Positions 1 to 62,785 of a stretch of 62,785 bases of DNA are shown one piece after another. How positions within the stretch are numbered: the stretch's first letter is position 1; each line of letters opens with the position of its first letter. The stretch is from a virus. Location: positions 1 to 62,785 of the IMG/VR virus record IMGVR_UViG_3300031565_000023; one strand, written 5' to 3'. Below the pieces are notes generated by a model, which was given only the letters and a program-made list of their open reading frames with translations, was not told the origin of the DNA and made no database searches. Both the position numbers and the translations under genes were made by a program.

Positions 1-271
1 GGGAATGGATTTGTGGCTGCCGGGTTTTGGGTAGGCGATGTGCTTTTTGTCCAGGGGGCGACTACCTCAGCTAACGATACCGCCTGCACCGGCGCAGTAT
101 TAACTGCGGTCGCAGCCGGAACGCTCACCTTCGCAACGGCAACGGTTGATACCGGCGAAGCTGGCGCAGCCGGAACGGTAGTGGCGTGTGCCAGGGGCGG
201 ATCGCTAAAAGACAGGTTTAAAAACGGCGTTTTGAGGATCTACAGCGGATCACAGGTTGCCACACCCGATA
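1..271. repeat. Left copy of terminal direct repeat
   Basis: The first 271 bases recur at 62515-62785 with only two differences: C128 versus T62642 and G169 versus A62683. Both change the encoded residue (Thr/Ile and Ala/Thr). The coding frame crosses the junction without interruption, so this is the overlap of a circular or circularly permuted genome. The two mismatches argue against a simple assembler k-mer overlap and suggest strain variation in the sampled population. Confidence 0.95.
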
Positions 272-618
272 CTGCCGTATCCGGGACTCTGCTTCTTGAG
301 GTAACAGTATCAAGCGGTACATTTGCTCATGGCGCAGAAGCAAACGGACTTGAATTCGGCGCTGCCGCAAGTGGGGCAATCGACAAGGATACTGATGTGT
401 GGAGTGGCGTTGGCCTGGCTGCCGGGACTGCTGCCTGGTTCAGATTGTGCGCGAATCCAACCGATGCCGGTGGTGCAAGTGCTACGCTAGACAGGATTGA
501 CGGCACAGTTGGCACAAGCGGTGCGGATCTGAATATAACCAACACCACGATAGCAGTCGGCGCAACCTATACAATCGATCAGTTTCAGTTTACCTTACCA
601 TTACAGTATGGCTCTTAA
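1..618 (+). CDS. Virion-type structural protein, 3' portion (gene begins at 62383)
   Basis: This is the C-terminal 205 codons of a gene that starts at 62383 and is cut by the window ends. Joined across the repeat the protein is about 249 residues. It is rich in Ala, Gly, Thr and Ser, with alternating small and beta-branched residues, and ends in a beta-rich segment (YTIDQFQFTLPLQYGS). It sits directly after the neck adaptor and stopper-like genes, so a head, neck or tail-surface role is inferred from position. No named family is recognised. The stop is followed by an SD-like CCGGAGGC and the next gene at 641. Confidence 0.8.
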   Translation, partial: GNGFVAAGFWVGDVLFVQGATTSANDTACTGAVLTAVAAGTLTFATATVDTGEAGAAGTVVACARGGSLKDRFKNGVLRIYSGSQVATPDTAVSGTLLLEVTVSSGTFAHGAEANGLEFGAAASGAIDKDTDVWSGVGLAAGTAAWFRLCANPTDAGGASATLDRIDGTVGTSGADLNITNTTIAVGATYTIDQFQFTLPLQYGS

Positions 619-640
619 TCCCTAACCGGAGGCATATTGA

Positions 641-1549
641 ATGGCTGAAACTCTAGGGATTGATGCCCTGCTAAACGAAGAAGGCAAGTCTGGCTTTTCG
701 TTTATCGATGCCATCTTAATCACAACCGAACATGGCATCCTGGATGAAAACCTGCCAGATTTACAGCTTACAGCTAATATATCAGGCGGTAGGCTTGATG
801 CCAACCTTCCTGATCTTCAGCTAACCGGTCAGTTTGGCGAAAACGCCTGGACAGGAGATCGGGGGACAGAGGAATGGGGGCTTAACCTTCCGGATCTCCG
901 GCTCGATGCTACTTTTGGCGAAAGGATAGAGCTTGACGAGGACATACCAGGGCTGGAGCTTGAAGCCAGGTTCGGTTTAAGGCTTGACGATCCGGAACTT
1001 CTCCCTGATTTAAGGTTGTCTGCAAGTGCATCTTGGGAAACCTTTTTATCGCTTGATGAAAATCTCCCACAGCTTACTTTAAATGCCGGCAGATCAGGCG
1101 GTCAATGTGACGTTAGATTACCGAACCTCACTATTTCTGCAACCTTTTCCACAGACATCACGGGTGGATTAACAAAAGATCTTACCTTCCCCACCCTTTC
1201 GGCCAGTATGATTCTTCCTTATACCGGCATATTGAGCAAGGCCCTCACCTTTCCAACTATAAGCGCATCGGCAACAGGATCATACATAGGTACTCTATCG
1301 GCTAATCTGCCCGGGCTTCAAATTACCGCAACTGCCTATGTTGGTGGGGTGGGAACACTCGATGCTACTTTGCCAAATCTTCAAATTACCGCAACCGGCA
1401 TAGCAAGTGAAACAGCGACATTAGATGCGAATTTACCGGCCCTTCAGATGGGCGCTGTCGCGAGTGGGGATACGGGCGGCCAGACAGGCGGAGTCATGTC
1501 AAACAAGAATAGATTTACGGATTATGTAATGAGGTATTCAAGATGGTAA
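641..1549 (+). CDS. Repetitive virion-type protein with LPxLQLTA repeats
   Basis: A 302-residue protein built of roughly twelve copies of a ~21-residue unit centred on LDxNLPDLQLTA (for example LDANLPDLQLT and LDATLPNLQITAT). The spacing and alternation of hydrophobic residues suggest a beta-solenoid or stacked beta units. The N-terminus carries IDALLNEEG, the same motif that makes up the repeat proteins at 21003 and 22245, so these may be related in design or assembly. The C-terminus (FTDYVMRYSRW) is non-repetitive. It lies in the structural gene run and a fibre or decoration role is inferred. No database family is recognised. Confidence 0.8.
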   Translation: MAETLGIDALLNEEGKSGFSFIDAILITTEHGILDENLPDLQLTANISGGRLDANLPDLQLTGQFGENAWTGDRGTEEWGLNLPDLRLDATFGERIELDEDIPGLELEARFGLRLDDPELLPDLRLSASASWETFLSLDENLPQLTLNAGRSGGQCDVRLPNLTISATFSTDITGGLTKDLTFPTLSASMILPYTGILSKALTFPTISASATGSYIGTLSANLPGLQITATAYVGGVGTLDATLPNLQITATGIASETATLDANLPALQMGAVASGDTGGQTGGVMSNKNRFTDYVMRYSRW

Positions 1550-1773
1550 TGCCATTAGCGAAACACCGTTTCTTAGAAGTAAGATTGAATATCAGGGAGG
1601 CATTGGCGATACACAGAGTCCTAGAAAAAGCAAGGAATGTGGAAGTTAAGAGCAAGGAGGAAGATTTAGAAAAAAGATGGATGGAAAAAGGGGCAGATAA
1701 CTTGCTGCTTGCGATAACGAAAGAATTGAAAGAGTCCAAAATAAAGTTAATGGAGTATAGGTTCAATGGCTGA
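1549..1773 (+). CDS. Small charged hypothetical protein
   Basis: A 74-residue protein. The start at 1549 overlaps the upstream stop as TAATG; an in-frame ATG at 1543 is the alternative. It is helical and strongly charged (EKARNVEVKSKEEDLEKRW), looks like a short coiled coil, and has no membrane segment. Its end overlaps the next start at 1766, so it is translationally coupled on both sides in the structural operon. The function is not recognised; a small accessory virion or assembly protein is possible. Confidence 0.65.
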   Translation: MPLAKHRFLEVRLNIREALAIHRVLEKARNVEVKSKEEDLEKRWMEKGADNLLLAITKELKESKIKLMEYRFNG

Positions 1774-2242
1774 TGATAGGCTATGCTTGTGTATCAATGT
1801 GAGGAACAATGCACCATTTCAATATGCAAACTATAACTTCAATTCCTTTGCAACTGTGAATGGGCTGAAGATCGGTGTCAACGAAGATGGGATATATACC
1901 CTGGATGATGCGGAAAATGATGATGGAACGGAAATCTATGGTTTTTTTGAATCGGTAACAACGGACTTCGGGATTAAAAATGCCAAAAGAATGAGAAAGG
2001 GCTATGTGGGATACGAAGCAAACGGCAATCTTATCCTTAAAATTAAAGCCGATGATGAAATTGAAAGAACGTACCTCTTGAAGCCGGTAAAGAAAGGCCA
2101 GCTAGAGCATAAGGCAATAGTGCCGATGGGGAGGGATTTGAAGGGGACATATTTTATGTATCGGGTGGAGAACAAAGATGGATGTGATTTCAGCATAGAC
2201 TCCCTTGAAGTATTGCCTGTAATTTTAAGCATGGGGAGATAA
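1766..2242 (+). CDS. Hypothetical structural-region protein
   Basis: A 158-residue soluble protein with alternating short beta segments and a high content of Asp, Asn and Gly. It overlaps the upstream gene by 8 bases, and its stop is shared with the next start (TAATG at 2240-2244). That tight coupling places it in the virion operon. No motif is recognised. A neck, tail or baseplate component is possible but inferred from position only. Confidence 0.75.
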   Translation: MADDRLCLCINVRNNAPFQYANYNFNSFATVNGLKIGVNEDGIYTLDDAENDDGTEIYGFFESVTTDFGIKNAKRMRKGYVGYEANGNLILKIKADDEIERTYLLKPVKKGQLEHKAIVPMGRDLKGTYFMYRVENKDGCDFSIDSLEVLPVILSMGR

Positions 2243-3633
2243 TGGGAACGTACTACATATTAAAAGGTGATCTTGAAAAGGCAAGGGAGTATTTTCAATC
2301 TGCAAGAATGTTAAGAAGGCAGATGAGGGATATTAATAAGAATAATTTACCACAGATTCATGCAAAAAGAACCATGCCCGACGGAACGGTTATTAAGGCG
2401 CAAGACGTTTATGGGAAGAGCCAGATGGTGATTGATGTGCCTGTTGGTGTAGTGCAACAAGAAGCGCCGAAGGAAATCAGGATAGGGCAAAATATCGGGG
2501 GCGCATACCAAAGGCTAGTGCCGGCGATTGATGTGGATTCGGGCGTGTATAAAGATTATCTAGGATATGTAATGTGTAAAGCAGGGAACAGGCAATTTAT
2601 TGGGGGATATATAGCCTACAGCCCTTATGTGGAAAATCAGGGGGCTGAAAGACTTTGGCACTTGACAGAGCAACCTGTTGACAGAGAACTTCTTATAAGA
2701 AGGGGTGAGGCTTATAGCATGGGGGCCGAAGGGAGTGGAGCGATGAATAATTCCTTTTTGCTCTACCGAGAACTTGAACCAATCGGCTATTATAGCACTA
2801 CTTTAGAAGGGTCAAGCACAGTATCGGGACTGAACATAAGAGTATCAGAAACCCCTTATTATCACTACATTGTAGATCAAGTGCACACCGTTACTAAATG
2901 GATAACATTTTTCGACAACAATGCTTATGTTCCAATAGGTCCAATTATTGTTGGCCCATTTACTTACTCGTATCGTTATAGAGAGGATTCCTATCGCGTG
3001 ATGTGGAATTTTGACTATTATTTTGGATGGTACGAATATTCAAACTATAGCGGAATTAACATTACTCACACCTTTGAAGGATTTGGAACAGAGGACTTTG
3101 AAAGATGGGGGTTACTCTATGCTTTAAATGACATGGCTGGTAAATATCTCTATTCATGGTGGGATATTTACGGCGGGGGTACTGTTAGCGCTTTTACAAT
3201 GGGGAATTGGTATGTTCAAGTAGATGGAGGACCCCCTCATGCGCTGGATACTGCTGACTTTGAAACAATGGGCGCAAGACAACAGTTTGTACCAAACCTG
3301 TATAAATATGACGATGGGGATGGAGAAAAAACCATAATGACCTGGTTCTGGAATCCCTGGTATAACACTACAGAATACCCCTTAGAGGCAAGGTATAAAA
3401 ATAATTGGTGTGGTCTTACCCAATGGGATCAAAACAATGTTACCCTTTTCCCAACTGAGACAAATGAATATTATGCCAAAATTGACGATTTAGAAATCAA
3501 CGATGTGCAGGTATGGATTGCAAGGCAAACCAGGGTATTTGAAGAAACAACGATAGAAACAGGCGCGTTACATACAGGGCCTTTGGGTGGTACTAATATA
3601 GATTTGCCATTCCCGGCTCGAATTGGAGGATAG
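2242..3633 (+). CDS. Structural-region protein, aromatic-rich
   Basis: A 463-residue protein. The first 60 residues are helical and charged (YYILKGDLEKAREYFQSARM resembles one TPR-like helix pair). The remainder is beta-rich and unusually rich in Tyr and Trp (RYREDSYRVMWNFDYYFGWY). Aromatic-rich beta domains of this kind are common in receptor-binding or tail-tip proteins; that reading is inference. It starts in a TAATG overlap with GGGGAG just upstream. No family is recognised. Confidence 0.8.
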   Translation: MGTYYILKGDLEKAREYFQSARMLRRQMRDINKNNLPQIHAKRTMPDGTVIKAQDVYGKSQMVIDVPVGVVQQEAPKEIRIGQNIGGAYQRLVPAIDVDSGVYKDYLGYVMCKAGNRQFIGGYIAYSPYVENQGAERLWHLTEQPVDRELLIRRGEAYSMGAEGSGAMNNSFLLYRELEPIGYYSTTLEGSSTVSGLNIRVSETPYYHYIVDQVHTVTKWITFFDNNAYVPIGPIIVGPFTYSYRYREDSYRVMWNFDYYFGWYEYSNYSGINITHTFEGFGTEDFERWGLLYALNDMAGKYLYSWWDIYGGGTVSAFTMGNWYVQVDGGPPHALDTADFETMGARQQFVPNLYKYDDGDGEKTIMTWFWNPWYNTTEYPLEARYKNNWCGLTQWDQNNVTLFPTETNEYYAKIDDLEINDVQVWIARQTRVFEETTIETGALHTGPLGGTNIDLPFPARIGG

Positions 3634-3637
3634 AAAA

Positions 3638-5620
3638 ATGGTAGATATTGCAACGGGAAATGAAATTACTGCCAGAGGTATCGGTTCGGACGCTAGAGAT
3701 TTAGCGCTGGGACGTTTTAATGCCGGTGAGTTTGCTGTGTTTACAGCATGGCAGCAACTTCGGGAAGCTATTGCCTGGCTACAGGAGGCAACAGAGCTTT
3801 TTGAGTTTCCGGAGATTGACATTGTGTTTGATCGCGTTCCCCTTATGGGGCTTGATGGAATGGTCCTGACAGATCCAGTACCGCCAATATTGGAAGAAAT
3901 TGAAGTTGAAACAGTTTCTTTTCCCTTTGCTCCGCCGGTAATGCCACCCCTGGTATTAGATGTTGACGATATACCGATTTTTGATGTGGTTATCCCTGCG
4001 TTCTCCATTCCAGATGCACCTGATGTAGTGTGGCCTACGCTGGACGCAACACCGCCAACAGCAACAGATATAACCATTCCAACCGCCCCGAGCATCACAT
4101 TACCGGCTCTACCCTCTCTTGATGGTGTGAGCGTTCCATCTCCCCCCGAAATTACAATGCCGACATTCGAGGGAGTTGCGCCATCGATGGACCTTACACC
4201 GCCAGAACCGGCTTTCACATGGGATGAAGCAGATTACGATAGCGATTTGATGCAGGCGTTAAGAACAAAACTCCTGACCGATCTTCAAAATGGTGGGACA
4301 GGGTTAGGGGCTGCCGTTGAACAGGCAATATGGGATCGAGCATTAGAAAGACAGGAAGTGCAGACCGAAAAGACATACAATGAAGGGTTGTACTTGTGGG
4401 CTTCAAAAGGCCACTCGTTACCACAGGGCGCACTTGTAAGCAGATTGGCAGAGATAAGGGCAAGGATAGACCAGCTCAACGAAGATCTCAATAATGATAT
4501 TCTGATCGAGCAAGCAAAGCTGGCCCAGGAATACACGATTTTAAACATTAAGGAAGTGATTAATTGGGAAAAGACCTACATGGGCCACCTGAACAATGTC
4601 CAGCAGAGAGCATTTGAAGCTGCGGTAAAAACGGTTGAAATGGCAATCTTAATTTATAATGCGAAAATCGCTGCCTACAATGCACAGCTAGAAGCATACA
4701 AAACCTATGCTCAAGTGTTTGAAGCCCGGATCAGGGCAGAGATCGCAAAGGTGGAAATCTACAAGGCCCAGGTTGAGGGCGCTAAACTATCGGTTGAGAT
4801 ACGGAAAGCGCTTATCGATGCTTATGAAGCCCAGGTTGCGGGGATCACTACTCTTATCGAGTTATATAAAGCACAGATGGAAGCCGCGAATATCCAGGCT
4901 CAATATGACAGGACAAGAATTGAAGGATACAAGGCGGTTGTGGAAGCCTACGGTATCAGGGTTGGCGCTGTTACCAGCAGATATAATGCTTATCAGGCGC
5001 AAATAGCCGGAGAAGCCGAAAAAGCCAATATGTATAAGACCCAGGTTGATGCGTATACCAGTAGGGTCGCAGCTTTTAAGGCTGGTGCGGATGTTGACCT
5101 TGCCGAAATGAGTTTAACCGTTGAGCATAATAAGGGAGAGGTTCAAACCTACCTGGCATTGATCGAGAAGTACAAGGCAGATATTCAAAGAGCGATTGCA
5201 CGGGCCGAAATGATAGCAAAAGAGGAAGGCTACAAGACAGACCGATATACCGCAGAGGTGGGAGAGTTTAGTGCAAAGGCCGATGCCCTGGTTAAGTTAT
5301 ATAATGGCAGGGTAACAGAAAGAGCAGCCGAATATGACGTGAGGATAAAAGAGGCCGACATTGAGATGAAGTCGACTGTTGCGCTTTATGAGCTGCAAGT
5401 CGAGAGCATAAGGGCTGCCGCACAGATCGCAGCGCAGATATGCGCCTCTGCCATATCATCGGCCAGTGCATCTGTTCATCTTGGGGCAAGCGAATCAAGG
5501 TCCGACTCAAGGGCTGGATCTGGCGTTAATAGTGATTCGGGAAGTAGCGTATCTGTAACTTCCAGATCTGTATCAGCTATTACTTCTGACAATGATCAAC
5601 ACATTTACCAAGAAGATTAA
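3638..5620 (+). CDS. Long helical virion-associated protein
   Basis: About 660 residues. A TTG at 3623 would extend the frame, but the ATG at 3638 follows a perfect GGAGGA at 3625-3630 and is preferred. The first ~200 residues are proline- and beta-rich. Residues ~230-600 form an almost uninterrupted amphipathic helix with a repeated pattern (IEIYKAQVEGAK, IELYKAQMEAAN, EGYKAVVEAYG). The C-terminus is Ser-rich. Such long helical proteins serve as ejection, tape-measure-like or tail-needle components; which one is unknown. It is too short to be the tape measure of a long tail. Confidence 0.8.
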   Translation: MVDIATGNEITARGIGSDARDLALGRFNAGEFAVFTAWQQLREAIAWLQEATELFEFPEIDIVFDRVPLMGLDGMVLTDPVPPILEEIEVETVSFPFAPPVMPPLVLDVDDIPIFDVVIPAFSIPDAPDVVWPTLDATPPTATDITIPTAPSITLPALPSLDGVSVPSPPEITMPTFEGVAPSMDLTPPEPAFTWDEADYDSDLMQALRTKLLTDLQNGGTGLGAAVEQAIWDRALERQEVQTEKTYNEGLYLWASKGHSLPQGALVSRLAEIRARIDQLNEDLNNDILIEQAKLAQEYTILNIKEVINWEKTYMGHLNNVQQRAFEAAVKTVEMAILIYNAKIAAYNAQLEAYKTYAQVFEARIRAEIAKVEIYKAQVEGAKLSVEIRKALIDAYEAQVAGITTLIELYKAQMEAANIQAQYDRTRIEGYKAVVEAYGIRVGAVTSRYNAYQAQIAGEAEKANMYKTQVDAYTSRVAAFKAGADVDLAEMSLTVEHNKGEVQTYLALIEKYKADIQRAIARAEMIAKEEGYKTDRYTAEVGEFSAKADALVKLYNGRVTERAAEYDVRIKEADIEMKSTVALYELQVESIRAAAQIAAQICASAISSASASVHLGASESRSDSRAGSGVNSDSGSSVSVTSRSVSAITSDNDQHIYQED

Positions 5621-5634
5621 AGGGAGGCTGGCAA

Positions 5635-5853
5635 ATGTTATCTGTAGATGCAAGAAAGGCGTTATTCGGTATGCCATCATCAATCAATGCGAGATCGGTA
5701 TTGAGGGGGGTGCCGACATCCATAGACGCAAGAAGGGCGCTAGCATTTGGGGGGAGTTCGCAATCTTTCCAACCTCTCTTGAGAAGGAGAAATCTGCGGT
5801 TAGGGGTTAAGAAACAAATGGACAAATTCAGCTTGTTAAAAAACTGGAAGTAG
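5635..5853 (+). CDS. Small basic protein with SxDARxAL repeats
   Basis: A 72-residue, strongly basic protein. The ATG at 5635 has AGGGAGG about 8 bases upstream, which decides this frame over an overlapping one starting at 5592. The N-terminal half contains three 13-residue repeats (SVDARKAL, SINARSVL, SIDARRAL), echoing the LDALL repeats of the larger proteins at 21003 and 22245. The C-terminus is Arg/Lys-rich. Function unknown. A small virion or DNA-associated protein is possible from composition and position. Confidence 0.6.
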   Translation: MLSVDARKALFGMPSSINARSVLRGVPTSIDARRALAFGGSSQSFQPLLRRRNLRLGVKKQMDKFSLLKNWK

Positions 5854-5865
5854 GGAGGACTTAAA

Positions 5866-6897
5866 ATGTATGGATTGAGAGATGAAGTTTCCAGCTTCAA
5901 CAAAAACAGGATGGGTGGCTACAGGGCCAGAGTCAGGTCTTTCCTTGATCGCAGAAAAGAAGGTTACGCAGGGGTAAGGCAGAAATTAAAAGGAGTAGCC
6001 GGTTTTATGCCGGAAGTCTACAACAGAGTAACCGCTTTAGGCGGTACTAAAACCCCCGCCCCTGGCAGAGGCTTTACTCCCGGTGAAAGAATGAGGGAGA
6101 TAGCGGGGAATGTGGGATTGCCATCACCGCCCAGGGAATCTACCGTTAAGGGAATTGCCAATGCCCTCCAAACTGGCGGCAAGTCTTTCTTGAAAAGTGG
6201 TGGAAGTCCGCTTCTAGCTGCTGGCGCTACTGCCTATGAATTGGCGCAAAAACTTAAAGGAATTAGAGGACCCGCACCAGAAACATTCGCAGCAACCATG
6301 CCAGCAACCATGCCAGAGCAGGCCATAGAGCCGGATCTCCGGGCAAGGGCAGAGAAGGCAGCCGGTGGCGGTGAGTTTAAGCCGGACTTCAGCAAGCCTA
6401 ATTGGTGGAAAGATGAACGGTTGGGGGATAGAAGGCCAACCAGGGTAATACTAGGGACGGAAAGCCATTGGCAAAGCCCGATTACAGGCGGGAGCTATGC
6501 TACACCGAAAGAAGCATATGAAGGAATCGGGGTTGATGTTAGGGCGTTGGAGGCTTCAAGGGCGCATGAACTGGAATTAGAAAAGACGAAGGGCAGATAT
6601 GGTCTGCTTGAGCAAACAGCAAAGCCTTTCAAGAGATATGAGGAATTAGGATCGAGCCCAATGGGGGAGCCATCGATACTTGATACGCTAACAGGTGGCG
6701 TTTCCGCCCCCGGTATGCCCGGGGCAGCACAGGGAGGGATCCCCCAGGAGGCCATTGATTCCCTCAATTCTGTTTCTCCGGAGATTGCGCAGGCTCAACT
6801 AGCAGACATGCCACCAGAACAGCGAAAGGCTATTTTGCCACAACTTGATCCGGGGCAAGCGGAGAAAATACTAAAGATATGGAGAAGCCTTCTTTAA
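5866..6897 (+). CDS. Probable internal virion protein
   Basis: A 343-residue protein preceded by AGGGAGG. The basic N-terminus (residues 1-50, many Arg) is followed by Pro/Gly-rich low-complexity stretches and a short Ala/Leu-rich hydrophobic stretch around residue 115. The helical C-terminus (PEIAQAQLADMPPEQRKAI) resembles short segments seen in ejection proteins. It lies directly upstream of the 3919-residue polyvalent gene, 13 bases apart. Packaging with that protein inside the capsid is plausible but inferred. No family is recognised. Confidence 0.75.
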   Translation: MYGLRDEVSSFNKNRMGGYRARVRSFLDRRKEGYAGVRQKLKGVAGFMPEVYNRVTALGGTKTPAPGRGFTPGERMREIAGNVGLPSPPRESTVKGIANALQTGGKSFLKSGGSPLLAAGATAYELAQKLKGIRGPAPETFAATMPATMPEQAIEPDLRARAEKAAGGGEFKPDFSKPNWWKDERLGDRRPTRVILGTESHWQSPITGGSYATPKEAYEGIGVDVRALEASRAHELELEKTKGRYGLLEQTAKPFKRYEELGSSPMGEPSILDTLTGGVSAPGMPGAAQGGIPQEAIDSLNSVSPEIAQAQLADMPPEQRKAILPQLDPGQAEKILKIWRSLL

Positions 6898-6910
6898 AGG
6901 GAACTGCTAA

Positions 6911-9900
6911 ATGCCGATACCAACGAGAGAAGAAATACAGCAACTATCTGACGATCTAGCCAATAGATCAAGGAAAGCAGTAACCCCTACCCAAAAACCC
7001 GGTATCACACCGGCTGACCTTAAAGATCTTGAAAGTATCCACCAGGCAAGGTTGGTAAGAGAAAGAAAAGAAGCCATTGGGGAGAGATCTGCCATAACTG
7101 ATGCAGCTATGGGAGTAGGAAGGGGTGCGATTGATTATGCAGGGAGAATACTATTGCCAGAAGCGAGGCTTTACGAAGGTATGTTAAAACCTGGCAGAGA
7201 GCATGGCCCTGTTGGAAGATTTGCAACGAAAAGTATTGAGGCAATAGAGGATTTCAGAGCAAAAAAACCCTGGATGCAACCGAAAGAAGGGTTTGCCGGT
7301 ATGGTTTCAGAGGGGTTTGCCATGACAACCATGTCGCTAATGTCTGCGATCCCTGGTGCGCTTGCCGGTGCTGGTCTTGGCGCTTTGGGAGGAACAGCCG
7401 GAGGCCCTCTTGCCCCCCTTACCGTTCCAGCAGGGGCAGCAGCAGGGTTTGTTTTAGGTGGTGCGGTTCAATTTGGGGCAGCACAAATTGATGATTTTCT
7501 TAATCGGTCAGACAAGGCCGGAGTGCCAAGAGAAAAAAGCGAACCCATAGCGGTAGCAGCCGGTTTAGTCGAAGGCGGTCTTGAAGGATTATTTAACTGG
7601 TTATCACTTATTACTTTTGGATTATCGAAACCCCTTACAATCCCGGCTCAAGTTGCCATGAAAAAGGGAATAGGGGCAGTATTTAAAGTTGGAATTAAGC
7701 AATACGCAAAACAAGCAGCACAATTAGCATCGGTTGAGATTCCTACGGAAATCTTACAAGAAGGTATTGGGGCAGAGTTAGAACGGAAAATAGGAATAGG
7801 AGATACTAGATTTTGGGATGCAGCAAAACAGGTAATTGGACCAACTGCTGTTTCCTCTATCCTATTTACTGGTTTCTTTGGCTCTATTAACATGGTTAAT
7901 AGAAAACGTATTAAAAAAGCCCTGACAGATCCAGCCATCCCGATTGGACAAAGGAAGGAAGCAGCACTTTTAGTCGAAAATGCGGTAAAAGAAGTTAATC
8001 CAGAATTAGCCCAGGTGTGGGGGCATAACGCTTTTGTAGCCATTGAAAACGGAGAAGCAATAGAAATAGACGAATCCCTTGTGGGGGTTGAGGAAGTTGC
8101 GCCAACAGTACCAGGTGAGGAAGTGATCGAGGAAGCGCCTGCCGGTACCGGATTGTCACCCGAAGAAGAATTGGCAGCAACCGAAGAAGATATTGAGAGG
8201 ATCTATACCCCGGAACAGCTTGCAGATCTGGAAAAGGGAGTTGATAAGAAGATAGGGGATCACTTAAATGCTCTCAGCAAAAAAATTGCAAACCTTGAGA
8301 GCCTAAAAAAGAGAACGGACAAGCAGGAATCCAATCTAAAGGCATACAAGGAAGAACGAAAAACAATCATGGAGGAACAGGGCTATGATAAAGAAGGTAA
8401 AAGGAGGCTACCAGGTGGTGTCCGAGAAGGGGAAGAACCTGGGAGGCCCGTACAAGAGCGAGAAGGCGGCGAAAAAGCGATTGAAGCAGGTGGAATTTTT
8501 CAAACACAAGAAGGGGAAGAGATAGAATTGCCTGGCATCGAGTTTAGGGATGATTTGACACCGGCTGATATTGAAGATCAATGGAGTGAGATGGTTGCAA
8601 TTCAGGGCCAGCTCATTGAGAAGAACGCTCCCCGATTAGAAGAAATCGAAAAAGAGCTGGCAACACTCAAGGGCAAGCGGAAAAAACCGGATCAGGAGAA
8701 GCGGAAAGCATTAAGGGAAGAAGCTCAAGAGTTAAGAGAGGAACCGGCAGCCTTTATAGCTGGCGCTGAAAACAGCTTTATTAACGCACAGGAAGATTTT
8801 AATGATCGAGTAATTGCAAGGGCAAAGGAAAAAGGAATAGAGGATGAAGAAACTCAAGGGGAGATTGCGGAGCTTGCCGGAATGATGCTCACCGAAAGGC
8901 AGTACATCGAACAAACTTGGAACTGGCCTATAAGCAAGGTTATTGATGAAGCGATTGACGAATACACAGAAGGGGAAGCCGAAGCAGCGCCAGAGAAGCC
9001 AGCCGAGGAAGAACTGTCAGCAGAAGAAAGGAGAGATTTAGGTAAGGTTATAAAGGAAGCAGAAAAGGCAGAAGCAAAGAAAGCCAAAAAAGTAACAACC
9101 CGAAAACCCACCGAGATCAAACCCGGGGAAACCCCGCAATCTATCGTTAAAGCATTGGGCGGTATTTATATAGAAGAAGGTGGAGAGACAGAGTTTGCAA
9201 CCGTCAAAGAAGGTGGCGGTACGAATATTGGAATAGTAAATAAAAAAGGATTAACCTTTGACATGATAAGGGAGAAGTTTGTCGAAGATCCAGCAATAGG
9301 GGCAGTTACTTCAGACATGACCTTATCTGATTTCAAAGTATGGTTGAAAGACAACTGGAATAAACCTGTTACGGAGAAAGCGATTGAAAAAGCGGCAGAG
9401 GAAGAACATGCAAAAGAGATGGAAAGGCCGGAGGAAGAAGGTAAACTTGAGGAAAGGGTGATAGCTGATCTGGCCCTTGAGGAAGGGGATGTTGTCTACA
9501 CTGCTGGTGATGTCTATAAGGTTAAAAGGGTAGCCGAGGGAGAGGTAACACTCCAGGATGATTTCACCATTACCAAAGATGAATTTGACAAGATCACTCT
9601 TGAAAAGCCGGTTGTAAAGAAAGCGGCTGTTGGAGGATTACCTGCCGAAGTTAAGAAGCAGTTGAATATTAAGGTTGGCAAGAAGGAGGGGGCAGCCGAG
9701 GAAGCCAAAAAGAAAGAGCCGTGGGAGATGACGAGGGGGGAATATTTTAACGCTTCAAGATTCTATCAGTCTGGTCCGCACAAAAATTTAGAGTTGCCAG
9801 ATGGAGAGCGCATTCTTCTCCGCAAGGAATCAACCCTAAAGACTTGGCAAGAGCGCAGCGGCGATTTTGTGGCAGGAACCCATGAGGCACGAATTAAAAA

Positions 9901-12900
9901 AGCCCTATCCGAAAACAAACCCGTTTCCCCCGAAGTCCTAAAGGACTATCCCGAGCTACAAAAGCCAGCCGAGGAAGCAAAGAAAAAAGAACCGACCAGG
10001 GAAAAATTCATCAAAGACCTGGAAATGAAAGGAGTAGCGACAGGATACGAAGGCGAAACCATCTCAATTCAACATAGTGATGAAAGCGGATACTATGTTC
10101 GCATCACCAAGGATGGCATCCGTACAGAGAAAGGTGGAGATCCCAAGGGCGGTGGTTGGGGCTTAGAAGAAGCCAGGGCAAAAGCCCTTGATATGGCTGG
10201 ATTTGAGGAAGCCCCGGAAGCAACCGAGAAAACCAATCCGGTATCCGAGTGGGTAGCTGATCGGGTCAGCAAGGGGAGACTCTTTGTTGCGAAGGATCTA
10301 TTCGATCAGGCCGATAAGTATTTTGGCGGCACACAGGCCCAGGGGAAGTATGTTGCCAAAGATGCCTATGAGTTGATGGAATTGGGCGTTAATCAATATA
10401 TTAAAAAGATCGGCATAGGATTTGAGCCAACTGGTGCTGTAAACAGTCCAGCAGTACATGAAAGAATTAAGTTACTAAAGCAGCTCGTCAACAAACTCCC
10501 CACTCAAACCCGAAGAACAACCGAATCCGGAGAGTTTCAGCAATTCTCTACTCCCCCTCACCTGGCCTTTGTGGTTAATTGGGTAGCCAACCTCAATAAA
10601 GATGATGTGGTCCTTGAACCATCTGCGGGAATCGGGGGGATCGCAGTATTCGCTAAAAACGCAGGGGTGTCAAAGGTAATCGTCAATGAACTGTCAAAGG
10701 ACCGGCTGGATCTGCTCAAACAGTTAGGCTTCGATGAATACTTCAATGAAAACGCAGAGCAGCTCGATAACATACTCCCCGATACCGTAAAGCCAACCGT
10801 AGTCGTTATGAACCCCCCATTTAGCGCTACTGCTGGCAGATTAGAGGGCAAAAGAGATACTAAATTCGCTACCAGGCATATCGAGCAGGCTATGGCAAGA
10901 TTAGAACCCGGGGGAAGACTGGTTGCGATTGTTGGTAAGGGAATGGGGATGAATGCACCGGCTTTCAGGGAATGGTGGAATAAGAAGGATTACAACGTCA
11001 GGGCCAATATTAGAATATCCGGGAAGGAATACCAGAAGTACGGCACTACGTTTGATAACAGAATAATAGTTATTGACAAAAACAGCAAAAAGAAGGATAA
11101 TATAATAACAGGCAAAGTCGAAAGTGTTGAAGATTTATTGCCTTTGTTGGAGGGAATAAGAAATGAAAGAAGCTATCAAGCTAAACGAGAGCCCACTAAA
11201 CCAACTGGCAAAGAGTCTGCTGAAGAAGGTAGAGCCGGAGTGGGGCGAGAACCTTCTTTACTTTCTACAACTGGCACTTTGGGGACTGAACCAGGAAGGG
11301 GTGAGCGTGAGGGGGAACAGGCCATTGAGGGAGAACGTGGAGGCCCTGGCGGCCTGGAAACCGGGGAACCTACAGAAGCTCATCTTCCCGAACGAGAACG
11401 GAGAGGACAGCGAAAGCGACCTTCTGAAACACCAAAAACCCCTGGACCTGGCGACAGAGCTATTGGAACACATAGACAGCCGACTTACCGCCACCCTGGA
11501 AAACTACCCTATCCCGAGGGATCTACCGGCAAACTTCAAGTAGGGGAAGAAAAGGGAAAGAAAGAGAAAAAAGCCCTTACTGACTCTATCTATGACGAAT
11601 ACACTCCCGAAAAAGTAAAGATCAAGGGCGCTCAAAAGCACCCTGGCAAATTAGTAGAATCTGCTGCCATGGCAGCAGTTGAACAACCTACCCCAACCTA
11701 CCAACCGGACCTCCCTAAAGAATCCATCGAATCAGGCAAAATTAGTGATGCTCAATTAGAGGCGGTAGTCTATGCCGGTCAATCCCACGAAAAGACCCTT
11801 CCCACAGGCGAGAGAAGGGGCTTTTTTATCGGCGATGGTACAGGTGTTGGCAAAGGCCGAGAAGCTGCTGCGATTATCCTTGATAACTGGAACAAGGGCA
11901 GAAAGAAATCGATATGGTTATCAGAGAAACAGGGATTAATAAAGGATGCGAAGCGTGATGTTGACGGGGTTGGCTGGAATTCTAAAGTTGTATTCCCATT
12001 AAACAAGACAAAAGCTACCGGCAAGATAGCACAAGAAAATGGCGTATTATTTACAACCTACGACACCCTAAAGAATAAAGCGCGAGACAAGGGAGATGTG
12101 GCCGGCAAGAGAAGGCTTGACCAGGTAGCTGAGTGGTTAGGTGAAGACTTTGATGGTGTTATCGTCTTTGACGAATCTCACAACATGGGAAATGCCATTG
12201 AAACTAAAGTCGGTGGTAGAAAGAAAGATCCTTCCAACAAAGCACTTACCGGGGTAGAACTCCAAAGAAGATTACCCAATGCAAGGGTCCTATATGTGTC
12301 TGCAACCGGCGCAACCGATCCGCTAAACCTGGCATACGCAACGAGGCTAGGATTGTTCGGGGAAGGTACGCCATTCCCCAATGTTGGTACATTTGTCAAC
12401 CAGATTGAAGCGCAGGGCTTGGCAGCTATGGAGTTAGTTGCACGAGATATGAAGGCTATGGGTAAGTACATTTCGAGATCCTTATCCTTCGATGGAGTAA
12501 CATACGAAAGACTTGAGCATAAACTCACCCGGGATCAGAAAGACATTTACAACGAACTTGCTGGTGGATGGCAGATCGTATTAAAGAATGTCCACGATGC
12601 ACTCAAAGCAACAGGCAGGGAAACGGAAACCGGAAAGCAAGTAACGGGGGCAAACAACGGTCAGGCGATATGGAGTCATTTTTGGAGTACGCAGCAGAGG
12701 TTTTTTAACCAGGTAATAACTGCCATGCAAGTACCATCTGCGATAAAGAGCGCAGAGAAAGATCTTAAAGATGGCAAGTCGGTTGTTTTTCAGCTTGTCA
12801 ACACAATGGAAGCAGCTCAAGAAAGGGCATTGTCAAGGATTGAAGAAGGCCAGGCGATTGAGGATCTTGACCTTACCCCGAAACAGCAGCTAATGGATTG

Positions 12901-15900
12901 GGTTGAAAGATCCTTCCCGGTCCAAGAATATGAAAAATATAAAGATGAAGATGGGAATGAGAGGGCAAGGCCGGTATTTGAGGCAGATGGTGAGACACCG
13001 GTAATAAACAAAGAAGCGGTAAGGATGCGAACCGAGCTGCTTGCAAAGATCGGCAGCATAAAGGCAGTTGATAACCCACTCGATCAGATTATCGATTACT
13101 TTGGGGCAGAAAATGTTGCCGAAGTAACCGGAAGGAAAGTAAGATTAATCAGGAAAGAAGGGGTTGAGGGGAAGGTAGAGGAAAAACTAGGGCTTTCTCA
13201 CAGGGAAAAAGACGCTGATGCCTTCATGGATGGCAAAAAGAGGGTTCTTATCTTTAGCGATGCCGGTGGAACCGGGAGAAGCTATGACGCAGATCGGAAT
13301 GTAAAAAATCAGCAAAGGAGATCCCATTACGTTCTTCAACCTGGATGGAGGGCTGATAGAGCAATTCAAGGCATGGGAAGAACGCACAGAGCAAACCAAG
13401 CGATACCGCCTCACTACGTTTTAGTCCATACGGATCTCGAAGCACAAAAAAGGTTTATCTCCACTATTGCAAGAAGGCTGGATCAGTTAGGCGCATTAAC
13501 TAAAGGCCAGCGTCAGACCGGAAGCCAGGGGTTCTTCCAGGCAAGGGATAATCTTGAAAGCCCTCATGCGATAGAGGCACTCCACGGCTTTATAGCCGAT
13601 ACCGCCTATGGACACAACGACATTGATATTGACGAGTTTTACAATCAGACAGGGCTAAGGCTTACGAGTGAGAAGGGCGGTTTGAACTTTATTGAGATGA
13701 AGCAATTTCTCAATCGCTTGCTCTCATTAAAAACAGATTACATGAATAGGGTTTTCAGCGCCTATCAAAAGAAATATGATGAAGTGATTGAGCGTCATAT
13801 CAACAATGGAACACTTGATAAGGGCATTGAAACATTACGAGCTGACAAGGTAGAGAAGGTATCGAGCCAGAAAGTATATACCCACAAGGAAACAGGCGCA
13901 GAAACACACTATGTTGAGATTGACGCTACCCGACCAGCCGACCTCATTAAATACGAAGAAGCAAGGGACGCCTTTAGGGGAGGCACGGCCCAAGGGATTT
14001 TTCAGAACATAAGTAGTGGTAGGGTATGGGTTGCATCTTACAAGAGATTTCACACAGATCCGAATACAGGCAGCATAAATGAATACTACGCACTACTATC
14101 CCCGGCAAGGCATTATCAAACAGCGAAATCCTATGTATTTGAAGATAAGGAAAAATGGAGATCCCTAACCGATGCCGAGTCAAAGGAATTATGGAACAAA
14201 GAATATGCCGATCAGCCGAAAACCGTAACTGATCGAATCCACATGATTACAGGGGTTATCCTTCCAATATGGGATAGGATAAAGGGAAGTACCCGGATAA
14301 TAAGAACACAAACAGATGAAGGGGAAACCCTTTTAGGCCGGATGATCGACCCTGCTCACGTTACGAAAACCCTTCAAAGCCTTCAAGCAGAGCTGAAAGC
14401 ACCAAAGGAAACCCCGGCACAGATCGTTGATAAAATACTGAAAAACAACTATGTGGCTGAACTTGCAAATGGCTGGATAATCAAAAGGGTTAAGTCCTAT
14501 CAGGAAAACAGGATCGAGATAGATGGTCCTGATTACTCACACATGAGGGAATTAACGAGGGCTGGTGTTTTTACGGAAGTCATCGATTACGATACTCGCT
14601 TTTTCATCCCCACCGGGGAAGATGCAGCCAAGATATTTAAGCAGATAACAGAGAGCAGACCGGTATTGAGTTTAAGACCACATAAGCCTGCTACCGCTAC
14701 GTTTGCCAGGGCAGCCAAAGAGGCTGCCGGGATCCCGGTTGAACAAATAAAAAATACAATCACTCCCATCTTAAAAAACCTCAAAGGATTAACCCCTGGG
14801 GTTAATGTGGTTAGCTCAATCTCCGAGCTTTCCCCTGAATTGCAAAAAGAGGCGGGAAAAGTAGCCGGTGCCGGGGTAAAGGCCGTATTTGATAGCGAAA
14901 CCAACGAAATAACACTTGTTGCCGAAGGGCTTTCAAGTATTGAAGAAGCCCAGGAATCACTTTTCCATGAGCTGTACGGTCATTATGGCCCAAGAAAACT
15001 TTTTGGCAGATCTTTTGATCCCTTCCTGGCACAAGTCTATAATGCCTATGGTCCCAAACAATTACAAGACATAGCAGATCTCTATGGCCTTGATTTCAGC
15101 AAAAGGGAAGATCGGCTTACCGCAGCCGAAGAAAAACTGGCACGGATGGCCGGGAAGAATGAAAAGCCTGGTCTTTTAAAAAGAGTATATGCCTATATCA
15201 AAAATTGGCTGCGAAAGATGGGTTTTAATATAAAGCTCAACGATGATGATCTTAAAATAATTGTTGGCGCAACAAAAAGGGCAATAGAGGAAGGATACGA
15301 CATCGGGGAATTAAGGGGAGCTGCAACAAGATTTGCCAGGGAGAAAGAAGCAGGAAAGGCCGAAGAAGTCCTAAAGCAATTCCCGGTAAAATATGAAGGC
15401 ATACAGAAAGGCTTTTTAGGTGCGGAAGATGTAGTTGTATTCAGAAACAAGAAGAATGAAGAATTTAAAGTGCCGGTATCCGAGTTTAATGAGGAAGCGG
15501 TCAGAAAAGCACTAGGCATAAAAGCGCCATCACCGCAGATGGGCTTTAGGTTTGCCAAAGAGAAAGAAGTGTCTCCCACTAAAGAGCCGATGGCTGCCCT
15601 GCCCTCTCAAGTAAGGCCGAGGATCGAGGCAGCAAGGGGGATACCGAAGCCAACCATAGTGCAGAGATTAGAGAAGTTAGGCACACAGATCATGGCATCT
15701 ACCACTCGTCACTGGCCTTTGCTCGACCCGAAAGAACATGGATTTGCGATAAGTAATTTGAGAAGGTTTCAGGAGATCCCCTCATATGCAAAAGACGCAG
15801 GGATGAATCATCTTAAAGATGTGCTATCCGGCCTTACTCCCCAGGAATATGATGCGTTTTCCATGAATCTGCTCTTATCAGATATGATGCACGACATTGA

Positions 15901-18670
15901 TTTTGTGGATCCGGCAACAGGGGAACGCTTGCTCGATCCCGGAAAAGGGCTTCCCTATGATTTTATGGACCGCACGGAAGTCGTTAGCACCTTGAGCAAG
16001 TTTAAAAAGATGGCAGAGGAAAACCCGAAAATAAAAGAGGCCCTGGCTAAACGAAAAAGTTTTATGAGCAAGCTGAAAAAGGATCTCATTGATGCCAAGT
16101 TTCTCAATAAAAATGTTGTTAAAAATGAAGATTACTGGCATCACCAGGTCCTTGAGTATATGCAGAAGAAATACAAAGATACTGGCATCGGAGGTAAAGA
16201 CGTAAGGACACATAAGAAAGGATGGATGATAAGCCGGATCGGATCAATTAAAGATTACAACACCGAATATGCCGAAAGTGAATTTGAGGTTGTATCGCAG
16301 GGGTTAGCGCAGTTAAGGGCAAAAGAGATTATTGACGAGATGGACACGAAATACAACATAATAAAATCATTGAGGGCAAAGGCAAAAGACAAAAACACAG
16401 CTAAACTATGGGAGGTTTTAAGGGATAAAGGAGAGATCGAAACGGACGAATTAGGGAAAGAGATAGATCCGTTAAAACCATTTAGCATAAAGATCGCTAT
16501 GGGGTTTGGCAAGCTAGGGAAGCTGGCGGCAGACGGTGAGCTTTATGGGCCGGTAGAATATGAGGGGATCATAGATGATCTTGCGGCCTCTCATGCAGAA
16601 AAGGCAGTAGCAAAAAAAGACTACCCCGAAGAACCCGAATTGGGGGGATCTGTAACCACGGACAACCCTCTGATCTTCCAGTTTTTGAGCTATCTCATAA
16701 ACAGCAATCAGGATGGCGCTCAAGCAGCAGCTACAATATTCAATGGGATAAGGGAGCGGAATGCCTTTATCAAGGCCGGGTTAGGAAAAGATTTTACCAC
16801 CTGGAAGAATCTCATGCCGGAGGATTATTCAAGCTGGAAACCAAAACCCCATACCGCCTGGTTTATTACCAACGCCATAAATGACAAGATACTGGAAGGC
16901 GTGATTGCAGGGAACAGACAGCTCACAGAGGATGATGCTAAAAAGATACTGGCAAGGGGGATGGATCTGGAGTGGGTAATCCCCACCAACATAGCTGATA
17001 CAATGGACGACATCACCTTCTTCCCGAACAGGAATCCCATTCAAAGAATTGCCGAAAGATCATTGAATCTGTGGAAGCAATACATTTTGATAAATCCTTT
17101 GCGGATAATCAAGTACAATACTAACAACCTCTCCGGGGATGCGGACATAACGCTGGCCTATGATCCAAAGATAATAAAAAACTATTCCATACAGGCAGCG
17201 AAGGACCTGTGGAAGTATCATTATAAATACGATCAACTACCGGCTGATCTTGTAAAGGAAATGGATGTTGCGCGGAAAGAAGCGGTAATAGGATCTGGAA
17301 TGACGATCCACGATATACCCGATGTTGTCCAAAACCTTTCTCACGATAATTTTATGAAATTAATGAGGGGTGAAGGGAAAAACCTTGAATACTATGCAAA
17401 GGCATATTGGGAACATTCAAAGAGGTTTACCACCTGGAGGGAAAACGTATTAAGGCTGGCAGCATTCAGATATTTTAAGGACAGGATAAGGGCCGGCGAG
17501 AAAAATATCTATGGCGTTTCTAATCCTGACGTAGTTGACGATACCCCCTTTGATGGTGATCGTAAGGCAGCTCTTTTGGCAAGGGATCTGCTCGGTGATT
17601 ATGGCAATATCACCCAGGCCGGACAATGGTTGAGAAGAAAGATGATCCCATTTTTTTCATGGCTGGAAATAAACGCCCCCAGGTATTATAAATTATTTAG
17701 AAACCTGCCACTAGAAGGGAGGGGCAAGAAGGGCGCTATATCGATGGCGAGTATGTCGTTTGCGAAAGAAGGAGCTGCGCTGGCATTTAGGGCGAGTATG
17801 CTTTATGGCTCTATCATGCTCTGGAATATGATCTTCTTCCCGGACGAAGAAAGAGAGCTTGGGGAGTCGGGGAGAAGGCAACTTCACATTATCCTACCGC
17901 CTGGCAGGAGGGGTGATGGATCTATTGTTACACTCCGCTTTCAGGGTGCGTTAAGTGATGCACTAGAATGGATTGGGATGGAAGATGCGCCACAAGACAT
18001 GAAGGACCTTCTTACCAGGAAGATGAGCTTCTACGATCTTTACAAAGACGCTTACCAGGGATTTGTCAACAAATTTGCAAGGGGCATCAGGCCGGATCTC
18101 AAGATGGCTTTAATGGAATTGCCCACAGGTAAATCAACCTACCCCGATATATTTAAGTCAAGACCGATCAGGGATAAGCTGGAGCATATCGCAAGGACAT
18201 TCTCCCTGGACATTCCCTATCGGTGGGCTGCCGGAAAGCCACTGAGGGGCAAAGCTACTGGCGGGAGATTAATGCAGGATATAGCAAGTATAGTTTCTTA
18301 CAGGACCGATCCGGGCGAAATGGCTTATTACGACACCCGGAAACTTGCAACAGATTATCTTGAGGATAATAATTTATCAAAGCCGATGGTTGATCCAACC
18401 ACAAAGAGTAACGCACTTTATTATTATAAGAGGGCTTTAAAATTTGCAGATCTAAAAGCTGCCGAGAAATACCTCAAACAGTATCAGGATCTTGGCGGTA
18501 CAACGAAAGGGCTGAAGATAAGTATCAAGCTGGCGCATCCCATGTCCAGCGTTCCCATTAGGCACAGAAAAACATTTTTTGGAAGCCTGACAAAAGGAGA
18601 TAGGGAAAAGGTTAAATCTGCAATCAAGTGGTATGAACAGACCTATCGAGGAAGAAAGGAGGCTGCGTAA
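6911..18670 (+). CDS. Giant polyvalent protein: methylase, helicase, metallopeptidase (DarB-like)
   Basis: One open frame of 3919 codons. In order: a Gly/Ala-rich hydrophobic region at ~130-340 with several possible membrane segments; a Glu/Lys-rich linker at ~400-1130; an N6-adenine methylase with the SAM motif LEPSAGIGG near 1235 and catalytic NPPF at 1301-1304; a low-complexity Arg/Gly/Pro linker at ~1420-1540; a Strawberry-notch-type SF2 helicase with Walker A GDGTGVGKG at 1641-1649, DESH at 1754-1757 and QGMGRTHRANQ at 2153-2163; a zincin-like HELYGHYG at 2686-2693; and a long helical C-terminus with a hydrophobic stretch near 3615-3650, typical of large polyvalent-protein-associated (LPD) regions. 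Methylase plus helicase resembles phage P1 DarB, an antirestriction protein delivered with DNA. Injection with the genome and modification of DNA against host restriction is inferred. Confidence 0.93.
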   Translation: MPIPTREEIQQLSDDLANRSRKAVTPTQKPGITPADLKDLESIHQARLVRERKEAIGERSAITDAAMGVGRGAIDYAGRILLPEARLYEGMLKPGREHGPVGRFATKSIEAIEDFRAKKPWMQPKEGFAGMVSEGFAMTTMSLMSAIPGALAGAGLGALGGTAGGPLAPLTVPAGAAAGFVLGGAVQFGAAQIDDFLNRSDKAGVPREKSEPIAVAAGLVEGGLEGLFNWLSLITFGLSKPLTIPAQVAMKKGIGAVFKVGIKQYAKQAAQLASVEIPTEILQEGIGAELERKIGIGDTRFWDAAKQVIGPTAVSSILFTGFFGSINMVNRKRIKKALTDPAIPIGQRKEAALLVENAVKEVNPELAQVWGHNAFVAIENGEAIEIDESLVGVEEVAPTVPGEEVIEEAPAGTGLSPEEELAATEEDIERIYTPEQLADLEKGVDKKIGDHLNALSKKIANLESLKKRTDKQESNLKAYKEERKTIMEEQGYDKEGKRRLPGGVREGEEPGRPVQEREGGEKAIEAGGIFQTQEGEEIELPGIEFRDDLTPADIEDQWSEMVAIQGQLIEKNAPRLEEIEKELATLKGKRKKPDQEKRKALREEAQELREEPAAFIAGAENSFINAQEDFNDRVIARAKEKGIEDEETQGEIAELAGMMLTERQYIEQTWNWPISKVIDEAIDEYTEGEAEAAPEKPAEEELSAEERRDLGKVIKEAEKAEAKKAKKVTTRKPTEIKPGETPQSIVKALGGIYIEEGGETEFATVKEGGGTNIGIVNKKGLTFDMIREKFVEDPAIGAVTSDMTLSDFKVWLKDNWNKPVTEKAIEKAAEEEHAKEMERPEEEGKLEERVIADLALEEGDVVYTAGDVYKVKRVAEGEVTLQDDFTITKDEFDKITLEKPVVKKAAVGGLPAEVKKQLNIKVGKKEGAAEEAKKKEPWEMTRGEYFNASRFYQSGPHKNLELPDGERILLRKESTLKTWQERSGDFVAGTHEARIKKALSENKPVSPEVLKDYPELQKPAEEAKKKEPTREKFIKDLEMKGVATGYEGETISIQHSDESGYYVRITKDGIRTEKGGDPKGGGWGLEEARAKALDMAGFEEAPEATEKTNPVSEWVADRVSKGRLFVAKDLFDQADKYFGGTQAQGKYVAKDAYELMELGVNQYIKKIGIGFEPTGAVNSPAVHERIKLLKQLVNKLPTQTRRTTESGEFQQFSTPPHLAFVVNWVANLNKDDVVLEPSAGIGGIAVFAKNAGVSKVIVNELSKDRLDLLKQLGFDEYFNENAEQLDNILPDTVKPTVVVMNPPFSATAGRLEGKRDTKFATRHIEQAMARLEPGGRLVAIVGKGMGMNAPAFREWWNKKDYNVRANIRISGKEYQKYGTTFDNRIIVIDKNSKKKDNIITGKVESVEDLLPLLEGIRNERSYQAKREPTKPTGKESAEEGRAGVGREPSLLSTTGTLGTEPGRGEREGEQAIEGERGGPGGLETGEPTEAHLPERERRGQRKRPSETPKTPGPGDRAIGTHRQPTYRHPGKLPYPEGSTGKLQVGEEKGKKEKKALTDSIYDEYTPEKVKIKGAQKHPGKLVESAAMAAVEQPTPTYQPDLPKESIESGKISDAQLEAVVYAGQSHEKTLPTGERRGFFIGDGTGVGKGREAAAIILDNWNKGRKKSIWLSEKQGLIKDAKRDVDGVGWNSKVVFPLNKTKATGKIAQENGVLFTTYDTLKNKARDKGDVAGKRRLDQVAEWLGEDFDGVIVFDESHNMGNAIETKVGGRKKDPSNKALTGVELQRRLPNARVLYVSATGATDPLNLAYATRLGLFGEGTPFPNVGTFVNQIEAQGLAAMELVARDMKAMGKYISRSLSFDGVTYERLEHKLTRDQKDIYNELAGGWQIVLKNVHDALKATGRETETGKQVTGANNGQAIWSHFWSTQQRFFNQVITAMQVPSAIKSAEKDLKDGKSVVFQLVNTMEAAQERALSRIEEGQAIEDLDLTPKQQLMDWVERSFPVQEYEKYKDEDGNERARPVFEADGETPVINKEAVRMRTELLAKIGSIKAVDNPLDQIIDYFGAENVAEVTGRKVRLIRKEGVEGKVEEKLGLSHREKDADAFMDGKKRVLIFSDAGGTGRSYDADRNVKNQQRRSHYVLQPGWRADRAIQGMGRTHRANQAIPPHYVLVHTDLEAQKRFISTIARRLDQLGALTKGQRQTGSQGFFQARDNLESPHAIEALHGFIADTAYGHNDIDIDEFYNQTGLRLTSEKGGLNFIEMKQFLNRLLSLKTDYMNRVFSAYQKKYDEVIERHINNGTLDKGIETLRADKVEKVSSQKVYTHKETGAETHYVEIDATRPADLIKYEEARDAFRGGTAQGIFQNISSGRVWVASYKRFHTDPNTGSINEYYALLSPARHYQTAKSYVFEDKEKWRSLTDAESKELWNKEYADQPKTVTDRIHMITGVILPIWDRIKGSTRIIRTQTDEGETLLGRMIDPAHVTKTLQSLQAELKAPKETPAQIVDKILKNNYVAELANGWIIKRVKSYQENRIEIDGPDYSHMRELTRAGVFTEVIDYDTRFFIPTGEDAAKIFKQITESRPVLSLRPHKPATATFARAAKEAAGIPVEQIKNTITPILKNLKGLTPGVNVVSSISELSPELQKEAGKVAGAGVKAVFDSETNEITLVAEGLSSIEEAQESLFHELYGHYGPRKLFGRSFDPFLAQVYNAYGPKQLQDIADLYGLDFSKREDRLTAAEEKLARMAGKNEKPGLLKRVYAYIKNWLRKMGFNIKLNDDDLKIIVGATKRAIEEGYDIGELRGAATRFAREKEAGKAEEVLKQFPVKYEGIQKGFLGAEDVVVFRNKKNEEFKVPVSEFNEEAVRKALGIKAPSPQMGFRFAKEKEVSPTKEPMAALPSQVRPRIEAARGIPKPTIVQRLEKLGTQIMASTTRHWPLLDPKEHGFAISNLRRFQEIPSYAKDAGMNHLKDVLSGLTPQEYDAFSMNLLLSDMMHDIDFVDPATGERLLDPGKGLPYDFMDRTEVVSTLSKFKKMAEENPKIKEALAKRKSFMSKLKKDLIDAKFLNKNVVKNEDYWHHQVLEYMQKKYKDTGIGGKDVRTHKKGWMISRIGSIKDYNTEYAESEFEVVSQGLAQLRAKEIIDEMDTKYNIIKSLRAKAKDKNTAKLWEVLRDKGEIETDELGKEIDPLKPFSIKIAMGFGKLGKLAADGELYGPVEYEGIIDDLAASHAEKAVAKKDYPEEPELGGSVTTDNPLIFQFLSYLINSNQDGAQAAATIFNGIRERNAFIKAGLGKDFTTWKNLMPEDYSSWKPKPHTAWFITNAINDKILEGVIAGNRQLTEDDAKKILARGMDLEWVIPTNIADTMDDITFFPNRNPIQRIAERSLNLWKQYILINPLRIIKYNTNNLSGDADITLAYDPKIIKNYSIQAAKDLWKYHYKYDQLPADLVKEMDVARKEAVIGSGMTIHDIPDVVQNLSHDNFMKLMRGEGKNLEYYAKAYWEHSKRFTTWRENVLRLAAFRYFKDRIRAGEKNIYGVSNPDVVDDTPFDGDRKAALLARDLLGDYGNITQAGQWLRRKMIPFFSWLEINAPRYYKLFRNLPLEGRGKKGAISMASMSFAKEGAALAFRASMLYGSIMLWNMIFFPDEERELGESGRRQLHIILPPGRRGDGSIVTLRFQGALSDALEWIGMEDAPQDMKDLLTRKMSFYDLYKDAYQGFVNKFARGIRPDLKMALMELPTGKSTYPDIFKSRPIRDKLEHIARTFSLDIPYRWAAGKPLRGKATGGRLMQDIASIVSYRTDPGEMAYYDTRKLATDYLEDNNLSKPMVDPTTKSNALYYYKRALKFADLKAAEKYLKQYQDLGGTTKGLKISIKLAHPMSSVPIRHRKTFFGSLTKGDREKVKSAIKWYEQTYRGRKEAA
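11163..11543 (+). CDS. Nested gene in another frame of the giant ORF
   Basis: A 126-residue frame lying wholly inside the giant gene, shifted by one base. GGAGGG (11149-11154) sits 8 bases before the ATG, as good as any SD in the genome. The product looks like a real globular helical protein (NQLAKSLLKKVEPEWGENLL, LYFLQLALWGLNQ, LDLATELLEHIDSRL). The giant protein over the same bases is a low-complexity Arg/Gly/Glu/Pro linker, the usual appearance of an out-of-frame translation. It lies exactly between the methylase and helicase domains, suggesting that a small gene once separating two genes was overprinted when they fused. Function unknown. Confidence 0.65.
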   Translation: MKEAIKLNESPLNQLAKSLLKKVEPEWGENLLYFLQLALWGLNQEGVSVRGNRPLRENVEALAAWKPGNLQKLIFPNENGEDSESDLLKHQKPLDLATELLEHIDSRLTATLENYPIPRDLPANFK

Positions 18671-19002
18671 TGTGGGAATATATTGCAACTGCTATGGGTA
18701 CGATTACCATCCTTCTTATTGGCTATCAGATCAATCGCCAGGGCAAGCAAGAGGATAAGCTGGACGACCACATTAAGAGCATGAATAAAGTCTTAACCAC
18801 AAAGCTCAGTACGCTTGATTGCGATAAAATAAGAGAAGATTGCGCTGAACATCGCAAGGCGGCGTATGAAGATTCTACCGTTAAAGCTCTTGACGATTTA
18901 GGGAAAAAGAATGAACGGTTTTGGGATGTGATAAATCTTCATTCCCATACCGGGCTAACGATGGATTCGGTTATAATAAGAAAGGATCACGATAAAGGAT
19001 AG
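18670..19002 (+). CDS. Small single-pass membrane protein, holin-like
   Basis: A 110-residue protein that starts in a TAATG overlap with the giant gene. An N-terminal membrane segment at about residues 4-22 (ATAMGTITILLIGYQI) is followed by a charged helical cytoplasmic or periplasmic part. One transmembrane helix plus a charged tail fits some class III holins or membrane-bound accessory proteins, but it is far from the lysis cassette at 28.6-31 kb. The role is therefore uncertain. Confidence 0.7.
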   Translation: MWEYIATAMGTITILLIGYQINRQGKQEDKLDDHIKSMNKVLTTKLSTLDCDKIREDCAEHRKAAYEDSTVKALDDLGKKNERFWDVINLHSHTGLTMDSVIIRKDHDKG

Positions 19003-19005
19003 CTT

Positions 19006-19836
19006 ATGGGTGATTGGCCTCTACATGGGTACTGCTCAAGGATAAAACATTATCCCGATGGTTTTGGGGCAGGGGATATAAAAGTTTATGTTTCATGCAC
19101 AACAGCACATACAAAAGGAGATTGGGTAGAACTTGTTGCCAGCACGGACTTCGATTGTTTTCTTTTCGTTCAGGTATATGTTGTTTTTAGTTCCTTATTT
19201 TTTTTCTTTGACATAGGGATAGGCGCTGCTGAATCGGAAGTGGTTTTGTTCCCGAATTTAATGGTACAGGACAAAACATACTTTATGGTAAATGATCAAT
19301 TTGTTCTGCCCGTTCTTATTCCAGCCGGAACAAGAATTTCAGCAAGGAGCCAAAGCAATGTTACCGCGAGCAGAGGTATATCTTTAAATATCGGGCTAAT
19401 TGAAGGAAAGAACTTCAAAACGCCATTTTCTTATGCTCATTGTGATGCGTATGGGGCAGATGAAGCGGACACTACTGGCGTAGAGATAGATCCGGGGGCA
19501 GTAGCAGACACAAAAGGGGCGTGGGTAGAGATTACCGGCTCAACAACAGAGGACCTCAAGGGTTTTTTCTTTAGGATAGGGGATAAGGCTAACACAGTCT
19601 TGACAACCTGTTACTGGCAACTTGACGTAGCGATTGGCGCTGCTGAATCGGAAGTGATAATAGTTGAAAATTGGGGGCAAGCTGCTTCTGGCACTCCTGA
19701 TCGCATTACCCCTTTACACTCCCCCTTTTTCGGGATCTCTATCCCGGCAGGAACAAGAATCGCAGTACGAGCAGCTTGCAGCACTAATGGTGCAACCGAC
19801 AGGTTATTTGATTTTGTGTTGTATGGAGTAAGGTAA
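19006..19836 (+). CDS. Virion-type beta protein with two internal repeats (paralog A)
   Basis: A 276-residue protein made of two copies of a ~130-residue beta domain. Each copy carries the landmarks DTKG(A/D)WVE(I/L), IGAAESEV and IPAGTRISAR/IAVRA. It is a tandem paralog of the next gene (19836-20657), which has the same two-domain plan. AAGGAT precedes the start. Such duplicated beta-sandwich proteins are common as fibre or decoration components; that role is inferred from the surrounding structural genes. The family is not recognised. Confidence 0.8.
   Translation: MGDWPLHGYCSRIKHYPDGFGAGDIKVYVSCTTAHTKGDWVELVASTDFDCFLFVQVYVVFSSLFFFFDIGIGAAESEVVLFPNLMVQDKTYFMVNDQFVLPVLIPAGTRISARSQSNVTASRGISLNIGLIEGKNFKTPFSYAHCDAYGADEADTTGVEIDPGAVADTKGAWVEITGSTTEDLKGFFFRIGDKANTVLTTCYWQLDVAIGAAESEVIIVENWGQAASGTPDRITPLHSPFFGISIPAGTRIAVRAACSTNGATDRLFDFVLYGVR
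19477..19541 (+). repeat. 65-bp exact repeat, copy 1
   Basis: This stretch inside paralog A is identical over 65 bases to 20298-20362 in paralog B, although the flanking coding sequence has diverged. A shorter element, GGCGCTGCTGAATCGGAAGT, also recurs at about 19224, 19635 and 20043, with a variant near 20456. The pattern points to tandem duplication with later gene conversion. Confidence 0.95.
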
Positions 19837-20657
19837 TGTTTTTTTCGATTGGGAATATAGCCCGACATAAAGGTTATCCAGCATCAGGTTATGCAACTAC
19901 GGTAACTGCTGCCGGGAGTGCTGACACAAAGGGGGAGTGGACAGAGCTGGTGGCAAGTACGGACTTCGAGGCAGGTGCATTTTCTATTGAGGTTCTATAT
20001 TGGTCGCAAGCCGATTCGGATGTTCTTTGGGATGTAGGCATCGGCGCTGCTGAATCGGAAGTAAGCATTGTGGATAATTTGATATTTGCAGTAGGGAAAA
20101 CCTACAGTTATCGTAATGCCCTAACTTACCATTTTCCCTTACCAATCCCTGCTGGCACAAGATTATCGGCAAGGTGCCAAGCTGAAATAGCCAGTAGCAC
20201 CATTGGCCTTGCAACACAGATTTATGATGTTACGTACTACTCTCAAGGGCCACCAGGTAGAATCACAACCTACGGTGCTAATACTACCGATACAGATGGC
20301 GTAGAGATAGATCCGGGGGCAGTAGCAGACACAAAAGGGGCGTGGGTAGAGATTACCGGCTCTCTCACACATGACATTCAAGGGTTTATGTGGGGGATTA
20401 CATCAAACCAGAATCATGCCAGATCAACTTACACCTTCAAACTTGACATAGGTGTTGGTGCTGCTGCATCGGAAGTGGTCATTATGTCAAACCATCTATT
20501 GACCAGCTACACCCAACTCGATATGGTTTTTCCCAGGTTTTCCCCTTATATTCCCTTCCCTATCCCGGCTGGAACGAGAATATCAGCAAGGGCAGCTTGT
20601 AGTGGTACGGATGAAGCAGACAGAAAATTTGGTTTTATATTTTATGGCGTAAGCTAG
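19836..20657 (+). CDS. Virion-type beta protein with two internal repeats (paralog B)
   Basis: A 273-residue paralog of the preceding gene, starting in a TAATG overlap with it. It has the same two-domain layout with ADTKGEWTEL/ADTKGAWVEI, IGAAESEV/VGAAASEV and IPAGTRLSAR/IPAGTRISAR. The differences between A and B cluster in the loops, as expected for surface-exposed copies that diversify around a constant core. A host-range or decoration role is inference. Confidence 0.8.
   Translation: MFFSIGNIARHKGYPASGYATTVTAAGSADTKGEWTELVASTDFEAGAFSIEVLYWSQADSDVLWDVGIGAAESEVSIVDNLIFAVGKTYSYRNALTYHFPLPIPAGTRLSARCQAEIASSTIGLATQIYDVTYYSQGPPGRITTYGANTTDTDGVEIDPGAVADTKGAWVEITGSLTHDIQGFMWGITSNQNHARSTYTFKLDIGVGAAASEVVIMSNHLLTSYTQLDMVFPRFSPYIPFPIPAGTRISARAACSGTDEADRKFGFIFYGVS
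20298..20362 (+). repeat. 65-bp exact repeat, copy 2
   Basis: Second copy of the 65-base identity shared with 19477-19541. It encodes the conserved GVEIDPGAVADTKGAWVEIT core of the repeated domain. Confidence 0.95.
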
Positions 20658-20666
20658 GAGGTTATC

Positions 20667-20993
20667 ATGGCAGTTACATCAGTTGGAAGTGGACAACAAA
20701 CAGCAGTAGTAGATACCGAGCATACCCTTGATACCGAAACAGCCGCCGGTGTCTACGTTCTAGTCGTTGACACAAATGAAATGATAAACGGTGATGTGGT
20801 TATCCTTCGGCTAAAGACAAAGGACAAATCAGGGGGGGATTCAAGGCTGGCATACCAGGCTACTTATGCTCATATTCAGACAGAACCGCACAAGTATAGC
20901 ATCCCCATCCCGGTAGATACGGAGATTATCGCTACCCTGGAACAGACGGATGGAACCTCAAGGGACTTCGATTGGAATTTGTTAAAATTATAG
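20667..20993 (+). CDS. Small beta-rich structural-region protein
   Basis: A 108-residue protein with a strong SD (TAGGAGG) 6 bases before the ATG. The sequence alternates beta strands (VYVLVVDTNEMINGDVVILRL) and ends in a hydrophobic strand. No Cys, signal peptide or membrane segment is present. It sits between the duplicated beta proteins and the LDALL-repeat proteins, so a small virion adaptor or decoration role is possible. It is not recognised. Confidence 0.75.
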   Translation: MAVTSVGSGQQTAVVDTEHTLDTETAAGVYVLVVDTNEMINGDVVILRLKTKDKSGGDSRLAYQATYAHIQTEPHKYSIPIPVDTEIIATLEQTDGTSRDFDWNLLKL

Positions 20994-21002
20994 GATCTTC
21001 AA

Positions 21003-22109
21003 ATGAATATTCTACGATATGCCGCAAGTTATTTACCAGTTGAATCTGTTACAAAAACGGTTGACATTGATGCGCTTATCCAGGGTGTGTTAAGCAGTAC
21101 GGTTGATCTCGATGCTTTGCTCAATAAGGGGGATATCCCCGTTACCCTTGACATTGATGGGCTTATTTATTTGTTGGGGACTATCGCTACCGATCTCGAT
21201 GCCTACCTGACCAAGGCCGGATCATCGACTACCGGCATTGATGCCCTCTTAAAAGCTATTGGATTAACTTCAACAACCGATCTCGATGCCCTGCTCAATC
21301 AGACAGACCGGACCATAGCCTCAAACATTGATGCGATTACCTATGCTATTTACACAAAAGCCATCTCTCTTGATGCCCTTTTGAATAAAATCGGCATTGA
21401 AACTTCCCTATCTATCGATGCACTTCTCAACAAGGCTGACATTACTCTAACAACAGGGATTGATTCGTTACTCCTAAAAGTGAATATCGAAGGCGGTACT
21501 TTCGGGATCGATGCGCTGCTTAATGAAGTAGGATTGCTGGCCCAGGTTGATCTCAACGCACTTCTGACGAAGGTGCAGACCGCTACCACTGCCCTGGATG
21601 CTTGCCTGTATTGGGGGCTTGTCAAAACCCTATCTCTTGATTCAATTTTAAATAAAACAGATTTGACAGCATTGACTAATTTAGACGCACTTTTAAATGA
21701 GGTGGGAAGATCCGCCACCACAACATTAGATGGTTATCTCTACCAAATTAATACTATCACTTTTGAATTAGATGCTCTACTGAATAAAGTAGGCTTTACT
21801 TCTACCGCCAATCTTGACGCTCTTTTAAATAAAGTGGGGCAAACTAAAGCGGTATCTTTAGATGCCGGGCTTTTTTGGGGGTTTGTCAAGGAAGCAAGCA
21901 TTGATTCTATTTTAACAAAGACATTGGGAAAAGAGATAAATATTGATGCCTGTGTCAGGGGAGAAATATTGAGAATTACTTTGCTGGATGCGGTCCTGGT
22001 GTCAGCCCTGCTCTTTGCGCAATCCAGATATACGTTCAAAACAAAACTGGACCGGGAAATGTTTTTCTCAACTTTAGAAATGCCAATGGCGGTATCGAGG
22101 TTAGGATAA
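21003..22109 (+). CDS. LDALL-repeat protein, short form
   Basis: A 368-residue protein of which about 300 residues are ~21 tandem copies of a 13-16 residue unit with consensus (L/I)DALLNKxGxTxxxx. A non-repetitive C-terminal cap (RYTFKTKLD..FFSTLEMPMAV) ends with a motif shared with the longer homologue at 22245 (SNLEMPELR). The regular unit length implies a solenoid or extended rod. It may form a fibre shaft whose length changes by repeat gain or loss. No known repeat family is recognised. Confidence 0.85.
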   Translation: MNILRYAASYLPVESVTKTVDIDALIQGVLSSTVDLDALLNKGDIPVTLDIDGLIYLLGTIATDLDAYLTKAGSSTTGIDALLKAIGLTSTTDLDALLNQTDRTIASNIDAITYAIYTKAISLDALLNKIGIETSLSIDALLNKADITLTTGIDSLLLKVNIEGGTFGIDALLNEVGLLAQVDLNALLTKVQTATTALDACLYWGLVKTLSLDSILNKTDLTALTNLDALLNEVGRSATTTLDGYLYQINTITFELDALLNKVGFTSTANLDALLNKVGQTKAVSLDAGLFWGFVKEASIDSILTKTLGKEINIDACVRGEILRITLLDAVLVSALLFAQSRYTFKTKLDREMFFSTLEMPMAVSRLG

Positions 22110-22270
22110 TGATGTTAAGACCACTTTACACTAAACATATCGGCACTCACTGTTTTGGTGATCCTGATACGGTTGGGACAATAAGGATTCGCCAGGATGG
22201 GACAGATTATGTAATGGAGGTTTATGCGGGAGGTGATGTTTGGAATGAAATGGAAAGAAAGGGTCTTTAA
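22109..22270 (+). CDS. Small coupled protein (53 residues)
   Basis: Starts in a TAATG overlap with the LDALL gene and ends at TAA 22268-22270, overlapping the start region of the next gene. The product begins MMLRPLYTKHIGTHCFGDPD and contains GTIRIRQDGTDYVMEVYAGG, a compact beta-hairpin-like segment. The coding pattern and coupling support a real gene, although it is short. Function unknown; a tail-fibre accessory is possible. Confidence 0.6.
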   Translation: MMLRPLYTKHIGTHCFGDPDTVGTIRIRQDGTDYVMEVYAGGDVWNEMERKGL

Positions 22271-25085
22271 AATTGCTTTGATTTCCTTCTTGTTGTTCCC
22301 GTCTATAGCGGGGGGAACGGATATAACCTGGCCCACCGGATCAACCCTTACTTTTGGCACTACTCAATGGGATGATGGTTCGGATAAATTTGATGGGGAG
22401 GTATGTTCTGATGATAGTGTAGATGATGATGCTATAGATTTCTCGTCTGACAATTCGGGCGATACCGTATCCATAACTGATATGTTGAGTAGTGGCCCAG
22501 GATCAGGTGAAGATGAGATTAAATTATGTGGCGTTAGTTTATTGGTAATGGCAAGTTTTATTTTTGTCAATACTTGCTTTGCCGTATCTGCAATAGAGGT
22601 ATTAAGGCCAACATCAGACGTAGATGTTAATATAGCAAATACCAGCGATGGTGGAGGAGTTCACTACACAGAAGTAGATGACCAGCTTTCGGATGCTGGT
22701 GCAACTGTTGTTTATACAGATGCTGGTGCAACTCACACTGTAGAGTATGATTTATACGGTATTCAAAACCATAGCGCAGCGAGTGTTGGAACGATTGAAA
22801 AAGTTTCTCTGGTAGCACTTACATCGTATGAGTGTCTTTATTCACCGCCTGCTTGTTTTGGAAAGATATATTTTAAACTAACAACCCATTCAACTACCTA
22901 TACTGCGTCTCCCCAAAACATAACTTCAGGATGGGCGAGTTATACAGAGGATTATGCTACCAACCCCTATACTTCTTCCGCCTGGACATGGGATGAAGTG
23001 AACGATTTAATAGCAGGGTTTGGATTTGATACACAAATTTATACATCGGGCGCTTGTTCTCTTTTTTATGTAAAGGTCACCTATACACTTCCCACTGGTG
23101 AAACCCTAAGACCAACCTCGGATTCAGATGTTAATTTAGATTCTACCGCTGGAGATAATTATACAGAAGTAGATGAGGACCCTATAAATTTGGCTGATTA
23201 TGTTTCTGAATCAGGTGTTGCAGGATATACAAAAGACCTCTACGGAATGGGGGATTCTGGTGTGGGGACTGGTACTATAAATAGTGTTACTGTGGTTTGG
23301 AGTGGTTATGGATATAAACCATGGTTCAATCCTGGAGGTGGTAATATAAAACCGACAGTAAAGATGGGTGGCACAGAGTATGATGGAAGTGAAAAAGAAT
23401 TATCTTTTGATTGGGCAAGCGGAGACCTCTATTCTCAAACATGGAATGAAAATCCAAACACTTCTTCTGCATGGACTTGGGCAAATATAGATGACTTAAT
23501 TGCAGGAATACAAATTAAATCTTATGATGCCGCGAGTGTTACCGCTGTAACTCAATTTTATGTAATAGTTGATTATACGGTAGAGGGGGGGGCCAGCTTG
23601 TCCGCCGATATTGACGCACTTATAAAGAAAGCCCTATCGGATGGCGTGGACCTGGATGCGTACCTTACAAAATCAATCCCAATAACACTTGACCTGGATG
23701 CGCTACTTAACCTTGTAGGCCAGACCAAAACGCTTGAAATCGATGCCTTATTGCAGAAGGCGGGAGTAGATACTTCCCTCTCCTTAGATGCCATTTTGCA
23801 GCAGCTTAAATCAGGCGAGATTTCCCTTGATGCCCTGCTCAATCAAGTGGGTCTTACAACTTCCTCAAGCCTGGATGCCATATTAGAGCAATCCGGAATA
23901 GTGCAGGTTTTTCTTGATGCCCTGCTCAATAAAACAGGGCTTACTGCTTCCTCAAGTCTGGATGCCATATTGCAGCAACTTAAATCGGGGCAAGTGTCTA
24001 TCGATGCACTTCTCAATGAGGTTGGACAGACAGACCAGGCTTCCCTTGACGCACTACTTAATGCTCTAGGTGTAAGTTCAACTGCGGAACTCGATGCCTT
24101 GCTAAATAAGATAGGATTAACCATATCCTCTAGCATTGATGCACTTCTAAACAAAGTTGGTCAAGCAAGCCAGTTAAATATTGATGCCCTTTTAAACGCC
24201 ATTGGCTTAACCTCAACTGCGGATCTCGATGCCCTGTTGTCAGAAACAGGGCTCACCATAACCTCCGACCTTGATGCGATCCTGGCAGCCATATACACGA
24301 AAACCATCTCCCTTGACGCTCTACTAAATAAAATGGGGATTGAGGCATCCCTGTCCATCGATGCACTCTTAAATAAGACAGGGCTTTTCTCAACCACAGA
24401 GCTTGATGCCTTTTTAACACAATTCAAGTCAGGGCAGCTTTCCCTTGATGCCCTGCTTGCTAAATATGGAGTGCTGTTTCAGTTAAATTTAGACGCACTC
24501 CTGGTGAAAGCGCAATCGGCATCAACCGAACTGGATGCACATTTGATTATGGTAGTTACCGAAAGCCTCTATCTCGACTCGCTATTAACAAAGGGGATTA
24601 CGGGTCACACCGAACTGGATGCGCTTTTAAATAAACTTGGAAGCACGTCTAGCGTTTTGCTTGATGGCTATCTTACGAAGTTAGGCCAGATCAGCGTAAC
24701 GCTGGATTCAATACTTCAAAAACAGGGAATCACAGTATCGGGGCTGGATGCCCTGGTGCAAGGAGAAATTCAAAAACCAATATCCCTGGACGCTTTTCTG
24801 TTTGTTGGAAAAACTAAAGATGTTTCGATTGATTCCTTGATTACTCAAACGCTGGGAAAGGAGGTGAATATTGAAGCAATCCTGCAAGGCCAGTATGGAG
24901 AAATCACCCTGCTCGATGCGCTGATCTACGCAACGCTCCTAAATGCTATACCAAGATTTGCATTGTATAGCACATTAGAGCAGCCCGCTTGCAAGGGATC
25001 TCCCGACCTGGCCTTTAAATCAAATTTAGAAATGCCGGAATTGAGATCGAAACTGGAAAAGTATCAGTTTTTCACAAACATTTAA
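22245..25085 (+). CDS. Long LDALL-repeat protein with signal-peptide-like N-terminus
   Basis: About 946 residues. GGGAGGTG at 22228-22235 places the start at the ATG of 22245 rather than 22224. The N-terminus reads like a signal peptide (MKWKERVFKIALISFLLF). A second signal-like segment (MASFIFVNTCFAVSA) begins near residue 102. Residues ~115-445 hold two related beta domains, each opening with LRPTSDxDVN. From ~450 to ~915 come about 31 tandem 14-15 residue LDALL repeats, then a short cap containing SNLEMPEL. It is a probable fibre-like protein, but export signals are odd for a virion component. No family is recognised. Confidence 0.82.
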   Translation: MKWKERVFKIALISFLLFPSIAGGTDITWPTGSTLTFGTTQWDDGSDKFDGEVCSDDSVDDDAIDFSSDNSGDTVSITDMLSSGPGSGEDEIKLCGVSLLVMASFIFVNTCFAVSAIEVLRPTSDVDVNIANTSDGGGVHYTEVDDQLSDAGATVVYTDAGATHTVEYDLYGIQNHSAASVGTIEKVSLVALTSYECLYSPPACFGKIYFKLTTHSTTYTASPQNITSGWASYTEDYATNPYTSSAWTWDEVNDLIAGFGFDTQIYTSGACSLFYVKVTYTLPTGETLRPTSDSDVNLDSTAGDNYTEVDEDPINLADYVSESGVAGYTKDLYGMGDSGVGTGTINSVTVVWSGYGYKPWFNPGGGNIKPTVKMGGTEYDGSEKELSFDWASGDLYSQTWNENPNTSSAWTWANIDDLIAGIQIKSYDAASVTAVTQFYVIVDYTVEGGASLSADIDALIKKALSDGVDLDAYLTKSIPITLDLDALLNLVGQTKTLEIDALLQKAGVDTSLSLDAILQQLKSGEISLDALLNQVGLTTSSSLDAILEQSGIVQVFLDALLNKTGLTASSSLDAILQQLKSGQVSIDALLNEVGQTDQASLDALLNALGVSSTAELDALLNKIGLTISSSIDALLNKVGQASQLNIDALLNAIGLTSTADLDALLSETGLTITSDLDAILAAIYTKTISLDALLNKMGIEASLSIDALLNKTGLFSTTELDAFLTQFKSGQLSLDALLAKYGVLFQLNLDALLVKAQSASTELDAHLIMVVTESLYLDSLLTKGITGHTELDALLNKLGSTSSVLLDGYLTKLGQISVTLDSILQKQGITVSGLDALVQGEIQKPISLDAFLFVGKTKDVSIDSLITQTLGKEVNIEAILQGQYGEITLLDALIYATLLNAIPRFALYSTLEQPACKGSPDLAFKSNLEMPELRSKLEKYQFFTNI

Positions 25086-25112
25086 GGGGGAAGGAGAAAG
25101 AAGGAGAATATT

Positions 25113-25604
25113 ATGGCTGCAACAGTTCAGATACATGAGAATAGTGCGGATGAAACAGGAGTTGACAAAACCAGCTCAACGGTGCGGTTTAAAAGTGCGG
25201 TTGAAACTACGGTAGATACCGCAAACAGGCTTCAGATTCCGGCTGCCGATACGGATTACAGCTACACAAAGCAGTTACGTTTTTATGTGAGTGTAGCCCC
25301 GGCAGTTGATTTGCAGAATTTGAGGGCCTATTCGGACGGTGCGAATAACTTTGGTACCGGGATCGGTGTGCAATACGATACCGCGACCGACTGGCAGACG
25401 GAAACGGATGCCGACATATCGGGTACGGATGTTTTCACCAAAACATCAGGCGCAAGCATCGATATGGATGCCGGGAATACCGGACCGCATACAGGCACCG
25501 GGTATAAGGGGGATCTGTTAAGGCTACAAATGACGGTGGCATCTACCGCAAGTCCTGGTTCGTTAAGTGCGGAAGTTCTTACGTTCAGTTATGATGAAAC
25601 ATAG
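25113..25604 (+). CDS. Beta-rich structural-region protein
   Basis: A 163-residue protein preceded by AGAAGGAG. The sequence is beta-rich with many Thr, Ala and Asp, conserved-looking aromatic strands (YTKQLRFYVSVAPAVDLQNL) and the ending LSAEVLTFSYDET. Similar small jelly-roll-like proteins occur next to fibre genes in phages, but no specific family is recognised. It is the last gene before an inserted HNH element. Confidence 0.75.
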   Translation: MAATVQIHENSADETGVDKTSSTVRFKSAVETTVDTANRLQIPAADTDYSYTKQLRFYVSVAPAVDLQNLRAYSDGANNFGTGIGVQYDTATDWQTETDADISGTDVFTKTSGASIDMDAGNTGPHTGTGYKGDLLRLQMTVASTASPGSLSAEVLTFSYDET

Positions 25605-25607
25605 ACC

Positions 25608-25636
25608 TTGACATCTGCGTACAATTAATATATGCT
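25608..25636 (+). promoter_or_regulatory. Sigma70-type promoter for the HNH gene
   Basis: TTGACA (25608-25613), a 17-base spacer and TATGCT (25631-25636). This gives transcription from about 25643, so the HNH protein must start at 25671 and not at the upstream ATG (25632) that lies inside the -10 element. The TTGACATCT opening recurs at other promoters of this phage (39641, 50137). Confidence 0.7.
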
Positions 25637-25670
25637 GTCCTCAAACATTAACTTATTTGAAGGCAGTATA

Positions 25671-26345
25671 ATGATTACAAAAAAATGGGTTACAAAAAAA
25701 TGTTTGGCATGTAAAAGGGAGTTCAGCTCTTACGTTTCGGAAGAAAGAAAATATTGTTCGCCCAAGTGTCGTGGGATTGGAAGGCGAGTTAAAAAACCAC
25801 CATGTATTGTTTGTGGTAGTTCTTTGCCATTGAGAAAGGGCAACAAAAAATATTGTTCTTTAAAATGTAGAACGAAAGATTGGACAGGCAAGAAAAAACC
25901 CCATACATGGAACATTGAGAAAAGGGAGTGCAAGTTTTGTGGAAAAGCATTTACGGTTGGTGGAAGATATGCAGATAAGATACACAAAGATGCTTTATTT
26001 TGCTCAAATGAATGCTCAAGCAAATCGCAGAGAATCACCATAGATGAGTTTTGGGTAAACGGTGGGAAAACTTCAAGTAAGAATTGGGAAGAATACCGAG
26101 AAAAAATTTTAAAGAGGGATGGTTATAAATGTGTCTTTTGTGGCATCAGTCGAAACTTACAAATACATCACATGCTCCCCAGGGAATATGGTGGCTCACA
26201 CACTAAAGGAAATTTAGTTGCGTGTTGTCGGCATTGTCATGGAAGTATTGATAGGGTTATTCGTCTAATTGCCAATAACGATCCTGACAACCAAAAAGAG
26301 GTTATCAATAAAATGATGCAGCTTATTGGAAAACAAAAAACATGA
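25671..26345 (+). CDS. HNH endonuclease with multiple zinc-binding knuckles
   Basis: A 224-residue protein. It has four CxxC-type pairs in the N-terminal half (CLACKREF, CIVCGSS, CKFCGKAF and CSPKC/CSLKC/CSNEC pairs) resembling zinc-knuckle DNA-binding repeats, then an HNH nuclease: CVFCG at ~154, HH at 166-167 and CRHCHG downstream. The gene is visibly richer in A and T than its neighbours and has its own promoter. It lies between structural genes, which is typical of a free-standing homing endonuclease inserted into a phage genome. Double-strand cleavage of intron-less or sibling alleles is the known role of the family. Confidence 0.88.
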   Translation: MITKKWVTKKCLACKREFSSYVSEERKYCSPKCRGIGRRVKKPPCIVCGSSLPLRKGNKKYCSLKCRTKDWTGKKKPHTWNIEKRECKFCGKAFTVGGRYADKIHKDALFCSNECSSKSQRITIDEFWVNGGKTSSKNWEEYREKILKRDGYKCVFCGISRNLQIHHMLPREYGGSHTKGNLVACCRHCHGSIDRVIRLIANNDPDNQKEVINKMMQLIGKQKT

Positions 26346-26358
26346 AACCTAAAAAAAT

Positions 26359-26388
26359 TTAACATCTTGCATGTGAATTTCACACTAG
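26359..26388 (+). promoter_or_regulatory. Promoter-like element with 13-bp palindromic operator (site A)
   Basis: The perfect palindrome TGTGAATTTCACA at 26372-26384 follows TTAACATCTTG at 26359-26369. The whole ~30-base element is nearly identical to 59959-59988, differing at few positions. TTAACA could be a -35 with a weak CACTAG -10. It lies upstream of the glycosyltransferase-methyltransferase gene, which it probably controls under the phage repressor. Confidence 0.6.
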
Positions 26389-26390
26389 AG

Positions 26391-26415
26391 GGTAGTGGGC
26401 GAGCTGCTCACTACC
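26391..26415 (+). promoter_or_regulatory. Leader hairpin before glycosyltransferase gene
   Basis: GGTAGTGGGC (26391-26400) pairs with GCTCACTACC (26406-26415) around the 5-base loop GAGCT, with one G-T pair. It is not followed by a T-run, so it is not a terminator. It sits between the operator and the SD (GGAGGG) of the gene at 26433 and may affect mRNA stability or translation. Confidence 0.55.
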
Positions 26416-26432
26416 TGGAAATGGAGGGAATA

Positions 26433-27656
26433 ATGCAAAAAAAACTAAAGATTGCCGTACCATATAATACGGCAATAGATCCAGAAGCGCAGATATGTGT
26501 GTTTAATGTTGCCCTGCATTTGCAATCAAAGGGCTACGAGTGCGAGCCCAAGTTTAAAGAAGGGACATATCTTTCAACGCTGAGAAACGCTTTTTCGTGG
26601 GAAGCTCTACAGAAGGGACAGGATCTCCTGTTTGTTGATAGCGATATGATCTTTGGGCCATCGGAAGTTAATAGCCTGTTGGAAGCAGGCAAGGACATTA
26701 TCGGTGGGCTTTACTATGCCAGGAGAAAGCCTTACTTTCCGATTGCCTACAGGATTTTGAAACCCGATGATATTGTTCTGCCCGATAAGTACAGTACCGA
26801 AATTGTAGAGGGCGACAACTACTTTGCCGGTATGAAATACCATGAGATACCTGATGATGTTTTCACTCATCCTGATGGGTTAGGGGTAGGCACAGGATTT
26901 CTCTATATCAAAAACCATGTGCTTGAAAAGATGTGGACTACAAAAGTAGTACAGGAGTTTGGAAGGCCATTCAATTTTTTCCCCATGAAAAACGGTGATG
27001 AAATCAAGGAGGATCTCGCCTTTTGTTTGCGCTGCAACAAGCAAGGGTTTGAGGTTTACTGCCACCCGGGTTTAAACCTGGCTCATCTGGGGAAAATCAG
27101 GATCAATAAGAACACTCACCTGGACCATATCGGCAGGGAGAAACATTTTTACAGTAACGATATTCAAGGCTGGATGAATTTTAACGAGCTGAATTGGCTT
27201 TATCAAACTGCGAAAAAGATGGATACCATAGTTGAGATCGGATCATGGAAAGGAAGATCTACCCATGCATTGCTATCCGGCACGCCTGGGAAGGTTACTG
27301 CCATTGACACTTTTTGTGGTAAGGCTGCCCTGAAAATTTGCTACAAAGAAAATAAAGATACCGTTCTTGCCGAGTTTATGAAGAACACAGAGAAATTTAA
27401 TAACCTTAATATGGTGATCGGCAATAGCGTTGAGGAAGCCACGTTCTTTGCGGATAAATCAGTTGATATGGTTTTCATTGATGGGGGCCACGCTTATGAG
27501 GAAGTGAAGGCCGATCTGCTTGCTTGGAAGGGTAAGCCTAAAAAACTGCTTTGTGGGCACGATTATACTTTCGATGGTGTTTATCATGCGGTAAGAGATG
27601 TGATCGGGGAAGTGCGTCAATACGAAACAATCTGGTTTAAGGAGATTTCAGCATGA
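26433..27656 (+). CDS. Glycosyltransferase-methyltransferase fusion
   Basis: 407 residues from the ATG at 26433, chosen for its GGAGGG SD. An earlier in-frame ATG at 26367 overlaps the operator. The N-terminal ~230 residues look like a GT-A glycosyltransferase with a DxD motif (D69-S-D71) after a LLFV strand. The C-terminal domain from ~255 is a class I SAM methyltransferase of the Methyltransf_24 type: EIGSWKGRS from E268, and FIDGGHAYEEV with D350. Such pairs usually modify sugars on surface polysaccharide or virion proteins. The gene sits behind a repressor-type operator, so it may be kept silent in lysogens. The substrate is unknown. Confidence 0.8.
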   Translation: MQKKLKIAVPYNTAIDPEAQICVFNVALHLQSKGYECEPKFKEGTYLSTLRNAFSWEALQKGQDLLFVDSDMIFGPSEVNSLLEAGKDIIGGLYYARRKPYFPIAYRILKPDDIVLPDKYSTEIVEGDNYFAGMKYHEIPDDVFTHPDGLGVGTGFLYIKNHVLEKMWTTKVVQEFGRPFNFFPMKNGDEIKEDLAFCLRCNKQGFEVYCHPGLNLAHLGKIRINKNTHLDHIGREKHFYSNDIQGWMNFNELNWLYQTAKKMDTIVEIGSWKGRSTHALLSGTPGKVTAIDTFCGKAALKICYKENKDTVLAEFMKNTEKFNNLNMVIGNSVEEATFFADKSVDMVFIDGGHAYEEVKADLLAWKGKPKKLLCGHDYTFDGVYHAVRDVIGEVRQYETIWFKEISA

Positions 27657-28009
27657 CGATAAAGGCCAACCTAATATACACATGGGAAATGGAATTGGCA
27701 GATAAAACGATCCTCAAACAATATGAGCCGGACGGGAAAGAAAACACCTGGAAAAGTCTGGCAATCGATCAAATTGTAAGGGTGGGGTTCGTTCCCTCCA
27801 TTGCCATCCTTCCAAAACACAACGTCATTATAGATCGAGATAAGGGCATTAGGTTTGTCAGGCGATTCGGTAGGGGGTTCATAAAGCAGAAGGACGGATT
27901 CAGGCTGTCCGAGTATGTGAATTGTGTCGTAACCAACCGCTACAGGTTTTGGGTATTTTCTAATGGGTCAACGCTAGTAACCGATCCAGACTACGAACTG
28001 TATATTTAG
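27653..28009 (+). CDS. Hypothetical structural-region protein
   Basis: A 118-residue protein whose ATG overlaps the stop of the fusion gene (ATGA). It is beta-rich and basic (IRFVRRFGRGFIKQ) with a Tyr-rich C-terminus. The length and position just before an adaptor-like gene suggest a small tail- or fibre-associated component. No motif is recognised. Confidence 0.7.
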   Translation: MTIKANLIYTWEMELADKTILKQYEPDGKENTWKSLAIDQIVRVGFVPSIAILPKHNVIIDRDKGIRFVRRFGRGFIKQKDGFRLSEYVNCVVTNRYRFWVFSNGSTLVTDPDYELYI

Positions 28010-28021
28010 GGGGGATTGACC

Positions 28022-28390
28022 ATGATCGAGGGAAAAAGGCTATTTAATCTGCCACAAGAAAAACCGGCATTTTCAGAATGGTTTGTTACCGTTGATATAT
28101 CCGAGTGGTTGGGAACAGAAGATATTTCGGCAGTAACCTTCACCGCCATTTGTGAGAATGACGGTACGGATGCCAGCGCAATCGTTCTTGATCCTGCGAA
28201 AAATACCTATACAGGATCGTATCTCAAGCCATTCATTCAAGCCGGTCAGCCTGGCTATACCTACAGGGTGGAGATGCGAGTTACCACTACCCAAGGGAGC
28301 AAAGAGGTTTTTTATATCCGGTTTGATGTTGCCGATTACTACAGATCTATCAACCTGGGCGTTGGCCTGGATGCGGTTCTCTATGAGTAA
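28022..28390 (+). CDS. Possible fibre-tail adaptor-like protein
   Basis: A 122-residue protein from the ATG at 28022, with GGGGGGA just upstream; a TTG at 28016 is less likely. The central part (TFTAICENDGTDASAIVLDPAKNTYTG) and the final strand pattern (TQGSKEVFYIRFDVADYY) resemble the immunoglobulin-like phage fibre-tail adaptor proteins that hold fibres to the virion. The similarity is judged by eye only. It lies in the cluster between virion and lysis genes. Confidence 0.55.
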   Translation: MIEGKRLFNLPQEKPAFSEWFVTVDISEWLGTEDISAVTFTAICENDGTDASAIVLDPAKNTYTGSYLKPFIQAGQPGYTYRVEMRVTTTQGSKEVFYIRFDVADYYRSINLGVGLDAVLYE

Positions 28391-28567
28391 GTCAAATGGG
28401 GACTCTATGCAAGATTTTGAATGAAATTGAGTTTTTTCTTAACCCGATCCCCCTGGTGTTTTGCAATTTGCGAAGATTGAAAATGCATACAGGATTCAGC
28501 CTAAAAATGGCATGGTGGTACGAGAAATCACTTTTTGTCTTAATCCGATGGAGTTTTAAAAAGATTT
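28391..28567 (+). other. Gap with broken coding fragments
   Basis: About 177 bases with no convincing gene. Two similar fragments appear in different frames: EIEFFLNPIPL near 28425 and EITFCLNPMEF ending at about 28560. The second belongs to a frame that can be read back as QFAKIENAYRIQPKNGMVVR but meets stops further upstream. This looks like a decayed or frameshifted small gene. A 67-residue frame (28396-28599) also covers it but has no SD and overlaps the next gene. Confidence 0.45.
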
Positions 28568-29008
28568 ATGGGCTTTTGGGATACCGTAAAACACTTTGAG
28601 CCAATCGAGTTTGAAGATCCGCTCAATACCGGGAGTGGCCTTTATATCGATCATGCGCTGGTGTTGATGCTGGATGATATGGGAGAACGAACAAGCTGGC
28701 CTATCATAATTCATCATATAGTTGGTGGCGCGGTGGACGTTGGTGGCGTTCATGGACACGAAAGTAATAGCTATCATCTGGTTGAGAATGGCTGCAAGGC
28801 AGTTGATTTTCATTTCAACACTATTGCCGATACGCGCACACAATACTACGAGGTTGAGAGATCCGGCTTTACCGGGATCGGGGTTTATTACTGCTGGAAA
28901 TGGCATGGGAAGCAACTGCCGATTGGATTCCACGCAGATCGAAGGCCGATCAACAAAACACAAAGATGGAGCTCCCGGAAGAAGGGAGAGCGCAAATATC
29001 TTCTTTAA
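28568..29008 (+). CDS. Peptidase M15-like endolysin candidate
   Basis: A 146-residue protein. The zinc ligands of the M15 (D-Ala-D-Ala carboxypeptidase / L-alanyl-D-glutamate endopeptidase) family appear as H70 in SNSYHLVENG, D80 in KAVDFHF and H122 in IGFHADRRP, with the usual GIGVYY strand before the last. The family cleaves peptidoglycan cross-links, and many phage endolysins belong to it. It opens a cluster of membrane and exported proteins that looks like a lysis cassette. There is no signal peptide, so a holin would be needed. Confidence 0.78.
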   Translation: MGFWDTVKHFEPIEFEDPLNTGSGLYIDHALVLMLDDMGERTSWPIIIHHIVGGAVDVGGVHGHESNSYHLVENGCKAVDFHFNTIADTRTQYYEVERSGFTGIGVYYCWKWHGKQLPIGFHADRRPINKTQRWSSRKKGERKYLL

Positions 29009-29022
29009 GGGGGGTTGCTATT

Positions 29023-29490
29023 ATGGAGAAGAAACCAAAACGACTAAAGGTAAATGACTTGAGGCCCTTTGACATTCTGCTCTATAAGCGTAAAAGATTC
29101 CGGATCATTAACTACTATCACGCTGCCTGGTTTGTGGGGCGCATGTGGGGCATGAATGTAAATTATGAAGCAACCTTCGGGGGGCCAGAAATGGAGGAAT
29201 GGCACAAGGGGGATTTCCCAACCTATGTGTGCCGGTTAAAAAGGCCGCTAAAGATCCATGAGCGAGTAAAGATCATGAAGATGTGCAAGAAGCTCAAAGA
29301 CAGGAAGTATGACTTCCTCTACCTTTTTGGTCATTTCCTGGGGATAAATCATGTCCTCCGCATCCGGTGTGATGAAAATATTGAGATACCCCTGCGATAT
29401 GCCGGGATAGATAGCAAGCGAAAGGTTTTGAGACCTGGTGGATTCTTGGAATCACCCGTAATGGACGTTTTTGAGCTGGAGGTAACATGA
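29023..29490 (+). CDS. YiiX/NlpC-P60-like hydrolase candidate
   Basis: 155 residues from the ATG at 29023 with AAGGGGGG upstream. The pattern RPFDILLYKRKRFRIINYYHAAWFVG matches the opening strand and His of circularly permuted papain-like (YiiX/YebB) proteins; H33 would be the catalytic His and C116 in RIRCDENIE the possible nucleophile. These enzymes act on amide or lipid bonds in the envelope. The match is by motif only and the Cys context is not canonical. It lies between the M15 peptidase and a membrane-anchored relative. Confidence 0.55.
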   Translation: MEKKPKRLKVNDLRPFDILLYKRKRFRIINYYHAAWFVGRMWGMNVNYEATFGGPEMEEWHKGDFPTYVCRLKRPLKIHERVKIMKMCKKLKDRKYDFLYLFGHFLGINHVLRIRCDENIEIPLRYAGIDSKRKVLRPGGFLESPVMDVFELEVT

Positions 29491-30182
29491 AAAACAGATT
29501 GGTTGTTCTGTTGATAATATTGTGGATCTTGATCTTCGTTATGCTTTTTTGGAATACGTCTAGGGCTACCGAGGATTGGCCTGACGAGGGAACTATTATT
29601 TTGTCCTGGCGTAACCCTAACCTGCAATTTTTCTATGGGGGAGGGTCATTTCCGCTTCCTGTTACTTATCTTGAAAACCGGTGCGACAACATAGACCGGG
29701 CAGATCAGCATTTTGATGTACTCGGGGAAAATGGTTGCGTCTATACATCCACCCCGGGATCGGGCGCTAACGCACAGTCAACTCTCGACAGCCGGGTAAG
29801 TAGTGGGACATTCGATCACCTTACAGTCCTATTCAATCCTGATCGGGATTGGGAAACGACAAAAAATGAGATGGATAAGATGGATGGCTGGATCTACGAT
29901 TTTGATATGTATATGGCATCTGCGCTTGATGTGCTTGCAACTTGTGGCAGAAAATCATGTTTCAGAAATTTCGGCATGTGGCTTAAAGCATGGAAAGAAC
30001 TGTTGGGGATTTACTCCTGTCATTGTGTTAGCCATGCGCTTTATGCGGTTGGTGAGCCAGATCCGGACACCACTATGCCCTATGATTTTGTCCAGGAAGT
30101 GAGGGCCGGGGATAGGGGATCATGGGTAGTAATAGCTGATTATAATATTGTAGGCGTTGAATTAGTGGAGGAAGGTGATTGA
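29487..30182 (+). CDS. Membrane-anchored or secreted lysis-region protein
   Basis: 231 residues, overlapping the previous gene as ATGA. The N-terminus is a strong signal anchor (NRLVVLLIILWILIFVMLFW). The exported part has several Cys and ends with SCHCVSHALYAVGEPD, which resembles the Cys-containing motif of YiiX/NlpC-P60 hydrolases, and a terminal VVIADYNIVGVEL strand. It may be a periplasmic cysteine hydrolase partner of the preceding protein. No exact family is assigned. Confidence 0.65.
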   Translation: MKNRLVVLLIILWILIFVMLFWNTSRATEDWPDEGTIILSWRNPNLQFFYGGGSFPLPVTYLENRCDNIDRADQHFDVLGENGCVYTSTPGSGANAQSTLDSRVSSGTFDHLTVLFNPDRDWETTKNEMDKMDGWIYDFDMYMASALDVLATCGRKSCFRNFGMWLKAWKELLGIYSCHCVSHALYAVGEPDPDTTMPYDFVQEVRAGDRGSWVVIADYNIVGVELVEEGD

Positions 30183-30268
30183 GGCGATTTGTGATTGTCT
30201 TGATAATTTTAGCGATCCACTTTTGTTTTAAGTTTGAGAATGGATGGCTAACGATTTTAGAATGGTAA
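30179..30268 (+). CDS. 29-residue transmembrane peptide
   Basis: A TTG start overlapping the previous stop (TTGA) with GGAGGAAGG just upstream. The product starts RRFVIVLIILAIHFCFK and ends GWLTILEW: one membrane helix with a basic N-terminus. It sits between an exported hydrolase-like protein and a lipoprotein, where an inner-membrane spanin or a small holin-like peptide would be expected. It is too short for a classical i-spanin. Coupling and SD support translation. Confidence 0.5.
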   Translation: MRRFVIVLIILAIHFCFKFENGWLTILEW

Positions 30269-30282
30269 AGGAGGATTGAAAA

Positions 30283-30582
30283 ATGAGCTACAGAAGAATG
30301 TTTTTACTTGGATCGATTATGATTATCCTGGCATTTGTAGTTGCTTTCACATTATCCGGCTGCGCTACAAGTACCGCACTTAATCTTTTCGGCAATCAGG
30401 AGGTCCACTACATATCCCCGGATGGCGTAGAAAGTAAAATTGGTACCGCCGAAGGGAACACGGCTAATGTAGATGTGGACAAAGAAAAAGAAGTAGTAAT
30501 AGAAATGAAAGAGGTCAATCAAGGCCAGGCGATTCCCGAAAAGAAGGGCTTTTTGAGAAAGGCGCTTGGTTTAATTTTTTAG
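30283..30582 (+). CDS. Small lipoprotein, outer-membrane spanin candidate
   Basis: A 99-residue protein with the SD AAAGGAGG. The N-terminus is a lipoprotein signal with lipobox LSGC at residues 24-27. The mature part is short and charged with a basic C-terminus. Position at the end of the lysis cassette and size fit an o-spanin, the outer-membrane lipoprotein that works with an inner-membrane partner to fuse membranes in Gram-negative lysis. The partner is not clearly identified, so the role is inferred. Confidence 0.6.
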   Translation: MSYRRMFLLGSIMIILAFVVAFTLSGCATSTALNLFGNQEVHYISPDGVESKIGTAEGNTANVDVDKEKEVVIEMKEVNQGQAIPEKKGFLRKALGLIF

Positions 30583-30596
30583 AAGGAGGTAGGAAA

Positions 30597-31052
30597 ATGA
30601 GCTTGTATAATGATTATAAGTTTACGCCACGAAAGAGGATAAGAAAAAGAGTTGCACTATTTTTCTGCATTACTGCACTACTTTTCTGCACAAGTGCATT
30701 TGCAGGGCAGAAGGAGATTGTTTTTACCTGGCAGAAAGCCACTATTGAAGCGGATCTGGCCGGCTTCACACTCTATGAGTATGACGCAGATCACAATCCT
30801 ACCGGCAGGGAATTTATTATACCCTACACAGGACAAACGGACTTTACCCATTCCGAAACAATTTCTGCCCCTGATGGTACAGAAACAAAATTCTGCTATC
30901 GTCTTGATGCCTTTGATAATTCTGGAAACTGTAGCGATAAAACGCCCCTCATTGATGATGATAGTCCACAGAAAACCTGTATTGTACTCGACTTTGCAGC
31001 GCCAGGGATGCCGACTCAATTTACCGTCACCGTTATTGTTGTACCGGAATAG
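30597..31052 (+). CDS. Exported protein with FnIII-like domain
   Basis: A 151-residue protein with the SD AGAAGGAGG. Basic residues, then a hydrophobic core ending CTSAFA, form a signal peptide with a probable cleavage after AFA near residue 36. The mature part (EIVFTWQKATIEADLAGFTL ... FCYRLDAFDNSGNCSDK) reads like a fibronectin type III or similar beta-sandwich. It is the last gene before attP, a place where lysogenic conversion (moron) genes often sit. Function unknown. Confidence 0.7.
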   Translation: MSLYNDYKFTPRKRIRKRVALFFCITALLFCTSAFAGQKEIVFTWQKATIEADLAGFTLYEYDADHNPTGREFIIPYTGQTDFTHSETISAPDGTETKFCYRLDAFDNSGNCSDKTPLIDDDSPQKTCIVLDFAAPGMPTQFTVTVIVVPE

Positions 31053-31054
31053 AA

Positions 31055-31076
31055 ATCGGGTCTTAATCGGGTCTTA
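31055..31076. repeat. Left pair of 11-bp arm-type repeats
   Basis: ATCGGGTCTTA occurs twice in tandem (31055-31065, 31066-31076) and twice more at 31206-31227, on the other side of the attachment core. Paired direct repeats on both sides of a core are the usual layout of integrase arm-binding sites. Confidence 0.7.
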
Positions 31077-31104
31077 CTATATAGTGCCTTTAGGCCAAAA
31101 AAAG

Positions 31105-31135
31105 CCACAACACATACTATATGTTGTGGTTTTTT
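31105..31135. terminator. Bidirectional terminator beside attP
   Basis: CCACAACA (31105-31112) pairs with TGTTGTGG (31122-31129). Six T follow on the plus strand, and AAAAAAA precedes on the left, giving a T-run on the minus strand too. It can end the plus-strand lysis operon and the minus-strand integrase operon. Read on the minus strand it lies just after the tmRNA-like 3' end, so it may have been derived from the host gene's own terminator. Confidence 0.8.
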
Positions 31136-31165
31136 GGTGGAGGCGGCGGGAGTCGAACCCGCGTT
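31135..31165 (-). other. attP core matching a tmRNA (ssrA) 3' end
   Basis: On the minus strand this reads as a T-arm and acceptor end: GCGGG-TTCGACT-CCCGC, then CGCCTCC, A and CCA. The discriminator A and acceptor sequence fit bacterial tmRNA, a common phage integration target. A tRNA with a GGAGGCG or GGGGGCG acceptor is the alternative. The 5' part of the RNA is absent, so it is a fragment and not a gene. It is flanked by arm repeats with the integrase 434 bases away. How far the core extends beyond 31165 cannot be told without the host sequence. Confidence 0.75.
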
Positions 31166-31205
31166 TTACGCTGTAAGTGCTTGAAATTTAGATACCGGAT
31201 TTAGG

Positions 31206-31227
31206 ATCGGGTCTTAATCGGGTCTTA
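31206..31227. repeat. Right pair of 11-bp arm-type repeats
   Basis: Two tandem copies of ATCGGGTCTTA (31206-31216, 31217-31227), matching the left pair. The last copy contains the stop codon of the minus-strand gene that ends at 31225. Confidence 0.7.
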
Positions 31228-31602
31228 AATTCTCCCTTTTGATAGAATTTCACAGGCATTTATCCTCATGTGAAGCAAATCCTGGCTATTTTTGAGTTTA
31301 ACTGTTCCCCTTTTCCCATCACGCAACTTAAATGTTACCAAGTAACCCTTGCCTTTTCTTCTAATCTTAATGGGTCTATCTACAAGCCAATCTATATAAG
31401 CCTCTATGATGTTATCAAAAGTTTTTGGCCCGATTCCCCTTACCCCTAAAAGATCTTTCCTTTTCATTTTTTTTAATTGCTCAAGAGTTCTAATGCCTGA
31501 ACTTTTGAGAAAGCCAATGGTTTTGGCTGGAAGCTCTAGTTTGTCTATTCCCTGTAGGCCCACATATTGTATCCCTGTTGCCTCATTGTTATCGTGCATC
31601 AT
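31225..31602 (-). CDS. Helix-hairpin-helix (RNAP alpha-CTD-like) protein coupled to integrase
   Basis: A 125-residue protein whose start overlaps the integrase stop (ATGATG within GAATGATG). Residues ~22-72 (LELPAKTIGFLKSSGIRTLE, then LLGVRGIGPKTFDNIIEAY) match the helix-hairpin-helix fold of the RNA polymerase alpha C-terminal domain. The C-terminal half is basic and beta-rich. The fold binds DNA minor grooves. Co-translation with the integrase suggests an accessory recombination or directionality factor; that is inferred. Confidence 0.7.
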   Translation of the reverse strand: MMHDNNEATGIQYVGLQGIDKLELPAKTIGFLKSSGIRTLEQLKKMKRKDLLGVRGIGPKTFDNIIEAYIDWLVDRPIKIRRKGKGYLVTFKLRDGKRGTVKLKNSQDLLHMRINACEILSKGRI

Positions 31603-32687
31603 TCATCTTCCCCCTTCTTATCCTTGAGCTTAATAACTTTGCCCTTCTTCCGTTCTATAATTTCCTGGGTGCTATCATAGTGTTCATATCTCTGCGTAGT
31701 CCTAATATCTCTATGCCCCAATGCCTTCTGTAATCCCCTAATGTCTTTGGTATCCGCATACGCCTCTGTTGCGCTGCTATGCCTGGTAGCGCCATACATG
31801 GTTAGCTCTTTACTGTATTCTTTTTCATCCCTGGCCTTGTCAAACACCTTCCTCATTAATGATTCGTGAAAAGGTTTACCGTTATTATGAAAAACCCAAC
31901 CATTCGAGAGTCCTTTCCGGGGTAGCAGCATTTCCTTCACCTTGCTATGAAGGTGTTTACAAACCCAACCATCGTTTTTTGTGGTTTCCCTAAATGTGTT
32001 GTCGGAAAACGAGTTTCGTATGATTATCTGATTCTCGTCAAACAGTATGTCTTCCCATCGTAACGCCCGGACCTCTCCTGTCCTCAACAACTCCAGTCTC
32101 ATTGTGATAATGGCATCCACTACCATCGGGTTATCAATCGCACTCAAAATATCTTCCAGCACTTTCCATGAACAGGTTTTCCGGTACCGGTACCCTGGCT
32201 TTTTCCATGCAGGGAACCCCGGCATTTCTCTTATAACTTCATCTTCTTTGAGTTGCTTAAAGAATGAGCGCAACACACTCATAATGTTGTTTTTGGTTTT
32301 GGTGGTTTTCTTTAGCCCTTTATAAAACGCCTTGATCTCTTTTCCTACAATGTCTGCTATGTGGGTGTCTTTGAAGTGTGGGATAAGGACAGTCTGGATC
32401 TTGTTCCGGTAATCACTCCTGGTGCTTGGTGCAAGATCGGCATCATTCAGCCAATCCATAATAGCTACATCAAACGCCAGCTTCACCGCCTTCTTTGGTT
32501 TATAGTGGTCAGGATCAAAGGTTCTCTGCTCAATCTCGTCAAGGATCTTCCCCCTAACCCCGATAGCATAGCGCAGTTCAATCAGGCGTTTACCCTGCTT
32601 GTCGTGGTAAATCTGACAAGTACCATACCGCTTGTCATAGACGGTAAGAACAAAACTATCCTTTGTTTTTTGCCTTACCCCTTTCAT
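31599..32687 (-). CDS. int: Tyrosine recombinase / integrase
   Basis: About 362 residues from the ATG at 32687, preceded by GGGGGAGG. The frame extends to a TTG at 32741, but that TTG lies in the -35 element. A SAM-like core-binding domain (LAPSTRSDYRNKI) is followed by the catalytic domain: Arg in LLRTGEVRALRW, Lys region TTKNDGW, the box YGATRHSSAT (Gly replaces the usual first His of HxxR), LGHRDIRTTQRY with the nucleophile Tyr. It catalyses site-specific integration at the adjacent attP. Its own promoter allows expression independent of the recombination operon. Confidence 0.93.
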   Translation of the reverse strand: MKGVRQKTKDSFVLTVYDKRYGTCQIYHDKQGKRLIELRYAIGVRGKILDEIEQRTFDPDHYKPKKAVKLAFDVAIMDWLNDADLAPSTRSDYRNKIQTVLIPHFKDTHIADIVGKEIKAFYKGLKKTTKTKNNIMSVLRSFFKQLKEDEVIREMPGFPAWKKPGYRYRKTCSWKVLEDILSAIDNPMVVDAIITMRLELLRTGEVRALRWEDILFDENQIIIRNSFSDNTFRETTKNDGWVCKHLHSKVKEMLLPRKGLSNGWVFHNNGKPFHESLMRKVFDKARDEKEYSKELTMYGATRHSSATEAYADTKDIRGLQKALGHRDIRTTQRYEHYDSTQEIIERKKGKVIKLKDKKGEDE

Positions 32688-32712
32688 TAGATCTGCCTCC
32701 CCCAATAGGGAA

Positions 32713-32741
32713 GGCATATCATTATGTGTGGATTTCGTCAA
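32713..32741 (-). promoter_or_regulatory. Integrase promoter
   Basis: On the minus strand: TTGACG (32741-32736), a 17-base spacer and TATGCC (32718-32713). Transcription would start near 32706, upstream of the SD and the ATG at 32687. Confidence 0.55.
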
Positions 32742-32923
32742 CAGTTTTTACCTGTAGTTTAGTTTAGTGCAAGCGAGTTTAGTTTAGTCCAGGTAGTGCG
32801 AACCCAAATTAACAGAGGTGAGTATAATTTAGTCTAGGTTAAGCAATGCTAGGCCACACGAAAATAAAACAACTGAAACTAAAATAATCTAGCGAAATTC
32901 ACATTAACTCACGTTACTGTAGG
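32742..32923. other. A/T-rich non-coding stretch with AGTTTAG words
   Basis: No gene is seen. AGTTTAGTTTAG occurs near 32756 and 32780, and related words (ATTTAGTCTAGG, GTTTAGTGCAA) are scattered. One degenerate relative of the 13-bp operator (GCGAAATTCACA) lies at about 32892-32903. The same vocabulary recurs at 33107-33571 and 34208-34393. Confidence 0.5.
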
Positions 32924-33106
32924 TTATCTTTTTTTCGTAAATGAAAAGACTTTTATAATTTCCTTTTTGTCAAACCGAGGCTTTCTTCCCCCCTGGGGTG
33001 AGCTATTATTCCCTGGCATCGAAAGAGAAAACATCTTCCTCAATTCTTCTTCCGTTATGCCCCCAACAGGCCACTTAACTAATTTGTATCCTCTTAAATA
33101 TTTCAT
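32924..33106 (-). CDS. Small basic hypothetical protein
   Basis: A 60-residue product containing GGITEEELRKMFSLSMPG and KKEIIKVFSF, with a plausible helix-rich composition, a basic overall charge and no membrane segment. It is set between two A/T-rich non-coding stretches and has no recognisable SD, which lowers confidence. The amino-acid pattern is better than that of a random frame. Function unknown. Confidence 0.4.
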   Translation of the reverse strand: MKYLRGYKLVKWPVGGITEEELRKMFSLSMPGNNSSPQGGRKPRFDKKEIIKVFSFTKKR

Positions 33107-33571
33107 AGTGAAGTTTAGTGCAAATCAAGGTAAAAGATTTCAACATAAGCAAAATAAGTCTAGGGTAAATAACAAAAAAATAGGTAAGATCAAGCCAAGC
33201 AAGTCCAAGAGAGTTCACGATAGATTATTTGCTGGATCTACAATGCCTATTTGCATCCCTTAAAACAGGTCAGAGAAGAATAGATCAGTACAGAATGGTA
33301 AAGAATAAGTTGATTAAAGGAAAGTTAATAAACCCCAACAAAGCGCATCCTATTGCACAATAGTAGAAACAAATTTAGTTCAATTCGCTTGAGTTCAACC
33401 TAATCTGGCTTAATGTAATACACGCAATCTATTTCCTTGCCCCCCCCTTTAAGGTGTAGTGTAGATTAATAAAACGCAACTTATGGCAATATAATTTAGC
33501 TGACTTTAGTTCGACCGATAACAGCTTACCCCATGATAGAGCGCAATAGAACAGCCGAACACAAATCAAGA
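33107..33571. other. 465-base intergenic stretch with dispersed short words
   Basis: No supported gene on either strand. It is A/T-rich with repeated words such as GTTTAGTGCAA (33113, also 32763), TTTAGTTCA, TAATCTGGCTTAAT and CTAGGGTAAAT, and a run of nine C at about 33439-33447. No perfect long inverted or direct repeat was found by eye. It separates the integrase unit from the recombination operon. Confidence 0.5.
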
Positions 33572-34207
33572 TTAGGCAAATTTACTAACCAAAAACCTTC
33601 CATATCCCCCTGACTTGTGGTAAGCACCGATCCCACGAAAGACCCCTGTTACCTCAAGTAGTTCTTTGATTTTCTCTTTGGGAACCATGCCTAGGGAAAC
33701 GATTGTAAACTTACACTTCCAGCCCTCTTTAAAACCAGGCATTTGAGATAAATGCCTTTGGCCTAATTTGTTTGCCGGGAAAGAGGTAAGTATTGTTTCT
33801 GGCCTTCTGAAATGTTCGGTGGTTCCTATGCCTATTAGCTTTTCCTTGATTACTATGTCTGAATTGACATAATCCCTGATTGTTTGCCTTCCGGCAACCT
33901 TCACCTTTCCACCACATTCATGCAGCGCCTTTGAAAGCCAGTATTGTATAGGGATCGCAGGAGTTATCCCTTCCTTTTTCATTCGCTTTAATAGATCCTC
34001 TGTTTCAACAACATTTCCGTTCTCCATTTCTTCGTCTGTCCTTGCAAATCTCTTATCATCGGTTGTGTAAAACTGAAACATATTATACTTCTTTACTGCG
34101 CCTTGAGTGGGTGAGGTTCCTTCTAAATCATCAGCTAAAGACCAAAACCTGTCAAACAACAAATCTTTCATTCCTTCTATTTCTGCTTCGTACTCTTTGA
34201 TTTTCAT
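33572..34207 (-). CDS. Conserved-looking recombination-operon protein
   Basis: 211 residues with GAAGGGAG upstream. It starts helical and acidic (EAEIEGMKDLLFDRFWSLAD), then a beta/alpha region, and ends with GVFRGIGAYHKSGGYGRFLV. A Gly-rich loop followed by YGRF near the C-terminus is reminiscent of RAMP-like phage proteins seen near RecT genes, but this is not a firm assignment. It follows the Bet-type gene in the same operon. A role in recombination or replication is inferred from context. Confidence 0.65.
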   Translation of the reverse strand: MKIKEYEAEIEGMKDLLFDRFWSLADDLEGTSPTQGAVKKYNMFQFYTTDDKRFARTDEEMENGNVVETEDLLKRMKKEGITPAIPIQYWLSKALHECGGKVKVAGRQTIRDYVNSDIVIKEKLIGIGTTEHFRRPETILTSFPANKLGQRHLSQMPGFKEGWKCKFTIVSLGMVPKEKIKELLEVTGVFRGIGAYHKSGGYGRFLVSKFA

Positions 34208-34393
34208 GTTTTTTCTCCCTTCAAAAAAGTTTAGGTTACAGTAATAAAAGCGAATTTAAACGAGCTTAAAACAATTAAACCCAGGGTAGAGTAGTTTAGT
34301 TCAGCCAAGTAAAAAATACTTTACATAACGAAAGTTGAAATTAAGCTAAATCAAGAATGTCCAGTAAAGGGAAAGTCAGCATAAACGACATTA
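34208..34393. other. Intergenic stretch with AGTTTAG-type words
   Basis: 186 bases without a gene, between two minus-strand operon members. It contains GTAGTTTAGTTCAGCC near 34292 and other words also found at 32742-33571, so the same low-complexity vocabulary interrupts the operon here. Confidence 0.45.
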
Positions 34394-35509
34394 TTAAGCT
34401 GCTGCTTGCGCTTTTCTCTTTGCTGTAGCCCACGTCCACATCTTGTGAAGTTGTTTTTCGTTCATTTCCTGGATGGGCTTTTCCATCATGTCTTCATCAA
34501 CGTTGATCTTCTTTAGCAGCTCTCTTAGGGCTGACATCTTATCTTCTATCTGGACATTCATAAAATCTTCTTCATTTGTGACCGGATCAAGCGATGGATC
34601 GCTCGATGAATCAATCGATTTCTCCGGCTCTTTCTCTTTGTCCTTCTTCCCTTTGGCCTCATTTTTAGCTTTGGCCTTCCCCTTTTTCTCCGGAGGAGCT
34701 TTCTTTTTCTCAACCCACTTGGAAAATGAAGGCCAAAAAGTTTCATCATTGGTGGCCGCCTCTTTTGCCTCTGCAACCGTACACTTATTGCTAGCTGCGC
34801 TAGCCGCGAGAAACTCACCCAACAAGGCCATGTCCGTTTCTTTCGGTATGTTCTTGTCAAAGTCTTTTGCTGCCTCTGTTTCCTTTCCCACATCGGTGAA
34901 GTCCGCCTCAATGGTCTCGCCCCCCTGGGATGCTTCGGCATCAACATAGAGCTGCTGAAATTCATCGGGCCATATAGATCTCAACCCCTGGGCCTCTGCT
35001 ACTTTGCTAATCATGGTAGGCTGGTTTTCTTCTTTCCAAAAGCGGGTGATCTTCCCTTCGGAGGTTTTTTTCAGATAGCCTTTGAGGTTTACTTCCAGCT
35101 CAAAAGGCTCAATCCATCCCTCCGGGGTGGCCCTAAACCAACCGCCCAGGAGTGTTTCGCCTTCAAGCAGCAATCCCTTGCTGTACTTGATTTCTCCGTC
35201 TTTGGTTTTAACTATGATCCCCTTGTTCCAGCCCTTGCAGTCCGGCATGGATTTTGCCCGGGACCTCAGATAGTCGATGGATACCACGATTGCAGCGTTA
35301 TCCTTCTGGCTGTACTTAATCAGGTACACATCTTTCTTGAATGGGTTTAGCCCTTTGCTCTTACAAATTTGTAGAAAGTAAAAAAGCTCCTGGTCGGTAA
35401 CAAGATCGGCGTCGCCACTTACCAGGAATTTCCGGCAATCATCAAAGGACAGGGTTATCTGCTGCTTGTCCTTTGATTCGTACTTCACTACTCGTCTTTC
35501 TGCCTCCAT
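34394..35509 (-). CDS. bet: Bet/RecT-type single-strand annealing protein
   Basis: 371 residues with the SD AAGGAGTT. The family core spans about residues 20-190: FLQICKSKGLNPFKKDVYLI, IVVSIDYLRSRA, and a helix with QGLRSIWPDEF, as in phage recombination protein Bet. The C-terminal third is an Asp/Glu/Lys-rich linker and a small helical end. Bet anneals complementary single strands made by a 5'-3' exonuclease; the PD-(D/E)XK nuclease of the same operon (36345-36908) is the likely partner. Confidence 0.9.
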   Translation of the reverse strand: MEAERRVVKYESKDKQQITLSFDDCRKFLVSGDADLVTDQELFYFLQICKSKGLNPFKKDVYLIKYSQKDNAAIVVSIDYLRSRAKSMPDCKGWNKGIIVKTKDGEIKYSKGLLLEGETLLGGWFRATPEGWIEPFELEVNLKGYLKKTSEGKITRFWKEENQPTMISKVAEAQGLRSIWPDEFQQLYVDAEASQGGETIEADFTDVGKETEAAKDFDKNIPKETDMALLGEFLAASAASNKCTVAEAKEAATNDETFWPSFSKWVEKKKAPPEKKGKAKAKNEAKGKKDKEKEPEKSIDSSSDPSLDPVTNEEDFMNVQIEDKMSALRELLKKINVDEDMMEKPIQEMNEKQLHKMWTWATAKRKAQAAA

Positions 35510-35524
35510 AATAACTCCTTTCTG

Positions 35525-36208
35525 TTAGGTTTTAAAAACTGTGGACTTCTTTTCATAAATAGTTATGCCTTCGATCTTTTTGATTCCTGTCTTAATCGCA
35601 GCTCGTACTTTCTTCTCGTCAAGCATGAGGTATTTCCTGGGTACTTTGTCAAGCTCGACTTTATCCGGGTCGAAAGTCATAACTCCCCTTTGATGTGCGG
35701 TTCCGCTTGCTGTCCGATGGATTGTTTTTTCTTCCGGTATTGTTTGCATCTGTACCTTCTCCGGCTCGATCCCCTGTTCTTTTGCCTCTGCGTTTAATTT
35801 CTCCTGTAGCTCGGCTGCTGCTTCGTTAGCCTTTTTCTCTGCATCCCTCCGATCCTGCTCTACCTGCGCATCATATTGTCTTATCTTTCTACCCGCTTCT
35901 CCTTCAACGAGCTTTAGCTTCTCCGTAAACAGTTTGCAAAACTTATTAACAGCGGTAAAACGGTTGTAGGGGATCTCGTTTATTTCCTTCCTTCTTTTCT
36001 CTATTTCATTCCCCAATCTTTTTGCATCTGTGCCTTGACTCGTTGCCTTTTTTACGCTTTCATCATCTATGACCTTCAGATCTTTTGCTTCTTTCACCAG
36101 GCGGTTAAATTCGGGCTCATATTTCTCTATGATCGCTAACTGCGACTCTAGGCTGGGTAACGTTATGAGCGTTAAACCTTCTTCCTGTTTTGAAAAATCT
36201 ACAGCCAT
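35525..36208 (-). CDS. Coiled-coil protein of the Bet operon (DUF1351-like)
   Basis: 227 residues, SD GGGGGTGAG. A long amphipathic central helix (residues ~20-140) is followed by a short beta/alpha C-terminal domain (VPRKYLMLDEKKVRAAIKTG) typical of the DUF1351-like proteins that accompany RecT/Bet in phages. Its exact function is unknown. Conserved neighbourhood suggests assistance in recombination. Confidence 0.75.
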   Translation of the reverse strand: MAVDFSKQEEGLTLITLPSLESQLAIIEKYEPEFNRLVKEAKDLKVIDDESVKKATSQGTDAKRLGNEIEKRRKEINEIPYNRFTAVNKFCKLFTEKLKLVEGEAGRKIRQYDAQVEQDRRDAEKKANEAAAELQEKLNAEAKEQGIEPEKVQMQTIPEEKTIHRTASGTAHQRGVMTFDPDKVELDKVPRKYLMLDEKKVRAAIKTGIKKIEGITIYEKKSTVFKT

Positions 36209-36224
36209 GTTCTCACCCCCTTTT

Positions 36225-36332
36225 TTAAAAGATTTTCATTAAAAAATACTTTATGATCAACCACCACACTAAAGCGCAAAACAGAATACAAGCCCACCAG
36301 CTCAACGCTTTATACCAATCTACGCTAATCAT
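36225..36332 (-). CDS. 35-residue membrane protein
   Basis: ATG at 36332 with AGGGGGCGG upstream; the stop is at 36225-36227. The product starts MISVDWYKALSWWACILFCA and continues LVWWLIIKYF: a single hydrophobic helix with a basic end. It fits snugly between the nuclease stop and the next gene. Coupling and SD support translation. Role unknown. Confidence 0.55.
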   Translation of the reverse strand: MISVDWYKALSWWACILFCALVWWLIIKYFLMKIF

Positions 36333-36344
36333 GTTTGCCGCCCC

Positions 36345-36908
36345 CTATGCTGCGTTAAACCACCTATACGCATTGAGCGCATCCAAAAAATGTTTAAGAT
36401 CACTGGCGCTCTCTTTATACCAATGCACTCTAGGCAGCTTCCCATCACGATCCAATGCCAGGCTGCCGATGTGTGTTATTGTGTAGCCATTTACATTTGC
36501 CAGGTGCATGTAGGCTGCCAGTTGAGCAGCCCATATCCTCTTTAGCTTCGCTGTAGGGATCGGGGTTTTGAGATCGAGCATGGATAACTCCCCCGGCCCA
36601 TCGTCATTCATTTCCACGATTAAGTCCGGGTGTCCTGAAAACCCTAGCTTTTCATCCTTGAGGGAAATTTCCGTATCAATAACCTCTTTCACGTTATTAT
36701 CTAGGAAGTACCGGAAGGAAGAAATGTATCCCCCGTAGATGGGGTTTATAATCGGAAATAGGCCCCGGCCTATGGTTGAGCAGATCCGGTGGATATTCGT
36801 ACCATGATAGGCTTTCTCTTTGAACCGGGCCTTTAGGTTGGGATACCTCTCAAGATCACTATACCCGGAGTAGGGGGAAAGCGCTGTTGTAACGCTGTAG
36901 AATTTCAC
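36345..36908 (-). CDS. PD-(D/E)XK exonuclease (Cas4/RecB-like)
   Basis: 187 residues from a GTG at 36908 with GAGGAA upstream. The nuclease motif is GHPDLIVE (Asp), LSMLDLKT (D-x-K) and WAAQLAAYMHLA (Gln-Tyr helix), as in RecB/Cas4-type and many phage recombination exonucleases. It probably resects DNA ends so that the Bet-type protein can load. It sits two genes upstream of bet in the same transcript. Confidence 0.85.
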   Translation of the reverse strand: MKFYSVTTALSPYSGYSDLERYPNLKARFKEKAYHGTNIHRICSTIGRGLFPIINPIYGGYISSFRYFLDNNVKEVIDTEISLKDEKLGFSGHPDLIVEMNDDGPGELSMLDLKTPIPTAKLKRIWAAQLAAYMHLANVNGYTITHIGSLALDRDGKLPRVHWYKESASDLKHFLDALNAYRWFNAA

Positions 36909-36912
36909 TTAC

Positions 36913-37086
36913 TTATTCCTCGTCTGGACTTATAGTTTGGGAATATGACCACTTCATCAATTCCATCACCGTACATTTAGATGGAAGGCTGTCGGTGTGT
37001 GTGATCCAGTTGGCCACCAACTCGTCCAGGCTTTTGTGTAGCTCCACGTGGCGCTTCCTGTGTTTCTCAATATTACTATCTGTCAT
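36913..37086 (-). CDS. 57-residue helical protein
   Basis: Start at 37086 overlapping the stop of the upstream membrane-protein gene (ATGA). The product is helical and charged (SNIEKHRKRHVELHKSLDEL, then ANWITHTDSLPSK) and ends SPDEE. It ends four bases before the GTG of the nuclease gene. Function unknown; it is part of the recombination operon. Confidence 0.6.
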   Translation of the reverse strand: MTDSNIEKHRKRHVELHKSLDELVANWITHTDSLPSKCTVMELMKWSYSQTISPDEE

Positions 37087-37238
37087 TTTAACAGCCCCTT
37101 TGTGATTAGATGATACACCTGTGAAACAATCACCGTAAAAAGTAACAGCCCCACAAGCCAGGCCAAAAACCTTTCAGTCACTTTGCACGAGAAAAACTTA
37201 TAGCTGGCACGATCACATTTTTTTAACAATTTTTCCAT
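37083..37238 (-). CDS. 51-residue membrane protein
   Basis: ATG at 37238 with GGAGGCGAA. The product MEKLLKKCDRASYKFFSC continues with the membrane helix FLAWLVGLLLFTVIVSQVY. The stop overlaps the next start. A hairpin (37253-37303) lies immediately before its SD. Function unknown; small membrane proteins in early operons often modulate the host or superinfection. Confidence 0.6.
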   Translation of the reverse strand: MEKLLKKCDRASYKFFSCKVTERFLAWLVGLLLFTVIVSQVYHLITKGLLK

Positions 37239-37252
37239 TTCGCCTCCTAAAA

Positions 37253-37303
37253 CCAGGCCACCAGGGAAAAGAGGGGATAAGAAAAAAAAACCTGGCGGCC
37301 TGG
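37253..37303 (-). promoter_or_regulatory. Intercistronic hairpin
   Basis: CCAGGCC/GGCCTGG (37253-37259 with 37297-37303) continues inward as CCAGG/CCTGG (37261-37265 with 37291-37295) around one mismatch: 12 base pairs. On the minus strand only TTTT follows before the SD of the 37238 gene. It resembles the attenuator at 37890-37979 in sequence (GGCCACC..AGGG), and may be a weak terminator or an RNA-processing site. Confidence 0.65.
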
Positions 37304-37313
37304 CGTGAAAGGA

Positions 37314-37640
37314 TTAGCTTTCGAAAGAGCTTTTCACTCGCAGCGTAAATTTCTTCAATCTTGTCTTGAATTTCTTTCTGTCTTTAGCCTGGAAATAGTC
37401 ATAGAGGTTTTCAAGCATCGAGTGTCTGTCAAAGGGTGCGTCAACATAGCCCCATGTATCCTCGTGCCCCAGATGCCTGCCGTCATATCCTTCGCACAGG
37501 AAAGCGAAACTCCCAAAATTCTCAAGGCCACCACTCAAACAAATAACCTTTTTCAGCCTGCCGAAAAGCCCGTACAGGCGATCATACTCATGGCAATCTA
37601 TCTGCCCCACTTTCCATCTAACGTCTACTGTGATTGGCAT
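37314..37640 (-). CDS. Hypothetical early protein
   Basis: 108 residues with GGGGGAGGGTGAG upstream. A beta-strand start (PITVDVRWKVGQIDCHEYDR) is followed by a mixed region and a basic helical end (KKFKTRLKKFTLRVKSSF). No Cys clusters or membrane segments. The second gene of the recombination transcript. Not recognised. Confidence 0.7.
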   Translation of the reverse strand: MPITVDVRWKVGQIDCHEYDRLYGLFGRLKKVICLSGGLENFGSFAFLCEGYDGRHLGHEDTWGYVDAPFDRHSMLENLYDYFQAKDRKKFKTRLKKFTLRVKSSFES

Positions 37641-37655
37641 GTCTCACCCTCCCCC

Positions 37656-37877
37656 TTAATTCGCTACGATTGCAGCGAAGAAATCAGTTTCCTCATAGTT
37701 GTCGGGATCAACGATAAAGCAAAGATACGCCTCACCGTTTGTTGTCCAGTGCAAAACCTCTCCGGGGCCCTTCAATTCCTCAAGTTTTGTTTCTGCAAAC
37801 TTAACCGCCATTTTCAGCTCGTCCACCGGGATGCTCTCAATGACACCTTTTGCCTTATCTATTAGTCGCACTACCAT
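37656..37877 (-). CDS. First gene of the recombination operon, 73 residues
   Basis: The ATG at 37877 follows AAAGGGGG, directly downstream of an attenuator-like hairpin. The frame stays open upstream through that hairpin, so a longer product with a basic leader (MAGKNALGKKQSKKISRR) cannot be excluded. The 73-residue form has an amphipathic helix (VDELKMAVKFAETKLEELKG), then a beta hairpin (GEAYLCFIVDPDNYEE). Function unknown. Confidence 0.65.
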   Translation of the reverse strand: MVVRLIDKAKGVIESIPVDELKMAVKFAETKLEELKGPGEVLHWTTNGEAYLCFIVDPDNYEETDFFAAIVAN

Positions 37878-37889
37878 GGGTGCCCCCTT

Positions 37890-37979
37890 TAAAAAAAAAG
37901 AAGGCCACCCAGGGTGAATTGCTTTTGGGGAAGCAGACGAGAAACCAGTACCCTGGCAGGATCCCCCCGGTGGCCTTCT
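37890..37979 (-). terminator. Leader attenuator of recombination operon
   Basis: On the minus strand an 11-bp stem AGAAGGCCACC/GGTGGCCTTCT (37979-37969 with 37909-37899) encloses a second stem CCAGGG/CCCTGG and is followed at once by a run of T (37898-37890), a textbook factor-independent terminator. It lies between the promoter at 38078 and the first gene at 37877, so read-through must be regulated or partial. Confidence 0.75.
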
Positions 37980-38049
37980 ACTAATTTTTTTTGATTGTTT
38001 TTTCCCCAAAGCATTTTTGCCAGCCATCCGTACTGTGTTTGTGCTATAC

Positions 38050-38078
38050 ACTATATGAACTTCATTCACACTTGTCAA
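38050..38078 (-). promoter_or_regulatory. Early leftward promoter
   Basis: Minus strand TTGACA (38078-38073), a 17-base spacer and TATAGT (38055-38050): near consensus. The spacer itself contains an operator-like TGTGAATGAAGTTCA. It would drive the recombination operon and possibly run on towards the integrase. Confidence 0.8.
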
Positions 38079-38088
38079 GTTAAAAATA

Positions 38089-38101
38089 TGAATATTATTC
38101 A
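38089..38101. promoter_or_regulatory. Operator type 2, TGAATATTATTCA
   Basis: A perfect 13-bp palindrome just upstream of the leftward promoter's -35. The same 13 bases lie in the spacer of the promoter at 39641. It probably binds an HTH regulator of the lysogeny region. Confidence 0.6.
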
Positions 38102-38127
38102 TTATTATTCTATCGGTCCAACTTCGG

Positions 38128-38140
38128 TGTGAATTTCACA
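38128..38140. promoter_or_regulatory. Operator type 1 (site B), TGTGAATTTCACA
   Basis: A perfect 13-bp palindrome identical to site A (26372) and site E (59972). It lies between the HTH gene ending at 38218 and the leftward promoter, about 50 bases upstream of its -35. Confidence 0.7.
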
Positions 38141-38150
38141 TCATTCCCAC

Positions 38151-38180
38151 AAAAAAAACACCCCCGAAATGGAGGTGTTT
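38151..38180 (-). terminator. Terminator after the minus-strand HTH gene
   Basis: AAACACC (38156-38162) pairs with GGTGTTT (38174-38180). On the minus strand the stem is followed by a T-run (38155-38151). It ends the transcript of the 39579-38218 unit. Confidence 0.75.
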
Positions 38181-38188
38181 AAGCATTG

Positions 38189-38201
38189 TGTGAAATTCAC
38201 A
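38189..38201. promoter_or_regulatory. Operator type 1 (site C), TGTGAAATTCACA
   Basis: A perfect 13-bp palindrome with the central base A, 49 bases to the right of site B's end. It lies just beyond the stop of the minus-strand HTH gene and before its terminator. Confidence 0.7.
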
Positions 38202-38217
38202 CTATTGAGTTCTCGGC

Positions 38218-38523
38218 CTAACGGCCCTTTTTGCTATTTTTCTCTATTGTTGCCTTATCGCCATGAATTATAAGGCAAATGCCGAGCTTTTTTGTCAATT
38301 TGCTCACGTCTTCCCAGGAGATCCCATAATTCTGGTCCTTAAACATTCGGTACAGTTTTTCCCTCCCCATCCCCATTGTCCTGGAAAGGACAGGCCAGTT
38401 GATTCCTTCAAATCCACTGTCTTTTGGGTGCGCAAGGCTTTCGTTCCTGGAAATCATAGACCAAAGCAAGCGTATGATCTTTTTTTCCAACACCGAGTAG
38501 TTTTTCTTGCCTCTATATGGCAT
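38218..38523 (-). CDS. HTH regulator of the lysogeny region
   Basis: 101 residues, SD GAGG. A central helix-turn-helix-like stretch (WPVLSRTMGMGREKLYRMFK) is followed by ISWEDVSKLTKKLGICLII. It is a small DNA-binding regulator lying next to palindromic operators B and C. Whether it is the maintenance repressor or a Cro-like antagonist cannot be told from sequence. It shares a transcript with the exported repeat protein and the 39579 gene. Confidence 0.65.
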   Translation of the reverse strand: MPYRGKKNYSVLEKKIIRLLWSMISRNESLAHPKDSGFEGINWPVLSRTMGMGREKLYRMFKDQNYGISWEDVSKLTKKLGICLIIHGDKATIEKNSKKGR

Positions 38524-38576
38524 TTTACCTCATGGATATTAACAATCGAGCGTTAAGATTAATTTGTGTCGGCCGT

Positions 38577-39041
38577 TTATTCATCGTCGGGGGGAGAGGC
38601 ATCCGGATAAAACTCTCCTGTCTTTGGATTGATTGCGCCAGGTCCTACCCCTGGATAAAACTCTCCTGTCTTTGGATTGATTGCGCCAGATCCTACCCCC
38701 GGGTAAAACTCCCCACCTTCACCCACAACACCTTCTTTTACTCCCGGATAATATTTCCCACTAGGGCCAACTGCCCCTTGGTGTTTAGGCTTTACGTCTA
38801 TGGTTTTTTGTTGACTAGCTTCTTTTTCTTTAAAAGACCCCCTATATCTCTTAATGGTTTCTACGGCATATTCCCCATCAAGCCCCTTTCCCTGGTAGCC
38901 TTCTTCTGCTTTTCCCTCATTCTCTGTCGCAGGGGCATTGTCTCCCCCTTCGTCCCCATGGGAAAAGCCACAGATCAAAGCGATTGCTAAAGTTGTGACA
39001 AAAATTGATTTCAATGAAAGCATAATGATCAGTTTTTTCAT
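38577..39041 (-). CDS. Exported protein with FYPGVGxGAINPKTGE repeats
   Basis: 154 residues from the ATG at 39041, with GGGGAGGAC upstream. The frame is open further up but has no other good start. N-terminal signal peptide (KLIIMLSLKSIFVTTLAIAL), then an acidic region, then C-terminal repeats of 16 residues with core GEFYPGVGPGAINPKT. It sits inside the lysogeny transcript, so it is likely made in the prophage state. An envelope moron (superinfection exclusion or surface change) is the inferred role. No family is recognised. Confidence 0.7.
   Translation of the reverse strand: MKKLIIMLSLKSIFVTTLAIALICGFSHGDEGGDNAPATENEGKAEEGYQGKGLDGEYAVETIKRYRGSFKEKEASQQKTIDVKPKHQGAVGPSGKYYPGVKEGVVGEGGEFYPGVGSGAINPKTGEFYPGVGPGAINPKTGEFYPDASPPDDE
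38605..38715 (-). repeat. 48-bp tandem repeat inside exported protein gene
   Basis: A 48-base unit (16 codons) is repeated 2.3 times, beginning at 38605, 38653 and 38701, with very few differences between the first two copies. It encodes the GEFYPGVGxGAINPKT repeats and could expand or contract by slippage. Confidence 0.9.
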
Positions 39042-39060
39042 AATGTCCTCCCCTTTCTTG

Positions 39061-39579
39061 TTAGGCACCTCCGGCGCCAACTTTTTTGGCCTCTTCTTTT
39101 TTTCTTCTTTCCTTAGCGTTGCCAGCATCTTTAAATCCATTATTAAAAACTTCAAGTATTTTTGTGAGGATTTCCCTTTCATGTTTGCGATCATAACCCA
39201 AAGTATTAATTAAATTTTTTACAACGTTCTTGTTCTCAATAGACAATCCCTTTATTGTTTTTAATAATTTATTTATTTCTTCCTTTGCTTCCAAGATCTC
39301 TTCCAATGTTTCGGGCTCGCCTTCAATGGAGATAACGTCTGTGGGTGTAATAATAAAAGAATGGTTTAAGAGCTCCGAAAGTTGGAAGACTCTTTCTGTT
39401 GTTAGGCGCCCCCTTTTTCTTCTAAAAATTAAATCTAGGTGCGCCCGGTCAAATTTTATAGATTTAGACTCTAATTCTTTTTTTGCTTTTGTTACATCTA
39501 CGCGGTTCGCTTTCCAATAACCACATTCTTTAAATGCCTTCTCCACGGCCGCGATAAGCTGTTTTTCCCTATTATTCAC
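39061..39579 (-). CDS. Hypothetical lysogeny-region protein
   Basis: 172 residues from a GTG at 39579 with AGGTAGG upstream. The first half could bind nucleic acid (YWKANRVDVTKAKKELESKS, then RRKRGRLTTERVFQLSELLN with an HTH-like spacing); the second half is coiled (EILEAKEEINKLLKTIKGLS). As the first gene of the leftward lysogeny transcript, facing the leaderless gene at 39676, it is a reasonable candidate for the maintenance repressor. This rests on position, not homology. Confidence 0.65.
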   Translation of the reverse strand: MNNREKQLIAAVEKAFKECGYWKANRVDVTKAKKELESKSIKFDRAHLDLIFRRKRGRLTTERVFQLSELLNHSFIITPTDVISIEGEPETLEEILEAKEEINKLLKTIKGLSIENKNVVKNLINTLGYDRKHEREILTKILEVFNNGFKDAGNAKERRKKEEAKKVGAGGA

Positions 39580-39604
39580 AATAACCTACCTATATGAAAT
39601 ATGG

Positions 39605-39620
39605 TCACGCGTCAGCGTGA
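39605..39620. promoter_or_regulatory. Inverted repeat between divergent regulator genes
   Basis: TCACGC (39605-39610) and GCGTGA (39615-39620) form a perfect inverted repeat with the 4-base centre GTCA. It lies between the GTG of the leftward gene (39579) and the rightward promoter at 39641, where a third operator type would be expected. Confidence 0.5.
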
Positions 39621-39640
39621 ATGTTATTTACATTTTTTTC

Positions 39641-39669
39641 TTGACATCTGTGAATATTATTCATACTAT
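39641..39669 (+). promoter_or_regulatory. Rightward promoter overlapping operator type 2
   Basis: TTGACA (39641-39646), a 17-base spacer and TACTAT (39664-39669). The last 13 bases of the spacer (39651-39663) are the palindrome TGAATATTATTCA, so a bound regulator would block RNA polymerase. The expected start site, about 39676, coincides with the ATG of the next gene. Confidence 0.8.
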
Positions 39670-39675
39670 GCCCTC

Positions 39676-39897
39676 ATGCATCCACTTAAGAAATATAGGC
39701 TCAAACACAAAACAACTGCCAGGGAAATAGCTGAAGAGGTTGAAGCGCAGGGAATCACTTGCGACATCTCCTATATTTATCACATTGAAAGTGGGCGGGC
39801 CAACCCAAGCTATAAGATGGCAAAGGCCATTTCGGTTGCTTCTGCTGGTGAAATAAACATTATAGAATTATTGGAACATTCTAATAGTGCAGCCTAA
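39676..39897 (+). CDS. XRE-type HTH protein from a leaderless mRNA
   Basis: 73 residues from the ATG at 39676, which is at or within a base of the predicted transcription start. There is no SD, so the mRNA is leaderless, as for lambda cI from PRM. The HTH_XRE fold is visible (KYRLKHKTTAREIAEEVEAQ, then SYIYHIESGRANPSYKMAKA). Its short length fits a Cro-like or minimal repressor with no peptidase or dimer domain. It probably binds the palindromes nearby. Confidence 0.8.
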   Translation: MHPLKKYRLKHKTTAREIAEEVEAQGITCDISYIYHIESGRANPSYKMAKAISVASAGEINIIELLEHSNSAA

Positions 39898-40384
39898 GAA
39901 ACCACGCCACAGCAGAGAAATTGCTTTCCTGCGGGAAATGAAGGATAAGGGTACAACTCTTATCTACGAACCTCGCGTATTTTACCTTTCTAGCGGCTCC
40001 ACGTACACGCCCGATTTTTACGATCCCGAAGAAGATAAATACTATGAATTAATAAGCACCCGGCAAAGGTGGCAGCAATGTAAAGATAAGTTGCGATTAT
40101 TCCAGGTAGACTATCCCGACATTAACTTTGAGATTATTGCTAAATATAAAAAGAAAAAGAGCTATGTTCTCCCAATTAAGCCCAAAACGGACGGCGCGCC
40201 CATTTCCCTAGATGCCATAAGATATAGGGTGATAGAACATTTAAATGAAAGTGGCATGCGCGCAAGTTCCTTTGCAAAAGAAAACGACATTAACCAGCCT
40301 ACCCTGCACAGATTTTTGGTGGGACAGACAGCGCCAAACGTGAAGAATTTAAACAAAATCCTTAATGGTTTGCGCGACAGTTAG
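39887..40384 (+). CDS. Nuclease-like domain fused to HTH (paralog 1)
   Basis: 165 residues from a GTG at 39887 overlapping the HTH gene. Residues ~8-90 match a DUF1064-like PD-(D/E)XK fold: IYEPRVFYLSSGSTYTPDFY (Asp), then DKYYELISTRQRW, where ELI replaces the E-x-K catalytic triad. The C-terminal ~50 residues are an HTH (ASSFAKENDINQPTLHRFLV). The paralog at 43882 has the same first domain but a different C-terminus. Loss of the Lys suggests a non-cutting DNA-binding or structural role, perhaps a regulator. Confidence 0.75.
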   Translation: MQPKKPRHSREIAFLREMKDKGTTLIYEPRVFYLSSGSTYTPDFYDPEEDKYYELISTRQRWQQCKDKLRLFQVDYPDINFEIIAKYKKKKSYVLPIKPKTDGAPISLDAIRYRVIEHLNESGMRASSFAKENDINQPTLHRFLVGQTAPNVKNLNKILNGLRDS

Positions 40385-40420
40385 GCGGTCAGAAGAAATA
40401 CATAACATACTCAAAACAGG

Positions 40421-40438
40421 TTGTCAACATGGTGACAA
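40421..40438. promoter_or_regulatory. Inverted repeat spanning a start codon
   Basis: TTGTCA (40421-40426) and TGACAA (40433-40438) form a perfect inverted repeat around ACATGG, which contains the ATG (40429-40431) of the next HTH gene. It could be an autoregulatory operator or an RNA hairpin hiding the start. Confidence 0.5.
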
Positions 40439-40656
40439 GAAAAAAAAGAATTTTTGGGATTTTGGAGGCCGAGGGGATTCCCGTGGGCGACATTATAGCG
40501 CTGCTACTCCGGCAGCAGGGAGTCGGGTTATCGGATGTTGCCAAAAAAGCGCGAGTCCATCGATCTTTTGTTTCTAAGGTTTTTGCCGGCGAAAGAAATC
40601 CGGCCTGCATTAAAGAAACCGTTTCGGGCGTGCTGGGGTTTGATCCCTGGGAATAG
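40429..40656 (+). CDS. Small HTH DNA-binding protein
   Basis: 75 residues. The helix-turn-helix is clear: GLSDVAKKARVHRSFVSKVF with a short AGERNP wing and a following helix. The basic N-terminus is VTRKKR. It has no SD, and its start lies in an inverted repeat (40421-40438). Probably a transcription regulator of the switch, for example Cro- or CII-like; the assignment is inferred. Confidence 0.75.
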   Translation: MVTRKKRIFGILEAEGIPVGDIIALLLRQQGVGLSDVAKKARVHRSFVSKVFAGERNPACIKETVSGVLGFDPWE

Positions 40657-40674
40657 CCAAATTTGAAGATTTTT

Positions 40675-40875
40675 ATGACCCGGATTCCCATTTCTACCTT
40701 TAAGGAGCTCATGAGGCGCATTGCGAAAAATTGTAAGAAGTGCGCGGGATCCAGCCAGCGGGTAAAAAAATGCATGAGCCTTGAGTGTGACTTTCACGCC
40801 GTTCGTAATGGTGCCAGGATGAGCAGAAGGATAAACCCTAAGAGCCTTCAGAATTTGAAGAATGCCTCCGATTGA
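40675..40875 (+). CDS. Small Cys-rich zinc-binding protein
   Basis: 66 residues from the ATG at 40675. Cys pairs CKKCAGSSQRVKKC and CMSLECDFH form a likely C-x2-C / C-x4-C zinc site of the short phage family with CxxC...V..C....C.l...R.G. The C-terminal NPKSLQNLKNASD is helical. The stop codon sits in the loop of the terminator that follows. Function unknown. Confidence 0.65.
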   Translation: MTRIPISTFKELMRRIAKNCKKCAGSSQRVKKCMSLECDFHAVRNGARMSRRINPKSLQNLKNASD

Positions 40876-40888
40876 ATCGGGGGCTTTT
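40864..40888 (+). terminator. Terminator of the rightward regulator operon
   Basis: GCCTCCGAT (40864-40872) pairs with ATCGGGGGC (40876-40884) with one G-T pair and the 3-base loop TGA, which is the stop codon of the upstream gene. TTTT follows. It ends the 39676-40875 operon. Confidence 0.8.
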
Positions 40889-41313
40889 CTCGTAGGATCA
40901 ACGATCTCCTGCTTGTGCGATGGATTCCATGCCTAAATTAAAAAAGTGTCTTAAAATCGATTTTTAAATAAAAGAGTATTGAACTTGGGAACTTTCAGAA
41001 TAGTAATTTCGCGCGGTAACTACTAGGCAAGAAATTTCACAGGCAACACAACGGGAATAACTGTGGCGTTATTCGCACATTACTAACATTCGGCTTGTTT
41101 GGTAATCACCCCCTTTGGATATAAATATAACATGATGTACGATAATATACCAAGTGGCTTTATTTGTCAAGTATTTTTTTTGATAATCTGCGATTTTATT
41201 TTTTTGACAGCGAGGCTTGCTTGACTGAAAACCGAGCACATACTCCAAGCCCAATCCATCGCCATATCAAAGCTGCGCCCCCTAGAATTATAATATTTAA
41301 GGAGAATTTCAAA
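40889..41313. other. Intergenic stretch of 425 bases
   Basis: No supported gene on either strand. It contains a near-palindrome TTAAAATCGATTTTTAA at about 40951-40967, an inverted repeat GAATAAC/GTTATTC (41055-41061 with 41068-41074), a strong minus-strand promoter (41142-41170) and A/T-rich tracts. The right part is the leader of the early operon starting at 41314. A minus-strand non-coding RNA is possible. Confidence 0.55.
41142..41170 (-). promoter_or_regulatory. Consensus leftward promoter with no gene downstream
   Basis: Minus strand TTGACA (41170-41165), a 17-base spacer and TATTAT (41147-41142), one base from consensus in the -10. No open frame of useful size follows leftward until the converging terminator at 40864-40888, so the product would be a ~250-base untranslated RNA. 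Confidence 0.6.
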
Positions 41314-41583
41314 ATGAAGTGTAGAGCCTGCGATAAGGAAATCCAGTTTATAAAAAGTGCTTTACCGGAAAAAGGTGGCAGCAGGGCCAAGTTTATGCCC
41401 TGCGAAATGGACAAGCTAACCATTGTCACCCCGGAGGGTGTGATTGTCCAGGGGTACGAGCCTCATTGGGGAAACTGCCCCGATCCGGAGAGATTCAGGA
41501 AGGTCAAGGGAGCCGATCCGGAGGTTGAGAGATCGGAGCTTAAAAACGAGCTGGCGAGGGCAGGGGAAACAGAAAGGGGGTAA
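41314..41583 (+). CDS. Small zinc-ribbon-like protein, early operon
   Basis: 89 residues from the ATG at 41314 with AAGGAGA upstream. N-terminal CRACDKE with later Cys (FMPCEMDKL, GNCPDPERF) suggests a zinc site. The end is helical and acidic. It is the first gene of the early rightward operon, four bases before the Dam-like methylase. Function not recognised. Confidence 0.7.
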   Translation: MKCRACDKEIQFIKSALPEKGGSRAKFMPCEMDKLTIVTPEGVIVQGYEPHWGNCPDPERFRKVKGADPEVERSELKNELARAGETERG

Positions 41584-41586
41584 TAT

Positions 41587-42453
41587 ATGGCAATTACCAA
41601 GGTGGGGAATCTAAGAGATAGACTGGATACGATTGACAGCAGGGTGATGAAGCGGGCATATGATGGGTTTTATAAGAGTCGGCTGGCCATTCTAGTCGGG
41701 GAGTGGGAGAAGGGTGAAGCAATCGCCTCTCATTTTAGGGGGGGTAAAATGAGAAGCTGGAATCAAATATCCAAAGAAACCGGCAGAAGAGATGTGTCCC
41801 TTAAAAAATGGCACGATCTTTACGAGGAATATCCAAACAAGGAGGACTATTTAGAGATAACAGAGAAAAAAGCAAAAGAATGGACACAAAAAGCACTGTC
41901 TGAAAAAGACACGAAAGGAGTTATTGCCATGCTACATACTGGAGATCAGGAAAGCTATACACCGGAGCAATATATAGAATCGGCAAGAGAGGTAATGGGT
42001 AGTATAGACGTTGATCCCGCCTCAAATGAATTTGCCAACGAAACGGTAAAGGCAAAAACATATTACACCGTTGAAGATGATGGCCTTACTAAAGAATGGA
42101 ATGGGAATGTATTTTTAAACCCACCCTATGAATTTCCACTCATAAAGAATTTTGTTGATAAGCTGCTGGAGGAATATCGGGCAGGCAGGACAAAAAGGGC
42201 CATACTTCTCACAAACAACAATACCGATACACAGTGGTTTCACGATGCAGGGAGGGTGTCCGGCATTATCTGTTTTACAAGGGGGCGGATCAATTTTTAT
42301 AAAAAAGACGGATCTGTTAGCCAGCCGACTAACGGCCAGGCATTTTTCTATTTTGGTGATGAGCCCGAGAAGTTTAAGGCATCGTTTCGTCAATATGGTT
42401 GGGTGGGAACGGTAATAAAAGGTGTGAAGGGGTTGATAATGAAAAATGCCTGA
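41587..42453 (+). CDS. Phage DNA N6-adenine methyltransferase (Dam family)
   Basis: 288 residues. An N-terminal ~115-residue helical extension is followed by the phage Dam family (PF05869-type) signature: ESYTPEQYIESAREVMG, IDVDPASNEFANETVKA, DGLTKEWNGNVFLNPPY with NPPY at 178-181, and AFFYFG. It methylates adenine in DNA using SAM, probably protecting the phage from restriction or controlling packaging or replication. Its extension may add sequence specificity. Confidence 0.88.
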   Translation: MAITKVGNLRDRLDTIDSRVMKRAYDGFYKSRLAILVGEWEKGEAIASHFRGGKMRSWNQISKETGRRDVSLKKWHDLYEEYPNKEDYLEITEKKAKEWTQKALSEKDTKGVIAMLHTGDQESYTPEQYIESAREVMGSIDVDPASNEFANETVKAKTYYTVEDDGLTKEWNGNVFLNPPYEFPLIKNFVDKLLEEYRAGRTKRAILLTNNNTDTQWFHDAGRVSGIICFTRGRINFYKKDGSVSQPTNGQAFFYFGDEPEKFKASFRQYGWVGTVIKGVKGLIMKNA

Positions 42454-42877
42454 TGATCTTCCAGATACCATTTACAATAAGGAGGCTTTTGAAGATGGTT
42501 TGCCAGCCGGTTTCGATGGATATTTTCATTGGGAATGGACGAAGGGTTGTTTCGGTGCAACCAACATAAAGCCGATGGACTTCGATGGGGTAGTTGAGCG
42601 AAGTGGACATTTTCTCGTTTTTGAAACAAAAAAACAGGGCATCCCTGTCCCGGACGCACAAATGAGAGCGCTTATGGCTGCGGTCAAGACAGGCTATTTT
42701 ACGGTGATGATTATGTGGGGCAAAAAAACACCGGGGAAGATAATCGTACTGCATCCGGGGGGAAAACAAGAAGAATATTATGGCGTAGAGGCCGCCAGGG
42801 GAATAGTGAAACGATGGTTTGCCTATGCAAACGGCCTGGGCATCCGGGCTGAGCTTAAACGGCTTTTCGCCAACTAA
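42446..42877 (+). CDS. PD-(D/E)XK nuclease-like protein
   Basis: 143 residues overlapping the methylase end by 8 bases. MDFDGVVERSGHFLVFETKK contains D-...-E-x-K of the restriction-endonuclease fold. A following Gln (DAQMRALMAAV) and strand YFTVMIMWG complete it. VRR-NUC-like Holliday-junction or repair nucleases look similar. It sits between the methylase and a nucleotidyltransferase-like gene. The specificity is unknown. Confidence 0.7.
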   Translation: MPDDLPDTIYNKEAFEDGLPAGFDGYFHWEWTKGCFGATNIKPMDFDGVVERSGHFLVFETKKQGIPVPDAQMRALMAAVKTGYFTVMIMWGKKTPGKIIVLHPGGKQEEYYGVEAARGIVKRWFAYANGLGIRAELKRLFAN

Positions 42878-42890
42878 AAGGAGGGGAAGA

Positions 42891-43835
42891 ATGAATAGCA
42901 AAACAGTGTGTCGAATCCTAAAAAGAAAACATGAGGAATTTTTAGCATCTATTTCCGATGATAAAGTTAGGTTGCTTGTGCAGGATAATTCTTTTATCAC
43001 CGGAGGGGCAATAGCTTCTATGTTGTTGGGGGAAAAGGTTAATGACTATGATTATTATTTTACCAACAAAGAAACGTGCAAGGCTGTGGCAGAATACTAC
43101 GTCAAAATGTTTAATGATCTTCACCCCGACAATACCTACCTCACCACCACGAAACTTACCAGGCCAGAAGTGCAAGAAATAGATGGCCGGATAAAGATTG
43201 TTGTACCATCTGCGGGGATAACAAGCGAAGAAGAAACAATGGGTGATTATCAGTATTTTGAGGGGCAGCCGGACGAAGCAGGGGAAGAATGGGTTGAAAA
43301 AACAATTACTGACGCAGACAGCGTGGACGGTAAGCCAATGGAGGAAATTGAAAAACCCCCATACAGGCCGATCTTTCTTTCAGCCAACGCAATAACCCTT
43401 TCCCAAAAAATTCAACTGGTGATTCGCTTTTACGGCACCCCGAAAGAAGTCCACGAAAACTATGATTTCGTACACTGCACCAATTATTGGATGCCCGCAA
43501 ATGGGAATCTCGTTTTGAAAAAGGCGGCCCTGGAAAGCCTGTTGTCTCGGCAGCTACATTATGTGGGCTCCCTTTATCCCGTTTGCTCCGTTATCCGCAC
43601 CAGGAAATTTATCAGGGCCGGCTGGCACATCAACGCCGGGCAGTATTTAAAGATGTGTTTCCAGGTTAGCGGGCTCGACTTAACCAACCTGGAGATATTG
43701 GAGGATCAGCTAACCGGGGTAGACACAGCATACTTCCAGCAGCTAATCGATTATTGTAAGGAGAGGCAGGGGGAAGACGAGGGGTTTCGGGTTACAATGC
43801 CATACATAGCAAGTTTAGTGGATAAAATATTTTAA
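42891..43835 (+). CDS. Nucleotidyltransferase-like protein
   Basis: About 314 residues from the ATG at 42891 with AAAGGAGGGG; the frame extends upstream without a better start. FITGGAIASMLLGEKVNDYD carries the GG and DxD-type signature of the poly(A)-polymerase/NTase fold, and the second half is mixed alpha/beta with no clear RNase motif. Such proteins add nucleotides to tRNA, RNA or proteins, or act as toxins. The target is unknown. It is part of the early operon. Confidence 0.7.
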   Translation: MNSKTVCRILKRKHEEFLASISDDKVRLLVQDNSFITGGAIASMLLGEKVNDYDYYFTNKETCKAVAEYYVKMFNDLHPDNTYLTTTKLTRPEVQEIDGRIKIVVPSAGITSEEETMGDYQYFEGQPDEAGEEWVEKTITDADSVDGKPMEEIEKPPYRPIFLSANAITLSQKIQLVIRFYGTPKEVHENYDFVHCTNYWMPANGNLVLKKAALESLLSRQLHYVGSLYPVCSVIRTRKFIRAGWHINAGQYLKMCFQVSGLDLTNLEILEDQLTGVDTAYFQQLIDYCKERQGEDEGFRVTMPYIASLVDKIF

Positions 43836-43881
43836 GCGCCTATTTAACCTGCCTTTCCAAGCGAGCAAAAGACCAGCGATT

Positions 43882-44334
43882 ATGCCAAAGCGTGTATTTA
43901 ATCAGCCCAACAAACAACCAAAACACGCCAGGGAAATATCCTTTCAAAACGAGATGGCCATCAAGGGAATACACCTTGTTTATGAACCCCGCACTTTCTA
44001 CCTTTCTAATGGATCACGATACACTCCTGATTTTTGCGATCCTAAAGAAGATAAATACTACGAGCTCGCTGGCACTAGGCAGGCGTGGCATGAGAATAAA
44101 AATAAAATCAACCACTTCAAAAAAGAGCATCCCCACATTAAATTTGAAATTGTTTTTAAATATCGAAAAAATCAAAAAACAAGGCAGGGGCCAGGAGAAC
44201 ATAAGTCCTATTTACTCCGGGGTGTCCCGCTTGGTCTGTGGCGAAAGTTCCGGGCTGTGTGCAAACTGGAAGGTACAACCGTAAAACAAAAATTGCTCAA
44301 ATTTATCGAGTCCACAACCTTACGGGAGATATAA
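43882..44334 (+). CDS. Nuclease-like domain fused to RHH (paralog 2)
   Basis: 150 residues. The N-terminal domain mirrors 39887: LVYEPRTFYLSNGSRYTPDF, then DKYYELAGTRQAW, where the E-x-K Lys is again missing. The C-terminus differs: RGVPLGLWRKFRAVCKLEGT followed by VKQKLLKFIE, a ribbon-helix-helix-like unit. A shared dead-nuclease core with two DNA-binding tails suggests a regulator or recruiter role. The SD is weak. It is the first of a tight run of early genes. Confidence 0.75.
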   Translation: MPKRVFNQPNKQPKHAREISFQNEMAIKGIHLVYEPRTFYLSNGSRYTPDFCDPKEDKYYELAGTRQAWHENKNKINHFKKEHPHIKFEIVFKYRKNQKTRQGPGEHKSYLLRGVPLGLWRKFRAVCKLEGTTVKQKLLKFIESTTLREI

Positions 44335-44335
44335 A

Positions 44336-44692
44336 ATGAGTCCATTAAGAAATGTCCTTGATCTTGATGAACAGAAGGACAAACAGGATCAATGCCATTT
44401 TCATTCATGCGATTTGCACGAAAGGGTTTTGATCCTTGAAAAGCAGTATGTCCAAGCAAAGTGCTTCCTTTTGCAGAAGCATGAAGAAATTAAAACCTTG
44501 CGGGGGCACGCCAAGGAGCTGACAGATCGGGTGCGGGAGCTTGAGAAAAAGTGGAGCGAAGCAAAAATTATCCAGGCGCTCACAAAAATATGTGTCGTTG
44601 ATCCGGACAAGAAAAACACATTCAAAGGGGTGAAAAATGGCAAGGGGACGAGTGCTTTTAAACCGCATTTCGGCCAGCCAAAAGGTGAATAA
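44336..44692 (+). CDS. Coiled-coil hypothetical early protein
   Basis: 118 residues. It has Cys/His near the N-terminus (CHFHSCDLHE) and a central coiled coil (KHEEIKTLRGHAKELTDRVR). It starts one base after the previous stop region and overlaps the initiator gene by 56 bases. Function unknown; a small replication or regulatory partner is possible. Confidence 0.65.
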   Translation: MSPLRNVLDLDEQKDKQDQCHFHSCDLHERVLILEKQYVQAKCFLLQKHEEIKTLRGHAKELTDRVRELEKKWSEAKIIQALTKICVVDPDKKNTFKGVKNGKGTSAFKPHFGQPKGE

Positions 44693-45410
44693 GCTCACCG
44701 ATGGACAGGCATTATTATATAGCTGGTTGATCTCGCATTTAGACTATAATGGAAATTACTACTATGATTTTTGGGTGTGTAAGGGCAAAATTGTACCAAA
44801 ACGAAAAAAAATGACGGTTAATTTTGTCAAGAAAGCATTCCAAAAAATGAGGCAAGTTGGCCTAATCACAACCTACAAAAACGGCACCGATACCTTTCTC
44901 CACCTTGAGCAGTTTGTGGAATTGCAGCCCAATTTACGCCCGGATAGGGAAACCCCAACGGAAATCCCCGACATCAACGCTCCGGACTCCACTCCGGAGT
45001 TAATTCCGGACTCCACTCCGGACTCCACTCCGGAGCCAACTCCGCGTGAATATAATATAAGTAAAGGTAATATAAAACCCCCTATACCCCCCAAAAAAAT
45101 GGTATCGAAAAAATCACAGGACAACGGCGTAAAACTCACCCCGGAGCAAAGCATAAGATTCGATCTCTTTTGGAATGTTTACTCCAAAAAACAAAACAAA
45201 GAAAAAGCAAGGGCAGCCTTCAAAAAACTTGACCCCAATGACGATCTTACGAAGATCATTATTACGAATGTTAAAGTAAGAAATAAAAGTGATCCGCAAT
45301 GGACAAAAAATAACGGTGAGTTTGTCCCATTACCAAACACGTACTTAAACAACAAGCGGTGGGCAGATATTTTAAACCCATCTAAGGACGATAGTAGATA
45401 TGACTTCTAA
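44637..45410 (+). CDS. Replication initiator / primosome protein (lambda O-like)
   Basis: 257 residues. The N-terminal ~100 residues form a winged helix (TDGQALLYSWLISHLDYNGN, then FVKKAFQKMRQVGLIT), the usual phage replisome-organiser domain. A Pro/Thr/Ser linker is encoded by iterons (44982-45035). The C-terminal FDLFWNVYSKKQNKEKARAA and PNTYLNNKRWADIL match the typical C-terminus of replication primosome proteins. It probably binds the iterons within its own gene to open the origin and recruit the loader encoded next. Confidence 0.85.
   Translation: MARGRVLLNRISASQKVNKLTDGQALLYSWLISHLDYNGNYYYDFWVCKGKIVPKRKKMTVNFVKKAFQKMRQVGLITTYKNGTDTFLHLEQFVELQPNLRPDRETPTEIPDINAPDSTPELIPDSTPDSTPEPTPREYNISKGNIKPPIPPKKMVSKKSQDNGVKLTPEQSIRFDLFWNVYSKKQNKEKARAAFKKLDPNDDLTKIIITNVKVRNKSDPQWTKNNGEFVPLPNTYLNNKRWADILNPSKDDSRYDF
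44982..45076. other. Putative replication origin inside the initiator gene
   Basis: CCGGACTCCACT occurs three times (44982-44993, 45006-45017, 45018-45029) with further CCGGAG and TCCGGA half-sites, followed by an A/T-rich stretch (45048-45076, containing ATATAATATAA). Direct iterons next to an A/T-rich melting region within the initiator gene is exactly the lambda O/ori arrangement. It was not tested for DnaA boxes; none was recognised by eye. Confidence 0.65.
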
Positions 45411-45999
45411 AAAATATTTTCAAGAGCAGATGCAGGAATTAGAAAGAGCGTTTAACAGCGCATACTCTAAGGAGCAGTTATCTCGATGCCATGAGGCCAT
45501 CAAGGGTTATGAGTCTCACCACGTTAAGCGAGCCATCGATAATCTGATTATAACGGTGTACAGGCTACCCACCATTGCCCAGGTAATCCAGGAAATACGC
45601 GCTCAATGGGAGCACGATTGGGATCGGGATAAAAAAACCGACAAACAAGTAGCAAAAGATATCCTCAACGGTAGACACCTCAAGCTCAACGAGCCCCACA
45701 CTAAAGACGCTTTCAACCTAATCAAGTCAACGCTGTTTGGACACTTTGACGCACGGAAGTTTTACAAGGACATGGTAGCCATGGAAACCAAACATCCCGG
45801 CTTCGGATGGAGGGAAAACGCTGAGCAGCTTAAAAAGAAAACCACAGATCATCCGGGGCGAGCTCCTTTTACCCCATGGCGATCAAAATGGAAACGAGCA
45901 ATAGACGAGCTAAAAGCAATTAGAGAGGCCAACAAAAATGTACCAAAACCAATCGGCACAGATAGAAAAATCCTTGAGGACATGCCTAAGCTCGATTGA
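45400..45999 (+). CDS. Helicase-loader-like replication protein
   Basis: 199 residues overlapping the initiator stop. The N-terminal ~75 residues (FQEQMQELERAFNSAYSKEQ ... YRLPTIAQVIQEIR) resemble the G39P/lambda P loader family, which binds the replicative helicase and brings it to the initiator-origin complex. The C-terminal half is helical with no ATPase motifs. Context next to the O-like gene supports this role. The exact helicase partner, host DnaB, is inferred. Confidence 0.7.
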   Translation: MTSKKYFQEQMQELERAFNSAYSKEQLSRCHEAIKGYESHHVKRAIDNLIITVYRLPTIAQVIQEIRAQWEHDWDRDKKTDKQVAKDILNGRHLKLNEPHTKDAFNLIKSTLFGHFDARKFYKDMVAMETKHPGFGWRENAEQLKKKTTDHPGRAPFTPWRSKWKRAIDELKAIREANKNVPKPIGTDRKILEDMPKLD

Positions 46000-46237
46000 T
46001 CGGGCCTGGTTACCAGGGACATTACCATGGATCACAAAACACGATCCAGCATTGATAAAATCTATGCGCGATATAGCTAATCGCATTGATACCGCTTCAT
46101 TGATAAAACCCATGCAAGGCATAAGAAAAATCAATGCGTTGCTGGCCGTGTATTTCTCGCAGCATATGGAAGCAATAGAGAGATATAAGGAGTATAGGAG
46201 AGATATGAGGGTACAAATCAGGAATATTTTGGGATAA
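45938..46237 (+). CDS. Small helical hypothetical protein
   Basis: 99 residues overlapping the loader gene by 62 bases. GAGAGG precedes the ATG. It contains helices such as SMRDIANRIDTASLIKPM and ends with a basic amphipathic helix. The overlap makes the reading less certain, but coding quality remains after the loader's end. Function unknown. Confidence 0.55.
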   Translation: MYQNQSAQIEKSLRTCLSSIDRAWLPGTLPWITKHDPALIKSMRDIANRIDTASLIKPMQGIRKINALLAVYFSQHMEAIERYKEYRRDMRVQIRNILG

Positions 46238-46301
46238 TCGGCGTTTTCGGTGATTTTTTGGGCATTATAAGGTTTTTTAATTCAAGGCCTTGGAGGGAAA
46301 A

Positions 46302-46508
46302 ATGAGCGCAAACCAGGACAGAAGATTGCTGAAAAGCTACATAATGCTACACTTCGACAACCAGGGGGATTTCGGCCGGGCGGTGGAAATGACACCATCA
46401 GACGTTAGCCAGGTTTTGAAAGGCCGGGAGAAACTAACCCTGGATCAGGCCGGGAGGTGGACATCTATCCTGCATTGTCCGGCCTTTATCATTCAACCTT
46501 TTGTGTAG
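46302..46508 (+). CDS. Small HTH-like protein
   Basis: 68 residues from the ATG at 46302 with TGGAGGG; an upstream TTG at 46290 is less likely. FDNQGDFGRAVEMTPSDVSQ followed by VLKGREKLTLDQAGRW is a helix-turn-helix of the XRE type. No transmembrane or Cys motifs. Probably a regulator within the early operon, perhaps of late genes, but the target is unknown. Confidence 0.65.
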   Translation: MSANQDRRLLKSYIMLHFDNQGDFGRAVEMTPSDVSQVLKGREKLTLDQAGRWTSILHCPAFIIQPFV

Positions 46509-46523
46509 TATGGGTACACAAAT

Positions 46524-46982
46524 ATGTATATTATGCCCCTAAAATTATCAGAAATCTATAAGGCTATGATATATAAAGACAATCTCAAAAAAAAGATGGC
46601 CGATAAGAAGTATTATGTAAACTTTCTATGTATCATGTGCGAAACCATGAGTCAATGGTGGAGTGGTGGCCGCCCTGGCCTGGCGTGTGTGGCTGGCTGG
46701 CCCTCGGCTCTTGATCGTGTCAACTTGGGTGAGCTGGCCCTGTCGTTGGCTACGATCCTGGTGCTGATCCGGCTGGCTGGCGAGCAAAATCTTTTGAGCA
46801 TGGCCGTGTGGGGTGTGGAAATTAAAAGGGGTATCGAAGTGGGATATATGAGGACTAGGGATGGGGAGGATGCCCTCTTGACAAACAATAATATGGCCCA
46901 CTATTCTATTATTTCAAATTTTCACAACACGAGAAAAGCACTTTCGTTTTTTAACGATAGGAGGCAACATGAGAAGATGTAA
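46524..46982 (+). CDS. Doubtful hypothetical protein
   Basis: 152-codon frame following a weak promoter-like region (TTGTGT, then TATATT). The central part is G/C-rich with repeated CTGGCTGGC words and encodes a hydrophobic stretch (LGELALSLATILVLIRLAG), possibly a membrane helix. The SD is poor. The end overlaps the next start by 14 bases, which slightly supports the frame. The real start may lie further in (for example 46622). Confidence 0.4.
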   Translation: MYIMPLKLSEIYKAMIYKDNLKKKMADKKYYVNFLCIMCETMSQWWSGGRPGLACVAGWPSALDRVNLGELALSLATILVLIRLAGEQNLLSMAVWGVEIKRGIEVGYMRTRDGEDALLTNNNMAHYSIISNFHNTRKALSFFNDRRQHEKM

Positions 46983-47205
46983 AACTTGTGGGGGGCACTT
47001 GTGGATTATTTATTTTTTAATTGGCTTTCCCTTTCAGAAAAGGGTTAAGAGGTTTCGTGATGCCGAAGATTGCATAGATCTTCTTCCAAAAAACTGGCAA
47101 TCATTAAGGGTGAAACATCTTATTAAAAAACTTGAGGGAATGACTAACCTAAAATGGAGAAACGACACGAGGGCCAAGCGTAAGCAAAGGGCAGTTAAGG
47201 CATAA
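46969..47205 (+). CDS. Small basic protein
   Basis: 78 residues with the SD ATAGGAGG. It begins RRCKTCGGHLWIIYFLIGFP, has a CxxC pair and a helical Lys/Arg-rich end (KRKQRAVKA). It may bind nucleic acid. Overlaps the preceding frame by 14 bases. Not recognised. Confidence 0.6.
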   Translation: MRRCKTCGGHLWIIYFLIGFPFQKRVKRFRDAEDCIDLLPKNWQSLRVKHLIKKLEGMTNLKWRNDTRAKRKQRAVKA

Positions 47206-47225
47206 ATCGCTTTGTATAAAAACCC

Positions 47226-47268
47226 GTAAACTCTAAAAACCGCAGAAATCCCAAAAGTCAGAGTTTAC
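47226..47268 (+). promoter_or_regulatory. Leader hairpin before the DUF4031-like gene
   Basis: GTAAACTCT (47226-47234) pairs with AGAGTTTAC (47260-47268) around a ~25-base loop. The SD AAAAGGAGGTTA follows right after. It may regulate translation or serve as an operator; no T-run is present. Confidence 0.5.
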
Positions 47269-47285
47269 ACAAAAGGAGGTTAGGG

Positions 47286-47558
47286 ATGGTTTACTCGGAT
47301 GGCGTTCACCTAATTGGTGATAGCGTTGAAGAATTACATTCTTTTGCTCGTGGCATGGGATTAAAGAAAGAGTGGTTCCAAAGTTGCCCACGTCACCCCC
47401 ATTACGACCTAACGACAGATCTTGCTTTTTTTAGGGCCCTGTCATGTGGCGCTAAATTGGTAACAAAGAAACATTTAGTTGAAATTTTATTACGAAAAAG
47501 GAGGTTAAGCCATGAGCAAGAAGGGTGGAAAGTTAAGCAAAAAGGAGAGAGAGGTTGA
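47286..47558 (+). CDS. DUF4031-like protein
   Basis: 90 residues with AAAAGGAGG upstream. The pattern MVYSDGVHLIGDSVEELHSF followed by ARGMGLKKEWFQ, HPHYDLTTDLAFFRALSCGA fits DUF4031, a small family common in phages and of unknown function. A basic C-terminus overlaps the next gene. Coupled early operon. Confidence 0.7.
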   Translation: MVYSDGVHLIGDSVEELHSFARGMGLKKEWFQSCPRHPHYDLTTDLAFFRALSCGAKLVTKKHLVEILLRKRRLSHEQEGWKVKQKGERG

Positions 47559-47811
47559 GCAACATTTTGCAAGGCTCCGAATGAAGCATCGAGATCAGGT
47601 AATGAAGATTGTAATGGAAAATTATTTTGACGATCAAAACGTAGTGTTCAGCCAGGGGAGGGCCATTTTAAAGGTTTGTCTTGATGCCATGGAGGGAAAG
47701 GCATGTAGCGAAGAAGCGCGCCAGAGGTTATGCATAGAGGAAGCGCTGCAAGTGGCCCTGGTGTTGTTGGACTTGAGCGCAATAGAAGTTATTGACGAGG
47801 AAGGAGGTTAA
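47512..47811 (+). CDS. Hypothetical early protein
   Basis: 99 residues, SD AAAAAGGAGGTTA. Helical and charged (KKEREVEQHFARLRMKHRDQ), then ALQVALVLLDLSAIEVIDEE. Its last codons GGA GGT TAA form the SD of the next gene. Function unknown. Confidence 0.65.
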   Translation: MSKKGGKLSKKEREVEQHFARLRMKHRDQVMKIVMENYFDDQNVVFSQGRAILKVCLDAMEGKACSEEARQRLCIEEALQVALVLLDLSAIEVIDEEGG

Positions 47812-47991
47812 GTGAAGAATCCGGATTGCTATGAGAAGGTTTATGTGCGGGGCGGTTGTTGTGTGATGCACACCCACGCAGTTTTAGAGAGGGGGTTTGG
47901 GGATATTAGACAGAAATTTAAAAACACGAAGTATGGACTGGCTGCAATCTGCCATGTGTGCAGGAAGGTTTTTATAAGAAAAGGAGGTTAA
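47812..47991 (+). CDS. 59-residue Cys-containing protein
   Basis: GTG start immediately after AAGGAGGTTAA. The product (KNPDCYEKVYVRGGCCVMHT ... ICHVCRKVF) has paired Cys (CC, CHVC) and His that may bind zinc. It ends RKGG-stop, GGA GGT TAA, which again is the SD for the following gene. Function unknown. Confidence 0.6.
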   Translation: MKNPDCYEKVYVRGGCCVMHTHAVLERGFGDIRQKFKNTKYGLAAICHVCRKVFIRKGG

Positions 47992-47992
47992 G

Positions 47993-48256
47993 GTGGACTT
48001 ATTTGCATTTCGTGTTGATGTTGGAGGTTTTGAAACCTCTATTGTGGTGGCACAGAGTTGGGGAGAGGCCCTTGAGATAGCGGCGAACAGGGAGAAATCC
48101 TGCGAGGACGAAAAAGAATTTGTCAAGGTTGAGCTTATCGGGGAGGTAAGATTTTTTACAACAAGCATTTTAAAAGATTGGGCGGGGGGAAAGATACGAC
48201 ATGCGAGGGCCAACGGCTCGGCTGGCCCGAAAAGTGGCCCGGAAAAAAGTCCATAA
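47993..48256 (+). CDS. Hypothetical early protein
   Basis: 87 residues from a GTG right after AAGGAGGTTAAG. Beta-alpha-beta start (LFAFRVDVGGFETSIVVAQS, then WGEALEIAANREK) with a Gly/Ser-rich end. Short, soluble, no Cys cluster. The last third overlaps a small basic gene (48201). Not recognised. Confidence 0.6.
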   Translation: MDLFAFRVDVGGFETSIVVAQSWGEALEIAANREKSCEDEKEFVKVELIGEVRFFTTSILKDWAGGKIRHARANGSAGPKSGPEKSP

Positions 48257-48335
48257 GTTTTTCAAGAAGATCGGCAGAGACAACCTGGTGTCCAGGCTGA
48301 AGCTGGCCTGGCTGATTGTGAGGGGGAAAGAATAG
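48201..48335 (+). CDS. 44-residue highly basic peptide
   Basis: ATG at 48201 with GGGGGGA upstream, in another frame within the previous gene's end, and stop overlapping the next start (TAGTG). The product (RGPTARLARKVARKKVHKFF, then KKIGRDNLVSRLKLAW) is strongly basic and amphipathic. Coupling at both ends supports it. A nucleic-acid-binding or membrane-active peptide is possible. Confidence 0.5.
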   Translation: MRGPTARLARKVARKKVHKFFKKIGRDNLVSRLKLAWLIVRGKE

Positions 48336-48553
48336 TGGGCTATTTAAAAGATTTATATGGAGAGCGAGGGGAAGATTTTATTAGGGGTTTGAAGGCGGGG
48401 ATAGAAGCGTATGCGTGGTGGAAAGATGGAACGCAGTATGTAGGAACTGCGGGACGCACCCTAAAAGAAGCACTGGAAGAAGTTGATAAGGAGTTTGGGA
48501 ATGAGAATCAGAAAAAAGCCGAAGAAACTAACCCCGGAAGGGATCATTACTAA
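48335..48553 (+). CDS. Small hypothetical protein
   Basis: 72 residues from a GTG overlapping the previous stop. It is a compact alpha/beta sequence (EDFIRGLKAGIEAYAWWKDG, then AGRTLKEALEEVDKEF). The end overlaps the VRR-NUC-like gene at 48501. Function unknown. Confidence 0.6.
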   Translation: MGYLKDLYGERGEDFIRGLKAGIEAYAWWKDGTQYVGTAGRTLKEALEEVDKEFGNENQKKAEETNPGRDHY

Positions 48554-48872
48554 AGCGATAAGAAATTTTCTAAAATTCTGCGGCGTGTTTCATTGGAAGG
48601 TGTTTCAGACGTTGGGCAGCACTCCGGGCGTGTCAGACGTAATCGCGATCAGGACCTATTCGCTCGATGAATTATGCGGGGAATGGAAAAGGAGGGGGCT
48701 AACAAAAGTCGGTGTTTTTGTGGCGATTGAGATCAAAGACAAGAATAAGAATCCAACGGAAGATCAAAAGAATTTTTTGTTTAACGTGGAACAGTCCGGC
48801 GGAATAGGAATTGTGGCAAGGAGTGTGGATGATGTCATTGATGCGCTCGGCTTTAGAAAAAAACTTGGATGA
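48501..48872 (+). CDS. VRR-NUC-type nuclease
   Basis: About 123 residues from the ATG at 48501 (AAGGAG upstream). GSTPGVSDVIAIRT (Asp), then FVAIEIKDKNKNPTEDQKNF gives the E-x-K and Gln helix of the VRR-NUC restriction-like fold. Phage members act on branched DNA or in packaging. The end GGIGIVARSVDDVIDALGF is typical of the family. Start and end overlap neighbours. Confidence 0.8.
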   Translation: MRIRKKPKKLTPEGIITKAIRNFLKFCGVFHWKVFQTLGSTPGVSDVIAIRTYSLDELCGEWKRRGLTKVGVFVAIEIKDKNKNPTEDQKNFLFNVEQSGGIGIVARSVDDVIDALGFRKKLG

Positions 48873-49182
48873 TCTTGGGCGGCGGGCAAAGGCACAGCTT
48901 AAATGCAAAACCCTGAATGCCCGGCTGTCCAAACGAGCTTGTGTTAAAAGGCAGTATTTCGCGCAGCGTTGGACAAGGGAGGGAAGGCAGAAGGCGTGGA
49001 ACCCCTGGACGTATTCGGAATGTAAGGATTGCGAGAAAGGGCGGAAGGTGGCCGGGAAATTAGGGCTGATTTTGTTTACAAGCAAGAAAAAACGGGCGAA
49101 ATGCCAGGTTAAATCGTGTAACAAGGAGATATTTTCCGGTAATCTGTGCGCAGATCACTACTTGAATTACATCAAGATTTAG
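48829..49182 (+). CDS. Cys-rich early protein
   Basis: 117 residues from the ATG at 48829 (GGCAAGGAG before it). It has three Cys-rich parts: QLKCKTLNARLSKRACVKRQ, YSECKDCEKGRK and KCQVKSCNKEIFSGNLCADH. This could be a zinc-binding transcription or nuclease accessory. It is overlapped by the VRR-NUC end. Not recognised. Confidence 0.65.
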   Translation: MMSLMRSALEKNLDDLGRRAKAQLKCKTLNARLSKRACVKRQYFAQRWTREGRQKAWNPWTYSECKDCEKGRKVAGKLGLILFTSKKKRAKCQVKSCNKEIFSGNLCADHYLNYIKI

Positions 49183-49198
49183 GGGAGGTGAGAAAATC

Positions 49199-49378
49199 AT
49201 GGACGAAGAAACGATCTTAAAAATTGAAGCGATTGTAGCGTTAAGGAATATCCATCACAGTCTAATTAACATTGGCGATGGTTTTGCCTTTTCGGTTTGT
49301 CTTCCAAGTGCCTACAAATTTAGAAATGAACTTGCAATCGCTATCGAAAAACTCATCAAAGAAGTAAAAAAGGATTAA
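49199..49378 (+). CDS. 59-residue helical protein
   Basis: ATG at 49199 after GGGGAGGTG. The product (DEETILKIEAIVALRNIHHS, then AYKFRNELAIAIEKLIKEVK) is two amphipathic helices. Strong SD and tight spacing support it. Function unknown. Confidence 0.6.
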   Translation: MDEETILKIEAIVALRNIHHSLINIGDGFAFSVCLPSAYKFRNELAIAIEKLIKEVKKD

Positions 49379-49399
49379 CACTATGAAAGGAGGTTGAAA

Positions 49400-49972
49400 A
49401 TGGAAAGGGTGTTTTTGATAAGAAGTGAAGACAGCTTTTATGTGTGTCCTTCAGTCAACTCTACGGTTTCACTTGCGAGGAAGTTTTTAGAAATGGGAGA
49501 AGACGGAGGCGCAAAGCTCTGCATCGAAACCAGGAGCAAGGAATCATTCGATAGGTTTTTGAATGATACCTCCGCTGCTGATCTACCCAGTGAAAAGAGG
49601 AAATACAAAAAGAGAGAGGAAAAAGAGAGGGTAAAGAAAGTAAAGCCTGTTGCCACTAAACGAGGCCGAAAAAAGGGATTGATAACAACATCGGCAAAAA
49701 TCGTGGCTCTCTTGGGTAGAAAGGGTGAGCTTGCCAATGAGCAGCTACAGGGCTACCTGGGGATCACGGGAGAAGCGGTAAGGCAGCACTTGATAAGGCT
49801 GATCGCTCAAAACAAAGTGGAGATCTCCGGGGAAAACCCCCGAACATTTAAACTCACGAAAATGGTCACGTTTCAATGTGCCGCCAGGGGAAGAAAGATT
49901 GAGTCAGTAGACTGTGTGCCGAATAAGAATAGTCACGATTGTATGGCTTGCGATTATAAAGATGGAAACTAA
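49400..49972 (+). CDS. Winged-helix regulator candidate with zinc-binding tail
   Basis: 190 residues from the ATG at 49400 (AAAGGAGG). A small N-terminal domain, a Lys/Arg-rich linker (residues ~70-100), a winged helix (ALLGRKGELANEQLQGYLGI, then TGEAVRQHLIRLIAQNKVEI), and a Cys tail (CAARGRKIESVDCVPNKNSH, ending CMACDYKDGN). It is the penultimate early gene before the terminase operon, a place where phages encode late-gene activators. That role is inferred. Confidence 0.7.
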   Translation: MERVFLIRSEDSFYVCPSVNSTVSLARKFLEMGEDGGAKLCIETRSKESFDRFLNDTSAADLPSEKRKYKKREEKERVKKVKPVATKRGRKKGLITTSAKIVALLGRKGELANEQLQGYLGITGEAVRQHLIRLIAQNKVEISGENPRTFKLTKMVTFQCAARGRKIESVDCVPNKNSHDCMACDYKDGN

Positions 49973-50126
49973 TTCCCGGGAATGGGATTTTGTCCGTTGC
50001 CCCCACTGCGGATCTACGGACATTAAAAGAGAAGAAACCGCCTTTTGGTATAATTGCCTCAACTGCAAGAAAAGATTTTCTCGCGCTGAAATGCTAAATA
50101 AATCCTCTACCTATAAAAAAGAGTAA
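49962..50126 (+). CDS. Small zinc-ribbon protein
   Basis: 54 residues from the ATG at 49962, overlapping the previous stop. Two CxxC pairs (CPHCGSTDIK, CLNCKKRFSR) define a zinc ribbon. The last gene of the early transcript. It may bind DNA or the RNA polymerase; unknown. Confidence 0.65.
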   Translation: METNSREWDFVRCPHCGSTDIKREETAFWYNCLNCKKRFSRAEMLNKSSTYKKE

Positions 50127-50136
50127 AAAAAAAGAG

Positions 50137-50190
50137 TTGACATCTCGTTTTTGATATGCTTGTCATGGGTTAAAGAGTGTGAAATTCACA
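50137..50190 (+). promoter_or_regulatory. Late (terminase) promoter region with operator site D
   Basis: TTGACATCT at 50137-50145 is the same extended -35 seen at 25608 and 39641, but the best -10 (TATGCT) is only 12 bases away, so the exact promoter is uncertain. The perfect palindrome TGTGAAATTCACA at 50178-50190 lies just 20 bases before the terminase small-subunit start, positioned to block transcription. Confidence 0.6.
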
Positions 50191-50210
50191 CAATTTCAAC
50201 GTTGGGATAA

Positions 50211-50795
50211 ATGACAGGCGATTTAGAAGAAAAAAAGGGCAAAGGGTGTCCAACAAAATATCGAGAGGAATTTGTTGGCCTGGTAAGGGCGATCTGCGAA
50301 GAAACCCGCCCGACAGATAAGCAGCTCTGTAAAATCCTTGGCAAGTTCATACAGGAAAAGCCACTTTCACAAGAAACTTTTGCCACCTGGCGAAAAACCT
50401 ACCCCGATTTTAACGATGCGCTCATTACGGGTCGGGATGCCTTCAATAGCAGGAATATTGAAAAATCCCTTGTGAAAATTGCGAGGGGTTTTCATTTTAC
50501 CGAAGTAACGAAAGAACCATCGATATTAAGGTTACAAGGGAAAACACCCTTAATCGTCAGCCCAACCCTCCACGTTACAAAAAAAGTCCGAAAGTTTATT
50601 CCCCCCAATCAGAAGTCCATCGAATATTTCCTAGACAACAGAGCGCATCTACGCTGGAAGAGCCGGCAGATCCATGAGATTACCGGCAAAGACGGAAATC
50701 CACTTACCGTAACCCACGAAGCCAGGCTAAACGCAATCATGGATGAAGTGAGGGAAATTGAAAGCCAAGAAGCAAAAGAAGCAAGCGAAGCATAG
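50211..50795 (+). CDS. terS: Terminase small subunit
   Basis: 194 residues. A phage TerS pattern: N-terminal DNA-binding helices (RPTDKQLCKILGKFIQEKPL), a central oligomerisation helix, and the conserved C-terminal IPPNQKSIEYFLDNRAHLRW. It recognises the packaging site and loads the large subunit. The large subunit gene overlaps its end by 38 bases. The start is preceded by operator D. Confidence 0.85.
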   Translation: MTGDLEEKKGKGCPTKYREEFVGLVRAICEETRPTDKQLCKILGKFIQEKPLSQETFATWRKTYPDFNDALITGRDAFNSRNIEKSLVKIARGFHFTEVTKEPSILRLQGKTPLIVSPTLHVTKKVRKFIPPNQKSIEYFLDNRAHLRWKSRQIHEITGKDGNPLTVTHEARLNAIMDEVREIESQEAKEASEA

Positions 50796-52431
50796 CGAAA
50801 CACCCGAAATGATCGAGCTGCGAAAGTGTACCGGCGTAGCCTATCACAACAGAATGAGGGGCTTCCTCTATTTCGTCAATAAATTTGTGTGGATTGAGGA
50901 TCGGAAATCCAAAAGAGCGATCCCCTTTAAGTTGTGGCCTGGTCAGATAGAAGCAGTACCACGGTTTTTTAAATCAAAATTCCTTATTATCCTCAAGGCA
51001 AGACAGCTCGGCCTCACCTGGCTGGTTGCCGCCTATGTGCTGTGGTGTGCAATCTTCAATTACCATGAGTTTATCGTTGTGATAAGTGCAAAAGAGGATC
51101 TCTCAATAGAATTCCTTGATCGGGTGAAATTTATATTTGATCGATTGCCCGGCTGGATGAAGCCGGTTGTTTTCAAGCGATCAACCATTGAATTGTCATT
51201 CGGGGTCGAAACGAAAGACGAAAAAGGGAATATAGTGCTTGAAGGATTAAACAGCGTTATCAAATCAATTCCGTCAACTCCCGATGCCGGGCAATCAAAA
51301 ACCATTACCCGCCTGATTCTCGATGAATCGGCACTTAACCGCTATTGTAAGGAAATATGGGGCGCTGCAAACCCCACTCTGGAACACGCCGGCGGTCAGG
51401 CCATCATAATTTCTAACCCCTCAAAAAACAGACCGGGCTGGTCGTGGACGCGAGATCTCTATACAAATGCCATGAAAGGATTGAATAGATTTTCCAGAAT
51501 ATTCCTTGATTGGCGTTGCGTTCCGGGCAGGGGCGTTGATTTTCTTGAGAAGAAAGCAAAAGAGGAAAACCTTGACGAAGAAGATATTTCCATGCAGTAC
51601 CCATCTGACGAAGCGGAAGCGGTCAGCACATTGGGCGGATCTTATTTTGGCAGATCGCTTGGTGGTTTCTCCGGGGAGAAAGGGGAAAACGGGTATTTTA
51701 AAGAGTATAACGGTGAAATTCAGTTTGTTAAGGATGATAGCGGTATAGTTGAGATTTGGAATCACCCCGACAACAGTATGCTTAACCGGTATGCAGTTGG
51801 ATCTGATGTGTCAGAGGGAATAGGGGAAACCTATTCGGTTGGCTATGTGTATGACCGGTTTGAAAATGTGCTTGTGGCGAGGATACGCTCAAACAAAATC
51901 GATGCTGATGTGTGGGCCGATAAACTGATTGAGCTGGCGAGGTACTATGGTGATGCCATGATAGGCGTTGAAAGGAATGGCGCGGGAATCACTACCGTTA
52001 TGCACCTGGCCGAAAAATACGACAACCTGTTTTACCGGAGAAGGCCGGGCAAGATGAAGGGGGCCTATGTTTTTGAATATGGCTGGCTGGAAACCAGGGA
52101 AAATAAACAGATCCTTGCAGACGAATTGAGAAGACATTATAGGCTGGTTTTTACAAAAGTGCCATGCCAAATCCTGATCGATGAATGCTCAACCTTCATC
52201 CGCCACGATAGCGGAAAGTTGGAACATGAAGATGGGAAAATGGATGATTGCGTTATCGCTGCCGGGGTAACGCTACAAGTCAGCATTATGATGAATACGG
52301 TAGTTGAAAAAGAAATGAAACCGGCAAAGAGCATGACGGAAAAAAGGATCGAGGCACTTGAAGCAACAAGCGAGGATGATTATGAACGCTTTATAAGCAC
52401 AGAGTACGCAAGAGTGATTCAAGATTTATAA
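50758..52431 (+). CDS. terL: Terminase large subunit
   Basis: 557 residues if the TTG at 50758 (AGGG upstream) is used; an ATG at 50809 is the alternative. ATPase: Walker A-like KARQLGLTW from K80 and Walker B LILDES at D189-E190. Nuclease: D350 in GSDVSEG, E405 in GVERNGAG and D496/D497 in KMDDCV. It packages and cuts DNA at the capsid portal. The ATPase and nuclease motif sets are complete. Confidence 0.93.
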   Translation: MKAKKQKKQAKHSETPEMIELRKCTGVAYHNRMRGFLYFVNKFVWIEDRKSKRAIPFKLWPGQIEAVPRFFKSKFLIILKARQLGLTWLVAAYVLWCAIFNYHEFIVVISAKEDLSIEFLDRVKFIFDRLPGWMKPVVFKRSTIELSFGVETKDEKGNIVLEGLNSVIKSIPSTPDAGQSKTITRLILDESALNRYCKEIWGAANPTLEHAGGQAIIISNPSKNRPGWSWTRDLYTNAMKGLNRFSRIFLDWRCVPGRGVDFLEKKAKEENLDEEDISMQYPSDEAEAVSTLGGSYFGRSLGGFSGEKGENGYFKEYNGEIQFVKDDSGIVEIWNHPDNSMLNRYAVGSDVSEGIGETYSVGYVYDRFENVLVARIRSNKIDADVWADKLIELARYYGDAMIGVERNGAGITTVMHLAEKYDNLFYRRRPGKMKGAYVFEYGWLETRENKQILADELRRHYRLVFTKVPCQILIDECSTFIRHDSGKLEHEDGKMDDCVIAAGVTLQVSIMMNTVVEKEMKPAKSMTEKRIEALEATSEDDYERFISTEYARVIQDL

Positions 52432-52454
52432 ACCCTAACAAAGCGAGGTGCGCT

Positions 52455-52655
52455 ATGACAAGAGAAGAAGTTGTAGAAAGAGTAAGAGTGAAAATCGGCG
52501 AAATTGGCAACAGGCCGGCCCCCCCTACCCTACCCCTTCACATAGAGGCGGTTGTCCACGTTTTCTGCGAATTGGGGGATATCCCCTTTTCAAACATCAA
52601 TACCGCAGATGGTGAAAGGCCGGATCAGCCAGAACCGCCACAAGTCGAGGCATAG
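52455..52655 (+). CDS. Small acidic hypothetical protein
   Basis: 66 residues with the SD GAGGTG. TREEVVERVRVKIGEIGNRP followed by LHIEAVVHVFCELGDI is a small alpha/beta unit and a Pro-rich acidic end. Lies between terL and a TM protein. Not recognised. Confidence 0.6.
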   Translation: MTREEVVERVRVKIGEIGNRPAPPTLPLHIEAVVHVFCELGDIPFSNINTADGERPDQPEPPQVEA

Positions 52656-52667
52656 CGAGAGGTAAAA

Positions 52668-52892
52668 ATGGTTGAGACTGCAATAGTTGTTTTTGCTTTT
52701 TTGGTAACAGCGGCATCGTTCCTCCTGATCGGCTTTATTATGGGAAGGAAAACCTATGTTGCGCCCGCGATAGGGGGGAAAGAGGAAAAGATTAAAGTGT
52801 CAATCCCCTTTGTCGAGGACATCGGGGAAGATCCTTATGCCCTGGCATTAACGGAAGATGAAACAAAGCCAAAGATTGTTGGCTCACTATAG
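52668..52892 (+). CDS. Small membrane protein
   Basis: 74 residues. N-terminal membrane helix (TAIVVFAFLVTAASFLLIGF), then an acidic soluble tail. It is positioned between the terminase and portal genes. Possibly a holin-like or injection-associated protein; uncertain. Confidence 0.6.
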   Translation: MVETAIVVFAFLVTAASFLLIGFIMGRKTYVAPAIGGKEEKIKVSIPFVEDIGEDPYALALTEDETKPKIVGSL

Positions 52893-52899
52893 GTGATTT

Positions 52900-53448
52900 A
52901 TGGCGAAACCCGGGAGGAAGAAAAAACCGGGGAGAAGAAGGACAAAACCCCCGATTGTGCGAGCAAAGAGGCAGATACCGAAACTTTTTATGAAGTGCCG
53001 GATCTGTGAGGAAACGATTGCCTCGTTCAACCCGGAGGAAATTAAAAGGCCCTTAAAATCGGAAATGTTTAGCGGTATCGACCATACCTACGCAAAGCCC
53101 TTTTTTGATGGAGTTTTTTGGGTGGATTTTGTTTGCCCTTTCTGCACGAATCAGCCCTTTTGGGTTACTGAAGAGATTGCACAAGAATGGAGTGGGGAAA
53201 AGGGAAAGGGGGTCAACGAGATCCTCACCGATCAAGGGGTTTATCATGTAGATAGCCAAGAGATGTTTACCAGGCAAGGTGAGCTAACGAAAATAAGGGG
53301 CGGTTGGATATGCAAACAATGTGGTGCGGATTTCGAGAAGTCACAAAGCCTTTCGGCCCATTTGAGAGGTCACAAGAATAAGGAACCAAAACCCCAGGAG
53401 ATTGTAAATGAACAAGTGGGGCTACCCGGAGCTTTTGCCACCAGTTGA
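52900..53448 (+). CDS. Zinc-finger protein between terminase and portal
   Basis: 182 residues. A very basic N-terminus (GRKKKPGRRRTKPP), then CxxC pairs (CRICEE, CPFCTN) and a C-terminal C2H2-like finger (ICKQCGADFEKSQSLSAHLR). It overlaps the portal start by 41 bases. It may bind DNA during packaging or regulate late genes. The C2H2 form is unusual for a phage. Confidence 0.7.
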   Translation: MAKPGRKKKPGRRRTKPPIVRAKRQIPKLFMKCRICEETIASFNPEEIKRPLKSEMFSGIDHTYAKPFFDGVFWVDFVCPFCTNQPFWVTEEIAQEWSGEKGKGVNEILTDQGVYHVDSQEMFTRQGELTKIRGGWICKQCGADFEKSQSLSAHLRGHKNKEPKPQEIVNEQVGLPGAFATS

Positions 53449-55519
53449 TAATGCGGAAGTAGGCAGCAGGGTATTTGAGCTGCTTAACAAGATAATCACC
53501 GACAAGATTAATCTTGGCCTTCATAAAAAGTGGCTTAACCATTATCAGCTCGGCAGAAACAAACATTGGAAAAGAGAATCGACTACGGTTCCCCTTATAA
53601 CCGGGAATCTCCTGCAGGTCCACCGGCAAAGAACCGTCAATATGCTTACCGACAACAACCCGATTTTCAATGTTGTGCAGCTTGGCGGCAAGCCGGATGC
53701 TCCGATCTATGACAAGCTCCACCAGGCATCTAAATACTGGTGGATCGAGCAGGAACAGCAGGAGAGGTACGAAGAAAGCGTGCTGAATGGTGAAACCTAT
53801 GGTGTGTGTATCGAAAAAAGCATTTTCAATCCCGAATTGGAGTATAACCTGGGCGAAGTCGAAACCGTTATAGTCGACCCGTTCAGATTTGGGTTTTGGC
53901 CTTTAAAGTGCAAAGACATTCAGAAAGCGGAAGCGGTCTTCCATTACTATCCAATGGGTGTTGCGGAGGCAAAAAGAAGGTGGCCCAAATATAAAAACCT
54001 GATCCAGCCCGACAGCCAACTATTGGGCGAGATGGGAGAAGAAAGGCGAGAGCTGATAACCGGCAGCAACAAAGAAAGCATCACCGCCAGGATCGGGGGT
54101 ACGATAAAAACTCTTTTTACCGGCTCAACCGACAAAATGTATGATGCGGATGATACGCTCGTCTGCGAGTGCTGGTGTAAAGACTACACAAGACATCCCG
54201 AAACTAACGCATACATCTACACAGGAAAGATCAGGTGCGTTACCACTTGTAATGGCGGGAAACTTGTGCTTTCCGACAGATCAAACCCATCCATTAATCC
54301 AGCATACGATATTAAAAAAGCACAGAACACCTACCTCTACGACAAATATCCTTTTATCATGGTAGTGAGCGTTAAAGATACTTCAACCGCCTGGGGATCG
54401 AGTGATTTTGAGCAACTCGAACAGCTAAACCGGGAATTTAATAAAGCCATATCTCAACTGGTATTTTTGAAAGACAAGGCGGCCAGGCCAAAAATCGTCA
54501 ACCCAAAATCATCCGGCATCCCGAACAGCCATTTTACTAATATCCCAAGTGTGGTGAATCCCAAAAATCCAGTTGAGGCAGCAGCGCTCAGGTATATGGA
54601 TTTCCCCAGCTCACCGATTGATGTTGAAAAAGCAGCAGCACTCCTAAAGGAGATCTTCTTCCTGGTGTCCGGCACCTTCGATCTCGAACAGGCGCAAACC
54701 CCCGGCAGAGAGGTTATCGCTTATAAAGCTATCGCTGCCCTGCTTGAAAGAGCAGCAACAATGATGCGTGGAAAAATAAGGGGCTACTCAAGATTGCTTC
54801 GGGAACGGGGGAGAATGTATTTATCACATTTGCAGAACTGGTACACCGAGGATCGCTGGTTTTTTTATGAGGAAGCCGGGAAATCGAAAACCGACAAGAT
54901 AAATGCATCGGAAGTTAATTTTCCCGTAAAACTCACCGTTGTTAATGGCTCAATGCTTCCTGTTTCAAAAGTACAGCAGAGAGAAGAAGCCCTGGTCCTC
55001 TATGAGAAAGGCGCAATAGATCAGCAGGATCTCCTGGAAAAGCTGGATTGGTCAAACAGAAGCGACTTGCTTGAAAGGATGAAAGCCGGTCCCTTGGGTG
55101 ATCTGGTTATGAAACTTGAGGCTATGGGCGCGCCGGATGAAATTCTTGAAGTAATCAACATGATTGCCCCAATGGAAGAAGAAGATTTTGAAAAGGCGGT
55201 TGTGGGTGGAGACATACCCCCGGTTGATTGGCCTAATGTGCAGGACAAGGAATCAAGGGTTGCGGTTGAAAACGATTTGGCTATGGAAAAATTGAAAAAG
55301 GAAAGAGCTGACCGTCAGCTCGTTGAAGAAAAAATCACCACCGAAAGAGTTGAGCAAACGATTAAACAGGCCGGCGTTGAATTTGATAGAGAGAAATTAC
55401 GAATAGAAGAAAAAAAGGTTGATGCGGAAATAGTGGCAATTAAAAGAGAGCCTACCCAAACCGCAAAAGAAAAAAACGTAACGGAGAAAGGGCTGAAAAG
55501 CAATAATAAAAAAACATAA
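53408..55519 (+). CDS. Portal protein
   Basis: 703 residues. Portal features: an early RQRTVNMLTDNNPIFNVV region, a central STAWGSSDFEQLEQLNREFN helix, and a helical stem/crown part (ATMMRGKIRGYSRLLRERGR). The C-terminal ~120 residues are a long charged helix. It forms the dodecameric channel for DNA. It fits the position between terL and capsid genes. The length is in the range of podovirus portals. Confidence 0.85.
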   Translation: MNKWGYPELLPPVDNAEVGSRVFELLNKIITDKINLGLHKKWLNHYQLGRNKHWKRESTTVPLITGNLLQVHRQRTVNMLTDNNPIFNVVQLGGKPDAPIYDKLHQASKYWWIEQEQQERYEESVLNGETYGVCIEKSIFNPELEYNLGEVETVIVDPFRFGFWPLKCKDIQKAEAVFHYYPMGVAEAKRRWPKYKNLIQPDSQLLGEMGEERRELITGSNKESITARIGGTIKTLFTGSTDKMYDADDTLVCECWCKDYTRHPETNAYIYTGKIRCVTTCNGGKLVLSDRSNPSINPAYDIKKAQNTYLYDKYPFIMVVSVKDTSTAWGSSDFEQLEQLNREFNKAISQLVFLKDKAARPKIVNPKSSGIPNSHFTNIPSVVNPKNPVEAAALRYMDFPSSPIDVEKAAALLKEIFFLVSGTFDLEQAQTPGREVIAYKAIAALLERAATMMRGKIRGYSRLLRERGRMYLSHLQNWYTEDRWFFYEEAGKSKTDKINASEVNFPVKLTVVNGSMLPVSKVQQREEALVLYEKGAIDQQDLLEKLDWSNRSDLLERMKAGPLGDLVMKLEAMGAPDEILEVINMIAPMEEEDFEKAVVGGDIPPVDWPNVQDKESRVAVENDLAMEKLKKERADRQLVEEKITTERVEQTIKQAGVEFDREKLRIEEKKVDAEIVAIKREPTQTAKEKNVTEKGLKSNNKKT

Positions 55520-55531
55520 TTGGGAAATTTT

Positions 55532-55834
55532 ATGAGCAACGATGACAGCAAAATAATTAAACTGTCTAATCCGGGGGATAAGAAGCCTGGTAAGGTGCTA
55601 GGCGAATGCCCTGCTTGCAAAAAAAAGATAAGACGTGGTGAGCCTATCGTGCTTACCCAGTATGTGATATCCACTCCCCAGGGAATCCAGCCGGCCATCC
55701 CGAAAGTAGCCTGTCTTAATTGTGGAATTGAATATTTTGCAAATGCAGAATTGGAACACTTAAAGAAAAAAATAGCAGAAGGCCAAAACAGGATTGTCCT
55801 TGCACAGCCGGGGATGGTTCCGAGAACTAACTAA
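55532..55834 (+). CDS. Zinc-ribbon protein after portal
   Basis: 100 residues from the ATG at 55532. CPACKKKIRRG and CLNCGIEYF form a zinc ribbon, and the C-terminus is basic. Small zinc ribbons in head clusters often act as assembly or DNA-binding accessories; unknown here. Confidence 0.65.
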   Translation: MSNDDSKIIKLSNPGDKKPGKVLGECPACKKKIRRGEPIVLTQYVISTPQGIQPAIPKVACLNCGIEYFANAELEHLKKKIAEGQNRIVLAQPGMVPRTN

Positions 55835-55865
55835 ACTTTTCAATCTAACAAAAGGAGGAAGGAGA

Positions 55866-56783
55866 ATGAAGAAACTAAAAACAGTTGCAGCTCTAGTATT
55901 AGCCCTGGCCTTTGTGGTTGGTGTCGGATTTGCCGAAGAAAAAGTGCCCACCATTCACGGACCAGCCCCGTACCTGTCTGTTGTTAATGACCAGGATGGA
56001 TCTACTACGCCAGCCAGGGAAGTGCCGACTTTTAATGCACTAGAAGATATGCTTGAGATTGATCTTGTGGTGCTTGGCACAATGACAAACGGCTCAACCG
56101 AAACCACAAGCTACATGACAGATGATCCGGCAAGCTGGTTTGGCGGTGCTAACATGACATTAGGACCGAATCCGGTTGATAGTAATAGCACAACCGCAAA
56201 GATCGGCACAAATTCACTTTTGCTTCAGTTTTCTGCTTCTGCATCAGAAAGTTCCGGGGTGCAAAAAACACTTGTATCGGATGATTTAGAGGCGGATGAA
56301 TCGATCGGGTTTTGGTTTAGGACAGACACCGCACTTACCGCCGGGGATCTTTACCTTACGCTGTTAGATGATGCACCTGCGGAAAGAGCCTTTGATCTTC
56401 CAGCAGTTGCAGCCACAGCGATTAACACATGGATATGGACAGAACTTGACATAACTGCGCTGACCGGTGGAACAGGTGATGCAATTACAAAGGTGGCGAT
56501 CAGACTATCATCCGCAGGGGCATCAAGGCTTCCCGCATTTAACTGTTACATTGATGGAATGTGGAAATGGGATGCTGCCGATGAAGAAACATTATCACAC
56601 CCCATAAGAGATGGCGGAGTTTATACTGTTTTGACGATGGCCTACAGCGAGGCTACAAGCCGGGAAATGGTAAAACTAACGGAGAACACCGATTATTTTC
56701 CCCACTATCAAACAGGGAATGACGCTATCGTAATTATTACAGATCAATCGGCTGCTACCGGGATGGCCCTGGTTGCCTATTAG
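55866..56783 (+). CDS. Exported beta-sandwich protein in the head cluster
   Basis: 305 residues from the ATG at 55866 (AAAGGAGGAAGGAG). The N-terminus is a clear signal peptide (KKLKTVAALVLALAFVVGVG ending FAEE). The mature part resembles a jelly-roll carbohydrate-binding module (GFWFRTDTALTAGDLYLTL, ELDITALTGG, FNCYIDGMWKW). Export of a protein encoded between portal and capsid genes is unusual. A decoration protein with a cryptic leader is the alternative. Confidence 0.75.
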   Translation: MKKLKTVAALVLALAFVVGVGFAEEKVPTIHGPAPYLSVVNDQDGSTTPAREVPTFNALEDMLEIDLVVLGTMTNGSTETTSYMTDDPASWFGGANMTLGPNPVDSNSTTAKIGTNSLLLQFSASASESSGVQKTLVSDDLEADESIGFWFRTDTALTAGDLYLTLLDDAPAERAFDLPAVAATAINTWIWTELDITALTGGTGDAITKVAIRLSSAGASRLPAFNCYIDGMWKWDAADEETLSHPIRDGGVYTVLTMAYSEATSREMVKLTENTDYFPHYQTGNDAIVIITDQSAATGMALVAY

Positions 56784-56792
56784 GGAGGGGTT

Positions 56793-57122
56793 ATGGCTTT
56801 AGTGGATATGAAAAGGCCGAAAGCGGAGATTGAAAAGATGGAGGTGCCGCAAGAAGTTGAACAGGACAAGTATCCCTATGGGCTGCGGATCACACTCGAA
56901 GATGCCGAGCTTGGCAAGTTGGGGATAAGCGTTAAGGAGTTGGATGTTGGCAACGAAATGAGCGTTAAGGCGATTGCCAAAATTACCAACCTTGAAGATA
57001 GGGATAGTAGTGGTAGGGGGCATCGGCAAAGTGCCAGCTTGCAGATAATCAAACTTGACATCCCGAAGCCCAATGGCAAAACCGCGAGGCACTTTGCTAA
57101 CCTAAATAGAGGGCCAGGTTAA
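56793..57122 (+). CDS. Capsid staple protein-like
   Basis: 109 residues. The pattern DKYPYGLRITLEDAELGKLG, VGNEMSVKAIAKIT and ASLQIIKLDI matches the phage capsid staple family, short proteins that clamp capsomers together. It sits in the correct place near scaffold and major capsid genes. SD GGGAGGGG. Confidence 0.75.
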   Translation: MALVDMKRPKAEIEKMEVPQEVEQDKYPYGLRITLEDAELGKLGISVKELDVGNEMSVKAIAKITNLEDRDSSGRGHRQSASLQIIKLDIPKPNGKTARHFANLNRGPG

Positions 57123-57353
57123 ATGTTTATTCAATACCCACTTACCGAGCAAACATTGAATCAATATTTGCAAAATCCCGATTCAAACCATTTGGTTGTG
57201 GCTATCCTATGGCTGGCTCAGACATTGAGAAACCCCCCATCTACCATTGGGCAGCCCGAAGATCCAGAGGAAATGATCGAGAAGCTAAAGAGGGAAGGCA
57301 AGGATTTTACCGTAACCAGGTACGGGCCTCAAGCAAATAGGGATAAAAAGTAA
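57123..57353 (+). CDS. Small hypothetical protein
   Basis: 76 residues starting at the base after the previous stop; its stop overlaps the next start. FIQYPLTEQTLNQYLQNPDS then LVVAILWLAQTLRNPP and a charged end. A head-assembly accessory is possible. Not recognised. Confidence 0.6.
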   Translation: MFIQYPLTEQTLNQYLQNPDSNHLVVAILWLAQTLRNPPSTIGQPEDPEEMIEKLKREGKDFTVTRYGPQANRDKK

Positions 57354-57763
57354 TGCCACTCTACGACTACGAATGTAAAAGATGCGGTAGCATCACCGAG
57401 AAAATAAGATCGTTTGATGATAAGATCATAAGCTGCCCTAAATGCAACAATGGGGTAGCGGTCAGGATCATGTCTTCATCCAAAGTCAATACCGCCAACG
57501 ATGATGCCGAATGGATAAGATCGGTAACAGAAGTGGTAGAGAAAGGCACAGACAAGCCTCATTGTAACGAATTTTTGAAAAACCCTACCCGGACAAACTT
57601 GAGGGAATGGATGAAGGGGGAGGGGTTAAGACACATGGACCCGAATGAAGGCAAAAAAAAACCCGTAACCGAAAGAGAAGAGAGAGCAGCCGATTTACGG
57701 ACAGTCAACACATTAATGAGGAAAAAGAAAGCGAGGGAACGAATTGTCGTCAGAGGATATTAA
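57353..57763 (+). CDS. FmdB-type zinc-ribbon protein
   Basis: 136 residues. MPLYDYECKRCGSITEKIRS with CPKCNNG is the FmdB/CxxC_CxxC zinc-ribbon signature. A charged helical tail follows. Such ribbons are commonly found in phage head clusters and may bind the scaffold or DNA. Function unknown. Confidence 0.75.
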   Translation: MPLYDYECKRCGSITEKIRSFDDKIISCPKCNNGVAVRIMSSSKVNTANDDAEWIRSVTEVVEKGTDKPHCNEFLKNPTRTNLREWMKGEGLRHMDPNEGKKKPVTEREERAADLRTVNTLMRKKKARERIVVRGY

Positions 57764-57947
57764 AACAATCATAGAAGATACCGAAAGTACCTTAACCGGA
57801 TTAAACAAACGGAAGTATTCCGGGAAAATCAGTATTGAGTTTAATATGTTCAAAGGAGGCATAACAGATGCCTTTATGAACATCTACACCCGAATGGGTT
57901 TAAAAAGGGAGAAAAAAGATGCCAGCAGAACACCCGACGATAAATGA
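57744..57947 (+). CDS. Small hypothetical protein
   Basis: 67 residues from a TTG at 57744 (GAGGGAAC before). SSEDIKTIIEDTESTLTGLN, then a basic end. Overlaps the FmdB gene end and the scaffold start, typical of the coupled head operon. Function unknown. Confidence 0.5.
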   Translation: MSSEDIKTIIEDTESTLTGLNKRKYSGKISIEFNMFKGGITDAFMNIYTRMGLKREKKDASRTPDDK

Positions 57948-58839
57948 AACGGTTTTAACACCGGAATCAGGGGCTTCGTCAACTTCTGATACGTCAGCAG
58001 CATCCTCTAAAGAATCGTCAGGCGCAGACGCTAAAGGCGCAGAGGGAGTGCAGACGTTAAACGAAGATGGAACACCAAAAGCACCAGTTAAAGAAGCAGG
58101 GAAAGAAAAAGTAGCAGGGGAAGAAGCGGGGAAGGAAGCCGGAGGGGAGGAAACAAGGTTAGACAAACACCCCAGGTTTCAGGAAGTGATTAAAGCCCGA
58201 CAGGATGCCGATGGAAAAGTTGCATCCTTACAGGCAGAAAACGCAGCCTTAAAAGCGCAAATGGCAACAGCGCAACAGGTAAAACCAGCCGAACCCGGAG
58301 GAAGGAATTATCAACAGGAATTGGGCGATCTTGGCAAAAAGCTGGATGAAGGCGATATTAGCCAAAGTGAGTATATGGGTAAATATACCGAAATCATCCG
58401 AGCAGAAAGCAACCAAGGTGCCCAGGAAATGATCGCACAAAGCGAAAAGCAATCAAGGGTAATCTCGCTTGAAGATCAATTCTTGAAAGATAATCCTAGC
58501 TATATGGAAGTGTTTAGGGCTGGAAAGCTGGATGCTATCAAGACGCAACATCCACTCCTTGATAATATTTCAGCTTTTAAAGAGTATGAAAGGCTCGAAG
58601 CAGTAGCATCCATTGAAGCGAAAGTTAATGAGGCAGTAGAGAAAACGAAAGCAGAAATGATCGATCAGTTCAAGGCGAAGGGAAGTGCTACCGTTTTGGG
58701 CGAAGGTTCTACGGCAATTCCTTCTGAAAAGCCAGCAGGGGAAGCACCCGAAATGAAAGATCCAAAGAAGTTTGGCGGGAGTACGAATGTGCTGGCGAAT
58801 AGACTTGCCCTAAGAAGGAAGGAGAAGGCCGGTTTATAG
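57919..58839 (+). CDS. Scaffolding protein
   Basis: 306 residues. An acidic, Ala/Ser/Glu-rich disordered N-terminus (~1-90), a central coiled coil (KVASLQAENAALKAQMATAQ), and a helical basic C-terminus (residues ~265-306: NVLANRLALRRKEKAG). This is the typical make-up of a phage scaffold, located directly before the major capsid gene with a terminator between. It directs procapsid assembly. Confidence 0.8.
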   Translation: MPAEHPTINETVLTPESGASSTSDTSAASSKESSGADAKGAEGVQTLNEDGTPKAPVKEAGKEKVAGEEAGKEAGGEETRLDKHPRFQEVIKARQDADGKVASLQAENAALKAQMATAQQVKPAEPGGRNYQQELGDLGKKLDEGDISQSEYMGKYTEIIRAESNQGAQEMIAQSEKQSRVISLEDQFLKDNPSYMEVFRAGKLDAIKTQHPLLDNISAFKEYERLEAVASIEAKVNEAVEKTKAEMIDQFKAKGSATVLGEGSTAIPSEKPAGEAPEMKDPKKFGGSTNVLANRLALRRKEKAGL

Positions 58840-58897
58840 TTTATAGTTTTTAACGGTTACTTTGGTAAGTCGCTGAAATTTAGCGTAACTTCAAAAG

Positions 58898-58937
58898 TCC
58901 GACAGGAGAGTTGTTTCTTCTCCATCGGATTTTTTTA
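58898..58937 (+). terminator. Terminator between scaffold and capsid genes
   Basis: TCCGA/TCGGA (58898-58902 with 58925-58929) and GGAGA/TCTCC (58905-58909 with 58919-58923) separated by a small bulge, then TTTTTTT. It probably reduces upstream transcription relative to the capsid gene, or read-through is partial. Confidence 0.8.
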
Positions 58938-58959
58938 TTTTGGAAAGGAGGAAACAAAG

Positions 58960-59931
58960 ATGATCTTAGAAGAACTTAACGAAATCACCAATGATTATTT
59001 TTTGCTTGAAGATGGGTCGGCAACGGACATCTATTTCACCACATCATTCCTGGTGGACTATCTGATGAAGCAACAGAAAGGTCTTTGGGAAAGGCCGAGT
59101 GGCGGTAAGAAAATCAGAGTACCGCTAGAGTATGACGAGAGCGAGGGCGGCTGGTATCAGAGGAATGATCCCCTGTCAAGCGATGATAGGGAGCTGATTG
59201 ACGCTGCCTACTTTGCCTGGAAACACGCCTATGGAAATGGAACCATCTATCGGACTGACTCCCTCTACAACGCCGGTGAGTATGCAGAGGTGCAGCTCGT
59301 CACCACAAAGGTAAAAAACGCTCAAAAGACGTGCAGGAATAAAATTGCAAAGTCTATCTATAGTGCGGTTGGCGATGCCGGGTCCTCCCTAACAGGGTTG
59401 CTTTCGTGTTGCAGCACGGCGACTACGGTGGCATACGGCGAAATTACCGAGGATGGTCTAGTGTCCGCCGATGGCACAAAGCGCTGGAAGGGTAACGTCA
59501 ATACTACCGGCGGTGTGATCTCTCTCGATCTTATCAGGACTATCGCATCAGCGGCCAAGATCCACGATGGCACAGATGGCAAACCCAATATAGGGACAAC
59601 CACCGAGGTTCTCTTCAACAAGGTCAACAGCCTGCTCCAGACGCAGCAAAGGTATGTGAAGGAGGAAGATAGCGTAAAGGCCGGTTTCTTGAGACTGGTT
59701 TTTGAAGGGAAGATTATCGCTGCCGATGATTACTGCCCTGCCGGTTACTACTTTAACATGAACAGTAACCACATCGGCTTTGGTATCCACGCCAAAGGTT
59801 ATTTCGCCAGACAGGAGTGGGCCGATCTTCAGGGGCCGACAGGCCAAACCATGAAAGTGTTTTGGGATGGCAACCTGATCGTAAATCACCGCCTAGCTCA
59901 AGGCTGCGGTAGCGGCATAACTGCTGCTTAA
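58960..59931 (+). CDS. Major capsid protein
   Basis: 323 residues with the SD AAAGGAGG. It is preceded by staple, scaffold and terminator and followed by decoration-type genes, the usual position of the major capsid gene. Features include a mixed beta core (AEVQLVTTKVKNAQKTCRNK) and a C-terminal domain (MKVFWDGNLIVNHRLAQGCG). The fold cannot be proven from sequence by eye; a HK97-like fold is expected. Confidence 0.82.
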   Translation: MILEELNEITNDYFLLEDGSATDIYFTTSFLVDYLMKQQKGLWERPSGGKKIRVPLEYDESEGGWYQRNDPLSSDDRELIDAAYFAWKHAYGNGTIYRTDSLYNAGEYAEVQLVTTKVKNAQKTCRNKIAKSIYSAVGDAGSSLTGLLSCCSTATTVAYGEITEDGLVSADGTKRWKGNVNTTGGVISLDLIRTIASAAKIHDGTDGKPNIGTTTEVLFNKVNSLLQTQQRYVKEEDSVKAGFLRLVFEGKIIAADDYCPAGYYFNMNSNHIGFGIHAKGYFARQEWADLQGPTGQTMKVFWDGNLIVNHRLAQGCGSGITAA

Positions 59932-59958
59932 CCGAGTTTTGAAAAATTTTCATTTTTT

Positions 59959-59988
59959 TTAACATCTTGTATGTGAATTTCACACTAT
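59959..59988 (+). promoter_or_regulatory. Promoter-like element with operator site E
   Basis: TTAACA (59959-59964) with CACTAT (59983-59988) 18 bases away, and the perfect palindrome TGTGAATTTCACA at 59972-59984 overlapping the -10. It is nearly the same ~30-base element as site A (26359-26388). It lies before the decoration-protein gene at 60020. Confidence 0.6.
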
Positions 59989-60019
59989 AGACTTAAAAAA
60001 CAGAAAGGAGGAAACGAAG

Positions 60020-60733
60020 ATGAATGAACCTCAAAAACTTATGTTCAGCCAAAGCATCAATGCCCAAAGCGCAGTCAGGAAAGAGATCCTGGGTGCACCC
60101 AGGACGCTCCACGATGGAAGAAGTTTTCGTTATTGCAGAAATGGCGGGACCCTTCTTGCCGCCGGGAAGCCAGTTGAATCACTTGATGCAGTAGCGAATA
60201 ACATTAACCTGGCAGTAGTGGCTGATGTGGCGATTGGCTCTACTACCGTAAGAGTTACCAATGGCGGTACCGCAGTTACCGAAGATCAGTATCAATGGGG
60301 CTATCTACAAATCAATGCCGGTACCGGTCTTGGAAGGCAATACCTGATTGATACCCATACTGCGGAATCGACCGGAACCGGGACAATTACCGTTCAGCTT
60401 GCAGAGCCTATCGGGGTCGCATTAACATCCGCAACCTCAAAGGCATCTCTCATCTACAACCCCTTTACAGGTATTGTGGTCGCTACTGCTGCAACAAAAA
60501 CCCCTGCCGGGGTTCCACCTATCGCTGTTACCGCATTGTATTACTTCTGGTCTCAGACAGGGGGGGTAGGTTGTGCGCTCAACACCAATGCTGTAGCGGT
60601 GGGAACGGAGCTTTCCGGCGGTGCTGGATTATTAGCCGCGAGAACAGCCTGGACCGACAACAGCTATGGTTACACCTATGCAACTGCCGGTGTTACCGCA
60701 GAGTATAAGCCTATTATATTGACCATGAAATAG
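60020..60733 (+). CDS. Capsid decoration-like protein
   Basis: 237 residues, SD GAAAGGAGG. Beta-rich with many Gly, Thr and Ala (DVAIGSTTVRVTNGGTAVTE, QINAGTGLGRQYLIDTH). Directly after the major capsid gene, as expected for a head decoration protein. It is preceded by operator E. No family assigned. Confidence 0.7.
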   Translation: MNEPQKLMFSQSINAQSAVRKEILGAPRTLHDGRSFRYCRNGGTLLAAGKPVESLDAVANNINLAVVADVAIGSTTVRVTNGGTAVTEDQYQWGYLQINAGTGLGRQYLIDTHTAESTGTGTITVQLAEPIGVALTSATSKASLIYNPFTGIVVATAATKTPAGVPPIAVTALYYFWSQTGGVGCALNTNAVAVGTELSGGAGLLAARTAWTDNSYGYTYATAGVTAEYKPIILTMK

Positions 60734-60785
60734 AAATCGGTTGATAATCGAATGTTAAATAAATCGGGCAGGGGGATATAAAAAA

Positions 60786-61439
60786 ATGAAACTAGGCAAT
60801 CTGGTTGAAGAAATACTTGAAATTGTGCAAGACCCATCGATTGACGCAAAGAAAGTTAAGAGGATTATAAACGATGGGATACTAGAGGCTGTTTCACTCT
60901 CCGATACCCCCCTGCCTGATCTTGAAACAAGTGCAGAGGTAAAAACAAAAACCGACAGGGCTTGGGTTAATCTGCCGGATGATTATCACCGGAAACTTAA
61001 TTTCTGCTATAGCGCAGCTCAAAATGATCGGGTGGCGACACTGGATAGCCTCCAACAGCTTCAATCGAAGTATCCCGACCTCACTCAATCGGGAGTTATC
61101 TGGTATGTAGCAATAAGCGGTGGAAGGCTCTACTACCAGGGGATACCGGACACGGTTGATACTTTAAGGATTGGTTATTACAAATTGCCACCGACCATAG
61201 CCAGGGACGATGAAGAACCGGCCTTTCTTCCCAGGCATCTTCATAAAAAGTTGCTTGTAAACTACGCTTGCAAGGAGTTTTTTAACATTATTGAAGATGG
61301 TGTTGAGGGGAGGAAGGTCAATACGGCCTCTTATGAAGGGAAGTGGGAAAAGGCCCTGGTGGATCTTGAGATGTTTCTTGGACCGGAGCAGGATGAACCC
61401 AAACAAATAAACGATATGATAATGGAAATCATGCAGTAA
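60786..61439 (+). CDS. Neck adaptor (head-tail connector) protein
   Basis: 217 residues. Helical N-terminus (LVEEILEIVQDPSIDAKKVK, then RIINDGILEAVSL) and the Tyr/Pro-rich end TLRIGYYKLPPTIARDDEEP match podovirus-type adaptor proteins (gp4/gp6-like) that join the portal to the tail. The gene overlaps the next by one base. Confidence 0.75.
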   Translation: MKLGNLVEEILEIVQDPSIDAKKVKRIINDGILEAVSLSDTPLPDLETSAEVKTKTDRAWVNLPDDYHRKLNFCYSAAQNDRVATLDSLQQLQSKYPDLTQSGVIWYVAISGGRLYYQGIPDTVDTLRIGYYKLPPTIARDDEEPAFLPRHLHKKLLVNYACKEFFNIIEDGVEGRKVNTASYEGKWEKALVDLEMFLGPEQDEPKQINDMIMEIMQ

Positions 61440-62368
61440 TGCCTGTATTAACCATACTAAAAGCAACCAAAGGGCTAAACACAAAAAATGATCCAGCCAG
61501 ACTAAAGTATGACCCCGAAACGGGAATTCAGGAATTAGCGGTAGCGGTAAATATTGATATTGACCATACCGGAAGAATATCGAGAAGAAAGGGGTTTACT
61601 CTACAAGCAGCCGGATCATTCCATAGCCTGTTTTGTGATGGGGGGACTGCACTTGTCTGTAGCGGGGGCGGTCTTTTTGTGCTTCATCCCGATTACACCA
61701 GGACCGGGATAAGAAATGTAACTGCCGGTGCGCGGATGAGTTATTGCCAGATCGATAACAAGATCTACTACACGAATGGCTACGAAACTGGATATGTGAA
61801 GGACGAGTTAAGTTACGCCTGGGAAGCTACAACCTATTATGGCCCCGACACCAAAAGAGTGCTTTCTGATCCGCCAATCGGCAAGCATCTTGAGTTTTAC
61901 AATGGGCGAATCTACATTACGCAGAATAGCGTAGCATGGTATTCAGAACCGCTTGATTACACCAGATTTGATCTCCACAAGAATTACCTCTCATTTGCCT
62001 CTACCATAAAAATGATAAGGGCGGCAACTGATGGGATCTATATCAGCACTGACAAGGCAACTTATTTCTGCTTTGGCCCTAATCCGGACGAGGGGTTTAA
62101 TTGGGTTATGGTAGCCCCTTATCCAGCGATAGAATACTCCGACATAACCATTAATGGGCGATTGATCGTAACGCAAGAAGGTGATCCGGTAATCGATACT
62201 ACCGTCAATGAGAAGGCTGCCATGTGGGTATCGACAAAAGGGGTTTGTTACGGTGGACCAAGCGGAAGACTTGTGAATATCACGCAAGAAAAAATTGATC
62301 TCCCCACAACTTTAATTGCAAACAGTTTTTTAGTGGACAATAAGTTTCTAACAACCTTAGAACCTTAA
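61439..62368 (+). CDS. Propeller-like stopper/tail protein
   Basis: 309 residues. Begins VLTILKATKGLNTKNDPARL and contains NIDIDHTGRISRRKGF with several blade-like repeats. This matches the proteins after the adaptor in short-tailed phages (P22 gp10-like or tail tubular B-like) that close the channel. It supports a podovirus-like virion. Overlaps the preceding gene by a base. Confidence 0.7.
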   Translation: MPVLTILKATKGLNTKNDPARLKYDPETGIQELAVAVNIDIDHTGRISRRKGFTLQAAGSFHSLFCDGGTALVCSGGGLFVLHPDYTRTGIRNVTAGARMSYCQIDNKIYYTNGYETGYVKDELSYAWEATTYYGPDTKRVLSDPPIGKHLEFYNGRIYITQNSVAWYSEPLDYTRFDLHKNYLSFASTIKMIRAATDGIYISTDKATYFCFGPNPDEGFNWVMVAPYPAIEYSDITINGRLIVTQEGDPVIDTTVNEKAAMWVSTKGVCYGGPSGRLVNITQEKIDLPTTLIANSFLVDNKFLTTLEP

Positions 62369-62382
62369 TAGGAGGAAAGCAA

Positions 62383-62785
62383 ATGGCTTTAAGACTTTCA
62401 ACAGGGGCGCGAAACAATATGCTTGGAAAAGTAGCCACCATTGTAGGGGCGGTAATAGGGGCCGGTCTTACCTTTGTGGATGGTGGCGGTAGCGAGGATA
62501 GCATTACCGATAGTGGGAATGGATTTGTGGCTGCCGGGTTTTGGGTAGGCGATGTGCTTTTTGTCCAGGGGGCGACTACCTCAGCTAACGATACCGCCTG
62601 CACCGGCGCAGTATTAACTGCGGTCGCAGCCGGAACGCTCATCTTCGCAACGGCAACGGTTGATACCGGCGAAGCTGGCGCAACCGGAACGGTAGTGGCG
62701 TGTGCCAGGGGCGGATCGCTAAAAGACAGGTTTAAAAACGGCGTTTTGAGGATCTACAGCGGATCACAGGTTGCCACACCCGATA
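62383..62785 (+). CDS. Virion-type structural protein, 5' portion (continues at position 1)
   Basis: ATG at 62383 with AGGAGGAAAG. This part encodes the first ~134 residues (MALRLSTGARNNMLGKVATI ...). The frame enters the terminal repeat at 62515, exactly matching codon phase at position 1, so the whole protein (~249 residues) is read across the circular junction and ends at 618. See the entry at 1-618 for the rest. Confidence 0.85.
   Translation, partial: MALRLSTGARNNMLGKVATIVGAVIGAGLTFVDGGGSEDSITDSGNGFVAAGFWVGDVLFVQGATTSANDTACTGAVLTAVAAGTLIFATATVDTGEAGATGTVVACARGGSLKDRFKNGVLRIYSGSQVATPD
62515..62785. repeat. Right copy of terminal direct repeat
   Basis: Matches 1-271 with differences at 62642 and 62683 only. 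It shows that the window is a little over one genome length, with a unique length of about 62514 bases. Confidence 0.95.

Follow-up and report, generated by a model that had tools for sequence, protein, structure and literature searches.

The genes of the Rz/Rz1 spanins, which are lysis lipoproteins, are a familiar case of a small gene embedded in the +1 frame of a second phage gene. A gene may also lie out of frame within a phage methylase gene, as in the ShiLan type, in which the inner gene encodes an HNH endonuclease (PMC11855218). In phage P1, the small protein Ulx, encoded adjoining darB, aids the localisation of DarB and acts with it against EcoK/EcoB restriction (PMC9024508, PMC12810830). 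Polyvalent proteins that carry a methylase–helicase dyad with a Strawberry-notch helicase have been surveyed (PMC5512222). Here we describe a small gene nested in another frame of such a dyad gene, found in a viral sequence of 62,785 nt (IMG/VR record IMGVR_UViG_3300031565_000023; the window). The features concerned are the following.

6911–18670, + strand: giant polyvalent ORF, 3,919 aa (ORF and domain matches)
10475–11146, + strand: DNA adenine methylase domain of the giant protein, approximate limits (PHROG 9133/6263 matches and homologous block)
11149–11154, + strand: Shine–Dalgarno (SD) motif GGAGGG of the nested gene, 8-nt spacer (sequence)
11163–11543, + strand: nested gene, 126 aa, +1 frame (ORF, comparative, selection and fold evidence)
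11177–11683, + strand: giant-frame interdomain linker, predicted disordered (structure model)
11636–12556, + strand: AAA_34 helicase domain, Strawberry-notch type (Pfam match)
13073–13834, + strand: Helicase_C_4, C-terminal domain on Strawberry notch homologue (Pfam match)

The giant protein joins an adenine methylase and, after it, a Strawberry-notch SF2 helicase in one polypeptide, and is thus a polyvalent dyad. The nested ORF starts with ATG, is complete within the giant ORF and is preceded by an in-frame TAA one codon upstream (11157–11159). Its product is helical (14.3 kDa, pI 5.2), whereas the giant frame across the same bases is rich in Arg, Gly, Pro and Glu. The methylase match stops near 11116–11146 and AAA_34 starts at residue 1576 (position 11636), with the nested ORF exactly between the two domains. 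A preliminary description of the window had reported a 126-codon ORF with GGAGGG eight bases upstream, placed precisely at this junction; the ORF and its start signal are present as stated, and the placement agrees with the PHROG and Pfam boundaries. Elsewhere in the window, an HNH endonuclease gene (25632–26345) precedes a gene (26367–27656) whose PHROG match is of the DNA methyltransferase type.

Scans for the methylase–linker–helicase block in viral contigs and bacterial genomes gave about 160 loci, of which 120 were distinct (identical products removed, linker of at least 240 nt, giant frame open); these span phages, prophages and conjugative plasmids. The preliminary description had held that stops in the nested frame of relatives would speak against the gene, and the opposite was found: a +1 ORF of roughly 85–165 codons occupies the same place in 119 of the 120 loci. 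The start offset is identical in 98. In 117 the start follows an SD core of 4 nt or longer (a figure somewhat inflated by picking the start partly by SD strength); among out-of-frame ATGs in the helicase, used as controls, the share is 32%. BLAST linked 87 nested products into one cluster, and a profile recognised 102 of the 120 as one family while matching none of the giant-frame peptides. The other 17 nested ORFs, mostly from rumen-type Bacillota elements (for example, L006, L118 and L137; L041, L055 and L126; L050 and L124), occupy the same site without a sequence link to the family, and are either very diverged members or different genes in the same slot. Bacteroides phage BS-TP4 likewise has an unannotated 119-codon +1 ORF at the junction of its giant gene (PQ571277.1, 10032–10388) that is not recognisably homologous to the main family. 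A Synergistaceae contig (L134), in which the 94-aa linker lacks the nested ORF and leaves only 44 codons open, was counted as an absence and is an apparent loss. Independent genome searches added more chromosomal copies, some nested and some stand-alone, whose ORF is intact; the copy number was exactly one in all 36 matching records from phages or bacteria. Cultivable carriers include Methylotuvimicrobium buryatense 5G and Sporomusa ovata DSM 2662. Two matches, L177 and L185, were regarded as weak false positives.

Comparing synonymous with nonsynonymous variation in both frames, as the preliminary description had proposed, places the constraint on the nested frame. Nested codon positions 1, 2 and 3 correspond to giant positions 2, 3 and 1, and over 13 nucleotide-aligned pairs they carry 271, 207 and 466 substitutions, respectively (p about 1e-23). 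The giant wobble position is therefore the least variable in the overlap, the reverse of the helicase region, where giant positions 1, 2 and 3 carry 685, 385 and 2,136. A simple count-based estimate, conditional for each frame, put omega within the overlap at about 0.42 in the nested and 1.26 in the giant frame, with 0.13 for the helicase control. When the nested proteins of 119 loci were synonymously recoded, 701 giant-frame stops were expected in the overlap and none was seen; loci with giant-frame stops had been filtered beforehand, a step that took out only one locus (L131). T is depleted at the nested wobble position (5–12% in the five loci checked) because the giant frame is kept free of stops. 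Judged by these substitutions, the nested frame is the one under protein-level selection and the better conserved of the two messages, and the giant frame over it is kept stop-free only, otherwise behaving as an unconstrained linker. The earlier proposal of a functional gene in the overlapping frame, with the giant frame secondary, is borne out by this pattern.

Structure prediction separates the two products in the same way. AlphaFold2 (72-sequence alignment) predicted a seven-helix fold for the nested protein (mean pLDDT 85.7, pTM 0.79), and a model of the giant-frame linker from six sequences was disordered over 11177–11683 (model residues 260–428; pLDDT mostly 22–29). The predictions thus give a confident helical fold in one frame and a disordered linker in the other, matching the globular product and low-complexity linker that had been described from the window alone. 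Pfam and PHROG gave only scattered weak single-member matches to the family; a profile search of the PDB found no convincing relative (best match, E 0.017), fold searches of the PDB and BFVD returned nothing similar (all E above 1), and the nested product alone as query had no database match in phages or plasmids. No HNH endonuclease domain was detected in the nested protein (no Pfam or PHROG match; all-helical fold). Phages H66, Parlo and vB_Pun_Y3 have methylase-containing giants of other architectures with no nested family member, and a scan of the sense-strand ORFs of P1 darB, made without a profile search, recognised none. Taken together, selection, conservation and predicted fold make it very probable that 11163–11543 is a genuine dual-coding gene within the giant gene.

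Profile searches of about 1,290 bacterial genomes also revealed four stand-alone copies with no methylase–helicase within about 9 kb.

L186, 8963–9397: stand-alone copy (profile search)
L193, 9042–9434: stand-alone copy (profile search)
L194, 8760–9125: stand-alone copy (profile search)
L195, 5346–5768, minus strand: stand-alone copy (profile search)

L193 and L194 contain zero and one giant-frame stop, respectively, against about 10 expected, which indicates that they left the nested state recently rather than preceded it. L186 (10 stops; about 13–15 expected) and L195 (4; 6 expected) are near expectation and therefore free of the dual-coding constraint, and their intact ORFs suggest that the protein is useful in its own right. 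The L186 copy returned no relatives as a scan query; it sits in a mosaic (7400–10800) made up of short repeats and of fragments of genes (HD domain, ADP-ribosylglycohydrolase). Three of the four copies lie within a few kilobases of restriction genes—McrBC near L186, a complete type I system near L193, and a type IIG enzyme with an SNF2/PLD helicase near L194. Because the four genomes hold only about 3–5 N6-methylase loci each, this link is suggestive, although it involves four copies and defence islands attract mobile DNA anyway. Two further loci that first gave the impression of stand-alone copies, L187 and L188, were set aside as decayed elements: L187 (G639:C6:105983-106339) belongs to the family but has two TAG codons in frame and lacks a methylase-helicase match nearby; it is probably decayed, with TAG recoding as the alternative.

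Absences of the nested gene are informative about its history. Methylase–helicases of about 1,285–1,590 aa, found mostly on alphaproteobacterial chromosomes, lack the nested gene, and their linkers are no longer than 196 nt; the nested ORF is nevertheless kept in two proteins of merely 1,337 and 1,580 aa (L106 and L108). In a tree of 147 methylase–helicases, the short nested-less proteins branch within the nested diversity, and three changes are needed, the Synergistaceae contig included. Three losses of the nested gene are the simplest reading of this topology rather than proof, as the tree is unrooted and quick. The preliminary description had suggested that two genes, methylase and helicase, were fused by read-through over a small gene that kept its function. 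That order of events is not supported, in view of the escape of L193 and L194 from the nested state, two of the four stand-alone copies keeping the giant frame nearly or wholly stop-free, and of the position of the nested-less fusions in the tree; no relative was seen to encode the three proteins in genes of their own.

What the nested protein does is a separate matter, on which we lean, tentatively, towards a partner of the methylase–helicase. Its translation would start at an SD and ATG of its own within the mRNA of the giant gene, the giant frame being read through as a disordered linker that joins methylase to helicase, so that a small helical protein dedicated to the methylase–helicase could be made on the same message. 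Such a partner would help to load, deliver or activate the enzyme as the DNA of the phage or plasmid arrives in a new cell, in a way comparable to the help that Ulx gives DarB in P1. In every phage examined the nested gene is linked to the junction, phage and plasmid carriers alike retain it, and it is lost with the short dyads; together with the Ulx precedent, this suggests such a role. Counting against it are the stand-alone copies without a methylase–helicase in cis and a product with no relative of known function; Ulx itself was rejected as a homologue, the two sharing no sequence homology.

Alternatively, the nested protein could itself be an anti-defence effector, such as an acidic restriction-enzyme inhibitor, that shares the gene for co-expression only. 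The low median pI of the family (4.8) and the restriction genes near the stand-alone copies, in genomes with few N6-methylase loci, are compatible with such an effector, but the copies number only four in regions where mobile DNA gathers anyway, the net charge is modest, and no stand-alone copy was found in the phage and plasmid records searched; we regard this role as rather unlikely. Lower still stands a morphogenesis or chaperone protein needed only for packaging the giant protein in the virion, for which one could cite the position of the giant gene in the window, after genes with virion-structural PHROGs, and the record that mass spectrometry detected a giant protein with a methylase in phage H66. 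However, the host gene of Methylomonas methanica (L099) belongs to a conjugative element, beside relaxase, coupling protein, topoisomerase and Trb genes, and the nested gene is equally intact there in the absence of a virion. The nested gene is therefore not tied to virions, and we mark a virion-only role as improbable for this reason. More speculatively, the nested protein might bind and control the methylase–helicase, and the stand-alone copies might have been taken up by bacteria into restriction islands to serve as a counter-counter-defence, neutralising the antirestriction enzyme as it comes in, a scenario to which we give little weight.

A partner made from its own start also has to be set against +1 ribosomal frameshifting from the methylase frame into the nested frame, which would yield a methylase–nested fusion. 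An SD-like element does lie just upstream, as at known frameshift sites, but an ATG stands at initiation spacing in 115 of the 120 loci (GTG in four, TTG in one), a nested-frame stop occurs within two codons upstream of the start in 33, the window among them, and the stand-alone L193 copy begins with a GGAG SD of its own, all of which make frameshifting very improbable. Chance was assessed by recoding linkers synonymously with the codon usage of the gene itself. Against this background the 127-codon +1 run of the window has p of about 0.1, which is weak evidence from one sequence because linkers poor in Leu, Ile, Val and Met rarely create +1 stops. The original single-sequence argument is therefore weak alone and the case rests on comparison, where the retention of the ORF across loci, its conserved start and the pattern of substitutions are together far beyond chance. 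A spurious ORF, kept open in the +1 frame by that linker composition, draws on the long +1 ORFs that often survive synonymous recoding of single linkers, but is already refuted by the position-specific substitutions, omega, the homologous family, the conserved start and SD, and the confident fold, barring an undetected artefact common to these results.

We found no report of this overlapping gene in the open-licence literature. Although conserved in phages and conjugative plasmids whose hosts belong to several phyla, the family is missing from Pfam and PHROGs, and annotation pipelines appear to have overlooked it as a whole. The very likely reason is its position, out of frame in a gene that ranks among the longest that these elements carry. 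It offers a concrete candidate partner for DarB-like antirestriction enzymes. It is also an unusually clear case of dual coding (a folded protein in one frame, an unconstrained linker in the other), in which both loss and stand-alone escape are visible, and hence a test bed for the origin and dissolution of overlapping genes.

Compared with Rz/Rz1, the outer protein here is a giant methylase–helicase and the nested frame dominates selection. The ShiLan type resembles the present locus in having an other-frame gene in a phage methylase gene, with the host frame stop-free and read as a loop, but there the inner gene is an inserted mobile HNH endonuclease gene that lacks an SD. The nested gene described here, in contrast, encodes a helical, non-HNH protein, starts at an ATG behind an SD, and is conserved across its carriers. 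Ulx and DarB offer the parallel of a small protein genetically linked to a methylase–helicase that is injected with phage DNA, although Ulx is encoded by a separate gene downstream of darB. The host gene of the nested ORF is one of the surveyed polyvalent dyads, but that survey describes no overlapping gene and the word 'overlapping' is absent from its text (PMC5512222). Overlapping phage genes are already known; what is new here is the protein family, and a folded protein encoded within the linker of a giant one.
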